In this document: piece by piece, positions 1 through 64,000 of the stretch | Position numbering within the stretch: the first letter of the stretch is position 1 | How the letters are laid out: every line of letters begins with the position of its first letter | Source: Ceraceosorus guamensis | Lineage: Eukaryota > Basidiomycota > Exobasidiomycetes > Ceraceosorales > Ceraceosoraceae | Length of the DNA stretch: 64,000 bases | NCBI RefSeq assembly: GCF_003144195.1 | Contig: NW_020290005.1 | Location: 186,001-250,000, forward strand | Direction: 5' to 3' | Position numbers and translations under genes: made by a program | Notes under the pieces: model-generated | The model's input: only the letters and a program-made list of their open reading frames with translations | Database searches by the model: none | What the model was told of the DNA's origin: nothing

Positions 1-675
1 CAGGCCAGAGCTGACAAGGCCATAGGAGCTAGCCCAAGGTATGGCACTGTCAAACGGGCAATGCGAATCAAAAGGTAAAGAAGGCAAAAAGGCAAGCCAT
101 CCGGGATGCGCCCCGCTCCACGCGAGACGTCATGCACCGGTTGCGAATGCCCTATGCTCAAGAGTTGGAAATTCCAGAAGAGGGCTACTTCCACTGTACT
201 AGCCAACCCGGGCGCATGCTCAGGAATTCGATTGTACATATACCGCAAACATCCGATGCTTTTTTTTTTTTTTCGGCCGATCGATGGATTTTGATAGCGG
301 CGACAAGGTAGCTGGAGGTTTGCTGTCGCCCCCTTGCCTGTACCTGCAGTGGGAGTGGTGAGTGTGACAGCTCGCTTGTTGCAAGGAAGAAATCGATGCC
401 CGACTTCTGCTCCCTCGCCCCAGAAAAGTTGCGACGATCCAATTCCAATTCCATGGTGCAGTATCTGATCGATATGTTTCGCCCATTGCTGCACAGGGGC
501 TTCCAGACTCTGTGTAAGAAGCCGCTAAAGAGCGCAATAGCACATCACCAGTGCTTAGGGAAAAGTTGATGCGACGTGTAGCAAAAGACGAATGAGCGCG
601 TCGAGGACAAGGAAAGTGAGCTGCTTCAAGGTCCCTAGCCCTCACTTACGCGGTAAACAAGAGCCTGGTATCAGA
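1..675. other. Window edge and 3' flank of the CHCHD5-like gene
   Basis: No gene is supported here. The open frames that cross it have no recognisable domain, start or splice pattern. It holds a run of 14 T at 260-273 and the 3' flank of the minus-strand gene that ends at 676. A gene to the left could have an untranslated end here, but nothing shows it. Confidence 0.5.
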
Positions 676-1056
676 TCACTTTGTGCCTTGCTCGAGGCTG
701 AGCGTGCCAACGCTGTGAGCAGCTGGTCCTTTGCCAGCCTTGATGTCCTCATCCCTCTTGACAGCTTCTGTGCACTCATAAAGCCTCTTGAGGTAAGGCG
801 TGCATTCCCTCGTCACTGTCTGATCGTCGCTCTTTTCGTGTTTTGCAAGACAAGCATCATATCCCTTGATGGCGGGTCCGCATCGCGTCTTGACCGCTCT
901 TACAAGAGGAACGCTGTCCGCTGCGCAGATGGCTAGAGCCGTCTTTTGCTCTGCGCAAGCCTCGCCGTGATTCGATTGATTGGCCAGGATGCAGCGCTGG
1001 TAAGAATTGAGCTGGTCTGCGCATGACGAAGCCACGTTGGACAGAGAATCTTCCAT
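676..1056 (-). CDS. CHCHD5-like twin Cx9C protein of the mitochondrial intermembrane space
   Basis: A 126-aa single-exon protein. Four Cx9C motifs are visible in the order CADQLNSYQRC, CAEQKTALAIC, CGPAIKGYDAC and CTPYLKRLYEC, which form two consecutive coiled-coil-helix (CHCH) hairpins. Four Cx9C motifs in about 110-130 aa is the layout of the CHCHD5 family; such proteins are oxidised by the Mia40/Erv1 relay and kept in the mitochondrial intermembrane space (family knowledge). The segment between the hairpins, with VPLVRAVKTRC, also resembles CHCHD5. The start is placed at the first ATG (1056, MEDSLSN); the frame stays open for a few codons upstream but only from a TTG. The C-terminal 25 residues are low complexity. 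The precise molecular role is unknown even for the family. The gene is divergent from nothing nearby: its upstream neighbour at 1748 is on the same strand. Confidence 0.85.
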   Translation of the reverse strand: MEDSLSNVASSCADQLNSYQRCILANQSNHGEACAEQKTALAICAADSVPLVRAVKTRCGPAIKGYDACLAKHEKSDDQTVTRECTPYLKRLYECTEAVKRDEDIKAGKGPAAHSVGTLSLEQGTK

Positions 1057-1747
1057 TTTGTTGAACAAGAGAATGACTGATACGAGAGAGAAATCTAAGA
1101 CGAGCTGCGTTCAGTCGTACAGAGTCAATGATCTATGCCAAGAGTGCATGGTGGTTGGGTGGTTGGGGGGTCTGGAGTGGAGGTTCGCCCGCCTATAGAG
1201 GCGTAGTCCTGTGTCACGACTTCTGACAGCTTGCTCGACAAATCTTCCTTGCGTCGGCGCAAATCGGCCGATGCGCTCCGTCAGCGACCGCAGAGTCCGT
1301 TTTCTCTCTTTTTCTCTCTCCCTCTCTCCCTCTCCCCCCCCCCTCTCTCTATTTGTGGGCGTCTCGGACTCGGATCCAGCAGGAACGCTTCAGCGTGGGT
1401 GGGCTCGAGACTGCGGTGCAAGCATACTGCTCACAGAAGCGCGCTTCGACAATCACGACGCTTTGCGAGATGCATAGCAACAGCTATGTAGGAGGAAGCA
1501 CATCATTGGCAGGAATGGCATTCATGGTTTTACACGTCATAGGCAAGTGCTGATGATAAAGTAAAGCGTGGCCACTGATATGCGAGGTTCGACTCCAGGT
1601 CCCAAAACGCGACAATGGAGGCTGCAACGGACTGAAAGCGGGAAGCCAGTCCCTGACACGTGGCGCTCAAGACAAAAGCCGAGCACGACACGGCTTCTGG
1701 AGGAAGAAGGCGAAAGGGGAGTCTGAAAGGGGCAGTGTGGAATTGGC
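1057..1747. other. Intergenic, with a pyrimidine tract
   Basis: This lies between the 3' end of the serine-rich gene and the start of the CHCHD5-like gene, so it should hold the promoter of the latter. A long C/T-only stretch covers about 1302-1352 on the + strand, which reads as a purine tract on the transcribed strand. A sequence resembling a tRNA T-loop at about 1586 was examined and rejected. No gene is seen. Confidence 0.5.
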
Positions 1748-4700
1748 CTATTCGTACATTTCTGTCATTCCAACTGCAAGAGCCGCCTGCCAGGCTTTGA
1801 TGTCTTCGCCGCTATAGCCCTGCTTGGCTGGTCGTCGAGTCTTGTGAGAGCCTGCTGAACTCTTCCGAGTGGAGCGCGGCGCGGCGCTGCTCTCCGACGC
1901 CTGAACATCGTACCGTTTGCGTCTCTCGCCATTCCTCTCAGAGGACCGGCGCGGTCGGTCGCCAGAGTCGGGGTCTAGGCGCGGCAGGGCTGACGCTTTG
2001 CCACCAGTCCTGGAGTGACGAGGCGATCGACGACCAGTGTAGCCAGATTGAGTCCGCCGTCGGCCACTGTCCATCGGACTAGCACTTGCACCCGCATTTC
2101 TTCGTCGCGCATCCGGAGAATCCTGCACTGCGTGGCGTGGAAAGGGCAGGTTCACCTTTGGTTCCCCCGCCACATCTTCTTCATGAACTGGGTCGAACAC
2201 GGGCAGGGATTCAGCGCCGAAAGCAGACACAACGCTGGGACTGTCGTGGTGTTCCTCCTTAGTGCCGGGCCCAGTCAAGCGGGGAAGAGCAGCAGAAGCT
2301 GCCGCCGCTGCTGCAAATTTGCGCTCTTCCTCCGCCTCCAACTCGAGTCGCTTTTGCAACGCAGGAACAACTTGCTCATCCCAGTCATTGGCAGGGGAGC
2401 GCATGACAGGAGAGGTGGCATCGGAGCTGGCGCTGACAGGATTCAATGCTGTCGCGGCACTCGTGCCAGAGTCTGATGGCAACCGTGGCCCAGGAGTCGC
2501 TGCAGGGTGGTCTGAAGCGAAAGACGGGATCGCCGCGCGCTGAGGCGTTCGGCCAGCAGGTCGGCTGCGTTGTCGAGGTGGTGTGAGGAACGGGAGAGTA
2601 TCATACCGCTTCGCATCCCGCTGGCTTTGTGGCGGATCTGACAATAATCCTTGCCGAGCGACATTTGCCGATCCTGCTGCTGAACGGGCATCTGAGCCTG
2701 GAACAAACATTGTCCTCTCAGAAGCTGACAAGGCTTCGAAACCCCGCATCGAAGTGGTCGAGCCATATATGTCAGCCATGCCAGTAGCGTCGTGGGCATG
2801 ACGAGCTTCGCTATGCGATGACCCGTGCTGCGAGCCCAGCGAGGCCTGCCGCGAGACGTGCGCCTTTGGCCACTGGCGACGAGATGTTTCGCTACGTCCA
2901 GAGGAAATCGCGCCGGCGTCCGACGCTCTGCGCGCGCTTGCCTCCCTTGTCTTGGGGTAAGGCGCCGCTCTACGTCGAGGTCGAGCATTCGAGTAGTCTG
3001 AAAGCTCACTCTGACTCAAGTCTGCTCGAGAGCCCGGGGACTCGTCAAGCCAAGCGGGCTGTCCAGGCTGGATCTCGGGAGCACCGAATAGCTTCGTCTT
3101 GGCCCATCGTGCACGCCAGCCATCCTCCTTGCTGCTCTCCAATGCAGCCAGAGCCGCCAAGCTCGCCTGCACAGCCGTGTCTGCGTACGGCACGGGCGTG
3201 CTTCCGTCTTCGTGCCCGCCCTCCCGGTCTGGCGGGGCAGAGGCATCAGGAAGGGGTAAGTGAGGCTGCTGCGCTAGACCCTCAAGACGCTGTGGCCGAG
3301 TCGGTGTTGAGACTGCGCGGCTTCGACCAACAGGAATAGGCAATCGCGAGGCAGCCTGCGGTCGCAGCGTCTGAATAGCTGAGATCGGTGCGCGTGATGC
3401 AGAGGCAAGGCCCTGCACGCGCCCCGGTCTGGCGTTTGCTGCTACAACGGTACCGAGCCAGGGACCGTCATTTGACGTCCAGCTTGTGCGGTCTACGTGA
3501 GTGTCCAGGGACGGTGGCGCTAAGTGCGATAAAGCAGAACGCGACGGCGGAGGACCACCCGCGGATTCAGAGACTGATTCGCGCCGCGAGACTGAGCTGT
3601 CAGCTATGCGAGATCGACGCGCCAGGGAGTCAGTGTGGTCCAGCGCGGACAGAGGTCTCTCTCCAATGGTCTCGGAAGTCGACCGCATCGGCCGAGCTGT
3701 GGCGTGCTCAGTCTGCAAGACAGGAAGCGCAGGCAATGTCCTGCGAGGTGAGGCGCTAGCGCTTTGCGCATCCGAAAGATTTCGAGTATGCCTCACGCTT
3801 CCAGGTCGCCTTTGGTGTACTGGTGGCCCTGCCGAAGCGACGCTAGTTGACAGCTGCGAGGTGTCGTGAGGCGCAAGTGGAGGCTCGGCGTTGCGTGGCA
3901 CAGATGCCGGCTGGGACACCGGCTGCGCCTGAGCACCCGAGTGCTTCTGCAAGGACCCCGCTGACTTCTGCGCGGCCAGATCTGCATGAACATCGTCGGT
4001 GACATCTTCGGTGCCATCAAGGCCTGGCACGTGTCCATGTCGTCGATCGCTGGCGTCAGATGGCTCGAGGCGATGATTAGATCGGGTTGGTGGGAAGTCC
4101 TCCGCTGCAGTCGAGTGGACAGGAGAATGCGGCATAGGTCGAGGGCGTCGGAACGCTCCTGGCGTCCAAGGTTGAAGACCGCGAGGGTCGAAGCCACCAT
4201 TCGTGGCTGCCAAAGCCGGTTCTTGAGTGCTGCTTGGGGCAGCACTGCTGGCGCCAGCAATCGCGTCATTCTCACTCTCCAGCCCGCCAAGCATATGAGA
4301 GGTTGGCGAGCTACCAGAAGACCCATCCGTTGAATTTGTGCGCCTGGTACGTCTCGAAGGCCGAAGTGGCGGAACAGGAGCTGGCGGAGGTACAGGAGCC
4401 AGTGAGGAGAAATTGTCTGCTCCATAGACTCCGTGCAGACCGCGCACACCGATTTGCTCGTCCATGTCTGGTTTGCGTTCGATCCGCACAATTTCGAGCG
4501 AAGCCGACCGTCGATTGGCAGCGAGCGAGCGATCTCCCTCTTGCTCTGTTGCGGGGGAGTGAGGCACAGTCCGAGAGCTATGTGCGCCTGCTGCAGCCTC
4601 GCTCCCTGAAGCTTCGCTCTGCGTTCGTGTTCGTGTCATGTCTGTGCTGTCGCCAGGAGCAGACTCCGAGTCATTGCGCTTCCTCCACGCCCACCTGCCA

Positions 4701-7700
4701 GCCTTCTTGGAGGGAGCTGCCTGGTCCGTCTGCGGTGCCCCAGTCTCGCCCGAAGCGGTCTTATCCGTGACGCGATTCTGCTCTTGAACGTCTTCCCATT
4801 CCGCTTCAGCTCTCAGAGCTCGTTGCAGGCGGGTCTCTTCCATTCCGCTGAGCGGCGGTGGATAGCCTCTGGCAGGTGTAGATTTTTGGAATTCGGGCAA
4901 GAGCTCCCCAGCGCGATAAGAGGCGCGCAGACTTGGTGCTGAGCTCCGCCTCGATCTTGCGCTTCGTACGCTATGGACGCTCCGAGGTCTTGAGTGCGGA
5001 CTCGATTTGAGAGGACTGCGACTGCGAGTGGGCCGAAGGCCATTGGCGTCCGCAAGAGCGCGCTGTAAGGACACCACACTGTCATTTTCACCCTTGATCG
5101 TCAACGCTGTGCCAGATCGGCGACGGGCATTTCTCAGTGCGGTTGCGGATGCTCTTCCGCGAGGCACCGCAGTCAAAGAGCTCATGCCATCTGAGATGCC
5201 ATCCGCATCATTGTCTGCCGTAGCTTGTGCCCCTCTTTCACGCTTCGGTGAGAGTATTCGTGAAGACCAAGGTGATGCCGGTGACACTGGCGTCGTAGGC
5301 GCAGAGACCTTTGTCGGGGACTTTGGCGAGGAAGTGATCCCTCGCGTGCTTTCCGAGCCCCGTCTGACACGACCTCGAATCTTATCGATGAGACTCAGTG
5401 CTCGAGGACGCTTCGCGCCTGAAGGTGATCCGCTCAGATCGGATACTTGACGAGCGTCGAAAAGACTGGTATCGGAAGGCGTACCGAGAAGCTCAATGGA
5501 AGCTGTCGCATCAAGTCGAAAAGCCGGGCCTGCGCGAATCTGTTCGACGTGAGCCAGAAGCGCATCGGTACCGTTACTGCCACGGCTGAGTTGACTGCTG
5601 TGCTTAGATCCACGGGTATCTCCCATCGAGTCTGGCCTGTCCGGGAAGTCGGTGTCGAGCCGTCGCCATGTATGCGTTGGTGACAACTTCATGTCTGTGA
5701 CTTGATCCGCGCCTTCTTCCTTCCACTCCCGCTCCGAAGCAGCAGGAACCGGTTTTCGCCAACTACTCTGTCCAGGGCTAGCAGGTGGTCGACGAGGTGA
5801 CGAAGGGCTCGGAATAGGCGCCTCAGCAGCTTCGGGCGCCGAAGGAAAGGCGTCCACACTAGGTTCCAAATGCTCATCCTCAGCTTGAGAAGATGCTGCA
5901 GCAGCTGACAAGAGACTTGTGCGAGAGCGTTGATCCGCCGGCGTGTGATACGACACGGTCAAGAAATCATTCAACGATGGTCTTTGCTCCGGCGCCTGAC
6001 GCTCCAATGTGCCTGTGTGATGTTGCTGAGCCCATACGCTGTCCAGCTTCGAAGAGATTCCGAGCGGAATGGCTGCGGGTGTTTGTTTTCCAGGGCGGGG
6101 TGTAGCAGACCCGGATCTTCCTGTTTGGTTCCCCGCTTGTTGCATATTTGACATCGCACTCTTTCCTGTGACACCGTCGACGTGATCGGAGATGTTGATG
6201 GACTCGGTCTGGGCGTCTGCGGTCGGCGAAGCGTCCTCCTCGTCGCTCCAGGAAAATCGCTGCAGGGTGCCCGCTGGAGTGCGGAACTCCTCGTCCGTCA
6301 GGGGCACATTCGCCGGCGAAGTCGACCGCGAGGGCTCGCCGCGATCATCGGGCCATTCGGAGGTCCACAATTGTGGGTCAATAGGTCCAGGGGTACTCTG
6401 GTCTGAGGGGCCAGGCATTCTCACCGACGGCCATACAGAGGAGGTAGAGGTTTGCGCGTCGGCTGCAGCGTGTGCCTGCGCAGGTTGGGCGTGCGCTGAA
6501 GGCGACCTCGACATTGGTGCTGGCACTGTTGAGCTCCTCGAAGCGGGACGCTCACTTGCCCAACTGTGAGGCCGGCTGCGGTAGGAGAGCAAGGAGCTCC
6601 GCCGACTAGCCTCCACACTGGTAGTGCCCTGTGCCTCGATCATCCTCCAATAGGCCAACAGACGCTCCCTATCCGTTTCTCCTGTTGTGCGACGCGTCTC
6701 GCCTACTGCGGGGCCCGTGAGATCGAGAGGCGAAAGTGTCGCACTCTGCCGCTCGTACTCAGATCGAAGCTGACGAGCGAGCTCTGGAGAAACTGCGCCT
6801 TTGCCTAGACCTATCCGCAAGGCTCGAGCTAGAGGCTCGGGCAATGGGAACGGCTCGTGTCCGCGGTCTGAGGCGTCAGAGCCTCTGTCAGCCAGTGCTC
6901 TCAGAGGGTTGCCAAATTCCGTGACAAGATCCTGAGGCTCGTCGACCTCGACGATACGCGGCTGCGCTGGAGTGGATGCGACTCGATACTGGGTGCTGTT
7001 GCGGGATGCCCTGACTGCGGCAGCAGCAGCAGCTGTTGATGCCGCCTCCTCCGTGCTGGTGCCTAAACTGACTGCCCTGGCGCGAGATGGATGCATCCAG
7101 TAGTCCTGTTCGAGAGAGGGACTGCTCAGCAGTGGTGCATCTGCATCCGCGTCGATGCCCGCGTCGGCTGATGTGGACTCTTGGGTGCGTTGAGGAGGAT
7201 CAGCAGCAATGCCCATCTCGTGTGCGTCGGAGTCCTGAGATGTGTAGGTGTAGTTGGAAGAACCTGAAAGCTGCGGGCCTTGTGGCCTCGCTCTAATAGG
7301 ACCTACCAGACTGCGCCGCTGCACTGTCGCGCTGTGCGGTTCAGCTTCAGCAGAGGCACGTGGAGGGGCGAGAGCGTGGGTGACGTGCGAATGAGAAGCT
7401 TGATGCTGCTGCAACAACGCGGATGTGCTCGTGCTGCCAGCCCGTAGGTGCCCACTTGGCGTGCGTCCGTGCTGGAAAAGCCGATCCGGCCTGAGTGCAG
7501 AGTAACGTTTCAGGTCTGGACCTCGCTGCGAGCGCGACCGTTCGAGTGGAGACTCATTGCTGCTGTCGAACCCGACAGCGGATGGATGGTATCCACCAGT
7601 GCCCGATTGTACTTGACCCATCCCCGCCAAGCCACGCAACCAGATCGGCCGAGATCTAGGGACTGAAAGGCAGCAAATGGGACCGAGTGCGATCAGAATG

Positions 7701-7729
7701 GAGGCCTACTCACTGAGCTTGATGTGCAT
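1748..7729 (-). CDS. Very long serine/arginine/alanine-rich disordered protein, unknown function
   Basis: An open frame of more than 1,950 codons with no frame break. It is rich in Ser, Pro, Ala and Arg and looks intrinsically disordered, with many basophilic-kinase-like RxxS sites and polyalanine near both ends. No catalytic domain or membrane segment is visible. Two short ordered-looking islands stand out near the C-terminus: NDWDEQVVPALQKRLELEAE and the extreme end EDIKAWQAALAVGMTEMYE. The first ATG in the open frame is at 7621 and gives MGQVQSGTGG. A good intron (7663-7713; donor GTGAGT, acceptor TTTCAG, 51 nt) would instead join a short first exon with ATG at 7729, giving MHIKLIPRSRPIWLRG before the same frame; I report this longer model as CDS join(7729..7714, 7662..1748). 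Which start is used is not settled. I do not recognise the family; scaffold or polarity roles are common for such fungal proteins but are not claimed. Confidence 0.75.
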
Positions 7730-10504
7730 CAGAAAGGCCTGCTCACCTGCGTATTCTCTCCGTTTACCGAGCGACTAATGGCGATGGATCAAATTCCGTG
7801 CAGGCATCATCTGAGGCTGCAAAGTCGGCGGCCGCGTGATTGGAACGGGCACAAGAAATCGGATGGCTTGCGCTCTTGATGACTTCTGGTCTTGGGAAAT
7901 ACAGATCGTGGGAGCCTTATTGAGCAGCGGGGGGCGGCTGCTCGCTTATTTGCACACCAACTAGGCCTTAATCGTGTGCTAGAGAGGCTCAGCGCGGTCT
8001 TTCTCTATGCGCAAGCCGATATATACCCCGGATGGGAGATGAACCGACAGGATACCGCGGGAGGCAAGTTGTGCGGAGCCGCGTCGATGCCCGTAGCTTC
8101 ACTACGCTGCCGTGCGTGGTTTCAAGGAGAAGAATGTCGCTGGTGTGTAGGGAAGGTGAGTGTGACTGGTCAGCGGAAGATGTCGCCGTGGCTGGCGCAA
8201 GCGTTTGAATGGGAGTCGAGGACAGCCTTCTGACTTTTGAGGTTGACTTTCGACATCTGTCCAGAATCCAACGGCAGCGGGGCACTCGACTCGGGCTCAC
8301 GCTCTTGACCCGTCCAGCTCCTTGGCGCGGAGTTCTCTGGTCCTCGGCCCAATTCAGTTGGAGATTCGTCTTGTGCTCCGTTCGCATGGCTCATGCACGC
8401 TGCTATACGCTAGAGGATTATTGAACGCAGGTGTGGCGCCAAACCAGTCAGCAGAGTTGTGCTGCGTGTGCAGCAAGCACCACATGCACTCACACTGGAG
8501 CAGCAGTAGCTGGATGCACAGGTGCAGGCATAGCAACAGAACCACGGCAGCCGGCGAAGCGGAGCAAAGCTCGACGCATAGTCAGTGTGAGTGTGCAGTA
8601 CAGTACACCTCGATGGATCCAACGACCCAAATTCAATTTAAGAGTTAGATTGGCGTGGCTCGTTGCGCTTGGATGTTCGCCTTGCCCTAGCTCGCACATA
8701 TGGGTGCGCGGTGCTTGCTGCTGTACAATCAAAATTCACGAATTTGCTCTTGCTGTTTCGGCAACACGTCATTCCTCACTCATCGATGGATCGGAACCGA
8801 TAGTCAGTGTGAGTGAGTGCGCCGTCGAGACTAACACACTGCTTTCGACGACGCACGCGCACCTCGCGCAGAGCCACAGCAAGCTGTCGAGTCTCGTCCA
8901 TCATCCGCCATTGGCTCATCAGCGCTGTTGACCCCCCAAGCTTTGGAAACATCTTTGCGCATGATGCGGCTTCCAGCTGCTGTGCAGCCTGTGCTACGTA
9001 CATGTATGCGCAGCGCTGCGCTGCCGAACGCCAGCGTTGTACAGTGTACCGTACCCCTGGTTTGCTTTGCACACAGCCGAGACGCCATGCAAGAGGAAAA
9101 GGGTCATAGATCTGACGAGCAGTCCCACCAGCCCATGCAGATGCAGCGCCTCGATCACGGGTACGTGGCTTTGCCGCAAGCGAGAAATCATTGTGATTAC
9201 ATTTAATTGCTACAGCAACGGCGCAGGGTGCATGCTGGATGCGCTCCTCGTGAATGAGTTTTTTCGGTACCGGGCGCACTTCGGCCAACGGGTGCGGACG
9301 AGAACACGAAGCTAGGCATCAGAGACGATGCTTGCTGCCGAGCTACCCACGTGCATACATGGTCCACAAGTCGTAGCTAGTGTAGTGGTGTCATATAGAC
9401 AGGCCCATACATGTGATGCGGTTTCTTCTGAAATGAGCCTGCTAGCTGGTTCAGCTTCGCTGGATGTTGATTCGGCCAAGCCTCGACGGCACCGCGCGCC
9501 GTATTAATTTCGTGATGGCCATGGCATCGGTGCCGCTTTCATGCGCGCGCTCGGCGTCGTGACCGCGTCCGAAACTCCGACACCTGAGACATCAACAAGC
9601 TTCGGACGCATCGACACCTTCGTCATCAGGAACACGCACAGATATCCAAAGCCATGTCTCAGACGTGCTTAAGCGCAGCCAGCTAATCGTCAGCAGGCCA
9701 TGTGCAGCTATATAAATCATCAGCGACTGGCTTCGAAGGAGGAATTACGCGCTGATTCGGCCGATATAAGTCGTGGTTGTGGGGTAGGAGCATTGCTTGG
9801 GCAAGCTTTGCAGTCACATTCACGACCTTTTGTATTGGCGAGCCTCTCGACCATCACACCAAAAGTCCACCTTTTCTGCGTGGTCGCGATACTTTGGGCA
9901 GTCGTCAACGATACACGACGTGCGTAGCGTGAATGGTGGTGTTGCGTCGATCCTTGCCGAGCACGTTCTAAGGTCCAGATCACACAAGAGTGACGCGGTT
10001 CGCTCATTCTGTATGTGTAGCACTAATACGCGCACTACCACCCTATCAGACATTGCTAACAGTCGAAAAACGCGTGAGTCTAATCATTGCTCATGACACC
10101 AGATGACACCAGACCTGCATGAGCATCTGAGCTTCGCTTGCTGAACTCATTTTTGGATCGGATTGCCATGTTGCCGCCCGGCGTTCTGCTGCGTCTCAAG
10201 CTGTACGATCCGGCGGCGTGCTCATTTTTTTGCACGCGGCACGGAGTCGAAGCGTCGGTGAGTGAATCGACAGGCCATCAGGCACACGAAGCGGCAGGCG
10301 GACCCAAGCTGAGAGACGCATGGCTATTTGTGCAAGAGCGACGCGAGCGTCTGAGCGGAAGCGAGATGATGGGACAGTGCGATGAGTGCTATTGTTCGTG
10401 ATAGGATAGGATCGTGACCATGGGACAAAGGACAAGAGCGAGAGGCAGGCGGCACGGTCACGTCGGCTACCAGTTTGAGCCCACAATTACGCCGACGGAG
10501 ATGT
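7730..10504. other. Gene-poor intergenic region, 2.8 kb
   Basis: No convincing gene. Open frames here (for example 8776-9288 on the minus strand) lack domains and splice logic, and most begin with non-ATG codons. The right end of the upstream minus-strand gene's promoter lies here. A strong TATA-like box, CTATATAAAT, is at about 9709-9718 on the + strand with no gene assigned after it. One copy of the intergenic word ATTCACGAATT lies at 8734-8744. A noncoding transcript or a small intron-rich gene cannot be excluded. Confidence 0.5.
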
Positions 10505-12637
10505 TTAGGCGAACATGGCGGCAGCCAGAGCTGACAGACCAAGGGTGAGCACGGCGAAGAAGCTCGGCAAGCCGACTGCAGCAGCGCCGCTGCCTGGGCC
10601 ACCGAAGGTCGAGTAGCCGTCTCCGCCACCGCTAGTAGTCGCACCATCAGTGTTTGTGTTTCCGGTAGAAGTGATGCCTTCGCCGTTTTGACCAATGGTG
10701 CGGGTCTCGTCCTTGAAGCCACTGTTGAGACACTTCCCGGCAATGGGGTCCCAGAAAGGTGTGTCGCAGTTGTCTGCAATGCGATGACGCAAGGAGCCGC
10801 TAGCGTTATTTTGAGGAGGGTTTGGCACGTCTACGGTGGGACGTTGGAGGGGGCAGCCGTAGCAAGTTCTGAAGGGCGAGTTGTTCAGGGAATCGCCTGG
10901 GGTGTCGGAGATGCAATTCTGGACGACGGTGCTTTTGAGCAAGAGAAGAGCGATAATTAGCAACTTGCTCAGACAATGAGCGCGATCCTGGAGTGCCATA
11001 TGACTCACGCTTCCTTCTCGGGCATTCCGTTGCAGATGACGTCTTGGTTGACCTGAGGCGCCTGGCACTTGAACTCGTCAAGAGTGTTGAGCTGGCTGGC
11101 AGGCACGGGGTTGCGCATCCAGGCGAGCAGCTGCGAGTTGGACACCATCCATACATTCCTCATACTCTGGTTGGAGTGGGCAAAGTCGAGGAAGGAATTG
11201 ATCGCGTTGAGCTTGTTCGTCGGGTCAGGCAGACCAGGGTAGCCAGACGCCAGATTAATCGGGTGGCTGTACAAGCCGAAAGGCTGCTTGTTGCCGTTGT
11301 AGTGGTCCATGAACGTGTTGCGCATCCACCCGGCAACCACGTTGGGGTCGGCATCGAGCCAAGGGTCCATCAGGTGCGGTGCGGTCGGTGACTCGTACGT
11401 AGAATACATGGGAATCTCCCAGAATCCGTTTAGCTTAGGCTCGCCCCCGCAGATGCCCACGACATCACCAGCGCAGTCGTTGGCCATACCGTGGTCCAAA
11501 GTGTATGGCCAGAATGCGTCGGTATTAGGGTCCGTTGCTGGAACGGACGACGACGCAGAGCTGTCGTATGTGAATTGAAACTTGTTCAAAGAGACCAAGG
11601 TGTCCTTCGTGTAGTTCAAGAAAGGTGCACGAAAGCCGATCATGGACCTGTACGGAATGCCAGCGAGGGCGTTCATGGCAATCAAGTTGCTCCGAATCTG
11701 TGGAATGCGATGTTTGAGCCTCGTGAGCAGGTACAGTAGGATCACACCAGTGTGTACTGTTTGAACATACCTCGCCATCACTAGGCTGGGCAACGTGGGT
11801 GACTGTGTGATCCGCCACATCGTGTCCGGCCACGTACCAATTGGTGACTGAAGAGTAGCTGCGCGCGACAAGTCGAGGACACGCGTCAGCTGAGACGCAC
11901 AGCTGGAATCGTGAGCCCGCAATCTCGCTACTCACTTGGTGTAGTCGAGCTGTGCGAAGTACGTTGCTTTGACGGGGCAGCCATTGGGATTCTTGCGACC
12001 ATTCATCAAGCGATTCAAAGCATCGACGGTGAAAGACGTCACACCATCATCTGCCGTCAAGGTGATGAATTGTGGAACGTCCCTGTGGGCAAACAAGGTG
12101 TGTGTAGCGGGTGAGTCTGCGGCTCGTGCGGCCTACGACTTCGTTCGGCCCGCTACATTTGGGACATGCTTCCGCTGCCCCCGCAATCAACCAAGAGCTC
12201 GCCACCTCCCTTCCTTTGCCGTTTGGGGAGACCCCTGATTGCGCCAGACATCACGCTTGGGTACCCGCGGGAGGTGGGAAGATAGAGCAAGTGTTCGGGT
12301 TTGCGGCCATTCCATTGCGAAGGCGGCGCTTGTGCCAAGTCTGCGTCTCAATTGCTCGCTCTACTCACTCGATAGCAAGATTGCCAGGCGGCTTGACGTC
12401 AGCACAGCGACAGTCGGGTAGCTTGCAGGTGTTGGGGTCGCAGGAGTAGCGCGCAGCAGCGGCACCTCCTCCAGCAGGCGCGGCACCTTCGCCAGTAGCG
12501 GACACCTGGCGTCTGTTGAGCTGGTGACGCTTGGTGTGGCATCCGCTATGGAGCGGATCGTCGCCGTGTGCCACCACCAAGGGCGCAGTAAGACCCAAGG
12601 TGGCGGCAGCGGCGATCAGGAGACTCGAGCAACGCAT
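10505..12637 (-). CDS. GPI-anchored polysaccharide (chitin) deacetylase-like protein
   Basis: Model join(12637..12369, 12082..11936, 11858..11771, 11697..11009, 10931..10505), 539 aa. The N-terminus is a signal peptide (MRCSSLLIAAAATLGLTAPL). A Cys-rich linker (CDPNTCKLPDCRC) leads into a NodB-type polysaccharide deacetylase domain: TADDG near residues 99-103 with the metal/base aspartates, HTVTH at 156-160 supplying the two metal histidines, and RAPF at 191-194. The family removes acetyl groups from chitin or related sugars in the wall; substrate is inferred. A Ser/Gly-rich tail and a hydrophobic C-terminus (VLTLGLSALAAAMFA) after small residues form a GPI-anchor signal, so the protein should sit at the plasma membrane or wall. 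The first intron is long (286 nt), the rest 73-77 nt. All phases join correctly. It resembles the fungal branch of insect-like chitin deacetylases more than the short secreted CDA enzymes. Start is the first ATG before the signal peptide. Confidence 0.88.
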
Positions 12638-13851
12638 TTCTTGAGGCAGGGATGTAGGTGGGTAGTGCTGTGGGAGTGGCGGTCGTCGTCAGCAAGACCG
12701 AGGATTGGCAAGAGAGATGGTGAGTGAAAGCAGCTACGAGGACGCGGAGTAAGAGAGGTGAGTTGGGCAAGCAATGACTATGCGCTATGGCGCTTATGGG
12801 ATGATGGTCAATTTGGATCTCGACGAGGAGGGCGCCGCTTGGCCGCTAAGCAGAGAATCCGAAAGCTGGAACGGCGGTTCACTTTTTGCATGGCTCGCGA
12901 CGATGTCGCACGCCGGCGCGCGCAAGGGATTTGGCGGCGGCCGCGTTCGCATGCCTGCTCGCCTATAGCTGCAGTGCCCCAATCAAGCGCGTATATCAGC
13001 TATAGCGCTTTAGACCCGCGCCTGCGCGTGTTATGAGACGATGCTGTACCGCGCCCCGCGCAGGCTCATCATGCGATCGGCGAGCGAGCCACCTGCTTCG
13101 TTGCCGCGATCCTTCTTGGCAGCCCACCATTTTTGCAAGGCTCGATCGAGCAGACAACCTTTGAGTCATAGACAATGTACGAAAGCGAGCATGACACTCA
13201 CTGACTGTGAATTGTCCATTCACGATTGCCTTCGAGATCACCCGCACTCCATATAAGCAGCGAGGCAGCAGCGGCCAAACTGCCGAGCAGGAGGCGGGCG
13301 GCGGAAGTCCGTGCCGCATTCCACGGCGACCGGTTGGTCGACATCGTCATCTGGCCATATGCAACCCCATGCATGCCGCTAGCGTGTGGTTTCAAAGATG
13401 TGTACCGTACAGTCAAGTCGCGCGCTGGGATCTGTTGACCCAAGACAAATTGCGCTTTGCACAGCATCTTTGGCTGTGATCACGTGCATCTCAAGGCTGG
13501 CACGTGACTACCTTGGTTGGTTGCGGCATTTTGAAATGTCCTACAACACGGATTCGACACTCACTTGATTCGACATTCTGATTCTGATTCATGATTCGCG
13601 ATTATGCTCTGGTTGTTCGTGGTCCTTGATCAATCTTTCTTCGTAACGTGAAGCCCAAATCCCCGCTAACCACGTCCTCTTGGCTTCTATCATCTCGGCG
13701 GCTCTCGTTGCAAGATTGTGGAGAAGGTGCCACACGATTCCTTTGGATAAAGGACGGATTTAGCCCAGTTGTTAGCAAGACGCCCTCGCAGTGGCTGCCT
13801 TCACACGTTTGTCATTGGACGGTTGGGGAGCACTCGTGGGCTTGCAACATC
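12638..13851. other. Intergenic region upstream of the deacetylase
   Basis: This should contain the promoter of the minus-strand deacetylase gene and the 5' region of the small membrane-protein gene on the + strand. No domain-bearing frame is seen. It contains two CACGTG-type boxes near 13488 and 13501 and a stretch of short repeated words (ATTCTGATTCTGATTC followed by ATGATTCGCGATT) at about 13575-13605, typical of the AT-richer intergenic words in this window. Confidence 0.45.
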
Positions 13852-14594
13852 ATGCACTGCTTGGTGCGTTTATATTGCGTAGAGAGAAAGCCATAGTCAG
13901 AAACCCGCTTCGAGGTCTGACGCTCTCCTTTTCGTGCATTGCTTTTGTCGCAGCGCTGGTGGCTCCCGCTGCTTTTGCTGCCGCTGCCAGCGGCAGGTCC
14001 CTTCACCATCGTGCTATTCGTCGTCGCCTACGCCATCACAACCAAACCTTGGTGAGTGGATCTGCTCCAGCATGTGGTGCTGAGTCACTCACGTAGCTCA
14101 TGATGATCCCATGCCGATCTAGCTTCTACTGTGCACTACTTCTGACTGTGTTGTTAGCAAGCACATGCAGTTGGTACATGCCAGCTGAAGACCCTCGACC
14201 GCCGCCACGCACAGTCTGTTCAGCACCGTGGACGCCCTTCGAAACTCTGATCGGTGCACCAGCCTACATGTGCAGAGCTCGACGACCAGCCAAGCCATCA
14301 ACCTGCTGGCTTCCCACCAATCGTCTGTTCGCCGCGCCGCTCCAGTCCAAGACCTCCAGAATGGTCCCTCCCGTCTCGGAAAGGATCGCCAACGACTTCG
14401 ATGTCAAGTGGCAACACGCCAATAGCAGCAACTCGTCCTTGACCCACTCATCTCCCGAGACAATTTCGGCAAAGGCGGCTTCACTTGCCTACCGTCTGGC
14501 TCAGAGGCGTAGGTTGTGGTTCGGGGTCGGCGATCGTTCTCGAGGACTTGGCTATGATCTCATCTTCGGTTGGCTACCTCCTCCCAAGCAATGA
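13852..14594 (+). CDS. Probable small two-span membrane protein, unknown function
   Basis: Model join(13852..13863, 13954..14051, 14123..14594), 193 aa. The spliced product opens with two hydrophobic stretches: WWLPLLLLPLPAAG running into FTIVLFVVAYAIT (residues about 6-34), and CFYCALLLTVLLASTCSW (about 37-54), followed by a Pro-rich segment, scattered Cys and a polar tail ending FGWLPPPKQ. Both introns have GTGCGT or GTGAGT donors, AG acceptors, CTGAC or CTCAC branch-like sites and usual lengths (90 and 71 nt), and the frame is continuous, which is why I prefer this to an unspliced 164-aa frame starting at 14100. The first exon would be only 12 nt (ATG CAC TGC TTG), so an additional upstream exon is possible. 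No family recognised. Convergent with IRE1 (226 bp between stops). Confidence 0.45.
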
Positions 14595-14820
14595 CCTGGG
14601 GCACGGTGCTGCGCGCAATCGATCAAGGTCAAATCCCTCCTTGTGAAATGAATCAGATTGCTCAAGCTCACCGAGAAATTGAGGATGTACTAGTATTACA
14701 AGAGACGAGAGACGGGAAGCAAAGTGAGGTTACAAGGCGCTAGATACAGCATTCGTGACTAAGGGGGGCGGCGACGCGCGTAGACATGACAGTCTGGAAC
14801 CCCGCGAGAAGGGTTGTGGC

Positions 14821-17800
14821 TCAATCATTCTCTCCTAGCGGGCGAAAGTACGACGCGAACATCTGCTCCCCTCGCAAGAGAGGCGACTCCGAGATGACGG
14901 TGTGGACGTGCACGACCAGAGATGGGAAACGCTTGGTGAAGTAATGCAGAAAGGGACCTGGTAGAGCGCCCATCTGCCTTCGCAGAGCTGGAGACATGTC
15001 CTGATAATGATGTTTCTGTCATCCAAAAGCGCGAATAGTCAGTTCCTGCATCGCAAAGGCTGCTTGCAGCATGGTTCACCAACGCACCTTGTTGCGCAAA
15101 GCTCGCAACAAGTCCTGCACGCTTGAGCGTTCGTACTTTCGGAACTTGCCAAGGTCGTCCATGAAGATCTTGTCCATCCTACGATGCCAATCCGATCCAA
15201 TGACGGCAGCTGCACAAGACTCGAGCGCAATCAGAGGTGGGGGCGGTGCGTCCTTGTCCATGATCTCGAAGCGATCGCTGGCGTCTTGCAAAAAAGCAAG
15301 CCTTTGTGCATGATCCCAGAAGTAGGGGTGGGTCAGGACGTCAGGCGCACTGGGCCTGTCCTTGGGCTCTACTGCAATCATCTTGGAGATAAGATGTTGC
15401 GCTTCGTAGCCTTCCTCTCCGAGTCCGGAGAGTCTCGATAGGTCAGATGCGCTCTTGACTATGTTCATCTCACGCTCGAAGCGACTCCCGAATGGATGAT
15501 CGCCGTTCGCCAAGATGTAGCTACGGAAAGTTGAGGAAGCTTGGCTTGTTAGTGGTGAGAAGATACATGAAAGACACAAGGGGCTACTCACTAAGCCAAG
15601 CAGCCGAGCGCAAAGACATCCACTGCACGTGTAAGGCGCCTGGAAGTCTCGCCGTCTCGAGGAAGACCCGAACGCATCCCATTGCTACTGCTTTCCGTGC
15701 TATTGCTGCCCTCTGCACCCGCGTCTAGGGACACTTCACCACGCAATATCTCTGGGGCCCGCCAACCAACAGTGCCACCCGGGTTGTTCATGGTCTGACT
15801 GAAGCTGGATTGTGCTAGACCATCTAGTCGTTTAGAGAGCCCAAAATCTGAGAGGAGCATCTTGAGCTTGCCAGACGGATTGTTCGAGACAAGAATGTTC
15901 TGCGGCTTGATATCGCGATGCACAACTGTATGATAGCAATGGTCGAGTGAGCGTTGAGTTCCATCACGCACTTACGCATGGCCCCTATGAAGGTGCAAAG
16001 CGACTTACTCGAAAGAGAATGCAAATGTCTCAGGCCAGACGTTATCTGCGATAAAGCCTTCTTCGGTTCAAGCAAGAGGCCAAGCTCGCGATATTCAACC
16101 GGCTTCTCGATCACATCTGCCAAGCTCGCAGGGCAGAGCTCAAGAGCAATGAACAGGAAGCTTGGCGTGAGCTCCTTGTAGAAGTATCTAATCACGTTGG
16201 GGCTGCAGAGCGCTGGAACGAGTCAGCGATCAAGCGTACAGGACATCTCGCCGAGTATGCGACCCACTGATTATCGGCAGATTCCAACAACGACACCTCT
16301 TTCGAAGCGACATGGACGAAGTCGCGCAGCAGCCGCTTGACTGCGACCGCTCTCCCCTGGAACGTCCCTTTGAACACCACCGTGCCAGACGAACCGTAGC
16401 CTGTTGCTCGAAAGGTACCACATCAGCATCACTCGCGGCGCTTTTGATTGGTGCAGACTCACCAAGGATCTCTTCCGATATTTGCAGCGAGCCATTGGGC
16501 CCGAGGTTACCTGCCACCGCGCCCGGTCCAGTTGCATATGCTGCTAGTTTGGCAGCTTCTTGTCCGGCAGCTGTGGCCTCTTCAGCAGAGTCGCCGAGGT
16601 TGTGAGCATCAAGCCCGGTGGCTTGTCGCACGCTTCCTCCAGCGTCTCCATCCACGTCAAAGTTCAGTCTTGTAGCTGACGCAAGCTGCTGATTGTGGCG
16701 GGGTGTCGAGACTGCTCGGGCGGAGGGGGTGCCCAAGGGAGTAATGACAGTACCATCCGCAGCCTCAGCAACATCTGGCACATCATCACCATCGGCATCG
16801 ATGCTGTCTTGGTCGACCGCAGTCCCGTTCCCCTCGAGGGCCGCTTTCTTACTCTCCTTGAGCGCAACTAGCTGACCAGCCCTCTTGCCTCTCCTCCGCT
16901 TCTTGCCTGCTCGCTTCTTGTCCGCTTGAGCTGCCTCAACAGCTTCTTGCTCCAATGCAAGCTCAGCAGGGGTTTCTCCCGGCGCAGCATTCTGATTCTT
17001 TCGAGCTTTTATATTGTCTCCGGAGATTGGAAGATCGGCAACATTGGCCCTGCCACTCTGATGCATGGCATCGACGCCTTCAGCACTCTTGTGCTCATTA
17101 CCTAGTGAAGCTCCGTTCTCCGCATTTTCGTGCTTCTCATCCAGGACAGCTGGGACCCAAAGAACATCCTTCGCAATGCTCGAGGCGCTTTCACGAGCTA
17201 ACCTTCTCTGCTCTTGCAAGCCGATGTAAATCAGGGCACACAGAATGGCGCCAAGGAACAAGCAAATGATCTGCACCAAGGCGACCAGAGGTGTCGGCCG
17301 CCAGCTCCATACGGAGTCTGAAGGAAAAGTGCTGCGCTGCTCGCCGGTACTAGCAGACTTTGAACCACTCTTGGGCTTGTCTGACCGCTTTGCGGTAGTC
17401 TGGCCACCAGATTGTGAAGACGAGTTGTCGCTACCTTCTTGATGTTCTGCATGATCAGCAATCTGCAAGAGAGATCGCTCTGCTTGATCTGTGATGGCTG
17501 GTCCGAGCCCCGAAGCATCTGCGTCCCGCGCGTCCCAAACCCCGAACCAGCACCCAACGTCGGAGCACGGCTTTGACTGCTCGGAATGCGACGGCAAAGT
17601 GGCTGGCGCGGGTCGGGCAAGGCCAGCTAAGGGATGCGCCTCGCTTCCCAGCGCATACAAGCTCCCTCCAGCAACACCAAGATATGTAGCACCAGCGTCG
17701 AGTGAATGAAATGGAGCAGCACCACTCGCTGTGACTGATGATCTACGCACGAGTCGAGAAAGGGGAATCACGGGGTGCGGAACGAGGACAGGCGGGGACC

Positions 17801-19096
17801 GATCGCGACTCCCGCTTGGTTCCTTTTCGGGATACACGAGATCAAAGACTCGCGCGACAGAGCCACCAACAGCTGTGCTCCAAAGGGTGCGATCCCGCTC
17901 CTCGGTGCTTTCATCAGAACCACTATCGGGCGAGGTTGTCGCGTTGACACAGATGACGGAACCATCCTCTGGAACGCCAAAAATTGCAGTTGGTGGTGGC
18001 GGCGGGCGATCAGCAGAAGAAGGCTCGGAGGCAGCGCGCGCCTCGGGGCTCGCAGCACTCCACACTGCAGCGACTTCGCGATCGGCAGCATTTGGAGCAA
18101 AGGTGCTATACCGCAGCGTCTGGCGAGCCGATGGATCGGCTCGACTGTGGATCGTAAGGGTGTAGTCTTTCAAAACAGCATGCAGATATTAGCGTCTGGC
18201 TATACTGGTCATCTCATCACACTCAATCTGCAGCAGCCCTCACCTGTGCGCCCGACATAAGTCCAGTCTCCATCCTCATCGCAGATGTCATCTTTGCACC
18301 AAGCTTCAGGTGACCTCTCTCTTTCACGTCCGCCGCCGAAAACGGCGCCCACTCTTCCCGTCAGGACGTCCAGTTCCACAAGCGAAGACGACTTGTGGCC
18401 GACGAACACGCGCTCATTATCGGCGGGAAAGGAGAAAGGCGAAAGATCGACCAACTGCGGCAAGGTTAAAGGGAGACGCCTCAAATTTTGTCGGGGTAGA
18501 GTGGTGTCGTGCGGGGGTTCCTGACTGGTGGATGCATCGCTTATGTCGTCCGTCAGGACGTAGATTGAGCCCCCACCTCCTGGCTCCACAATGTAAAGAC
18601 CTTGCCGACGCAGCGCCTGAAGAGAAGCAGCACCTTCTTGACTAGCAGCGACATCAGCGAATGACCGCCGAGCTCGACCATAGTATGCTCCCACCAAGGG
18701 CTCGAAAGAGAACTTCTGGCGATTTGAAGAATCTTCCACAGGGTCTGCCTGGGCTCTGGCTGGAAGATCCCACAGTCTCTGACCAGTATGCCTATCGAGC
18801 GCGTGCAAGCCTCCTTCAACAGTAGCAAGGAGCACTGTCCTGCTCAGAGTCAGGCCAGAAAATGATGGCGCATGCCGTGGAGTGCCGCCGAGTCTCTGAG
18901 CTGTCTTCAGTCCTCGCCTAGATAGACTCAGTGCCAAAGAAGATGCACTTTGAGCTCGGGATTGATACTCGGACGAGTGGTGAGCTGACCTTTGGCTTGG
19001 CGATCCACTGGCAGGCTCAGACAGTGCAGTGCAAAGGAGCGCGAGGAAGACTAGCACGATCCAAGAACAGCGCAGCTGAAGTGCACAGCTTAGCAT
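14821..19096 (-). CDS. IRE1: IRE1: ER-stress sensor, membrane kinase and endoribonuclease
   Basis: Model join(19096..18244, 18166..16463, 16400..16268, 16202..16009, 15925..15592, 15520..15088, 15015..14821), 1,281 aa; introns 62-83 nt. The order is that of Ire1: signal peptide (SWIVLVFLALLCTALS), luminal domain with beta-propeller-like strands such as LLATVEGGLHALDRHTGQ, one membrane span (about 577-599, VALVQIICLFLGAILCALIY), a basic linker, a kinase domain and the KEN ribonuclease domain. Kinase motifs are complete: glycine loop GYGSSG (853-858), Lys874 in AVKRLL, HRD (964-966), DFG (988-990) and GTVGWRAPE. The ribonuclease part shows KHHYQDMSP, GPFLHYFTKRFPSL and ends MFASYFRPLGEND. In fungi Ire1 senses unfolded ER protein and splices the HAC1/CIB1 mRNA without the spliceosome (family knowledge). 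The linker between membrane and kinase is long and Ala/Glu/Lys-rich. Divergent from RPN7. Confidence 0.96.
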
Positions 19097-19845
19097 ATTG
19101 ACTATCGGAGCGTGTGCCCCTTGTGCTGGCCGCGTGTTGTGTGCCGCAAGCAGGCACGAGCGGTCGCCGTCGCATCCAATTGTCTCGCGTCTGTGGGATA
19201 GCGTTCACGTGCTAGCCAAGCAAATGGCAGACATCGGTGTTACTGCTGACGCAATGGCTTTGGACGCTGATGAATCGATGATGAGGACAAGCTGGCAGTG
19301 GCCCACGTCAGCCGTACTGTATCTGCGTGGCTTGAGGCGCGCGGCGAAGAGCACCGGCGTAGCAGTGTAGGCATGGATGCAGGATGCTGGTGGTAGCTTT
19401 GGGGCACCTCCGAGTGATGTGTCTCTCTGTGTTGTGTTTGAATGCATCCTCCACGTACGCGGAGGCTCAGCCTGCTGCTGGAAAAGCTTGATCTTATAGG
19501 TCCGCTATGCATGCGCGGTGGGCGGTGATGCGACATTTCGCAGGGAGCTGTAATTCGTACGAGAAAGTCACGCACGGTTCATCTCCGTGGTGTGAGCGTC
19601 ACGAGTCGTGGACGCGCGTCCAGAACAGAAGTCACAACAGTCTAAGACTTGACACAAGTGGGACAACTGTAGCTGTCATGGCGACCACACTTATGCACCG
19701 ACCGCCATCACAGCTTCCACAATTCTGATCTCCAGCCGCACCCGTGCAGAGTATAAACCCAAGTGTCAATCATCCGCATAACGAACGCGGTTTCAGATAA
19801 CGTGCCCCACCTTTCTCAGCACGTCGATTCCACTGACCCCTCGGG
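19097..19845. promoter_or_regulatory. Shared upstream region of IRE1 and RPN7
   Basis: A 749-bp divergent intergenic region serving IRE1 (minus) and RPN7 (plus). A TATA-like box GTATAAAC lies at 19751-19758, about 90 bp before the RPN7 ATG. No ascomycete-type PACE element (GGTGGCAAA) is seen. Any coordinated control of the two stress-related genes is inference only. Confidence 0.45.
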
Positions 19846-21646
19846 ATGTCAGGCTCTTCAGCAGCTCCTCAAGCTGTCTCATCCGACACTGGAGTGCCTG
19901 GCAAGCCCACCGTCAATGCTGGAGGAGTAGATGATGATGTGCCTCAACCCATTCCAAACCTGGAGTTGCAGCAACTTCACTTCGTCTTGACGTCTCCGCG
20001 GACGCCCGGTGCTAAGGGCAGGGAGGTCTCGGAGGCGCTGCTAAAAGGGATCGAGACGGATGGTTCGTGCTTGAGCTACTGACGGTAATATGCTGTTACG
20101 TGCGCGGCTGCATTGCTGACTGACTAATTCGAACTCTGTACGCAGAAATGGCACCGTACCTCTCCGCCTTGCTGGCCGCTGGCGTCATCCTACCAAGTGG
20201 AGCCAAGGACTTGCACGCTCAGCTGCACGCCAAGAATGAAGAGTCTCTCAAGGCTATCGACGATGCGCTGGTCAGACTTGAGGAGAGCGAGGGAGACATG
20301 GAGGTCAATGCAGTGAGAAGACAAAGAGCAGCGTACCTTGCTCGCATCGGAGACAAGGTGAGCAGGGCTCTTTTTCATTTTGGCGACAAGGCAAAGGTTC
20401 TGATCCGTGTCGGGGGAATGCTGTTACTTGTGCGCAGACGAGAGCCCTCGAAGCTCATAAGCTTGCAATTGAGAAGGCTGCTGGCCTTGGCTCAAAGCTG
20501 GATTTGGTCTTGACGCAAATAAGAATCGGCCTCTTCCATGGCGATGCGTCAATAACCATCGAGTCCATTGCAAAGGCTAAAGAGTGAGTACACTGCAAGA
20601 GAAGCAAATCCCGGACCTATGAGTGATGCTAACCAATCACCGCCACCTTAAGGCTCGTCGAAGAAGGCGGGGACTGGGACAGAAGGAATAGACTCAAGGT
20701 ATATGAAGGTCTGCACTTGCTTTCCACCCGTCAATTCAAACAGGGCGGGGAGCTGTTCTTGGACGCTCTTTCAACGTTCACTGCGACGGAGTTGCTGAGC
20801 TACAAGGACTTTGTGACTCTGACCGTCATCGCCAATGTCCTCACCTTGGGCAGGAGAGATATCAAGAAGAAGGCGAGTTGCGTAGTCAGAGTTTCGCGCC
20901 CTCTCGAGCCCTTTGCTTAGAGGTCTTGTCCACTTTACAGATCATTGACTCCCCCGAAGTGCTGCAAGTCATCGACGAGATTGAGCATTTGCGATCCTTC
21001 TCGTCTAGCCTGTACAATTGCGACTATGCAGCTTTCTTCAAGGCATTGGGTGAGTGACTTCTTATTCCCTTCAGGGTGCTCTTTCTCGCCACGCAGACAG
21101 GTTCCTCATTACGCTTTGTACTCACCGCAGCCGAGGTCGAGCAGACGCACCTGCTGCCATCGAGAGTCCTCTCGCCCCATGCACGCTACTATGTTCGCGA
21201 AATGCGCCTGGTGGCATACTCGAGCGTGCTTCAAAGTTACAGCACGATCACTCTTCCCAACATGGCCGCCGCCTTCGGCGTGACGGTGAGCTGCGATTCG
21301 TATCCTGGTGCTCAATCCGAGCTCTGCTGATGTCCGCTTTCTGCATTCGGCCACTCCTCTTTTTTTTTTTCCAGCCCGAATTCTTGGACGCGTGAGTTCG
21401 CCAGATCCTTTCGCTAGTGTACAGTCGCTCGACGCTGACCAAGACGACTTGTCCACGCCGCTTTGCAGAGATTTGGCGCGATTCATTGCTTCGGGCAGAC
21501 TTCCAGCGGTCATCGATCGAGTGGCTGGTGTGGTGGAGAGCAAGAAAGCGGGAGGCACGTCGATGCTCTATTCTAGGGTGATCAAGGAGGGCGATCTGGT
21601 TCTCTCTGCGACTCAACGATTGAGCAGAGACTTGGGTCTGGCATGA
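19846..21646 (+). CDS. RPN7: 26S proteasome regulatory particle subunit Rpn7 (PSMD6)
   Basis: Model join(19846..20062, 20146..20357, 20438..20583, 20653..20872, 20941..21049, 21131..21285, 21375..21391, 21469..21646), 417 aa, close to the family's 390-430. The lid subunit Rpn7 helps assemble the proteasome lid; it has an N-terminal helical-repeat region and a C-terminal PCI domain. Visible family landmarks: [55 protein letters not shown], and the C-terminal PCI/tail [20 protein letters not shown]. The start is the first ATG, followed by a short disordered N-terminus. Splicing is unusual: the fourth intron (20873-20940) begins GC rather than GT (donor GCGAGT), exon 7 is only 17 nt, and the first donor is GTTCGT. 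With these the conserved sequence is uninterrupted. Convergent with the mannosyltransferase gene (236 bp apart). Confidence 0.95.
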
Positions 21647-21882
21647 TCAAGACAGGACGATCAACTGCAATTCGATGTCGATCGATGTTCAGAATTGACA
21701 TGATGCTCAGGTGCGCGCCGCGTGGATCGCTTGTGAATGAAGGGTCAGCCGCGTGGGTCATTTTGCGCGTGTGTGCATTCCGTTGGGTCAGGACGATGCG
21801 TGGAATGCTGTGATAGGCTACAATCTTCTAAGCGGAGAAGGGAATGTGGGAGACCTGCTCTCAAGCTCATCGCAAAAGAATC

Positions 21883-23867
21883 TCATCTTTTGGGCTCTCC
21901 TTCGACCGAGGTTCGCCACCATTCTTTCAAGCAACTGTATCCCTCTCGATCAAAAGACTGATTGACAAGCATCACGCGTGTGGCACACTTGGTCAGTCAA
22001 GCACTGTCTAGGCCAAACGTGGGCAAGCTTCGTCGTCACGCACCTTTGCGGGGTCGCAGTTGCAGCGACCAGTGTCGTGATACTTCTTGTTGGTGGGGCA
22101 GTGATTCCACGGCATGTGGAAGCTGGGTCGAGCGATGATGGTAATTGATCAGGCGAAGCCGAAGATCCGTCTTTGAGCGTCTATGGACTCACTATCCGAT
22201 GTCATCAAAGTGATGCAACCTGGCCTTGTCCAGGAAAAGGATGGCCGCAATGGAGTGGACTGGTGCATCTCCCCATCGCTCGTAGAAGAACCCGCCAGAC
22301 TTGTCCAGGAATTCAAAGTACTTCTGATAAGCTTCGCCTCGCCAGAACCTGCGTGAGTCGCAAAAGGCAGATTTTCACTCAGTGCATGCTTCGCAAAACG
22401 ACTACAAGACGAATAAGGCCCTCACCGTAGGTCACCAATCTCAAAATTGGACCAAAAGTGGCACAAATTATAGCCCGGGTCCATGAAGCGCTCCGGCTCG
22501 TCCGTCATGAAGTGAATGCCATTATTTTTGGCAACGTATTGGGGGTTCTCTTCTACGAACTTCTTCGTGGTTGACCATAGAGTCGGGATGGTCTCGATGT
22601 ATTCGTGCAGCGCCATTGTGAATCCATATGTCTGCACAGCAGTCAGACACAGAGACTGATCGGTCAGTAAGATGTCAAGCTCCGACCGGCCACTGCAGAG
22701 CGTCTGACCTTATTGTTCATCTGCATGAAGACGAAAGGGTCGTAGTCCACATCGCAGTATAGCTTGATTCCCGGCTCAACGCGCCAATAATAATCGAGGT
22801 CCATAGTAAGAGGATGCTGGAAGAAGAAGCCGCTTTGGAATCGGCACATGTGGCGATAAGACTCGGAGTCTCCGTAGATAATTTTCTGCGAAGCTCGAGA
22901 GAGAAGGAAAAAGAATCAGATCGAGCGGCATTGTGGAGCGCACAATCGACCATGCGCCGCTCACTTTTTCCTTCATTTGCTTGCGAGTGTCTGCTGCTTT
23001 GTTTTGGTCGATCCATTCTGGATAGCCCCAATGCTTTTTCTCTACAAATCCGAAGCGAACTTCGGACCTGGTCATCTGCTTGACTCCCTTTTTGAAATCG
23101 TCTGTGAATGGCTCGTCTGGGCGAGCGAGCGTCATTGTCGGATCAGCTCACGGCCTTGCTCTTCCCCATCTGAACTTGCACGCGCACTTACTATTCAAAA
23201 AGATCCAAGGATAGCCGTACTTGCGGTTGAAGCGATCTTCCACTGCGATGCACGCGAGAGGGAATGGTGAGTTCGTGGGCCCCCTTGCAAAAGCGCGCCA
23301 TTTCACCCGTTGACTGCCCGTGACTAGAGCCCCGGGCTGGACCCCTCTCCCCATCCCCCGCACGATTGCTCATGTCCCTTCCGAGCCCGTTCTGCGGCCA
23401 GATACCAAGCCTCACGACACTGACTCACCATCTCGCATGCTTTCCCTCATCGATGCCAACTCTCCGTTGCGCACCAGCACGATGAATCCAGCCTTGGCAC
23501 GAGGAGCCTGGTTGGCCTGAGAAGGGATGAAGCTTGGCGGGTAGAGGTTCCCATCGTCGCCCTTTGTGGCCCATTGCTTGAGCTCCTCAGGAGTTTGGGG
23601 AATACCGGGTGAATGCGTGTACATGTCCTTCACTGCCGAATCGACAGATGGAACGCCAGAGCCTCCGGCATAATCACCTGCTGATGAACCTCCGGGTCGC
23701 TGCCATGGTCGGGGTATGCTGCCCCATTGTTGTCGCACCGTCTCCACACCCGTCGGATCCACGGACAGCCATGTGGTCAGGGAGAGTAGCAGAAGCACCA
23801 AGGCTGCCAAGAGAATCAATCGCTGTGGCCTCCTGGCGAGGCCCTCGAGAGGACCGAGACCCGCCAT
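21883..23867 (-). CDS. KRE2: KRE2/KTR-family alpha-1,2-mannosyltransferase (GT15), Golgi type II membrane protein
   Basis: Model join(23867..23429, 23242..23192, 23116..22965, 22885..22709, 22631..22426, 22348..22193, 22122..22044, 21957..21883), 444 aa. A short basic N-terminus and one membrane anchor ([18 protein letters not shown], about 17-34) precede a stem and the GT15 catalytic domain. Family signatures seen in order: [143 protein letters not shown] and the Cys-rich end [14 protein letters not shown]. These enzymes use GDP-mannose to extend O- and N-linked glycans (family knowledge). The last intron (21958-22043) is needed to reach the conserved C-terminus; read-through would end at 22008 without it. 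An in-frame upstream ATG at 24086 would add a 73-residue cytosolic tail; the ATG at 23867 fits family tail length better. Exact paralogue within KRE2/KTR is not resolved. Confidence 0.92.
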
Positions 23868-25991
23868 GATGACCTGACTAGAATCTTTAGGAGCGTCGAC
23901 TGCTATTGATTGCTGGAGAGCGAGACGAGCTGTGCTTTGAAGATGCGATGCCGCGCCTGAATGTGATGGTTGGGAAGCGTGAGGCAGCGAAGCTGAACGA
24001 TGCTGCGTGGCGTAGTCGCGAATGTGTTGGAGGTCAAGATTGCGGTCAGTCGTGGCTGGAGCAATTTGGCGTGTGCGTGTGCGCATTCAGCAGCAGCCAG
24101 GAGGGTTTTGTGAGTAGTCACGAGTGGTGCGAGGATGTTTTGACAGGCATTATGGCGTTGACATGGCCAGCCGACCAACGGACCGACCGACTGTGACTGA
24201 TTGACCGAATGGATGGATGCATGCGGACTTCAACTTGAAGGGCGTGCGTGCGCTTGCGGAGGAATTCAAGCGTTCTACTTGATTTGTGCGCTTTGACGCT
24301 TCGCGACCGCGTGCAGGTGCACGCACGTACGCACGCACGCACACATTCCGCTCAGCATGCAGGCGTCAAGACTCCTGACTGCATATGGTGGCTGCAAGCA
24401 GCAGCTCGACGGTGTCCATGCTGCAGCAGGTACTTGCTTGCCGTACTCACGCATGCCGACGCTGCAAGTCCGCTGTGCAGGCGGACGACCGTGGCGGCCG
24501 GAGCTGCAGCTAGGATGGATGTGTTCACGCAAAGCACGCGAGGCAGAGGACGATGCAGCACCACGAAGTCGCCGTTGAACGTCCGAAGGTCTTTCTCACT
24601 CAAGCAATCGTGAAGTGAGCTGTGCGGTACGTGTGCCATGATGCCCGACCGCGGAGATCTTTCAAGGGCTCTCGCTCATCTTTAACACGCCACTCAGCAC
24701 TTCTCATGAGAAGCCGGACCACCGCCTGATGAGGGCTGCTGGACAACACGTCTTGACCGTCGCTTGCCTCTGCCAGACAGACGATATCGATCAGTATATC
24801 TTCTCATCAGCTAGACACGCTTGTTTGTGGCAGCTCAATTCTGCTTGTCCCTGCATGCACGATCGGCTGCCGTGGCGGTGCGTGGCAGCAACGAAGCAGC
24901 AGCAGCAGGCAGCAGCGCTTTGCCTCCACTCTGACTGGATCGTGAATGGGAAACAGCACCGCACCGCATGGCTACGCTCCTCGATGCACGCAAACGGCGC
25001 ATCGAGCACATGGTCGGCATTGCGCGATCTTCCCAGCTCAGCTTGGGCGGACAGTAGCAGCAGCAGCACGACAAACCTGTGGCTCTTCGCGGCTGATGTC
25101 TGCGGAGACATGCAAGGGCCCGGATTGTCCCTGGAGGGGCAATCCTATATAATCAAGGACTGCATTCAAGATTGATAACCATGAGTTGCGCTAGGCTGGC
25201 GGAGTCATCCACGATCGCAGCAAGCGCGCGCCGCAGAGCGCACGCAAGACCGTCGGTGGCCCGCCGTGTCGCGACAGTCGACAGCCAGACGTACACTCGA
25301 GATTCTGGCTGGCACGCGCTCGACTGTGAACAGCGAATGAATGCGTGCAACAGGTTACGATATGAAAGCATGACTCTTCTGTCTGCTGTGTTCAGGGGAA
25401 TGGAGGAGTGTCTTGGTATCGAGTGCAGTTGATGAGTCTATAAGCTGCACAAACCTTCCATCACACCGGGCTACTGCGCCACTGTGGGACATTTATGCGG
25501 AGACAAGTAGATTTTGTATTCGGAACCGACTTATCGGCGCCGGGGGGTTTTATGCGGCAACTAGTCTAGTGTGCGTTCTTATTAACAATCTTGAATATTT
25601 TTGATTCACTGGTGATTGTTATTATTACACATCTGGACTCTGACTGACGGCACGAATTGCCGAACGCGACAGGAAAAAAATGTCTCATCACGTGACCAAG
25701 ACCTGACCTTCTCGCACAGACCTTCGGCGCTGCATGAACGCCATGCATGCCTCGCCGTGCGCTGTGGTACGACCTTCACGATTCAGATTCAAAATTCATC
25801 ATCATGCTCAATCACCTCGACGATGGCAGAGATTCACGCATGCGATCCGACCACCCTTCGACATCGATCACCACGCCCAGAGTCCACTCCAGCACATTCG
25901 AGCGCGTCGAAACCCACATCAAGCAGATCTCTGCTGCTGCACTCTGCTCGACCAAGTTCGCAAGGCATGGCGGGCGACCATCCAGAAAAGG
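23868..25991. other. Divergent intergenic region, 2.1 kb
   Basis: This lies between the mannosyltransferase (minus) and SIN1/AVO1 (plus), so it holds both promoters. No gene is supported; an 84-codon ATG frame at about 25181-25432 lies behind a TATA-like CCTATATAATC (about 25143) but has no recognisable features. A CG/CA-alternating stretch (ACGCACGTACGCACGCACGCA) is at about 24320-24341, and the intergenic word TTCACGATTC is at 25775-25784, about 210 bp before the SIN1 start. Confidence 0.45.
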
Positions 25992-28900
25992 ATGTCTCTC
26001 ATCTCGGACAAAGAGTGAGTTGCAACGCGATCTCAGCCATCAACTCATGCTATCTCAGGGCTCACCACAGACTTCCTTCACAGATACGTGATACACACGC
26101 TCAGGCTGGCCTACTTGCGGCGCATAGATGATAGCGTTGGGCCCCGCGTCATCACTTTCCCTGCCATCAGACACGATGTAGGCTCCTCTGGCCATGCGAA
26201 TGGGCGGGAACACGCATCAGCGCGCATGGGTGACTTTGATGATGCTCTGGACGCGGAAGGGAATGGTCAACTTGACGACTTTGATCATCATCCCGACTCG
26301 CACGTCATGATAGCAGGCCTATCTGACGCAAATTTCAATCCAGAGCTTCGCGCAGTCTGCTCCCCCAAGCCGCGGCCAGAGTCCTTGATCAGGCCGGGAT
26401 TCATGCCCGTTCCCCCTGCAGAGATGGTCGAGACAGCCAGCAAGGGTCCGAGAGCTTCGCGCGTCGGAAACGGACTTCGCTACACGCAAACCATCTACGG
26501 ACCTGGAAGAACAGGGGCGCTCGGCATGCGAGTCTCCGGAAAGCGCGCACCTTCTCTAGACAATAGCACTTCGGCGCTAGCCTCGGATCTGCGCGAGGAT
26601 AGGACAACACGGTCTCGTCGCCGCAGCTCAGTCCTCGATCGTGGTGCAGAAGATGAAGCCGAAGAGCCGCTCCGAGCTGCGCTTGCCCGGCGCTCGAGCC
26701 TGAAGCCTAAAACAGATCAAAAGCCGCGCAGTCTCGAAGTGCCAGAGCTGGCTCTGCAAGCTGCTTCGGTGGAGAGCGGCAGAAGCGGTCTGTTACGCGG
26801 CGAGATCTCCACTGATCCCCCAGCTGCATCCGATCCGCGCCTCAGCAACCCATGGCGGGACTCTCAAAGCAGCTCGGAGGATCGCAGCTACAGCCACAGC
26901 TACAGCTCGGCAGGCGTACCTCTGCCAAATGTGGGCGCCACAGGTCGCTCGGATTCCGGCTTAAATACAAGAAACTTAGAGCGCAGCACTAGTGTGATCG
27001 ACAGGCAGGTACGTGGAGGTGCAGGTGCCCGAGACCAGCGACTGGGTGCTCGGCGTCGAAGTGCGAGCGAGTCGGCAGGAGCACTCATGGACTCAGGGGT
27101 GGATTTGCTTCGTGGAGAGGCGATAGAAAGCGAAGATGAAGGACCAGAGTCAAGTGACGACCGCGCCAGGTGAGAGCACCGTTTGGTATGGGAAGCACAT
27201 GTTGTCCGAAGCGCAAGTGCGCTGACTTGCTGCTTCTTCTTGGCATGCATGCATCCAAGCTTCAATGAGGGACTGCGTCGTGCAGAGAGCGATTCGACAG
27301 TCTTCTCACTTGCCTCCTTACCTTCGGCGCGCTCGAGACCGACTCTGGCGATTGATGCTCGGAGGACAGCGGACTCTGCTTTGAGCAGTCACTACAAATC
27401 GCGGCACATTTTCACTCCTGTCAGCGAAGTCGACGAATCCTCTCTGCGCTCAGCAGCGCCGAGGTCACGAGAGGAGCTCCCCATCATGAACGTCAGTCCC
27501 CACCATGACTTTTCATTGGACGAGACTGTGAATCGAGATGAAGAAATACGATCTTCTACGAATACCGCGGACGATCGACCGCGTGGAGTGCCACCCTCGA
27601 CAGGCACCGAAGCGCACACAAATTCGGCGTCCGCGAACCTTCTCGATGATTCAGAGTCATCATACGATTATTCTCTACGCAGCTCTCTTTCTCCAAGTCC
27701 AGGTCAGCCCAGCAAGCAATCCTCACCCTCTGATACGCGCTCGGCTCAGCCAAGCACAATTGCCTCGCAGTCAAGACCGGGCCTGGCCGCATCTGCGGAC
27801 GCTCAAGGCACCGCTGCGCCAACCACCTCAGCGCTTGGTCTGTATACCGGTAAAAGTACCAGCTCGCGACTTGATCCAGCACCACCTGGTGTGGGGAGCA
27901 CGCAAAGACCCAGTTCCAGCATGGTCACTCCCCAACTTGACACCGCTTCGAGTCGCATACAAGCTGATGCGCGACGCCCATCTAGATCCCGCTCGCGTCT
28001 GCCACAGCAAGCCGCGATCATGACAGACTCTCCAGAGGCAACAAACGAGTATTTCAGCTCGTTAAAAACTGACGCCAAGAGTGTGCAAGCTCAACACGCA
28101 GCTCGACCGAAGGCTTCTGCTTTGTCGAGGAAGCTCAAAGCTCAATCCTCGGGCCCAGCCAACGCCTTTTCCCAAGCTTACGCTGGTGTTGGAGCTCGCA
28201 ATGGAGCGTCAGCAGGTACGGTCAACATAAAAGTCTACTTCCCTTGGGCAGAAGATGAACAAACGCCAAGCGTCAGGCCGCTCAGCGATGCTTTGTCGGT
28301 TGAGCCGCGTAGTCGCAGCATGGTTCTCTGCCTTCGCCGCGATGCTGTCATGGAAGAGGTCGTGGGCTACGCAATGATGTGCTACGTCGATGAGGGCTGG
28401 GAGCCTCGCCTGGACGATGGAGATCCGGACGAGGACGAAGAAGCTCTCGAGATGCGACTGAGTACGATCGGCTGGGCACTCCGCATGGTCGAGGACGGCG
28501 AGGTGGATGATGATTTCCCAGCCGTCGATCGAGGCTTAGTCGTTGGCAAATTTGGCGCCGACGAACTTGCAATTTGCGAAGCCACGCCCGCACAAGGTAT
28601 GTGCTGAACGAACACGACTGTGCAGCTCCTGCATGCGACGCTCACCGCTCTTTTGTCACGTCAGTCAAGCAACATCTAGCTACTCAGACTCCTGCCCAAA
28701 AAGCGGCGCGAGCCGCTGGGCGTCCAGGCATCCCCACACCACCACCACCTCCTCCTCAAAGCACACAAGGCGATCGACTCGCAGCACCTGCACGCTCGCT
28801 CGCACCTGGAGCTGTCACAAGTGCAAGGCTTGCCGCAATGGGAGCCAATGTACCAGCCGGTTCGCTGCTAGACGTCGCAGGGACGCCCATCTTTGCATCC

Positions 28901-29964
28901 TCTGCCCTGTCCAGAAGCGCATTGGGACCATCGAGCGCTAGCATATTCCTTCGGGTGGCCATCACCCCTAATGATCAGGTACGATACAAGACAACGCTTC
29001 AGGTTCCATCTGACATGTACCTCGCCGATGTTCTCGAGACCATCTGTCGCAAGAGACATCTCGCGAGTCCCGACGAGTGGGCGCTTGTGGTCCCAGATAA
29101 GGACATCGTCGCGCCTCTGGACCGTACGGTGGAGAGTTTGCGAGGAAATCATGATCTTGCCTTGGTTCGACGCTCCACTCTTGGAGCTCAGGGTGGCTTT
29201 GGCGCGCTAACAGGATCCAGCACCAATCCGAATGGTAAGCGATGAGAAGGTCATTCTAGAGGGAATGCGCAAGCTCATCCTCTGGCTTGCTCAATGCACA
29301 GCTTCTATCTTTAAACGACTTTCGGAGCCTGTGCAGCCACGCTACAACAAAGCTAAGGATTTGGCTGCCACCTACAAGGTGAGTTGTGCCGCTCAAAAGA
29401 CTACTTATCGTTTTGCTCACTACGCGCGCCATGCTGTGCTCGCCCTCTCAGACCTTCACAGTCAACCGCAAGATGCCTATGTTTGTTGGTCGCCACGAGA
29501 GAACGCTCACCTTGGACGGGGACTGGGTCCATATCATGTGCGTTGCACTTGACAAATTATTAGCGTGCAGCGAACTCTGACACGCGCTTGCTTCTTGCAC
29601 CAGTCCGACGGATTCTCGGGCATTTCATGCTCATGCTGCCAGGTGAGTTGCTGAACCAAGTCTGAGAGCGTACATTCGGCAGCTGAACTCGGGACTCTTT
29701 TGCTATTTGCGCAAAGCTTCCCGATCACATCGGTCGTCAGCTGTGCCCAATCGACCAAGCTCCCTTCGGGTTTCAAACTTGTTGTCGCCCGCGAGACGCT
29801 GCGGGACACCAAGCGCTACGACTTTGAATGCGCGAGCGCACGCGAAGCCGGTCAGTGTCTTGCTTACTCGGCTGGTCGATTCATCTTCTAACGCTGACTT
29901 GCCTCTCGCTCGTTCCAATCTAGCCGAAATTGTCGGAGAGGTCAATTTGCGCATACGTCGTTGA
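25992..29964 (+). CDS. AVO1: TORC2 subunit Avo1/Sin1
   Basis: Model join(25992..26014, 26084..27169, 27260..28596, 28665..29234, 29302..29378, 29452..29537, 29604..29642, 29717..29850, 29924..29964), 1,130 aa; introns 66-90 nt. The N-terminus MSLISDKEYVIHTLRLAYLR is the hallmark of fungal Sin1 and fixes the start in an eight-codon first exon. A long Ser/Arg-rich disordered region follows. The CRIM domain begins near residue 688 with VNIKVYFPWAED and contains the acidic DDGDPDEDEEALEM loop and MRLSTIGWALRMVEDGEVDDDFPAVDR. A Ras-binding-like domain (about 908-985: FLRVAITPNDQVRYKTTLQV) and a C-terminal PH domain (TFTVNRKMPMFVGRHERTLT ... NLRIRR) complete the family order. Avo1/Sin1 is an essential scaffold of TORC2 that presents AGC kinases and binds membranes through its PH domain (family knowledge). 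All exon phases agree. No missing region. Confidence 0.95.
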
Positions 29965-31103
29965 GCGGGTACTCAGATCGTCTTTACGAGCGCACCCGCT
30001 TGTGTTCATCTGTATTTGTAAGACTTGCTCAAGTTCTCCTCGAAATTACTCGGTACACCGCTGATTCGAGAAGAGGATGATGAGGCGAGTTGTGCTGCCT
30101 GAAGCGTGCTGATCCCTTGATGGCGCGAAGCGTAAGGGCGAGCAGGGTCGCCTACGGATATCGACCCATGAGCGCTGGACGACTCGCAGCGCTACCTGCC
30201 TTGAAGATGTGAAGCCGCTAACGCCTTCTCATGAGCGTCAGCTCCCCTTGCCTTCGCGAAGCGTCGTCGAGGAGCATGCAGCAAGGCTCACCATCAGGCA
30301 TGCTCGTATAGAGCCGCAAGCCCGAGTTGACGGGCAATTTTGCCGCACCGCGACAGAAAGTGGAGGTGATGCTTGTCACGTGCATGGCTGCATGCCATGC
30401 ATGCAGCCGTACGGTACCGCCACGGTTATCAGCGGCGCGGCAGCGTTGTGGATGTGATGCAGGGTGCATGCAAATGCAACCAGCATCAGAGGCTGCCCAC
30501 GACGCCAATTTGAATGCTAGCTGCTGCTGATATATGGGTGGGCTGTGGTGGGAATCGACCGGTGAGCCCGCTGCTCATGTGCCGCTACGCTCACAACTCT
30601 GACTGTACGTAGGGTTGCACATCGTGAGGTAGGGTGATGTCAGATCAGCTCTAGACTCTCGACTTGCTCGCTCAGAACCACAAACCGACAGTCTGGTGAT
30701 TTTTTTGAAGAATCGTGAATCGATACACACTCGACTTGGCTATACATGTTCTAGCTGTCCTTCCCGACGGAGTGGAGCCAGCAGTAAGCATCACATCCCC
30801 TCTCTCGCCCCCCAGTCACGAATATCATCACATTCCCACCGGACCGTCTGCATCTGAGACAAAACAAGTCACACCAATCAACGGCGCCTGCGCTACGGCC
30901 CCAGTCGGCTGCTTGGGCTTGCACAGACAGCGTCGCCTTATCCCAAGTGAGCCATCCCTTTCCAATACCTGACCTTCAGCTTCACAAGATCAGCCTTCCG
31001 TCGACTTGAAGTGTTCTCGACCTCAATCGTTCATATCACTTCGTCTTCTCGCTTCATGGTCATCGATCACTAGATATGATCGTCACATCCGCCAGACGCT
31101 GAG
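29965..31103. other. Intergenic and 5' leader of the RING gene
   Basis: No coding gene is seen. The right part (about 30960-31103) is pyrimidine-rich and probably the 5' leader of the RING gene. The region contains a 9-bp perfect inverted repeat at 30386-30408 and one copy of the intergenic word AATCGTGAAT at 30711-30720, about 390 bp before the ATG. Confidence 0.45.
30386..30408. repeat. Perfect 9-bp inverted repeat with 5-nt spacer
   Basis: GGCTGCATG (30386-30394) and CATGCAGCC (30400-30408) are exact reverse complements separated by CCATG. It could be a dyad binding site or an RNA hairpin; a CACGTG box lies just upstream (30377-30382). No function is claimed. Confidence 0.6.
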
Positions 31104-34100
31104 ATGTCAGATCAGAGCTTTGCCTTTCACCTCGCGCCAGAGCGGGCGTCTGGTTCAGCCTCGCCACTCATGCGGGACTACGCCTCGCCCATCAGCTTGG
31201 GCGAAGGCACGGCAGAGCATCCCTTCGAGCTTGCGTCCTCACCAGCACCACGAGCCGATATGCCACCGCGCCGAGACCTTGGATCGCTCTCTGGTAACCG
31301 CTCGCATAGCGATGGTGCTTCACCATCAGGCTCTGACACCGTCTACTTCTCCTTCGAGGATTCGCCGCCTAGACCCCTACAGACTGCTTCTCGCTTTTCA
31401 CAACGCCATGTCACGCCAGATCTGACACAGACATGGCTTACAGGCTCAACAAGCTCTCGCGTCAATCTCGACTTGCCTTCGCGTCACCAGCCAGTAGATC
31501 TCTCGTCTAGCTTCACTGGATCTTCGAGTGGTGTCGGCAGAGGTGTTGCAGGCCCTAGACGCCGACACCTCCGCGGCTCTGCCGTAGGAGGAAGTCCCAC
31601 TGCGCTCTCAGATGCGAATTTGCTGGATCAGGATAGAGCCGACATCTTCTCTCAGCTTGACACAGCGCCGAGCAGGAACACTCGGCAGAACCCTGATTCT
31701 CTGGTATCGTCATTCAGGCCAAGATCGAGGGTCTTGAGTGGCCGATTTAATCCCATGGACATCGAACAGCTCAACAATGTCTCATCTCTCGCGGCTCCGT
31801 TGGCCCCTTTGGCTGGAACGACCTCAAGCAGCTCGATCAGAGCCAAGCGCAACATCGACCGCGTCGGAACGTCGCCGGATTTGGCTTCCTTTGATGCACC
31901 TGCCTTGCGCAGCGGTGCCCTCGGCGCGACCTCCGACTCCCTGCAATCTTGGCCAAGTTCTCAAAGGAGCGGTGCTCGGCGAGAAATCGACGACTTTGTC
32001 GACGCCTCTTGGTCGACGACATCTTCCTCGAGCTCGGCCTTGGCTGCTCCATCAGGCAATGCCCACAAGCGCTTGCGCCGTCGTGCACGCAACGCCAGTC
32101 CTCCTGCAAGCGATAGCATGGTCACTGAATCCAGTCCACGCTCTCAGCCAGCTTCAAGAAGATACGACATTACGTCGCGCAATTCGGTCAGGGCTGAAAG
32201 TCGCGAACCGTACGTCTTCGAATCTTTGTTTCCTCCTGCCTTAGGGCCTCCTTCCAGCTTGTCAGAAGAGACTCCTGCTGTTGTTTCGGCCCCATCCGAT
32301 AGGGCTATGGCTACTCTGCCCGTGTGGAATGAGCTTTGGTCCACGTATCGAGAGCCGAGACGCATGCGGTCTTCGTCGTCGATACTCTCCATCCAGGCTA
32401 TCAGAGACAGAGCCACCAGCTCTGCTGTTGCTGGCTCAACCCATCCTCATTCAGGTAGCAGCGCAAGGCTGACTCGCCGCCGTTCCCAAGAAGACAGCAT
32501 GGATGTGGATGGTCTGGACTTGCTCAGCAGCAGCTCATCGGACCTCTTGGCGATGATTGGAGAGCGGGCTTCAGCCAATGTGAGCCAGTCGACTACGACG
32601 TTCGACTCCGACTCACTGATGGACGATGTGCCTCTGGCCTCGACGCGCTCATCTCACGCGTCGTACGAGGATTCTCTTGCTCATGGGTCACCTAACGTTG
32701 CGGAACCCGACACTTCGGAAGGGCCAATTTTACCCCTTTCCTCGCGTTACCCTCAGCTTCTTTCGCCTTCTGGCTCGAACGGCTCCACAAGCACTTCCAG
32801 TCAACGTGACCTCGCCTTTGGCACAAGTACGAGTGTCTCGCCACGCGACAATGACAATCGTTCGTTCGACGCTCGCCGTCGACTGGCACTCCGTCAAGCG
32901 GCAGCCGTTGCGCCTCGCATCGATTCTGATCCACCCCCGCTTAGCGCCTCTTCGCAAATGTTCAGATCGAACTTCCATCGCGCTTTTGACCCCGTCGGCA
33001 CAGCTCGACAGCGGTTTCAAACTTCAGCCGCGTCGCGGCGCAACGCACTACTTTCATCAGGTCGCTTCGCGTCGTACGACTCCGACGACGTGGATATGCT
33101 GGCTCTCTCGAGCGATGCACTTCCATCTGCTCGAGCTTACGCCTCTTCACATGCGTCTTCAGAGCGGCCACGAGGTTCGCCAAGCGAGGCGGCAACGATG
33201 AGGCAAGGAGTTAGTGATGGGGTCACGTCTCTTTCTCAGCGGATCGCGTCTTTACAAGATGCGATCTCCGAAAGTCAAGGAGTCTTGTCCGACCAGCGGC
33301 AGCGCAACGCGGACCTCCTATCGAGCTTGGATGATGGATCTTCGGACATGGACATGACGGGAAGCGCCAGCTCTGGGCCAGTCGATTCCCTTGCGAGCCT
33401 GAGCACCTCGAGCGGAGTGACATCCCCTAGCAGGACAGGCGATGCACTCGACGCCAATGATGCGGGCGAGTTTGCGACAATGCTGTCGCGCTTGCGCTCG
33501 ACTTGGGAGCGCGCTCGCGACCTCGTCGGTGCGGGGGTCACTTCCACCACACCAGGCGACTCGAGTGTCTCCGATGACGCTCTCAGTGATGCAAGCTCAG
33601 CTCGGAGAGTAAGACGCGGTATGTCGGTGGCCAGCCGCGTCCGACCAGCCGCTTCTTCCAGCATCTTTAGCCCGACTGACTCGGTCAGCAGGGATGGGAT
33701 GGCGGCCGACAGAGCTCGATTTGATCTATGGTCGGAAGTCAGAAGCGTGACCGAGCGAACTAGCCGTGTGCCTCACCTAGCAGGTCTGGATTCAGTGGGT
33801 CTCACCGACCTAGGATCGAGTTCCGCTGCAACCAACGGCACTCAAGACGCGTTCAACGCCACGACCGCGCCGCCCGTGGCTGCTTCGCGAGAGCTCGCAC
33901 TGTCGGCTGATCCAGACTTGAGCACATCGAGCGCTTGGACGTCAGGCCCTGATCGTTCGACCAGCCAGCTTCGTCGAACGAGCACGCTTGACATTAGTGG
34001 ACGCCTTCGCGGACCTACTGCTCGCCAGAATCGTGCATGGCTGGCTAGCGAACGGAGCGTTGCGCGAGGGAGCAGCGTCGCCGAAAGTTCCGCGCCACCT

Positions 34101-36320
34101 ATCGACTTCCTTTCTGTCGCCTCGCGTCGCCGATCTGAACTCGAGGCTCGATATTCAGAACACCTTGGCAGACTTGCGTCATCAGCCGTAAGTCAAGTGC
34201 CCCTCTCGATCCTTGTCCTTGCGGAAAGACTGACGCTCACTCACATGGTCAAACAGAGCCGTGAGAGCCCTACGCCAAGTGCTGCTACGATGAGCTCTAG
34301 CTTGCTCGTGCCCTTTGATCAGCAGCGGCGAGTTACAGGAACTAGTATTGACGCGGCCCGGGCCTCGTTGCCATCCGCAGACCGCGGCGGCACTTGGCCA
34401 AGCCGAGACAATAGCTCCAGATCTCAGCAGACGTCATCAGCTACGCGGGTCCCGCTCGAAGTAATTGACTTGACTGGGCCGGAGCACGACGACGACATCA
34501 CTGGCGGGCAGTCGCCGAGGATCGGACGCTGGGCTGCAGGCTCTCGCGAGGCAAGGCAAGCGCGTTACGAGCAGCTGCGAGCCAACCTCAGAAGAGACTC
34601 TACCAGAGTCTTGGAACGCGACTACACGTCGCCCGCATCTGCTGCTGCCCGACCTTCAGAAAGCGGTGGCGTTTCACCAACCCGGCCATCCTTCGCGAAT
34701 CTCTACTCGCCTAACCAAGAATTCGATACGATCTTCCCAAACTTCATCTCACCTGCAAGCGACGCAGCTGGCACGCTTCAGTCCACTGACTACGGCGTGT
34801 CTGCGCCTAGGATTCCACGGCGCGAACGACTCCGCGATGCTCTGGAACGATCGAGCGGCGCGCGTAGCGGTACACTACGAGGAGTGCAGGCGTCCGCTCC
34901 TACAACGCGCGTTCCAGCCTCCTCGACGGGACGTACTCGTCTGCGGCATGGAGACCTCCTCTCCGCTGTATATATCCCCGTCCAGAACGATAGTGCGGCC
35001 ACTAGTGCCTGGCACTTTCTCGCTCCTACCGATGCAGCAGAAGCCCGTCGCGCAGCGGAGCGTGAGCGAGACCTTTCATCTACGCTTACGTCCGGAGGAC
35101 TCACAGCTCTCAATCATTCGCGGCCGAGGCAAGACCACCTCCTCTCCGCTGAGAATATCCCCATCCGACCTCAGCGCGACGATGGTGCGGCTACTGATGC
35201 CTTGCAAGCGATCCTCGCTTTCCAGGATGCAGCAGAAGCCCGTCTCCCAACGGAGCGTGCGCAAGACCGTTCATCTGCGGTTACTTCCGGAGGCCTTACA
35301 GCTCTCCATCACTCGCAGCCCAGCTCGACGACTGATGCACGCAACTCCATTGATCGGACCGCATTCGGAGGACGCGCAGCAGATCCACTCTCGTCTAGAC
35401 TGCTCCACCCTCTGCCGTCGTCCAGAGCACATCATCCCGAGCGTCACGAACCGACAGCAGACCCGTCAGAACGTGTCGTGGCGAGATGGCGTCGTGAAGC
35501 TGCCGATGCAAGACGAGCCGCACTCAGCTCTACAGAGAACGGCACTGGATCCAACTATCATGCGGCGCGAGCGAGCGAGCTCAGAAGTAGGTTCCAGAGC
35601 ACGTTGAGGGCCGGACAGAGCGGTGCAGGAGGAAGGACTGGCGACAACGACACCTCATCTAGCATCAACAGTCATCTCGTAAGTCTTTCGAACACAGCAT
35701 TCGCCAGACCGCAAACGCTTACAGTCATCCCGTCTTGCAGGCGCAGATGGAATTTGATCTCCGTGCTCATTGGCGTTTGAGAGACGAAATACTCGGCATC
35801 TCATCCAATCGCACGCCATCCAGCGTCATTGATAGTCTACCAACTTGTGTCTTTGCAATCTGGCAAGGCGGCTCATGTGTCACGCCGAAGCTGGAGGCAT
35901 TGCCTGTCACAGGCGAGGGCAAGGGCAAAAATCGAGCAGGTCCTGAGAGCGATCGTCTCCGTCTAGAAGCCCTTGCAGCAGCAGCTTCGAGAGAGCCACG
36001 TTGTCCCATCTGCCTGGACGAGTACGAAGCCGACACGATGCTCATGAGCGCGCCTTGCAACCACGCCTTCCACAAAGGTGCGTCTGCCGAGTCCACAGCT
36101 TGCAACAACCAATTGCTGATGCTGACAAGCTTGAGCTCGTTTGAAATCGCAAACAACAGACTGCCTTAAGACCTGGTTGTCTACGCGTCGCACGTGCCCC
36201 ATGTGCCGCTATGATGTGGGAGCACATGGCAGTCGCAACATTGTACGCCGACCCAGACGGAGCGAACCTCAAGACGCAGCAAACACTGCAGCCTCGCTCC
36301 TACAAGAGCCTAACCAGTGA
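31104..36320 (+). CDS. Large serine-rich RING-H2 protein, probable E3 ubiquitin ligase with a SUMO-interaction-like motif
   Basis: Model join(31104..34187, 34257..35678, 35741..36077, 36160..36320), 1,667 aa. The first 1,500 residues are Ser/Arg/Asp-rich and look disordered. The C-terminus carries a complete RING-H2 finger at about 1590-1630: CPIC, then C-x-H, H-x2-C, and CPMC, with the spacing C-x2-C-x14-C-x-H-x2-H-x2-C-x10-C-x2-C; the second half lies on the last exon, so the 36078-36159 intron must be removed. RING-H2 proteins usually bind an E2 and transfer ubiquitin (family knowledge). At about residue 1097 (34461-34475) the sequence EVIDLTGPEHDDD is a textbook SUMO-interacting motif: a hydrophobic core followed by acids. 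Only one clear copy is seen. An internal duplication of about 62 residues lies at 34940-35320. The first intron (69 nt) has no stop and a length divisible by three, so its retention would add 23 residues. The substrate is unknown. Confidence 0.85.
34940..35320 (+). repeat. Tandem duplication inside the RING gene (two units of about 186-190 bp)
   Basis: Two adjacent protein units share the order DLLSA/HLLSA, YIPV/NIPI, DSAAT/DGAAT, DAAEAR, E(R/A)xxDxSSxxTSGGLTAL and HSxP. The DNA also still matches in blocks, for example ACCTCCTCTCCGCTG in both units near 34953 and 35139. The units lie in the disordered region before the RING finger. The age is moderate: protein identity is roughly half, concentrated at the ends. 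Confidence 0.75.
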
Positions 36321-37252
36321 GCTCTCAGTCATCGATCAAGCTACGATCCGCTCGCATCGTCTTCACGGTGACTTGTCGAGCCTAGGTTTTCAACGATGCC
36401 GCTGCTCGACACGCTTTCGACACACCGGTCCTCCCCGCCCTTCTCACGATTGTTATCACGAGACTTCTGACATTGATCATGCACAATCCTGCACGCGCAC
36501 ACACATTTTCAAGGCTGGCTTCTTCAACAATACTCTACTCTCACCACAGCCAATGACATTCGCCATCATATATCGCTACGATGACTTCCCTCCAGACACC
36601 ATCGAATGGGTGTCACTTCACTCCGCGTTTGCTCGTCCATCTTGCCTCTTATGCACACATCTCCATCATTCTTACCAAGAATTGTGATCCACTTGTGCGG
36701 ATTTGGGCATCACATGACCCTTTGGTGAGGTCTGTGCGGACGTTGACGTCGACATTAATGAGCCTAGCGATTTAGAGGAACACATGAAACATGGTTGGCC
36801 GGCGCAAAAGTTCTCGTACGATAAGATCTTTGCGCGAAATCGAATGTTTTGATGACCAACGTCTGTACGCTGGTGGGCCATGCGCCATGAGGCAGCCATG
36901 CTGCATGCGCGTGCTGATGGCATGCCGCATCTTCTTGAAAAGCCGCGGATGGCCGGTGCAGTGCGTGCTGTGGAGAGAACAGCCGCGTATGTTGCGTATA
37001 TGCTGATTCATGTGAGTGCCCAGAGCGTCGTGGAGCAGCATGGAGAAATGAGCTCTCTCGTATAGGTGAACGTGTTGGCGCACTTGACTCTGACTCAATA
37101 CCTGGTTCGAGTGCCTACTCGACTGCTCCCATATTGCCGTCCATCACCAACGCATCTTCCTCCCGCACTTTCTAAGCGAAGCATCGTCAAAATCTGGATC
37201 TGAGACTCTTCCGCCTCTCACGAGTCGCTCCTCTTGAACAGTGGCCATCGAG
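36321..37252. other. Intergenic region upstream of ferrochelatase
   Basis: The 3' flank of the RING gene and the promoter of the ferrochelatase gene. No gene, RNA or repeat is recognised. The ferrochelatase frame stays open upstream to a GTG at 37241, but the first ATG is at 37253. Confidence 0.5.
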
Positions 37253-38855
37253 ATGGTGCTGTCTCCATCTGTTGGCACTTCGGCGGCTACGCGCCTGGCT
37301 TTCAGGCAAGGCATCAGCGCTCCTTGCCGAGGCGCAACCGTGCCACGCCTCGCGAGCTCATCGCTGACACACGACTCTGTGGCGCTTGCAAGACGGCTAA
37401 GTGCGCGCGGCATCTCTTCGAAGACTAGCGCTAGTGCAGTCACCGCAGCCGCTGCTCCCGCTTCAAGTGTCGCGGCTTGCAGTCGAAGCTTGGCAACGGT
37501 GGCCTCATCAAACACCGGCAGCAAGCCTCCCACTGCGGTCTTGCTGATGAACATGGGTGGTCCATCGACACTGAACGAAGTGGGCGACTTTTTGTCCCGC
37601 CTATTCCACGATCGTGAACTTATCCAACTTCCCTTTCAATCGAGACTGGCGCCGCTCATCGCAGCTCGCAGGACGCCCAAGATTAAGGATCAGTATGCAA
37701 AGATTGGTGGAGGATCTCCAATCTTGAGATGGACCAGAACCCAGGGAGACGCCATGGCGACCATGCTGGACGAGCTGCACCCCGCCACTGCCCCTCACAA
37801 GGCTTACATCGCTTTCAGGTACGCCAGACCTCTGACGGAGGAAGCACTGGATGAGATGGCCAAGGATGGCGTCACGAGAGCCGTCGCTTTCACTCAGTAT
37901 CCTCAATATTCCTGCTCTACCACCGGCTCCAACCTCAACGAGCTGTACAGAGAAATCCAGCGCAGGAGAAAGGAAGGCAGACCCGAAGCTGATATCAGGT
38001 GGAGCGTCATTGACCGATGGCCCACGCACGAAGGGCTCGTCGAGGTGAGTGACGCCACAGCAGCCGCAAACTCGCGCCATCGCGCTGATTTTGCTCTACA
38101 TTTTGGGATTTTCAGGCTTTCACTCAAAGGTTGAGGGACACCCTAGAGACCTACCCAGCCGAGATCCGCCAAACGGTGCCGATCATGTTCTCTGCGCACT
38201 CGCTGCCCATGCAGATCGTTTCAGGAAGGGGCGATCCCTACCCAGCAGAAGTAGCAGCCACAGTCGCAGCAGTCATGGCGCGTCTTGGTTGGTCAAACCC
38301 TTACAGGGTTACTTGGCAGTCGCAAGTTGGCCCAAGCGCCTGGCTTGGACCTCAGACCAGCGATACTGTCAAGGGATGGGCGAAGCAGGGTCACAAGCAT
38401 GCTGTGGCTGTGCCTATCGCATTTACCCAGGATCACATCGAGACTCTCTACGAGCTCGACATTGAGCTGGTGGAGGAAGCGGAAGAGGTGAGACAAGCAT
38501 TCGAGATGTTCCTGGGCATCTGCTAAGACATCTCCCCACGTTCGGGTGCTGACGCCTCGGCAAACGCTTTGCCTTTCCATTCTGCCAGCACGGCATGCAA
38601 CTCAAGCGAGTCGAGTCGCTCAACGATCACCCGCTCTTCTTGCGGGCATTGGCGGACATTGCAGCAGCTCACCTGCAATCCGTCGAGGGTACCAAGGCGA
38701 CCTCCGAGACTTCCTCGGTCGCTGTACACCCCTTCGCGCAGGGCAATTGCAGTACTCAGATGGGTCTGCGTTGCCCTGGGTGCACCAATGCAGTGTGTGG
38801 TGAACAGAAGGCCTTCTTCAAGAGTGGTGGTGCACCACTCGATGCTGCTGCTTGA
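37253..38855 (+). CDS. HEM15: Ferrochelatase, mitochondrial, with a [2Fe-2S] ligand motif
   Basis: Model join(37253..38044, 38116..38487, 38589..38855), 476 aa. It inserts ferrous iron into protoporphyrin IX, the last step of heme synthesis, at the inner mitochondrial membrane (family knowledge). The first 90 residues are Ser/Ala/Arg-rich without acids, a matrix-targeting presequence. Family motifs follow: [78 protein letters not shown] with the catalytic His at about 292, [34 protein letters not shown] and ESLNDHPLF. The cluster ligands of animal and fission-yeast ferrochelatases are all present: the Cys in YSCSTTG plus CPGCTNAVC (Cys 450, 453, 458). Budding yeast ferrochelatase lacks this cluster, so this is the cluster-bearing type. 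The last intron (101 nt) must be removed to reach the Cys motif; read-through stops at 38526. Confidence 0.96.
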
Positions 38856-38977
38856 TAACGTCCTGCCCATATGCCCAGCCCGCGACTTCTGACGTTTCCT
38901 GCAAATCGGTCATTTGAGCAATACAAACTTTGCAAACTCGGCCTCAGGATACGTGTGTATGATACAGTGTGATGCAT

Positions 38978-40607
38978 TCAGGCTCTCCTTTGCCCCACCA
39001 GCTCACTCAAGCCCTGAGCAACATGCTCTACGGCTTTGCGAACCCTTTGCTTGTCTCCCTCCACCACTCTGCGAAAAACGTGGTGCGAAAAGAAGCGATC
39101 GGGATGATAGCGTCGCAATGCCGTCCTCAAGCGAGCATTGGCGACCTCGCTGCCAGGCGTGGCGTCTGCATCACCCATCGACGCGCGGCTCCTCTGCTCA
39201 TCCGACACTTGCTTGGCCTGCCTGCGATCAGCAGGGGTGATTTCGAGCAGGAAACGCCTCAAGCTGTCGGGTCCCAGGTCCAGTGGATGCCCGAGCTCTC
39301 TGGTCGCAGGCCAAGGAATGTCTTGGTACCTCAGATCCTGCATGAGCGTTCCGTCGGGTTCTTTCGGAACCGAAGAACTCAAGTCGGACCAGGCCTTCTC
39401 CCAACGAGTCCTCGCTTCGTCCAGCTCGACACCTTGCCTCTTCGACGCGGCTTCGATCCTCTCTCGCACTCGCGCAGATTTGGCTGCATCTTGCTCCGCT
39501 TTTCTCTTCTTCGCTTTCTCAGCAGCCGCCTCCTGGGCAGCAACATCCGCAGCATGTGCTCGACGCCACATACCGTCTGGAATGGTGTCGCCGAATGCAT
39601 GTGGAGTGGGATGAGCATGGAGAACGTGTATTAAGCATAAAAACCTGATATCAGCTCAGCTCACCTCTGATGTACTCTGCATACTCCTCGTCGTCCATCA
39701 GATCCGTGCGAACCTGCTGCTGACCTTTGGCAGCATCTCTCCATCGTTTAGGAATGTGAACGTCGTCATCCTCCATCGGTCCACTCTTTGCGCTCTCCTC
39801 TTCGCCTCTCATTCGCCTAATTTCTTCTTCCCAAGCGGCATCCTCGGACCAATTTGATCCGCCCATCCCTCCCCTCGAAGCGCTCCCAAAATCGTCCCAA
39901 CCTCCTGCAAGATCATCATGCAAGAGGGAGCTCAGCTTGCTCGCCCACGCCTTTTTCTCCTTCTCTGCCTTTTCGGCACGCTCGGCTGCGAAAAGGTCAT
40001 TCGGGTCTAGGCCGTACCGCGCCGTACTTGGCAAGTGGGAGAACCTTCTACTTGACCTGGTTGGGACAGCCACGTCATCCTCTGGCGGCGAAATGGATGG
40101 TGAGCGACCATGAGATCGATCCGAACGTCGCCGATTCCGTCTCTTTTCCTTCTTTTGCTCATATCGAGCTTCCTTACGCTCTCGTCTCTCGCGCCGCCTT
40201 CTCCTTCGATCTCGCCTTTCTTGCTGGTCATAGGAGCTATCGAATGTTGATTTTGATTGGCACGACTTATCTTGATTCAGAGGGTCTTGGCGCCTCTCAC
40301 GCTTTTGAGAGTGGCGGCCCGACTCCACCACAGATTCGGCACTCTGTGATCGTCGCGAGCCATTGTGGCGCGGAGAGCTGGTGCAATGGGTGTCTGACCA
40401 CTTGCCATGCTCGCTTCTTGAAGGTACTGATTGAGTGGGCGCTGAGTGAAAGTCTCTAAATTCTTCGTCTGCTGTTACGTCTCTCGATCGAGAGCCAGAT
40501 CCATCTGGAGCTGATCCGAAATGAGACGCAGCGCTGTGGCCCTGCTGGCTCTCATCCGGAATGGCGCCAAAAACCTTGTCGAACACATCGCCGCCTTTAT
40601 CAGCCAT
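38978..40607 (-). CDS. NFKBIL1-like protein with basic/Arg-rich region and J-like HPD end
   Basis: Model join(40607..39665, 39576..38978), 513 aa. The N-terminal half is Ser-rich and contains a long Arg/Lys/Glu stretch (ERRDRRRRRRERRERKEAR) followed by RS dipeptides. The C-terminal half has the arrangement of NF-kappa-B inhibitor-like protein 1: EEYAEYIRDGMWRRAHA across the single 88-nt intron, a coiled coil, RWEKAWSDL, YQDIPWP, and the end LRTALRRYHPDRFF, whose HPD resembles a J-domain loop. NFKBIL1 relatives in animals have been linked to splicing control; the Arg/Ser region would fit, but the role here is inferred. Ankyrin repeats, present in the animal protein, are not visible. The end is convergent with ferrochelatase (122 bp between stops). 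Start is the first ATG of the long frame. Confidence 0.75.
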
Positions 40608-41749
40608 GTCTCACAGAACTATGGAACGAATTGGGCGTGCAATGACGTGGGTTGCAGAAGAGGCGTGCTGACTAGAGCACCGCGGCCGGATGGAGCTCTC
40701 GGCATCTGATCCAGAGGCCTCCCACGTTTGAGCTGCCGCCTCACTGCACGTGGGGCAACTGGAGACAGCGCCGAGCCATTGCAGGTTTTTCAAAGTCGCA
40801 GCTCAAAGGCGGGGCAAATACAGCTTCTCACACACATCGTCGGAAAGACGAGATACGGGTATGCTGTGGGGTGATGGTGTTCTTGACTCTTGCAAACAAG
40901 TCGAGCGCGTCATGCATGCGATGGATTCACCCGCGCCTCCGTTTCCATGCGGAGGCCTCTCTCTGCTCCCTCAGACACCGGCGTGTGCGCGCAGTAACTC
41001 GTGCTTGACTCAGACTGGTGCAGTCAGCGTGAGCAGTGCGAGTCACGAGGGTAAGCACCACCACCGCTTCCGCGTCTCTGCGGAATGTCGACTTGAATGT
41101 CACAATCACGAAGCGGGCTCGCAGCATCTCACCGCTAGATTCAAGTCACACCATGACGAGCTGAGACATGCGATCAGATCCCCGAAGCATGCGCAGAATG
41201 TTGCCACGGATGGCAGGCAGGCCGGATGTCAAATGCGCCAAACTTTCAAGAACGCCGCCCGTTCGATTTTGGGCCCACATTGATGGCTCACTGTCTTTCA
41301 CGCAGCACAATGAAGCCAGCGGAACAGCGCGACGGCACTCCGTATGGCTCTCAAATGCGATACAATCATCAGCGCCCATCAGCAATCGCCTCGACCCTAT
41401 ACACAGGATGCACTCGCCACCACGGTGAACAGCTGAGGCGGCGTGGTGCCTGGCTGTGCCCGTGTACCTTGTCGTTACGGCCCCTTCGATGCATGCGCTC
41501 AACTCCTTAAGGGATATCCGACATTGCCACCACACTGAATCTTGCCACCCGGACACGCTTGGCGGCATTCTGGTGATTGCACGCGTTCCGCACCGATCGA
41601 GGTGTACCGTACATGGGGCATACTTGCTGACATAAAACTGAGGCCACAGGTCGCCCCTGGAAGATGCATCAACTCCAACCGCTTTTGAAGCCTCTTGGAG
41701 CATTAGGCTTACTGCCCAAGCGGGTTATCGTCGGTGCGGGCCTGAGAAC
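40608..41749. other. Divergent intergenic region, 1.1 kb
   Basis: Between the NFKBIL1-like gene (minus) and the secreted repeat protein (plus). A 185-codon minus-strand frame (41146-41703) begins with ATG but shows no domain, signal or conserved composition and overlaps equally long frames, so it is not called. The sequence should hold the promoter of the repeat-protein gene. Confidence 0.45.
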
Positions 41750-44294
41750 ATGAAGCTCTGCACTGTTCTACTCCCCGTTGCTGTGTTGTGGTGAGTACGG
41801 TGCAGTGCACAGAGACGGGACCCAGCTGACCAAACGTCGCCGCACGATCAACCTGATGTTAGCAGCCTCGCCTCGTTGAGCCATTTTGCGTATGCGTCGC
41901 CGCCTCTCGCCGCAAAATGGCAGAATGTTGCCGACGCATTAGCCATTCCGCAGGAGCGTGGGAAAGTGTTGGCTCGCTCGCACTCCCCCTCTACTACACC
42001 TCCCGTACTTGAGAAGCGCTGCGAAGCGGCAAGGGCTGCCATCGCACAATGTCTTGCCAGCGCCAAAGAGAAGGCAAAGAGGCTCTTATTTGGAGAGCCT
42101 GATCCCTACCACGGACTTGATTTCGCGATATCGTATCGTCATCCGAACGATTGGTACACCGACGGCGAAAGGCGGGCTCACGTGATCATGAATATGAAGG
42201 ACAATGGAGTCAGGAATGGACAAGGAGGCAGACGTCGATTGCGCAACCCGATCAGTGTTGAACCGCTGTCGGCACAGGCCAGATGGACAGCGAATCGAGT
42301 CAAATGGCAAGCCGAAGATCCACTAGAAGAACCTGATCCGCAGCTGATGCGTCAAGAGCTAGGAGATTGGTTCTTGCCTCCCGGCGGACATCACGCACAC
42401 ATCGAACGCAGGGGTTTGGTGCGAGCTGCACCCCGCGTCGTTCTCGAAAAGCGCTGCGACCCTGCGACGGCTGCCATAGGCTGCCTGATCAAGGTTAAAG
42501 AAGCTGCCCAAAGGCTTTTGAGGCTCGGGCAGCGACAGCCTAACCCCTATCAAGGCCTGGAACATGCAGCATCGTGGCGTCACCCCAACGAATGGTACCT
42601 CGACGGTCAAAGAAGAGCGCACGTCCTCGTTAAATTGAAAGACAATGGCGTCCGCAATGGGCAGGAAGGTCAACCTGGACTGCGAAGACCCATATCGCTC
42701 GAGCCTATCGGCGACGAAGATAGGACTGTGCTCACCAAGGTCAAATGGAAGCCTGAAGATCCACTCGCTCAGCCGGATATTCAGCTAATGCAACAAGAGC
42801 TGAGGCAGTTCGCGCTGCTGAGGCAGAGGAGCGTGACCGGTGCTGCGTCTTCGGCCATCGAGCGACGATGTATTCAGGGTGCTCTGGGTCGCTGCACGCA
42901 ATATGTCCAAAAGCTTTTGGGTCTCTCGAACGATACAAGAGATGCTGTGCGAGCAGCCGAGCTGCGCGCCCAGGTACTGCCAAATGAGGACGCGGGACAC
43001 GGCGGGGCCCGACGGTCTGCAGAAAGAACTGGTCCTGTGCGAACATGGCGCTCAATCTGGTTCGAACATCCCAGATGGATGTACGCTAGCGATCGTAGGG
43101 GCGAAGCTACTGTCTTCATCCGGACCAAGGACAACGGCAGACGCAATGGCGAGGATGGGGCGCGAAGCAAACGACATCCGATCGCTATCGATGGCGACAT
43201 CTACAAGTCAAGGCTGAACCGAGCGGGCCTCAAATGGACTTTTGAAAGGCCCCAACAGCATCAGCACCAAGAAAGAAGAGACGGCGCTGGTTCCTCAGGC
43301 CCTGTGCTCCACAAACGCTGCGTTCTCACGGCATTGCGTCAGTGTCTTCGCTACGTCTTCGACTCGAGAGTGAACGAAGAGCGCTCGGGTGCGAGGCTTC
43401 CCTTGCTTGGTGGAGGTTCCCGGCGCGATCCCACACGCACTCCAGACGTGTACAAAGGATTCGCAGTGGCGCATGTCATGCCCAACTTGCCCGAAAGCTC
43501 CACCACTCGAAGTATCGACATCTGGGTCGGTGCAGAAGGCAATGAGGTACGTAACGGTGATAGATCTGCGCGCAAGCGCAATCCCATCGCTGTAGATCGC
43601 ACAACCTTGGGTTCAAGGCTGGCTCGCACGAAAGTGCGTTGGGAGATTCAAAGGGTGCCACCACCTCAATTGCAGAATCCTAGCAATGTGCAACATACGA
43701 TTCGTCGCAGGGATGTCTTGCAGGGTGGCAAGACGATGAAGAGAGCGCCAGGAATCGGAGATGACGCCGTTCTCGTCAAACGCGGCGGCACGGCCAATCA
43801 TGCCCGGTCCAGAGGGCGCAGCTCATCGTTGACGAAGCGATGCTTCCGCGTCGCTTTCGAGAGCTGTAAAGATGCCGTTTCAGAGGTGCTCTTTGGTCCA
43901 AGCGTAGAGAAGCAGATCGCAGCTCTGACGAGAGCTCCCGTGTCGCAGTGAGTTGCCCGGTAGGCAGAGGGCGTGGTCATCGTGCTGTCCCGCCTGCATG
44001 AAGAGACTCACAAGGCTCCATTGCAACCCAGAAAGAACAAGGATCGAGCCCGTTCGGATCAAGTCCAAATCTGAGAGGCTCAAAGAAGACCTCGCGCGCC
44101 CGTCGATCCGGGCGAGACGTTATTGGAGCAACAAGAGCCTCGAGAGAGCGAACTTCGGCAAAGGTTTGGGCGACTCGGTTCAAAAGGGGAGGATCAAGCC
44201 CTACGAAGAATTAGTCATTCGACTGCCGAGGGAGGCGCACGAAGATCTCTTCAAGGCAAAGAGGGGCAAGGACGAAGTCACCGTCCGGCGCTGA
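41750..44294 (+). CDS. Secreted protein of five diverged units, each behind a Kex2-type dibasic site
   Basis: Model join(41750..41790, 41863..43947, 44015..44294), 801 aa. A 13-codon first exon splices (72-nt intron) to complete a signal peptide, MKLCTVLLPVAVLCSLASL then SHFAYA. After a short pro-region, dibasic sites each directly followed by Cys recur: EKRC (TGC at 42020), EKRC (42455), ERRC (42869), HKRC (43319), TKRC (43841), about 140-175 residues apart. Each is followed by a second Cys 8-10 residues later and an amphipathic helix. Units 1-4 share a core: KDNGVRNGQ, KDNGVRNGQ, KDNGRRNGE, EGNEVRNGD, then R-x-PI and a KVKW-like end; units 1 and 2 also share RHPNxWYxDGxRRAHV. Unit 5 keeps the KRC-Cys start but its core has decayed or changed. 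The last exon is less sure: the acceptor could be at 44005 instead of 44014, and without splicing the protein ends at 43951. Kex2 in the late Golgi could release separate small proteins. No family recognised; an effector or signalling role is a guess. Confidence 0.82.
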
Positions 44295-44824
44295 TCCGTC
44301 TCGCGTGTATGCCTACTTTTGCAATTCGACGCGCATGGGCGCAGGCGCATCTAGTGGGTCATCAAAGTCATGATAGCACAATGGCATTGCTTTCCCGTTA
44401 TCGTGATAGTAAATTGTAGCAAGAGGGTTCTGACACCGGTGCCGAGCTGAAGCTAAGCGTGTATGCTGAATGTGGGCAGTCGCGAGGCAGTCCACATGGG
44501 TGGAGGTCGGAGATGGTGGCTATAAGGGTACATAGGGCAACAGCATATAAAAAGGGCAAAAAGACCGCGACGAAGAACACAATCCAGTGACCGAGTGAAG
44601 TAGCATTGCGCATGCGTGTCCAGGGCAAGGTGATGAGGAGCGAGAGCGTAGACAAGGAGAGATGGATGCTGCAAGGCAGTGCGCGTGGTCTCGACGAGGT
44701 GGCAGAGTTAGATGAGGCAAATGCAGCTGCCGTTACGACGACATGGAGTCCGTGCAGCTTAGACGCGCTTGTTCGTGCTCCTGTCCGTGTATGTAATTGA
44801 CATACTAATGTTGATGGTCATGTG
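44295..44824. other. Convergent intergenic region
   Basis: 530 bp between two converging 3' ends. No gene is seen. A clear TATA-like run, CATATAAAAAG, lies at about 44543-44553 on the + strand, oddly placed for a region that should hold only 3' flanks. Confidence 0.45.
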
Positions 44825-47800
44825 TCAGCATTGCTGGGAAAAAGGTGCATGGTGATCTGCAAATTGTGTGGCAATGCGACTCACGTCAACGATAAAGGCC
44901 ACTTGCTCGGCCGTCTCGATAGCCTTGGGACTGCGCCTTCTGCGAATCGTCTCTATAAGGCGCTCCACCGTCGAGATCAGCCGTTCAGCGTCGGATTCGG
45001 TCGAGTCTGCCGATGCCTCGTTTGCAGCTCGTGCCGGTCCCGTTGCGAGAGCTTCGCACTTTGAGCCAACAAGGCCTAGCTTGTACATCCAAGTGCACGC
45101 GATCAAGCCAGCTCGGCCAACACCACCTCGGCAGTGGACCAGGACATGCACGCCTTTGAGCGTGTAGTCCGAGACGATGGATGTCATCGCTGCGTCGATC
45201 GTCTTGGCACACGTTGGAGCAAAGCCCTCTGCCATGGGCAGACGAACCACGTCCATGCCCAACTGATCAGCTTCTCGCTCGTACTCCTCCCAAGGCGCTC
45301 CGAGGAAAGCGAGCTCGGTGTCATCTAGACAGCAAATGACCACGCCTACACCGAGTCCTCGAATGCGCTTCAGGTCCAGTCCGAGGTCTCGACAAATGGC
45401 GCCTCTGCCACGCACAGGGCCCGTTAGACGCACTTTCTTTCCCGGACAAGAAGACAAAAGCATGTTGCCCATGGAAGGTCGATGTGCTTCTTCTTCAGTG
45501 GACCGTCCCTTTGCCTCAGCTTGGCCTTCAGCCCTTGCCTGCGCTTGCACATCTTCCGGTAAAGCGGCGCTATGCGCCGGGGCGACTGCTCCGCTCGCTT
45601 GGAGCGTAGCATCGCCGGCTGCTGATTCGACGGCATTCGTGCCGTTCGCGGTTGCGCTGATCGATGGACGAGATGGCTGAGACGCCTCATATGCCTTCTT
45701 CGCGGCCTCGATTGTCTCCTTCTCCACCGTCTTGCCCACTTGCACCATGTCCAAGCTGGGCGGTAATCGCAGCAACTTCTCGCCGCGCGCTTGCCGAGAC
45801 ACGTGAACGTCGCGAGCATCGACCGACGGCGTTGGCACTTCGTGCAAAGCTCCACCGCCAGCATGGGGGCTGCAATGTCCCGCCTCCAAAGTTTTCTGGC
45901 GCTCTTCTGGCGTTTTGAAAGCGGCATCTACACACGTGGGCAAGATGTTGAGGACGATTTGCGAAATCTCTGCCAGCATGTCAGGCGGTATGATTGGGCT
46001 GATGCTGTAGGGCAAAAGATGTGCGAGTCAGAATCTGTAACGATTGTAGTCAAAGCCGCGCCGCAAACGTACGTGATGGGATGTGTGTCGCTAGTCTTCA
46101 TTGCCAGAGCTTGCTGCGCTTCCTGCGACATGGATGCTACCGTGACACCAGTGGGGCGTGTTGCATCCGTGACGCTGCTCACGGCGCCATTCTCTCCGCG
46201 TCGCTGCTCGCTCTCTTGTGTCAGTAACACTTCGCATGCGAGAGGTCCAGCTACGGCAACTTGGCTGCCTGCACGAGCTTCAGGAGGTGTGTGTGCCTGG
46301 CTGTTGGATCCTTCGCCTATCTGCAATCCGAGGCCTTCACTAGGTTCCGTCGCCCCCAACCTGGGGCTTGAGACAGACTGGTGCGACTGCCCCGTGCCAT
46401 TGGGTGAGATTTGGTCGCCTTGCCGTGCCTGAGCGCCAAGGCTCGTGGACAAAGTGAGGTCGGCTGCAGTCGCGAGCCGCGGTGTTGTGCGAGCGCTCTC
46501 ATCTCTGGCGGAGCTCGCAGAGTGCGGCCGCTTGATACCGCAGGGCGGACTGAGAGCGACTTTGTCCAGGTCCATGCTTGTCTCGGAGCTGGTTGGACTG
46601 TGTGGAGCTTGCTGACGCGCCGCCGCGCGGAGCTCATCGTGCCTTCTCTGCCGTTTGTAAAGAAGCCACGCTGCTGATTCTGCTTCATTCTCCTCCTGCT
46701 TGCGCAGTGTTGCATCGGCGATGCGGGGATGCAGCATCGTGAAGGGCACATATCCATAGGGAGAACCTTCTCCGGACGAAAGAGAGCAACATCGAACAGT
46801 AAGCAACTTGCGAGGAAATCAATTCTTATCTCGCCGCCACTCACCTCGCGCTCCGTGCTTCAACTGGCTGTACGGGCTGAGATGATGTTGACTAGCCAGG
46901 CGGCTGAGATCGAGAAGATGCACCCAATACTCGTGCCCGCCCTTGCGCGAAAGCTGCCAGACGAGCTTGAGCAGTCGATCACGCTGCTCATATGTTGGGC
47001 CCGTTTTGACGTTGTAGTACAGCAGGGGCACAATCGCGTGCACTGTATCGCCATCCGAAGCGTGCTCCGGCGGAACGGGATTGATCGTGACGCGCACCGT
47101 CCGATCCAACTCCGCGCTCGTCATTGGCAGCGGCGACGCCAGCGGCTGACACGAGGTGGATAAAGATGACGTCTGCTGCTGTTGCCCAATTTTAGCAGCG
47201 ATCGCCGCTGATCGCCGCGGCGAAGTGCTGCTACCAGGCACTTGGCCGTGCTGTTCAACGCTTCGTACACGATCGCCATTTTGTCGACCGTTTGCGCGCG
47301 ATGCGGACGTATCGGAGGCAGCGTGTGTCCAAGCAGGAGCGTGAGTAGGTGCGTTGGGTGCGTTCGACCTTGTGGCAGAGAATGGCACAGCAGCACTTTG
47401 TGCCATTGCGTGCACTTCGCTCACCGCCGCGCAGGGAGCCGAAGGGCTGCCGCTTCGACTATGGAGTGCTCTTGGAAGGTGGTCTGGTCGCCTGTGAGGC
47501 TGAGGCGACGAGTTGTTGTTGTGAAACTGTCGAGGCGAACGCTCTACCAGACCTTGAGACATCTGATATCGGAGAAGATGCCCAACTATGGATGGTGGGG
47601 GTGTTTGGAATAGAGTTTCGCTCGTAAACCCTGCCACCGGAGCTCGAATGAGATTCAATCGCTTCGTGGTAGAGTGAGACTCGTGTGTCGGTGCTAGGGC
47701 CAGAAAGTTGACAAGGCAGGTGGATATTGAGGTGACAGTGTGTCCATAAAGCGTTGCGGTGGAGTTGCAGTAGGCCACGTGCAATGGCGACGATCTCCTT

Positions 47801-48082
47801 GACTGTCAGTGCGAGGTGCAGCTCAGGTGATATGGATAGCAGAATGTGATTGGCAAAATCGTTGTCGTCGTTGCACAAAGATTGCAGGTGCTCGATGCGC
47901 TCCTTCGGGTTCGAATGAAAGACTGGGGCAATGGTGCAAGGTATCGCGCGAAGGTCGTGTGCACGGTCGAAGCTAGGATCCCATGCAGGCAGTGATTGGG
48001 GCCAAGGCGTTGAGTTCGGCGAGGGCAAGGCGACCTTGCTATTCGTAGTCAGTGACACCGCACGCGGTCTGCTGGATTCCAT
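44825..48082 (-). CDS. Long protein with C-terminal CDKN3-like dual-specificity phosphatase domain
   Basis: Model join(48082..47630, 47562..46845, 46769..46073, 46004..44825), 1,015 aa. The last 250 residues form a cysteine phosphatase of the CDKN3/KAP type: LSSCPGKKVRLTGPVRGRG, a strand GVGVVICCLDDTEL, a likely general-acid loop after VVRLPMAEGF, and the signature HCRGGVGRAG with the nucleophile Cys at about residue 914 and the Arg six later (C-x5-R). Before it lie about 750 residues without a known domain: a helical N-terminal part (ERIEHLQSLCNDDNDFANHI), a Ser/Ala-rich linker, an ordered segment (YEQRDRLLKLVWQL, EYWVHLLDLSRLASQH) and a Glu/Arg coiled coil. Introns two and three join conserved-looking segments cleanly; the first (47563-47629, donor GTTTAC) is weak, so the N-terminal 151 residues are less certain. 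Near the 3' end a 51-nt stop-free stretch with GTGAGT...CCCAG may be an optional intron. Substrate unknown; CDKN3 acts on a cyclin-dependent kinase in animals. Confidence 0.75.
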
Positions 48083-48838
48083 GAAAGGTGGAGCAGGTCA
48101 TGAGAGTGTCTGCAAGAGAGGACCTCGTCGAAACTCCGACAGTCTCGCGCAAGGAGCTGCGCCAAAGGTCAAGGTGGCGCTAGGAGGAATAGCAGAAAGA
48201 CCGAATAATTTGCGGCTTGCGAAGGATCAAGCGACGACCAGAGTGTGAATGGGTCGTGGAGAGGGTGAAGTTGCCATTCCTGAAAGCAGGCCCGCGAGCG
48301 GGGGTTGGGATCTCAAGAGGATCACGAGGTCACTCGAGCTTTGTTCGGGCTGGCATTCGTCAGTTCGTGATCGCTCTGCCAAACTGCCACCGCGGTATTC
48401 CAAAGAGGAACATGCGGAGGGAGCGATATGCTCGATAGCGGAAGCGTATAGCTCGACGCACGTCGGGTGAGTGGTCTGGCGGCAGAGCAGTCTACGTGCT
48501 GCCGCCCGCTGTGCCTTCCTGTTGGGTTCCGGTCGATCAATTGAAGCAATGATCGGATAGCGTGCGTGCCTTTCGGGTGCCTCATTTCACCTCGAGACAG
48601 ATTTAGGGAACAGCACCAGGAGACTGGGGCCTCATGGAGACTCATGGAGACAGCCGTCGCTCATGCACTCGTGCAGGCGAAAGAACGAAGCGCTTGTATG
48701 CATTCAGTGATTCGTGCATGTGCAGCAGGAGCTCGCCGTCTTGGATCCTCTGCCTGACTGCCCCTCATGGACCCGCTCATGTCCTCCACGAGCCATGCCG
48801 CAGGTCGGATAAGGCTTCAACAACGGTGGGGAACGCGG

Positions 48839-48841
<3 letters not shown>

Positions 48842-48887
<46 letters not shown>
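48842..48887. repeat. Dinucleotide microsatellite (AG)23
   Basis: Uninterrupted AG repeat of 46 bp. Open frames through it are an artefact of the repeat. Confidence 0.95.
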
Positions 48888-48890
<3 letters not shown>

Positions 48891-49293
48891 TCATGCGACA
48901 CTTATGACTTTACCGAGCATGGAAGCCCAAAAGGAGCGAATGACGAGCCTGTGATGCACACCGAGAGCCAACAGCAGGCGCGTGCCGTAGGCAAGGCACA
49001 CTTATCAACGTCGAAAGACGCGAAGGACACCGCTGCCCGCAACCCGATCAGCAGAACCACGAGTCGTGTGGGCGAGACTTCGTGAATCTACGGTGGTGTC
49101 ACGACTCACGATGCTCGTTGTCAACGATGACCGTTTCAGCCGGCCTCAGATCTAGATCTGTGGGATCTCTAGAGCGGAGTAGTGCGTTGGTACAGTCAGA
49201 GTACGAGTGGTGTCGAAGTCAATAATCCTATCGACTACGCTCCAGCTGTCTTTCCGCCAATCTAAAATAATCGTGAACCGATCGGGCAGCCCG

Positions 49294-49296
<3 letters not shown>

Positions 49297-49326
<30 letters not shown>
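49297..49326. repeat. Trinucleotide microsatellite (CAG)10
   Basis: Ten perfect CAG units in intergenic DNA, followed 15 bp later by five TAG units. Confidence 0.95.
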
Positions 49327-49327
<1 letters not shown>

Positions 49328-49341
49328 CAGGCGTGTTGTTG

Positions 49342-49356
49342 TAGTAGTAGTAGTAG
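49342..49356. repeat. Trinucleotide repeat (TAG)5
   Basis: Five TAG units next to the CAG array; the pair may derive from one expanded region. Confidence 0.9.
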
Positions 49357-49602
49357 TGACGCCGTAGCGACCCTCTTCAAGTACATTCGAGAGCGCTGGA
49401 CAAGTCGACACACATCAGGTCCGAAAGGCCAAGATCTCAACGCTTGACCGAGCCCCTGCTTGTTCTGCTTGCTGGGCGAACTCGTGGATCTACGGTTCGC
49501 AAGTCGTCATCATCAGCAATATCACGAGACCCGCAGTCACGAATGAGTGCAGCTAGCTGCTAGTCTCGAGTCGATCGATCGTGTGAGGACGGGGCCGGTC
49601 TC

Positions 49603-49620
49603 AGCTAGCTAGCTAGCTAG
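49603..49620. repeat. Palindromic tetranucleotide repeat (AGCT)4.5
   Basis: AGCT is its own reverse complement, so the array is symmetric on both strands. Confidence 0.9.
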
Positions 49621-50832
49621 CCTGCTTGAGACCATTCAGATTGCAAGGATCGACCCGATTTGGCTCCGTGATTGGTGTCAAACCGGCGACTTGATGCGCG
49701 TTCGTCCTCACCTAACCCGCGATCGACAGCTTTGGCGGTCGGGCGCATGCGCAGACACGGCCATGCAGCAGCGCTTCGCGAGTGCTGGATGTGATGGACG
49801 CTACAATAAACGCTGCTGCTGGTGATGGACGCTGCTCTTCCGACGACTACGCGATCTCGCAGGTGGCAGAGCACGGCCGGGGAAATGATTCATTTAAGTT
49901 CCAGATTGCAGGGATTTCGCTTTAGGCACGCGTTTATTTCCGTACCGTTCGAAAAATGAACGAAGCTAGGGAAGATCATTATTATTACTATTATTGTCAT
50001 CATCACTATAGTCCTCCACTTTCCAACCCACGGCATCGGAATCTTGAATCCTGTGCTACACAGCTCTGCACAATTTGAGCGACCACCTGCGAATAGTACT
50101 ACTCTCTGACTTGCCATTCCGTGATCTGCGCCTATAGCTATAGCGTAGTTCAAGCACCGCGACGCGGACAATCTCAGGCGAGCGAGTCTAGACTTTGCCG
50201 TGCAGCAAGTAGTAGGGCAGCATGGCCACAGTTTGTGACGAGTCAAATAAATGCGCATGTAGCAGCTGCTGCGAGGGGGCCTGAGCTGAGCTGCCGATAT
50301 AGACGTACGCGGCTCGACAGAGAACGTGCTACCTGTTGCTGAAGAGTTGCGTGCGCTGTGCCCGACCACGTCCTATATCCGTCGCTTTCGCGATGAGGAG
50401 AGCTGGATTTCAAATCCGACCCATCAGGTGTCTTTCTTCAGCCCTGAAAGTTGTTCAGTTAATCAAGCCTCGGGACGGGGCTTCAATCGTGAATCAAAGT
50501 TGCCGCGCAGCTTATTCCTACAATGTCTCAAGGCTACGCCATGCGTTCATTCACGATGTGATTAATTCAACTTGTGATTCGTTTTCTTGACTCAAGCTCA
50601 ACTTCATGACTCCCTTTTGACTCTGCGTAAATCAACAATAACGTCGAGAAGGTGACATGTTGCTTACACATCATTCTTGATTTGAGGGCCTGCTGGCAAT
50701 CTCGAATCATGTTTGCTAAACCAGACGCGCATACACAGCACGTTTCCTTTCAAGATTAAATCCAAATTCAATTTTTTATGTTTGAACGGCGCTAAAAAGC
50801 CAGGCGCAGGTGCGTGCTGAGGCAATTGACCT

Positions 50833-50880
50833 CGCACACGCACACGCACACGCACACGCACACGCACACGCACACGCACA
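50833..50880. repeat. Hexanucleotide microsatellite (CGCACA)8
   Basis: Eight perfect units, 48 bp, alternating purine-pyrimidine throughout. Confidence 0.95.
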
Positions 50881-51745
50881 CCGCCGGTTTAGCGCACTGA
50901 TCGCGCAGCAGCTACGCACAGCATCGCGCGCATATTCGTGATCAGCTGCTGATGTTGACCCTGGCTGCCGCGGGCAGCGTAGATGCGCGATTGCGCCTGC
51001 TTGCTGCTGCTGCTGCTGCTGCTGGCCGCGATGATGCTGCTAAATTCAAAGCTAGGATTGGTGATTCTGTGTTCGCGAGCTATGCGGTGCACATCACCCA
51101 CCCCCTTTGGTGAGCCCGCCCGCGCGTGCAGTGCCTATGTCCGCTGATTCACGATTTTATACCTGCGCATGGAACGCAGCGGCAGCAAGGAGGCGACACT
51201 TTCATCGCTCGGAATCGCACTCATCATACTCGCTTCAACGCGCTCATACTCAAGACTCCCTATCATCAGCATTCCGTCTCTGTCGCGTTCAGCCTCTTCT
51301 CCTCGACCAACTCGAGCTTCCTCGACGGACGACTTGGACGCAAGCACGAGGTACTGGGTGCGATCCCCTTTCCCCATCAGCTAAAGGGAACCTTCTGTCT
51401 CCTTTGGTAGCGACGGTGAACCCGTGCACTATTGCCTCTCCGACCTTCGCTTGACGACACGCTCCTGTTCGACGCTATACCTACGCGAGCAATCGCCCAA
51501 ATCCGCCCTTCAAATCCACGGCTTACGTCGCTAATCAAGTTCTGCTGCACAAATTGCTTATACGCTCTTTTCTCATTCCGGTCGAGCCCCGGCCTCGCTC
51601 CTCTTTCCACAGTCTCCACCACCATAGCAGTGCCGGTCCCTGCTGGTGCATAAACCTCAAAGCGGAAGCTCGTCTCTCCCCAGAAACATTGGAGTCGCTG
51701 TGAAGAAAATATCCGCGCGGCCCCGCCCGCTGTTCCACCAGCAAG

Positions 51746-54700
51746 ATGGCCCCGCAACGCAACACCACATTCACAAAGTCCTTTGTGAGACCACGGAACG
51801 CCAGAAATCAGAGCTCAGGCGGCCTGCCGGTCCGGTCAGAGGCTCCACCGCCTTTGAGGCAACCGACTAAGCTGCAGAGAGCAAAGACTCTCACACGCCC
51901 CGAGCGCGGTCAGCCACAAGTTCCGCTCATCAATCCTGAAGGCGTTGGTCGAGGGGCCACGCGGCAGGGCTCTGGAAGTTGGACCTGTTTCAGCAGAGTT
52001 GTCACCTTCTGGGCACCTCCACCATGTATGAGAGCTTGTGGACTCAAGGACGCAAGCAGTCAACAGGCGTGGAGAGAAAAGTGAGTGCGCTTACAGCACT
52101 TCGTCTGTCCTTGATCGCGACTGATCTCAATGCCTGCGCACAGAGTGTCTCTGGTGTTCCTAGCCCTGCTGCTTGGAGGCTTTGTTGGCTTCTTCACCAT
52201 GGGCCTCAACAAAGTCTTGTGTCCGGCAGCTGCCCAGACTCTACCAAATCAGCTTGCGAGAGTCGGAAAAGACTTGTCATGTGAGTGCAGTGGTCTTGGG
52301 AAGTGCGGTGTGCAAACAAGTTGTGGACCCAGACTGATTTTGCTGCCAATTGGCCTGCAGCCGCTGTTGGTATCGCTGGATGGGACTACAACATCACAGC
52401 AGCCAAGCTGCCAGGTCAAGCTGAGGTCGGCTACAACATGTACACCCGAGCTAGCGACGCTGCAGGATACGATGTCACCCCTCTTCTGAAGCGCACTGCA
52501 GCAAATTATCCCTCTTGCAGCGGCCTGAAGGGCAAATATGCCACCAGCGACGATTGTTCGCCAGGTCGAGCTGGATTGCCCGCCTGCCCGCTGGGCGATC
52601 TGACCACTGCGAACCTCCAGACTCAACAATTGTTCAACACGAGCAGAAAGGTGGGCTACGCGTGGGAGGACTTGGCGGACGGCAAGTATCCTAACATGAT
52701 CGTGAGTAGGATGCAATACTTTTTGAAGAAGTCATCTGTGCTCACCTGACACGTGTTGGTCGTTCTTGGCCTTGTTTGCATGTTACAGGTCATCGATGGA
52801 TTCGTCTTGAACATGCAACCTTACATCAACGCCAACCCGACGTCGATCTCTGGAGACGCGGTGGATGCTGCGATTCGGCGTGGACTTGCCCAGGATGCTG
52901 CAGGAGGACGAGACGCAACTCGCATGTTCACTGTGAATCAAGACCTGAAAAGTGCGATACCGTGCTTGAAGGAGAAGTACCTCGCAGGTCGCATCGATAA
53001 GATCACACCTGGCTGCTTCGTCTCCAACCTGTTCCTCTACGCTTCCCTTACAGTCATCTTGGGTCTAGTGTTCATTCGCTTCTTGATGGCCATCTGGTTT
53101 TCATGGTTCATGTCGTGGCGAATGAGCGCCACTCCGGATGACTACGGCACCAACCGGTTCAACCACAACAACATGCCTGGCGGTGCTATGACCACCGTCG
53201 ATAATCCCGGTCAGGCACCATGGGCGAACAAGGAGCGACCTACGCCTTCGAAAGCGCCTCGTCTTCGCCATGACGACTCGGGTCTCACCGCAACAACGAC
53301 CGCCGCTAAGATTGGTAACGAGCCCTACGTCGTTTGTCTGGTCACAGCCTATTCAGAAGGCGAGGAAGGCATATCGAATACTCTGACTTCCTTGGCAGAG
53401 ACCGAGTATCCCGATTCGAGGAAACTGCTCTTCCTCGTTTGCGACGGCATGGTCACAGGCTCAGGAGAGAGCATGTCCACACCAGACATCTGCGTTGGTT
53501 TGCTCGAGTCGGATGCGCGCTTCGGCACTCCTATGCCCATGAGCTTCATCAGCGTTGCCCAAGGAGCAAAGGCACACAACATGGCGATGGTGTACGCCGG
53601 CCACTACACACGCGGACGTGGTCACCGCACGCCTATGATTGTCGTCATCAAGTGTGGTACGCCTGGTGAAGCATCGGAGAAAAAGCCCGGCAACAGAGGA
53701 AAGCGTGATGGGCAAATGATCCTGATGAACTTCTTCCAGAGGGTGACTTACAACGAGCGCATGACTCCACTCGACTTTGATATGTTCCGCAAGATCCACA
53801 CGTTGATGGGGGTGACACCGGACTACTTCGAGCTTTGCATGATGGTGAGTCGTGCTCGGAGTCTCTCTCATGCCCCTTAGATGGAGACTAATCTTCGTCA
53901 ACGATCTTGGACAGGTGGACGCCGATACGAAGGTGTACCCCAAGTCCATGCGGATGCTCGTGAACTCAATGATGAAGGACCACATGATCATGGGCGCCTG
54001 TGGAGAAACACGTATTTCTAACAAGCGTTCGTCGTGGGTGACTGCCATCCAAGTTTACGAGTATTTCATCTCGCATCACATGGTCAAAGCTTTCGAATCG
54101 GTCTTTGGTGGTGTCACCTGCTTGCCCGGGTGCTTCTCCATGTACCGCATCAAGGCGCGAAAGCCGGATCAGGATTGGGTGCCGATCATCGTCAAACCGG
54201 AGGTGACGCGCGAGTATAGCCAGAGCGTTGTGCACACGTTGCATCAGAAGAATCTCCTCTTGCTTGGCGAGGATCGTTTCTTGACGACTCTTCTGCTCAG
54301 GACCTTTCCGAATAGAAAGATGGTCTTCGTGCCCCAGGCGCGGTGTCGGACAGAGGTGCCACACACATTCAAGATGCTTCTTTCCCAAAGGAGACGCTGG
54401 ATCAACTCGACTGTGCACAATCTGATGGAGCTCGTCCTTGTTCGAGATCTCTGCGGCACCTTCTGCTTCTCGATGCAGGTGAGTTGACTTCTCAATCAGC
54501 CGCTGATGCAAATTTCCGTGCTCACGTTCAAGCTTTACTTTCACAGTTCGTTGTCTTCATGGACTTGATCGGAACCGCAGTGCTGCCAATTGCTATTGCG
54601 CTCACCTACACCTTGATCGTCTCCTACTGTCTGAACGCTCCCAAGACCTTCGAAGAGGCAATTCCCCTCATGCTACTGGTTGCTGTGCTTGGATTGCCAG

Positions 54701-55716
54701 CGGTCTTGATCTTGCTTGCTACCCGGAAAGTTGTCTACGTTGTATGGATGGGCGTTTACCTGGTTTTTCTTCCAGTGTGGAACTTTATCCTGCCCGTTTA
54801 CAGCTTCTGGAACTTCGACGACTTCAGCTGGGGAGAAACCCGAAAGGTCGAAGGAGAAGGCAAAGACACGGGCCATGGCGACGAAGATGGCACGTTTGCT
54901 GCTGCTAGTGTGCCTTTGCGCCGCTGGGAGGATTGGGAACGATCACGGTTGAAGCGAACCGCACGAGAGGAGAAGCGTAGGCGGGAAATGGAGAAGCAGT
55001 TCGGGCGCGGTTTCCACAACGACCAGTATCTGGGAGAGCCGAGACCGGACAGCGATTCTTTCAGCGATCACGCGAGCAGCGCAGATCCGGACGAAGACCA
55101 ATGGGGTCTCCACATCAGCGCTTTCGACGAGCACGCACCGCCACCACTTGCCATTGTCAGGCACAGTATTTGGGTCGATGGCAGAGAAGTCATCTTGGAC
55201 GGCTCAGAGATGGAGAAGATGCTGGAGCAAGGCTGGTCTGATGACTTTGCGAGCGGACCACCTGCAGACAAGGGACCTCTTGCGCCCAGCGCAGTGAATG
55301 CTCGCCGAAGCGGAAGGTGGTCAAGAATAGAGGCGCCCGTGCCTTCGATACCCCACAGGTACAGCCAGTATCAACGACAGCCGACCGGCATGCCACCACG
55401 AGGCCCTCCTCAAAACGGATCCTCGCTCGATCTCATACCGCCATCTCCTCACGGTGATGATCCGTACGCTCCGCTCGTCCGCGGCATGTCGCAACCTTCT
55501 TCACCTCATTTTGGCCCTCACGGGACACCCAGTCCGAACGGACAAGCCAATTATGCCCGTCCGTATCCAAATGGAAACCCTGCCAGCGGACACTCTTCGG
55601 GCATCGAGGGTCGCGACTCTTTCAATGCCCAGCATGCTCGACAACGGTCGCAAGGCTCTGGCGCACTCGCTCCTGGAGGCCCTCTGGGCGGTTTCAGACC
55701 GCCGCCTCGTTTCTGA
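51746..55716 (+). CDS. CHS3: Chitin synthase, class IV (Chs3-type)
   Basis: Model join(51746..52080, 52144..52280, 52361..52701, 52789..53844, 53915..54478, 54547..55716), 1,200 aa; introns 63-87 nt. A family-2 glycosyltransferase of the plasma membrane that polymerises N-acetylglucosamine from UDP-GlcNAc. The N-terminus has the class IV motif [18 protein letters not shown] and [12 protein letters not shown], then a membrane segment ([17 protein letters not shown]) and a large extracytoplasmic loop with Cys, a second span ([20 protein letters not shown]), and the catalytic domain. Catalytic signatures: [22 protein letters not shown] (625-627), [20 protein letters not shown] (742-744) and QRRRW (781-785). 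Several spans follow ([52 protein letters not shown]). It lacks a myosin head, which separates it from classes V and VII. The long Pro/Ser/Gly-rich tail looks cytosolic. Start is the first ATG before the conserved N-terminus. Confidence 0.95.
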
Positions 55717-56234
55717 AAGCGCTGTAGCTGCCCCACTGGTCGATCGCCTTGTACATTCTGCTCTCTTGCATTGGGCTCCATCACTTTGTCACATCGGATC
55801 GGTCTCGATCAGGCCCTCTTTGGAAGATTCTCGGCAAGTCGACACTGCGCATCAACGCGACTAATGCGGGACGCCGCCTCGTCGCAAGCTATCCTCCGCT
55901 ACACTCATTTGCAAGCATGAAGCATTTCTTGATCCACTCAACAGTCTTTCGTATCCTCTCCCTCACTTTGTGTGTGTGTGCGTGTGGCCATCGCAATCGG
56001 GAGTGTGGCTGCGCTTAATGTACTCGTGATGATCGTGAGGCGCACTCGCCTGTTTGTCAAGGTGAGCTGACAGAAGGTCGTGCGGGCGAGGGTTGTGACA
56101 TACGTGAGAGGTCTCACACTTGCATTCACGATCAGCGGCTGGCGCACACAAGCTGAACACCTACGATCACTCGAGCGGGACAGGTGCAGCGCAAGCAGGA
56201 TCGCGTGTATTGTAAAAACACGCTGCTGGCATTC
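55717..56234. other. Convergent intergenic region
   Basis: 518 bp between the 3' ends of chitin synthase (plus) and ARP5 (minus). Contains a short GT-rich run (about 55971-55984) and one intergenic word ATTCACGATC at 56124-56133. No gene. Confidence 0.5.
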
Positions 56235-59200
56235 CTAGTCGTACATGGCAGCCGTAAACCGATGAGCGTGCCTAGCGCTCAAGTAATCCGCTCCCTTCTC
56301 CTGCCAATCCGCCTTGGTGATGCACGTCTTCTGAAAGTCGTCCGTCAACGACCACATGGACATGCCTCTCCATGCATCGAACCTCACATCTCTTGCGCGA
56401 ACGGTTCGCACAGGTATGTCCACCGACTGCGTCGCCCTCACTGACTGGCATAAGCGATCGTCGAAATTTGGGTATTGCGTATGCTGTCCCGTCACGAAGA
56501 TGTTCTAGCAGCGGCAAAAAGACGGACGAAAGAGTCAGCTGAAGCATTTCGCCAAAGGGTGACATCGGTCCGGCAGCACGCACGTTGGCCAGCCTCTTCG
56601 TGACATCTTGCTGATAGTTGCGCAAGACGTGAGTTACCAGCTCGTCCAGTCCAGCCTGATCGACACCAGCGATGCTCGGCTGCCAAAGTATTTCCGGAAC
56701 TCTGGCTCTCTCGACATTGAGATGGATTTGATGCGCTTGGGCGACATCATCGGGGTCCCAAGGAGGGTAGTAGCCCCTAAGAAAGGTTGTCGTGATCTTG
56801 TTGTTGCGAGCTTCGACTGCGGACCAGGTGTCGTCTTCCGTGAAGGTGGGATCATGATCCAGTAATCGTCTTTCCAGCTGCTCAAGGGTCACCTTGTCGT
56901 CCTCCTCCTCTTCAGAGTCGTCGGCGTTTCCCTATATATTCCGGGTGATGTGAGTATATTCCGGGTGATGTGAGTTTCAGACACAGCATGCGTTGCACGC
57001 CACCCGACTTCACTCACAATCTCGCGGTAGACCGACCAGTCGTCGTCATTGGCGCCGAAGCCATCATCAGCTGCGAACGCATCACAGGGACGATCAGCCT
57101 TTGTCCACAAAGCCCGCGCGTCGAGAAGCTCACCGTCGGCGCCGCCTCTACCGCCGCGCTTCCTCTTTGTGCTTCCCGGACCCGAAGTGTCCCCTTTTTC
57201 GCTTGCCAGATTGGCAATGGTCTTCATCCTCTCCTGAGCAGCCAAACTTTTGCGATCGGCCAGCATTTCCTTTCGTCTGATTCTGTCTTTAGCCTTGGCG
57301 ATGGACTCCTGCAAGGGGCCAAATTTGCAAACGTATGAAGAGTAAATTTGTGGCTCAAAGTAGGGCATGCAGTGGTTGCTTTCGAGGCGCGACGCACCTG
57401 ATACTGTGCCCGCACTTTGGAAGCCCATGCTCGAGGGTCATTCTCTCTCTCAGCCTGATCTCTGAGTCTGGCTTCCTCCTCCAGCCTCTTCTCTTCTTCC
57501 TTTTCCAGCTTGGCGCGTGTCCGAGCATCGTAGCCCGCCTTCATCAAGCGCTGCCTTCGCTTTTCCTTTACACCTTCCTCGTCCAGCTGATGATCGGGAA
57601 CTTCTACCAACGGAAAACTCGGCGGCTCCTGCAAGGTGTCGCGCGGCTGGATTCAAGATGCGAACTCGCACTATTGCAGCTCTACACCTTTACTTCAACT
57701 CACGGCGGGCTCATCCTCTGCACCCAGCTCTCTAGCACGGCTTCGCTTGAGAGCAGCCTCGAGCTTCTTGGTGGTCTGCTCCAGTGCTTGCTCCGTCTCG
57801 AACCCTTCTCCTTCAAGACGTTTCTGAGGTGATGTGTTGAAAGCGACAGCATGTCAGGACCACGCCGCTTCGAAACGATCGAGTGGCGCTGCACTCGCCA
57901 TGTAATCTGCTTTGCGTTCTTTCGCTTTAAATTCCTTGACTTGGTTGTAGTACGCCAAGTCATTCTCCTTCTGCAGCAGCTGTGTGGTTTTGGAAGTAGC
58001 GTAGGACGTCAGCGTTCCCACGCAGCTCGCGATCACAGCTTCGAGACCAATGCTCACCTTTTCCAGCCGTATCCTTTGTGTCTGCTCCTGCAATCTCCTA
58101 GCGCTTTCCTTTTTCTTTTCGGCCTGTCGCTGAAGCTCTTCCTCGGTCTTCTCCTCCTTCTCTACAATGGTAAAGGGGAACTGGATGATCCGGTCTTCCT
58201 TTGCTAGTTCATCAGGATTCGAAAGTCGCCTGATGTGGTCGTCGTACGAAGATGTCGCTGGAGTGTAGACGTAGCAAAACTCTTGACGCATCCACGAGGC
58301 TTGCAATGGATTGACGCGGGTAGGAAAGGCGGGATACTTGAGCTGGGTCAGCTTCAGGAGAAAGTCAGTGGCGTGCGAGCCCCCTAGGTTGAGCCTGACT
58401 CCCCAGCAGAGGTGGAGAAAGAATTGGTCAGCAGTGCGCAAAGACGCCAATGAGCGCGTGTCTCCGAACGACGACGTACTTCTTGGCATGGTTCAGATCA
58501 CCTCTTCCCCCGACGAGGGGGATGATGTGGCTGCCGCTATGACCAGAAGATACGATGAGCGCATCTTCTAGACCATTCGCATAAGCTGAGAATAGAGAGT
58601 CTAGACCGTACGAAGCCGAAGGCACACCGTAAGTCTCAAACAGGAGCTCGGAAGTGACTGGATATGGCCGGACAAAAGAGAAGACATGCTGTAAGCGCAC
58701 AGGCTCGTGTACGACGGCTCGGAAGACGCACGTGACCTAGGGAAAGATGGATTGCACAGCGTCTCTGTCATGACGATGGGATGCTCAACGCTGCCTTCGC
58801 TGGCTACGCCTAGCTTGAGCAGAGCGTAATCGATGAGATTTTCCTGCCCAAAGGAGGTCGATGAGGGTATTCAAGAGCCCGTGAGATTATCACTCGACCG
58901 AATCAGTTCTCGAAGCCCAAATCGACTCACAAGGAGATCTGTGCTGGTGATCACGTCGCCATCCCAAGGACTTCGTGCAGCTCCCTTTGCCGGTCCGTCG
59001 ACATTTGCCTCCGCACCGGCCAAAAGCACCTGATTGCCCTTCTTCCTATCTTTGTACCGCGACACCAGACTCTCGTGCGTCAATTCCGGTAGCGCATATC
59101 TGTTGTCATTCGCCCAACCTGCTCTGAGTTCGGATGACCCAGCATCGATGATCAGGGGTCTGTGCTGCTGGTAGATGGTGGATGCAAAGTAGGCCTGACT

Positions 59201-59410
59201 AGAAGGTGGGACGAAGGAAGCGGCGCTGCTCCTGTGCCTCTCTTGCACCGGCGCGGGAGTGGGCGGCGTATAGTCTACGAGATGCGACCACGCCGTCTTG
59301 GCAGGTGAGGATTTCAAGGGAGCCCTGGTGTCCTGCTCTGCGCTCGACCCTGACCCGCTTGCAAAGCCCGCCGGCCCTGTGCCTTCCACTTCCGCAGCGA
59401 CAGGCGCCAT
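56235..59410 (-). CDS. ARP5: Actin-related protein 5, INO80 chromatin-remodelling subunit
   Basis: Model join(59410..58931, 58843..58732, 58657..58480, 58394..58058, 57979..57899, 57823..57704, 57628..57398, 57308..57018, 56931..56584, 56504..56235), 815 aa. Arp5 is an actin-fold subunit that, with Ies6, couples the INO80 motor to nucleosomes (family knowledge). Visible landmarks: PLIIDAGSSELRAGW (nucleotide-binding loop), ENLIDYALLKLG, HPIVMTETLCNP, TSELLFETYGVPS, ALIVSSGHSGSHIIPL (second phosphate loop), LNLGGSHATDFLLKLTQLKYP, a long Glu/Lys-rich insertion typical of Arp5, PSFPLVEVPDHQL, RQRLMKAGYDARTR, FGANDDDWSVYREI, an acidic stretch, SIAGVDQAGLDELV, and NIFVTGQHTQYPNFDDRL near the end. 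Intron 5 (57824-57898) must start with GC (donor GCGAGT); read-through would end the protein inside the insertion. Intron 8 carries a 20-bp tandem duplication next to its acceptor. Divergent from CSM1. Confidence 0.94.
56936..56975. repeat. 20-bp perfect tandem duplication in an ARP5 intron
   Basis: The unit ATATTCCGGGTGATGTGAGT occurs twice head to tail, starting 4 bp from the intron's acceptor (minus strand). Read on the minus strand each copy begins ACTCACATC, which resembles a branch site (CTCAC), so the copy choice could shift branch-point use. Recent origin is likely because the copies are identical. Confidence 0.9.
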
Positions 59411-59938
59411 GATGATGCTCTGTCGCGCTGACCAGCCTTGCGCGACAAGATCGACTGATGAGGCTCTAAATGATTTGCTTGTCCCTGCTTTTGTGTAGCG
59501 AGAGGTGTATGGAGAATCGCTGCACGTCCCGGTAGGGGTACAAGCTGATGATCATCGCCTCCAGCTCAATTCGTGATTGCTGCTGGGATCGAAATTAGCC
59601 TGTAGGTACACACTCAAGACTCATCATGACTCTTGACTACGTGACTTTCCGAACGGCGGGCCGTGCAAAAGCTATCACGTGACCATTGGTGGTACACCCC
59701 GACTGCACGCGTTTCGCGCATCATGCTTGGGCAGACCGCGCGTGCGCGGCGTTGCGGAGGTGTTGTGTGTTGGAGTCAGCTCAACAAGTCACAGACACGC
59801 ACCACCCAATGAGCACCGCCATACATTTTGCTCAATACTCACGACTTCGATCGTCATCGAGACCATTCAGAACATCATCGCTCGCAAGCCGAATCCAAAG
59901 AGATCTCTCCCCCACGCCACAAAAGCTGAAACATTGAG
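59411..59938. promoter_or_regulatory. Divergent upstream region of ARP5 and CSM1
   Basis: 528 bp shared by two nuclear genes on opposite strands. One intergenic word AATTCGTGATT lies at 59568-59578. No TATA box is obvious near either start. Shared control is not demonstrated. Confidence 0.45.
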
Positions 59939-61398
59939 ATGCCGAGCACAGCTCACTCTTCGCGCAACAAGGAGAACGTGCGGGGCGGCACATTTTCGCT
60001 TCAACGCGTCGACTCGGGTTCGGAAGCGTCCGACGCAGAGCAACAGGTCACCAAGGGACGCCGAAATGCTGCCTTGAACAAGAGAAAGGGCCAGGATGAG
60101 GATGAGCAGCAGCAGCAGCAGCATGCGGAGAAGGGCAGGATTGCAAGCAAAGCGGCGGGTAGAGGAAGGGCGGCGGGGGCGGATGCTGAGTTGAGGCCGG
60201 AGGATAGAATCGCTGAGCTGGAGGAGCGGCTGGAACAGGTGCGTCGTCCCGGTCTTGCTCTGTGCACACGATGACTGCACGCTTACGCGAATCGCACGCT
60301 TCGCTTGCTCTGCAGATGACGGCGGAGAGGGATGCTGTGCAGTCAGAATTTGACTCGTTGAGAGAGCTGCGCAAGTCCGAACCTGAAAGGGCATTGAGCG
60401 AGTTGAAGAGGGTAGCAGAGAGCCGTGCAAAGCGTGAGACGTCGAAGCGAGACTTGCATGGATGGTCCTTGCCGATGCTGAAATCATCATCATCATCATC
60501 ATCTGCTCCCGACGCTGCGACGCGTCTTTGCCCACTTCCAGACCAGAAAGAGATGATCAACACCCTCAAGATCAGGTTGGACACTGCGGAGAGGAGAGTC
60601 AAGGCGCTGGAAGCTGATGGTCGCTCTGCTGGCAGCGCGCACTTGAGCAGCACAGCGGTAGACGATGCCACTCTGGCCACGGTCTTGAACGAGCGGGATG
60701 ATGCGAGAGCGGAAGGTGAGTGGGGTAGAAGGGCATTCACTTGCCGCACCTGCCTCGTCGCAAATGATAAAGGTGACTGAAACGAGCGACGCATCTCTGA
60801 TGCTTTGCCGCCTTTCAGTGGAGCGACTCCAAAGGGAGCTCAGAGAAGAGGTGGCTTCGTCTCAGGCACTCATGAAGCAGCGTCTACCCTCCAGCAGCGC
60901 AACAGCTCAAGCACCCGTCAGGCCCACTTCGGAGAGCGCAGCACACGACAGGGCCATTCGCACACTTTACGAGGACTTGACTGGCTTGGTCATCAACAAT
61001 GTCGAGACGTTTGACAAGGAAAAGGACTTTAGACGCTTCAAGACAGTCTTTGCCTGCCCTGGCTACCACGGTGAGTCTGACGCCCCCACCAAGACACAGC
61101 CTTGCGCTTGCTGCCGTGTTGCGCTAACTCATCTGGAGCTCTTCTGCCTGTCTGCTCAGATCTGCAATTGACGCTGGAGGAAGGAGCGTCGAAGCTGCCT
61201 AGCTCTGTGAACAGCACTTCCCCAGCATCGAGCAAGGAACGCAAAGACTTGATCTACATCCCTCACATCGACGATGATAGAGACTCGGCGCTATTGAAGA
61301 GCGGCATGCCTTCGTACTTGCTGGAGAGCATCAAGTTTGATAGGAACCTTGGAGTCAAATTCATGGTCAAACTCTACAAGGGTCTCAGCTCCAAGTAG
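59939..61398 (+). CDS. CSM1: Csm1/Pcs1-type kinetochore (monopolin) protein
   Basis: Model join(59939..60238, 60316..60433, 60542..60715, 60819..61070, 61160..61398), 360 aa. The basic, disordered N-terminus contains a Gln run. A long coiled coil covers about residues 95-225 (AELEERLEQMTAERDAVQSE ... RLQRELREEVASSQ), followed by the globular Csm1/Pcs1 domain: IRTLYEDLTGLVINNVET, LQLTLEE, DLIYIPHIDDDRDSALLKSG, MPSYLLESIKFDRNLGVKFM. Csm1/Pcs1 cross-links kinetochore components and in budding yeast forms monopolin with Lrs4 (family knowledge). I removed a 108-nt stop-free stretch (60434-60541) as an intron because doing so joins ESRAK to HQKEMINTLKIRLD and keeps the heptads running; retained, it would insert 36 residues including seven Ser in a row encoded by a TCA array. 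That splice is the least certain part. Confidence 0.85.
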
Positions 61399-62588
61399 CT
61401 TTAGCTTGCGCTCGCGCTCGCGCTCGCCTTGCTGGCGAGCATCCCTCCATTGCACGCCCTTCGCTTCCTCACACTCTTCCCACACTTTTGCAATGAGCTC
61501 ACTAGCCTCGACGTTGTTTCCAACTGCCTCTCACTGTAAAGATGCATTCTTCTGCGGATACCATACCTATTTCGAATTGCGACGTACATGACTTGTAGCC
61601 ACTGGTTGTGAAATTGTGGAGCGTAGAGCGTGGATGAAGGCTGTTGAATAAGCGGTCTTCTCAGAATGCTCTCGAGCAAGATGAACCTGATCATCCGTCT
61701 GTATAGCGCGGTGTGGCCTAGCCATGACAGCTACAGCAGGGCAGGGTCTTGCCGCGTGCAGTCCGCCGCGTAGGCCCGCCCGCAAGCCCGCGAGCTCGCC
61801 CGGCCACGGCGGCAGATCGAGCCCCTCAGCTGCGCAGAGGAGGCGATGCTTTGCATGCGCATGCATCATGTGCGCGCATCGCGCACATCGTCGCCTGAGC
61901 TATCGCCGCGCTATACAGCACAGGCGCCGCACTCGCGCGATGCTATATATGCTGCATGCGCTGATGCATGTTGCCCGCGCACGTCTTCAGCATCAGCGTC
62001 AGCAGCAATATAGATGGCCGCGCGGGCGTGTGGACGGATGTGCGCGGTAGATAATCACACTCGTCAGACTCGCGCGTGACTTTTGACCGCAACTGCGACT
62101 GCGACTGCACACAATCACGAGGGAAAGCCACTCAGCGCTTACACTTCTGACTGTATGCACTCACCTCTCACTGCTCGCCTCTTGCACGCAAGGCATCATC
62201 TGACTGCTCAAAGCCCAGGGCTAGCACGAAGACGTACATCTGCTTTGACATTCGGATATCTGCATCGGGCACCTTTGTCATCGGGCCACCCCTTCGATTG
62301 TCGTCTCTTCACTTTGACCTGTTCGGCTTTCACACATTGACAAGAACGAAGGAAAGCGGGCGATCAGGAGTGCGAGGAAGAGCACAAGCATACGCGCCGC
62401 CCTTACTTGGATCATCTGAGCTGATAGCGGAAGCAATCGCCTGCCTTGGAACCTTCGGTCAACGTGCCAGCTTGTGCAAGCGCGGTCAGACGAAGGTCAC
62501 GAGGGACAGATATTCATCACTCGATCTCGCGTTCAGAGCGACTCACAGATTTGTATCGCAACGCCCACCAACCCTTTCGATAGTCAAG
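61399..62588. other. Intergenic region upstream of YPT7
   Basis: 1.2 kb between CSM1 and YPT7 on the same strand. It opens with four GCTCGC-like hexamers right after the CSM1 stop (about 61407-61427), and is rich in GCGC and TGCA words around 61850-61970. No gene or RNA is recognised. The last 250 bp should contain the YPT7 promoter and leader. Confidence 0.45.
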
Positions 62589-64000
62589 ATGGCTACGCGC
62601 AAGAAGGTGCTGCTCAAGGTCAGTAAAGAATTGTAAGCAGCGGGAAAGCGTGCGGTTGGGTGCTGTGCAACCTGAGACAGCATCTGGAAGCTCGTCGATT
62701 AGTCATGTCCCCTAGTAGGAAAGGGAGACTGGTCCCAATGCCTTGGTCTCCATCTGCCACCTTTTTGCTCATCCTCTCTCCCTTCTTGCCACCTCTCCGT
62801 CTGTCTTCGGAACAGGTCATCGTGAGTGGGCTCGAGTCTTGTTCGATGGGAGTGTGCCGCAGCTGAAGCTTCTGCTCCCTCTTTTTGCTCTTGCGGTTGC
62901 TTAGATCCTCGGCGATTCTGGTGTGGGCAAAACGTCGCTGATGAATCAATGTGAGTAAGCAAGAGGGAGCTCAAATCGAATTTTGAGACAAGCGGCCAAT
63001 TGGTTGATGGAATGATGGTCATGTGGTCACGTACAGATGTCAACAAGCGCTTTTCGAGCTCTTACAAGGCCACCATTGGAGCCGACTTTCTCACTCGAGA
63101 GGTCTTGGTCGATGATCGATTGGTGACGATGCAGGTGAGCCAATGCGGCCATTGTCCTTGTCGTCAATAGCCAGCTCTGGGGTTGATGAAGACTTCGCTC
63201 ACTTGTTCGTCGCCTGCATCTGTCTGCAACAGCTGTGGGACACGGCCGGGCAAGAACGTTTCCAATCCCTCGGAGTGGCATTCTACAGAGGTGCAGACTG
63301 CTGCGTGCTGGTCTACGATGTCAACTCTGCCAAATCTTTCGAGACTCTGGATAGCTGGAGAGACGAATTCCTGATTCAGGCTGCTCCTCATGATCCTGAA
63401 AACTTCCCATTCGTCGTCCTCGGCAACAAGATCGATGTAGAGGAGAGCAAGAGGATGGTGAGTCCTGTGCGGTGCTGAGCAAGCGGGAGGATAGTGATGT
63501 GCACGAGAGCGGCAGTGGACGTGAAAAGGCTGCAAAGGGACCAAGTTGCAGTTGCCTGGCAAAAAGCAACGATGTCCGTGACGAGCACATCTTCGACGAC
63601 GGGAGTGTCGGGGCTGCACCGCTGCTCTGAGTGGGAGGGTCATCGCCCAGATCATGATTGCGTTGCTGTGATGCCCTGCCACCTCAACTTTCGTGCTGAC
63701 CAACTTGCCTTTCGTCATATCGCCCGCAGGTCTCTCAGAAGCGAGCAATGAACTGGTGCGCTTCCAAAGGAGGTATCCCATATTTCGAGACGAGCTCAAA
63801 GGATGGCATCAATGTAGAGAGCGCTTTCCAGACCATCGCAAAGGTCAGTGTTTCGGTAGACACATCATTCGACTTTCCGAGGAGAGGTGGCAAGGGAAGC
63901 TGACGCCCTTTATGAACCCTTTTAGAATGCTTTGCAACAAGAGGCGGAAGCTGAGCTCTACTCGGAGTATCCCGACCCGATCAGGCTCGATTCTGATGCT
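62589..64000 (+). CDS. YPT7: Rab7-type GTPase Ypt7, 3' end beyond the window
   Basis: Partial model join(62589..62618, 62816..62821, 62905..62950, 63037..63134, 63233..63457, 63730..63843, 63926..>64000); 198 residues seen, the C-terminal tail with the prenylated cysteines lies outside. Ypt7/Rab7 controls fusion at the vacuole and late endosome (family knowledge). All GTPase motifs are present: GDSGVGKTS (P-loop), YKATIGADF (switch I), WDTAGQERF (switch II), NKID, and [25 protein letters not shown] and [18 protein letters not shown] are Rab7-specific. The second exon is only 6 nt (GTCATC, 62816-62821): without it the strand VLLKVIILGDSG would lose two universally hydrophobic residues. The intron before exon 6 is long for this window (272 nt), as is the first (197 nt). 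Confidence 0.95.

What the first reader, a model, noticed from the sequence alone, without database searches (positions are those of the whole stretch)
41750..44294. Undescribed secreted multi-unit protein with Kex2-type sites before each Cys-paired unit
A single gene encodes a signal peptide and five units, each opening with KR or RR immediately followed by Cys and a second Cys 8-10 residues on. Four units share a core: (K/E)(D/G)Nx(V/R)RNG, then RxPI, then a KVKW-like strand, and units 1-2 also RHPNxWYxDGxRRAHV. Known Kex2-processed repeat proteins of fungi usually hold short near-identical peptides; here the units are 138-174 aa and strongly diverged, as if one precursor releases several paralogous mini-proteins. 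That suggests diversification of each product, for example for host contact or self-signalling. Family and function are unknown to me; the role is inference.
Basis: partly seen in the sequence, partly recalled or inferred. Interest (0 to 1): 0.85.

Follow-up and report, generated by a model that had tools for sequence, protein, structure and literature searches.

The report
Fungal precursor of several diverged mini-proteins
A gene that looks fungal appears to encode one secreted precursor that a processing protease would cut into four related but very different small proteins plus a short remnant, a large-unit variant of a known fungal scheme whose function is still unknown.

Summary
The observation largely holds. 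The exon-2 frame (695 codons, 41864-43948, +) has ten Cys in five pairs, each directly after KR/RR, spaced 10, 9, 8, 8, 8; 20,000 shuffles gave at most two such pairs. Units 1-4 are homologous: in each of six pairings 0 of 500 shuffles reached the score. Units 1 and 2 agree at codon positions 1/2/3 in 65/74/36%, pointing to old copies under purifying selection. All 5 pre-Cys sites have L or I at P4, as Kex2 prefers, against 3 of 18 other dibasic positions (p=0.0017). Cutting at [LI]x[KR]R leaves pieces of 131, 138, 150 and 131 aa with whole cores. No Pfam family or PDB relative was found; both AlphaFold models are unusable (pLDDT 43 and 40), so a shared fold is untested. Secretion and cleavage are inferred. 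Kex2-processed repeat motifs up to 352 aa are in print (PMC6339444), so this is a diverged variant of a known kind.

The parts
41750..41790 (+). exon 1: start codon and hydrophobic part of a signal-peptide-like N-terminus
   Evidence: ATG with hydrophobic run, in-frame stops upstream; no predictor run
41791..41862 (+). predicted intron, 72 nt, GTGAGT...TTAG
   Evidence: consensus only, no transcript
41863..43951 (+). main exon, 695 full codons and a TGA stop
41900..42019 (+). pro-segment ending in the first Kex2-like site LEKR
   Evidence: end of the signal peptide placed by eye
42020..42406 (+). unit 1 (129 aa without its basic end), core 42119-42334
42407..42454 (+). end of IERR site, spacer, LEKR site
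42455..42862 (+). unit 2 (136 aa), core 42557-42769; RR of the IERR site follows to 42868
42869..43312 (+). unit 3 (148 aa), core 43052-43255; KR of the LHKR site follows to 43318
43319..43702 (+). unit 4 (128 aa), core 43448-43660
43703..43840 (+). linker with sites IRRR (RRR here), LVKR and LTKR
43841..43948 (+). unit 5: Cys-pair segment only, 36 aa, no core
43948..44031 (+). possible frame-neutral intron at the 3' end (would remove the stop and add 14 residues)
   Evidence: uncertain

Best explanation
The gene encodes a secreted prepro-polyprotein. After signal-peptide removal a Kex2-type protease in the late Golgi cuts after [LI]x[KR]R, removing a pro-segment and releasing four paralogous proteins of about 130-150 aa, each beginning with Cys and probably closed by one disulfide between its two Cys, together with short linkers and a 36-aa Cys-pair remnant. 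The four products share an ancestral core but have diverged in sequence and charge (calculated pI 7.2 to 11.0), so they most likely act outside the cell on different partners or surfaces. Shown: the units, the Cys/dibasic grammar, homology of units 1-4, and a codon pattern of old purifying selection for units 1 and 2. Inferred: signal peptide, cleavage, disulfides, extracellular action.
For: Five of five Cys pairs sit directly after a dibasic site, beyond any of 20,000 shuffles. L or I at P4 in 5 of 5 pre-Cys sites against 3 of 18 other dibasic positions, p=0.0017; the Kex2 preference for Leu or another aliphatic residue at P4 is stated in PMC8528282 (part 1 of 3 of the text read). Digestion at [LI]x[KR]R gives 52, 131, 14, 138, 150, 131, 24, 19 and 36 aa, the four cores intact. 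Homology of units 1-4. Codon-position identity 0.65/0.74/0.36 and dN 0.39 between units 1 and 2. Signal-peptide-like exon 1 with an in-frame consensus intron. pI per unit.
Against: No transcript, proteome or signal-peptide predictor was available. The P4 rule was looked at after seeing the sites. PMC8528282 also admits Ala at P4: then the dibasic at 43574 (ARKR) lies inside the unit 4 core. With the expanded LxxR motif there are 8 sites, three of them at other places: LGQR and LRQR in unit 2 (outside its core) and LGSR inside the unit 4 core. R is the commonest residue (88 of 695), so dibasics are frequent. Both AlphaFold models are of no use (pLDDT 43 and 40), so the units were not shown to fold. 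No relative was found in viral or prokaryote contigs; no eukaryote collection could be searched, so conservation of the sites in other species is untested.
Confidence: 0.68

Rival explanations
1. The protein is secreted or wall-bound and stays intact: a multi-domain bead-string whose dibasic sites are incidental to its Arg-rich composition.
For: 23 overlapping dibasic positions and 88 Arg in 695 residues.
Against: Dibasic sites precede 5 of 5 Cys pairs, and L/I at P4 marks them (p=0.0017).
Confidence: 0.2
2. Only the pro-segment is removed (the Kex2-processed pro-domain class), and the rest works as one multi-domain protein.
For: The first 52 residues of exon 2 end in LEKR before unit 1. Pro-domain effectors are described in PMC8528282.
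Against: The same site type recurs before each later Cys pair and at the linkers.
Confidence: 0.1
3. The units are degenerate members of the T1-type ribonuclease fold, as in RNase-like secreted proteins of powdery mildew. (This concerns the fold and may be true beside any of the other readings.)
For: By-eye resemblance to recalled T1-type sequences only: an N-terminal Cys pair, a His/Tyr/acidic stretch, an xxPI strand, an RVxW strand. The RNase-like family is the largest effector cluster in PMC9816061 (passages).
Against: No Pfam family at E up to 10 for six queries, no PDB sequence at E up to 10 with the unit profile; no usable model. No direct comparison with a T1-type sequence was made.
Confidence: 0.06

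Closest known systems
Kex2-processed repeat proteins (KEPs), survey of 250 fungal secretomes (PMC6339444, passages read)
   Same: Secretion-signal-like start and repeated units separated by KR/RR. Motif sizes in print run from 3 to 352 aa, and yeast-like Basidiomycota tend to longer ones.
   Different: [quoted passage not shown] Here units 1-4 share 26-53% identity, and cutting at every KR/RR gives 22 fragments with no pair at 70%.
Ustilago maydis Rep1 and Hum3 (PMC4617103, passages)
   Same: One secreted precursor with Kex2 sites between many repeats (cleavage putative for Hum3); Rep1 also yields one 228-aa piece.
   Different: Their repeats are amphipathic imperfect copies of 31-55 aa, with no Cys-start grammar in the passages read; Rep1 peptides form amyloid-like fibrils.
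Kex2-processed pro-domain effectors such as SnTox3 (PMC8528282, part 1 of 3 read)
   Same: Pro-segment ending in a canonical Kex2 site.
   Different: One product per precursor; here probably four.
KP6 killer preprotoxin (recalled; only a search listing was seen)
   Same: One Kex2-cut precursor gives more than one folded disulfide protein (recalled).
   Different: Virus-borne, two subunits (recalled); no sequence relation was tested.

Membership tests
Kex2-processed repeat proteins (KEPs) | signal peptide | tested here: inconclusive
   Hydrophobic exon 1 in frame through a consensus intron; no predictor available
Kex2-processed repeat proteins (KEPs) | at least three repeated motifs separated by KR, RR or KK | tested here: met
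   Four homologous units; a Cys pair after KR/RR in 5 of 5 cases
Kex2-processed repeat proteins (KEPs) | identical or nearly identical motifs (fragments similar after cutting at every dibasic) | tested here: not met
   My imitation: no pair of 22 fragments reaches 70% identity. At 40%, two pairs link (54%, 45%) and three spacer-like fragments of 14, 13 and 13 aa link to each other at 43-46%, which could satisfy the 40% rule for short fragments of PMC9769878 (passages), though for the wrong pieces. The published scripts were not run
Kex2-processed repeat proteins (KEPs) | actual cleavage by Kex2 | not testable with these tools
   Only site preference was tested
Kex2-processed pro-domain (K2PP) effectors | N-terminal segment ending in KR/RR or LxxR | tested here: met
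   LEKR at 42008-42019
Kex2-processed pro-domain (K2PP) effectors | effector activity on a host | not testable with these tools
RNase T1-type fold proteins | family profile match | tested here: not met
   No Pfam match at E up to 10; no PDB match with the unit profile at E up to 10; the single-sequence PDB search gave one chain only, a cyclin-dependent kinase 2-associated protein, E 0.94
RNase T1-type fold proteins | fold | tested here: inconclusive
   Models with pLDDT 43 and 40; no fold search run

The most novel reading that the evidence does not exclude
The precursor is a stoichiometric kit. Kex2 frees four diverged paralogous proteins and a 36-aa Cys-pair peptide in fixed ratio, and the N-terminal Cys pair, the only feature common to all five, joins them through inter-unit disulfides into one hetero-oligomer outside the cell. 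Unit 5, which keeps the Cys pair but has no core, would then be a joining piece rather than debris.
Probability: 0.1. Interest if true: 0.7.

Novelty: new variant of a known kind. Interest (0 to 1): 0.45.

Why it matters
If processed as predicted, this shows the Kex2 repeat-precursor route delivering not copies of one short peptide but a set of diverged, protein-sized products from one gene in fixed ratio. A survey that asks for near-identical fragments after cutting at every dibasic would see no 70% pair here; under a laxer rule for short fragments it could be flagged through three spacer-like pieces instead of its units. A rule that adds an aliphatic P4 and a Cys at P1' would pick out the real units, so such genes become countable.

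Tried and rejected
A fifth full unit: rejected, unit 5 stops after 36 aa. The codon model was trained on 11 long ORFs of this window and is weak.

Family searches: Pfam with six queries at E up to 10, nothing. PDB by single sequence, one chain at E 0.94; by profile, nothing. Relatives by profile: viral contigs 34 pattern matches, 0 confirmed; prokaryote genomes 49 matches, 0 confirmed. No eukaryote collection is on hand, so these are weak negatives. tblastn of the units at E up to 1 found no further copy in the window; the one hit outside the gene was a 19-residue match of unit 5 at E 0.95.

Structures: unit 2 with a 4-row alignment (pLDDT 43) and the unit 3 core with 4 rows (pLDDT 40). Both too poor for a fold search, so none was run.

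Helix idea: the Cys segments are not clearly amphipathic (1264, 549, 54, 646 and 211 of 2000 shuffles reach the moment of units 1-5), and the Cys spacing differs, so a rigid two-Cys helix face is not supported. This also leaves the kit reading without positive support beyond the shared Cys pair.

General positive charge as the product function: rejected, unit pI runs from 7.2 to 11.0.

Papers: nine searches. Searches gave 0 papers; one search listed 20 of 35, one search listed 1 of 3. Passages were seen of PMC9816061, PMC6339444, PMC7329392, PMC9769878 and PMC4617103, and part 1 of 3 of PMC8528282; of the others only listings. The library holds open-licence papers only.

Full report
WHAT WAS CHECKED. 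No whole genome is held for the window, and ARAGORN found no tRNA. Of ten long ORFs scanned with Pfam (E up to 0.001), four matched: ferrochelatase, a Sin1/CRIM domain, a dual-specificity-type phosphatase and a chitin synthase; six matched nothing. With G+C of 53-62% per 2 kb and a short consensus intron this fits a fungus, probably a basidiomycete. That placement is my inference; no eukaryote collection could be searched.

GENE MODEL. An ATG at 41750 opens a hydrophobic run, MKLCTVLLPVAVL (mean Kyte-Doolittle 2.60 over residues 4-13). A 72-nt GTGAGT...TTAG intron follows, in frame with a 695-codon open stretch, 41864-43948. The stop is at 43949-43951. The codon score of that last frame is slightly negative, but the measure is weak.

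GRAMMAR. The 695 residues hold ten Cys in five pairs, spaced 10, 9, 8, 8 and 8; the first Cys of each pair directly follows KR or RR. In 20,000 shuffles [KR]RC occurred at most three times, and with a second Cys in range at most twice. These 5 sites have L or I at P4, against 3 of the 18 other dibasic positions (L, I or V counted; Fisher p=0.0017). The choice of P4 was made after seeing the sites, but the preference is stated independently for Kex2 (PMC8528282, part 1 of 3 read). The three others (42407, 43706, 43778) lie downstream of the conserved cores. Two results go against clean release: with Ala admitted at P4 one site falls inside the core of unit 4, and with the expanded LxxR motif three more sites fall within units, one of them inside the unit 4 core. 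Cutting at [LI]x[KR]R gives 52, 131, 14, 138, 150, 131, 24, 19 and 36 aa.

UNITS. Units 1-4 are homologous in all six pairings (0 of 500 shuffles reach any of the scores), with 15 invariant alignment columns. Unit 5 is a 36-aa Cys segment without a core and without significant similarity. Units 1 and 2, the closest pair, agree in 65, 74 and 36% of codon positions 1, 2 and 3, with dN 0.39 and dS not computable (saturated). I read this as a truly coding frame and an old duplication held by selection on the protein. For the other five pairs dN is 0.92-1.04, and dS is not computable in three and 2.25 and 1.79 in two, so no dN/dS statement is made. Calculated pI is 7.2, 9.3, 10.6 and 11.0 for units 1-4, so the products differ in charge.

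WHAT IT IS LIKELY TO DO. The best reading is a secreted precursor cut by a Kex2-type protease into four diverged extracellular mini-proteins (0.68). Signal peptide, cleavage, disulfides and extracellular action are inferred. Nothing here bears on host contact or self-signalling. An intact multi-domain protein (0.20) or removal of the pro-segment alone (0.10) are the rivals. The boldest reading not excluded, a kit whose parts join by inter-unit disulfides, gets 0.10; the helix test gave it no support.

FOLD. Pfam and PDB gave no relative. A by-eye likeness to T1-type ribonucleases is a lead only.

KNOWN KINDS. KEPs are a described class (1193 in 226 species in one survey), with motif sizes from 3 to 352 aa and longer units in yeast-like Basidiomycota (PMC6339444, passages); another survey counts 7878 in 1345 of 1461 strains (PMC7329392, passages). 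Size alone is thus not new. What differs is the divergence of the units and the fixed Cys start. Cutting this protein at every KR/RR gives 22 fragments with no pair at 70% identity, but three fragments of 13-14 aa link at 43-46%, so a rule like the short-fragment rule of PMC9769878 (passages) could still flag it, through spacers rather than units. The published pipelines were not run. U. maydis Rep1 and Hum3 (PMC4617103, passages) are the nearest models for one precursor and many products. In the listings of nine searches of the open-licence library I saw no paper on such a gene; that is weak evidence of absence.

Noticed in passing
37241-38134 (+): Part of a ferrochelatase gene (PF00762, E 1.8e-50).
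   Followed up: no
44825-46015 (-): Dual-specificity/PTP-type phosphatase next to the target gene, on the opposite strand (PF22784, E 2.8e-10).
   Followed up: no
27183-28607 (+): Sin1-type CRIM domain (PF16978, E 1.2e-30).
   Followed up: no
52753-53880 (+): Part of a chitin synthase with Chitin_synth_2 and CHS4-like domains.
   Followed up: no
31104-35780 (+): A 1558-codon open frame, Ser/Arg-rich by eye, without a Pfam match at E up to 0.001.
   Followed up: no
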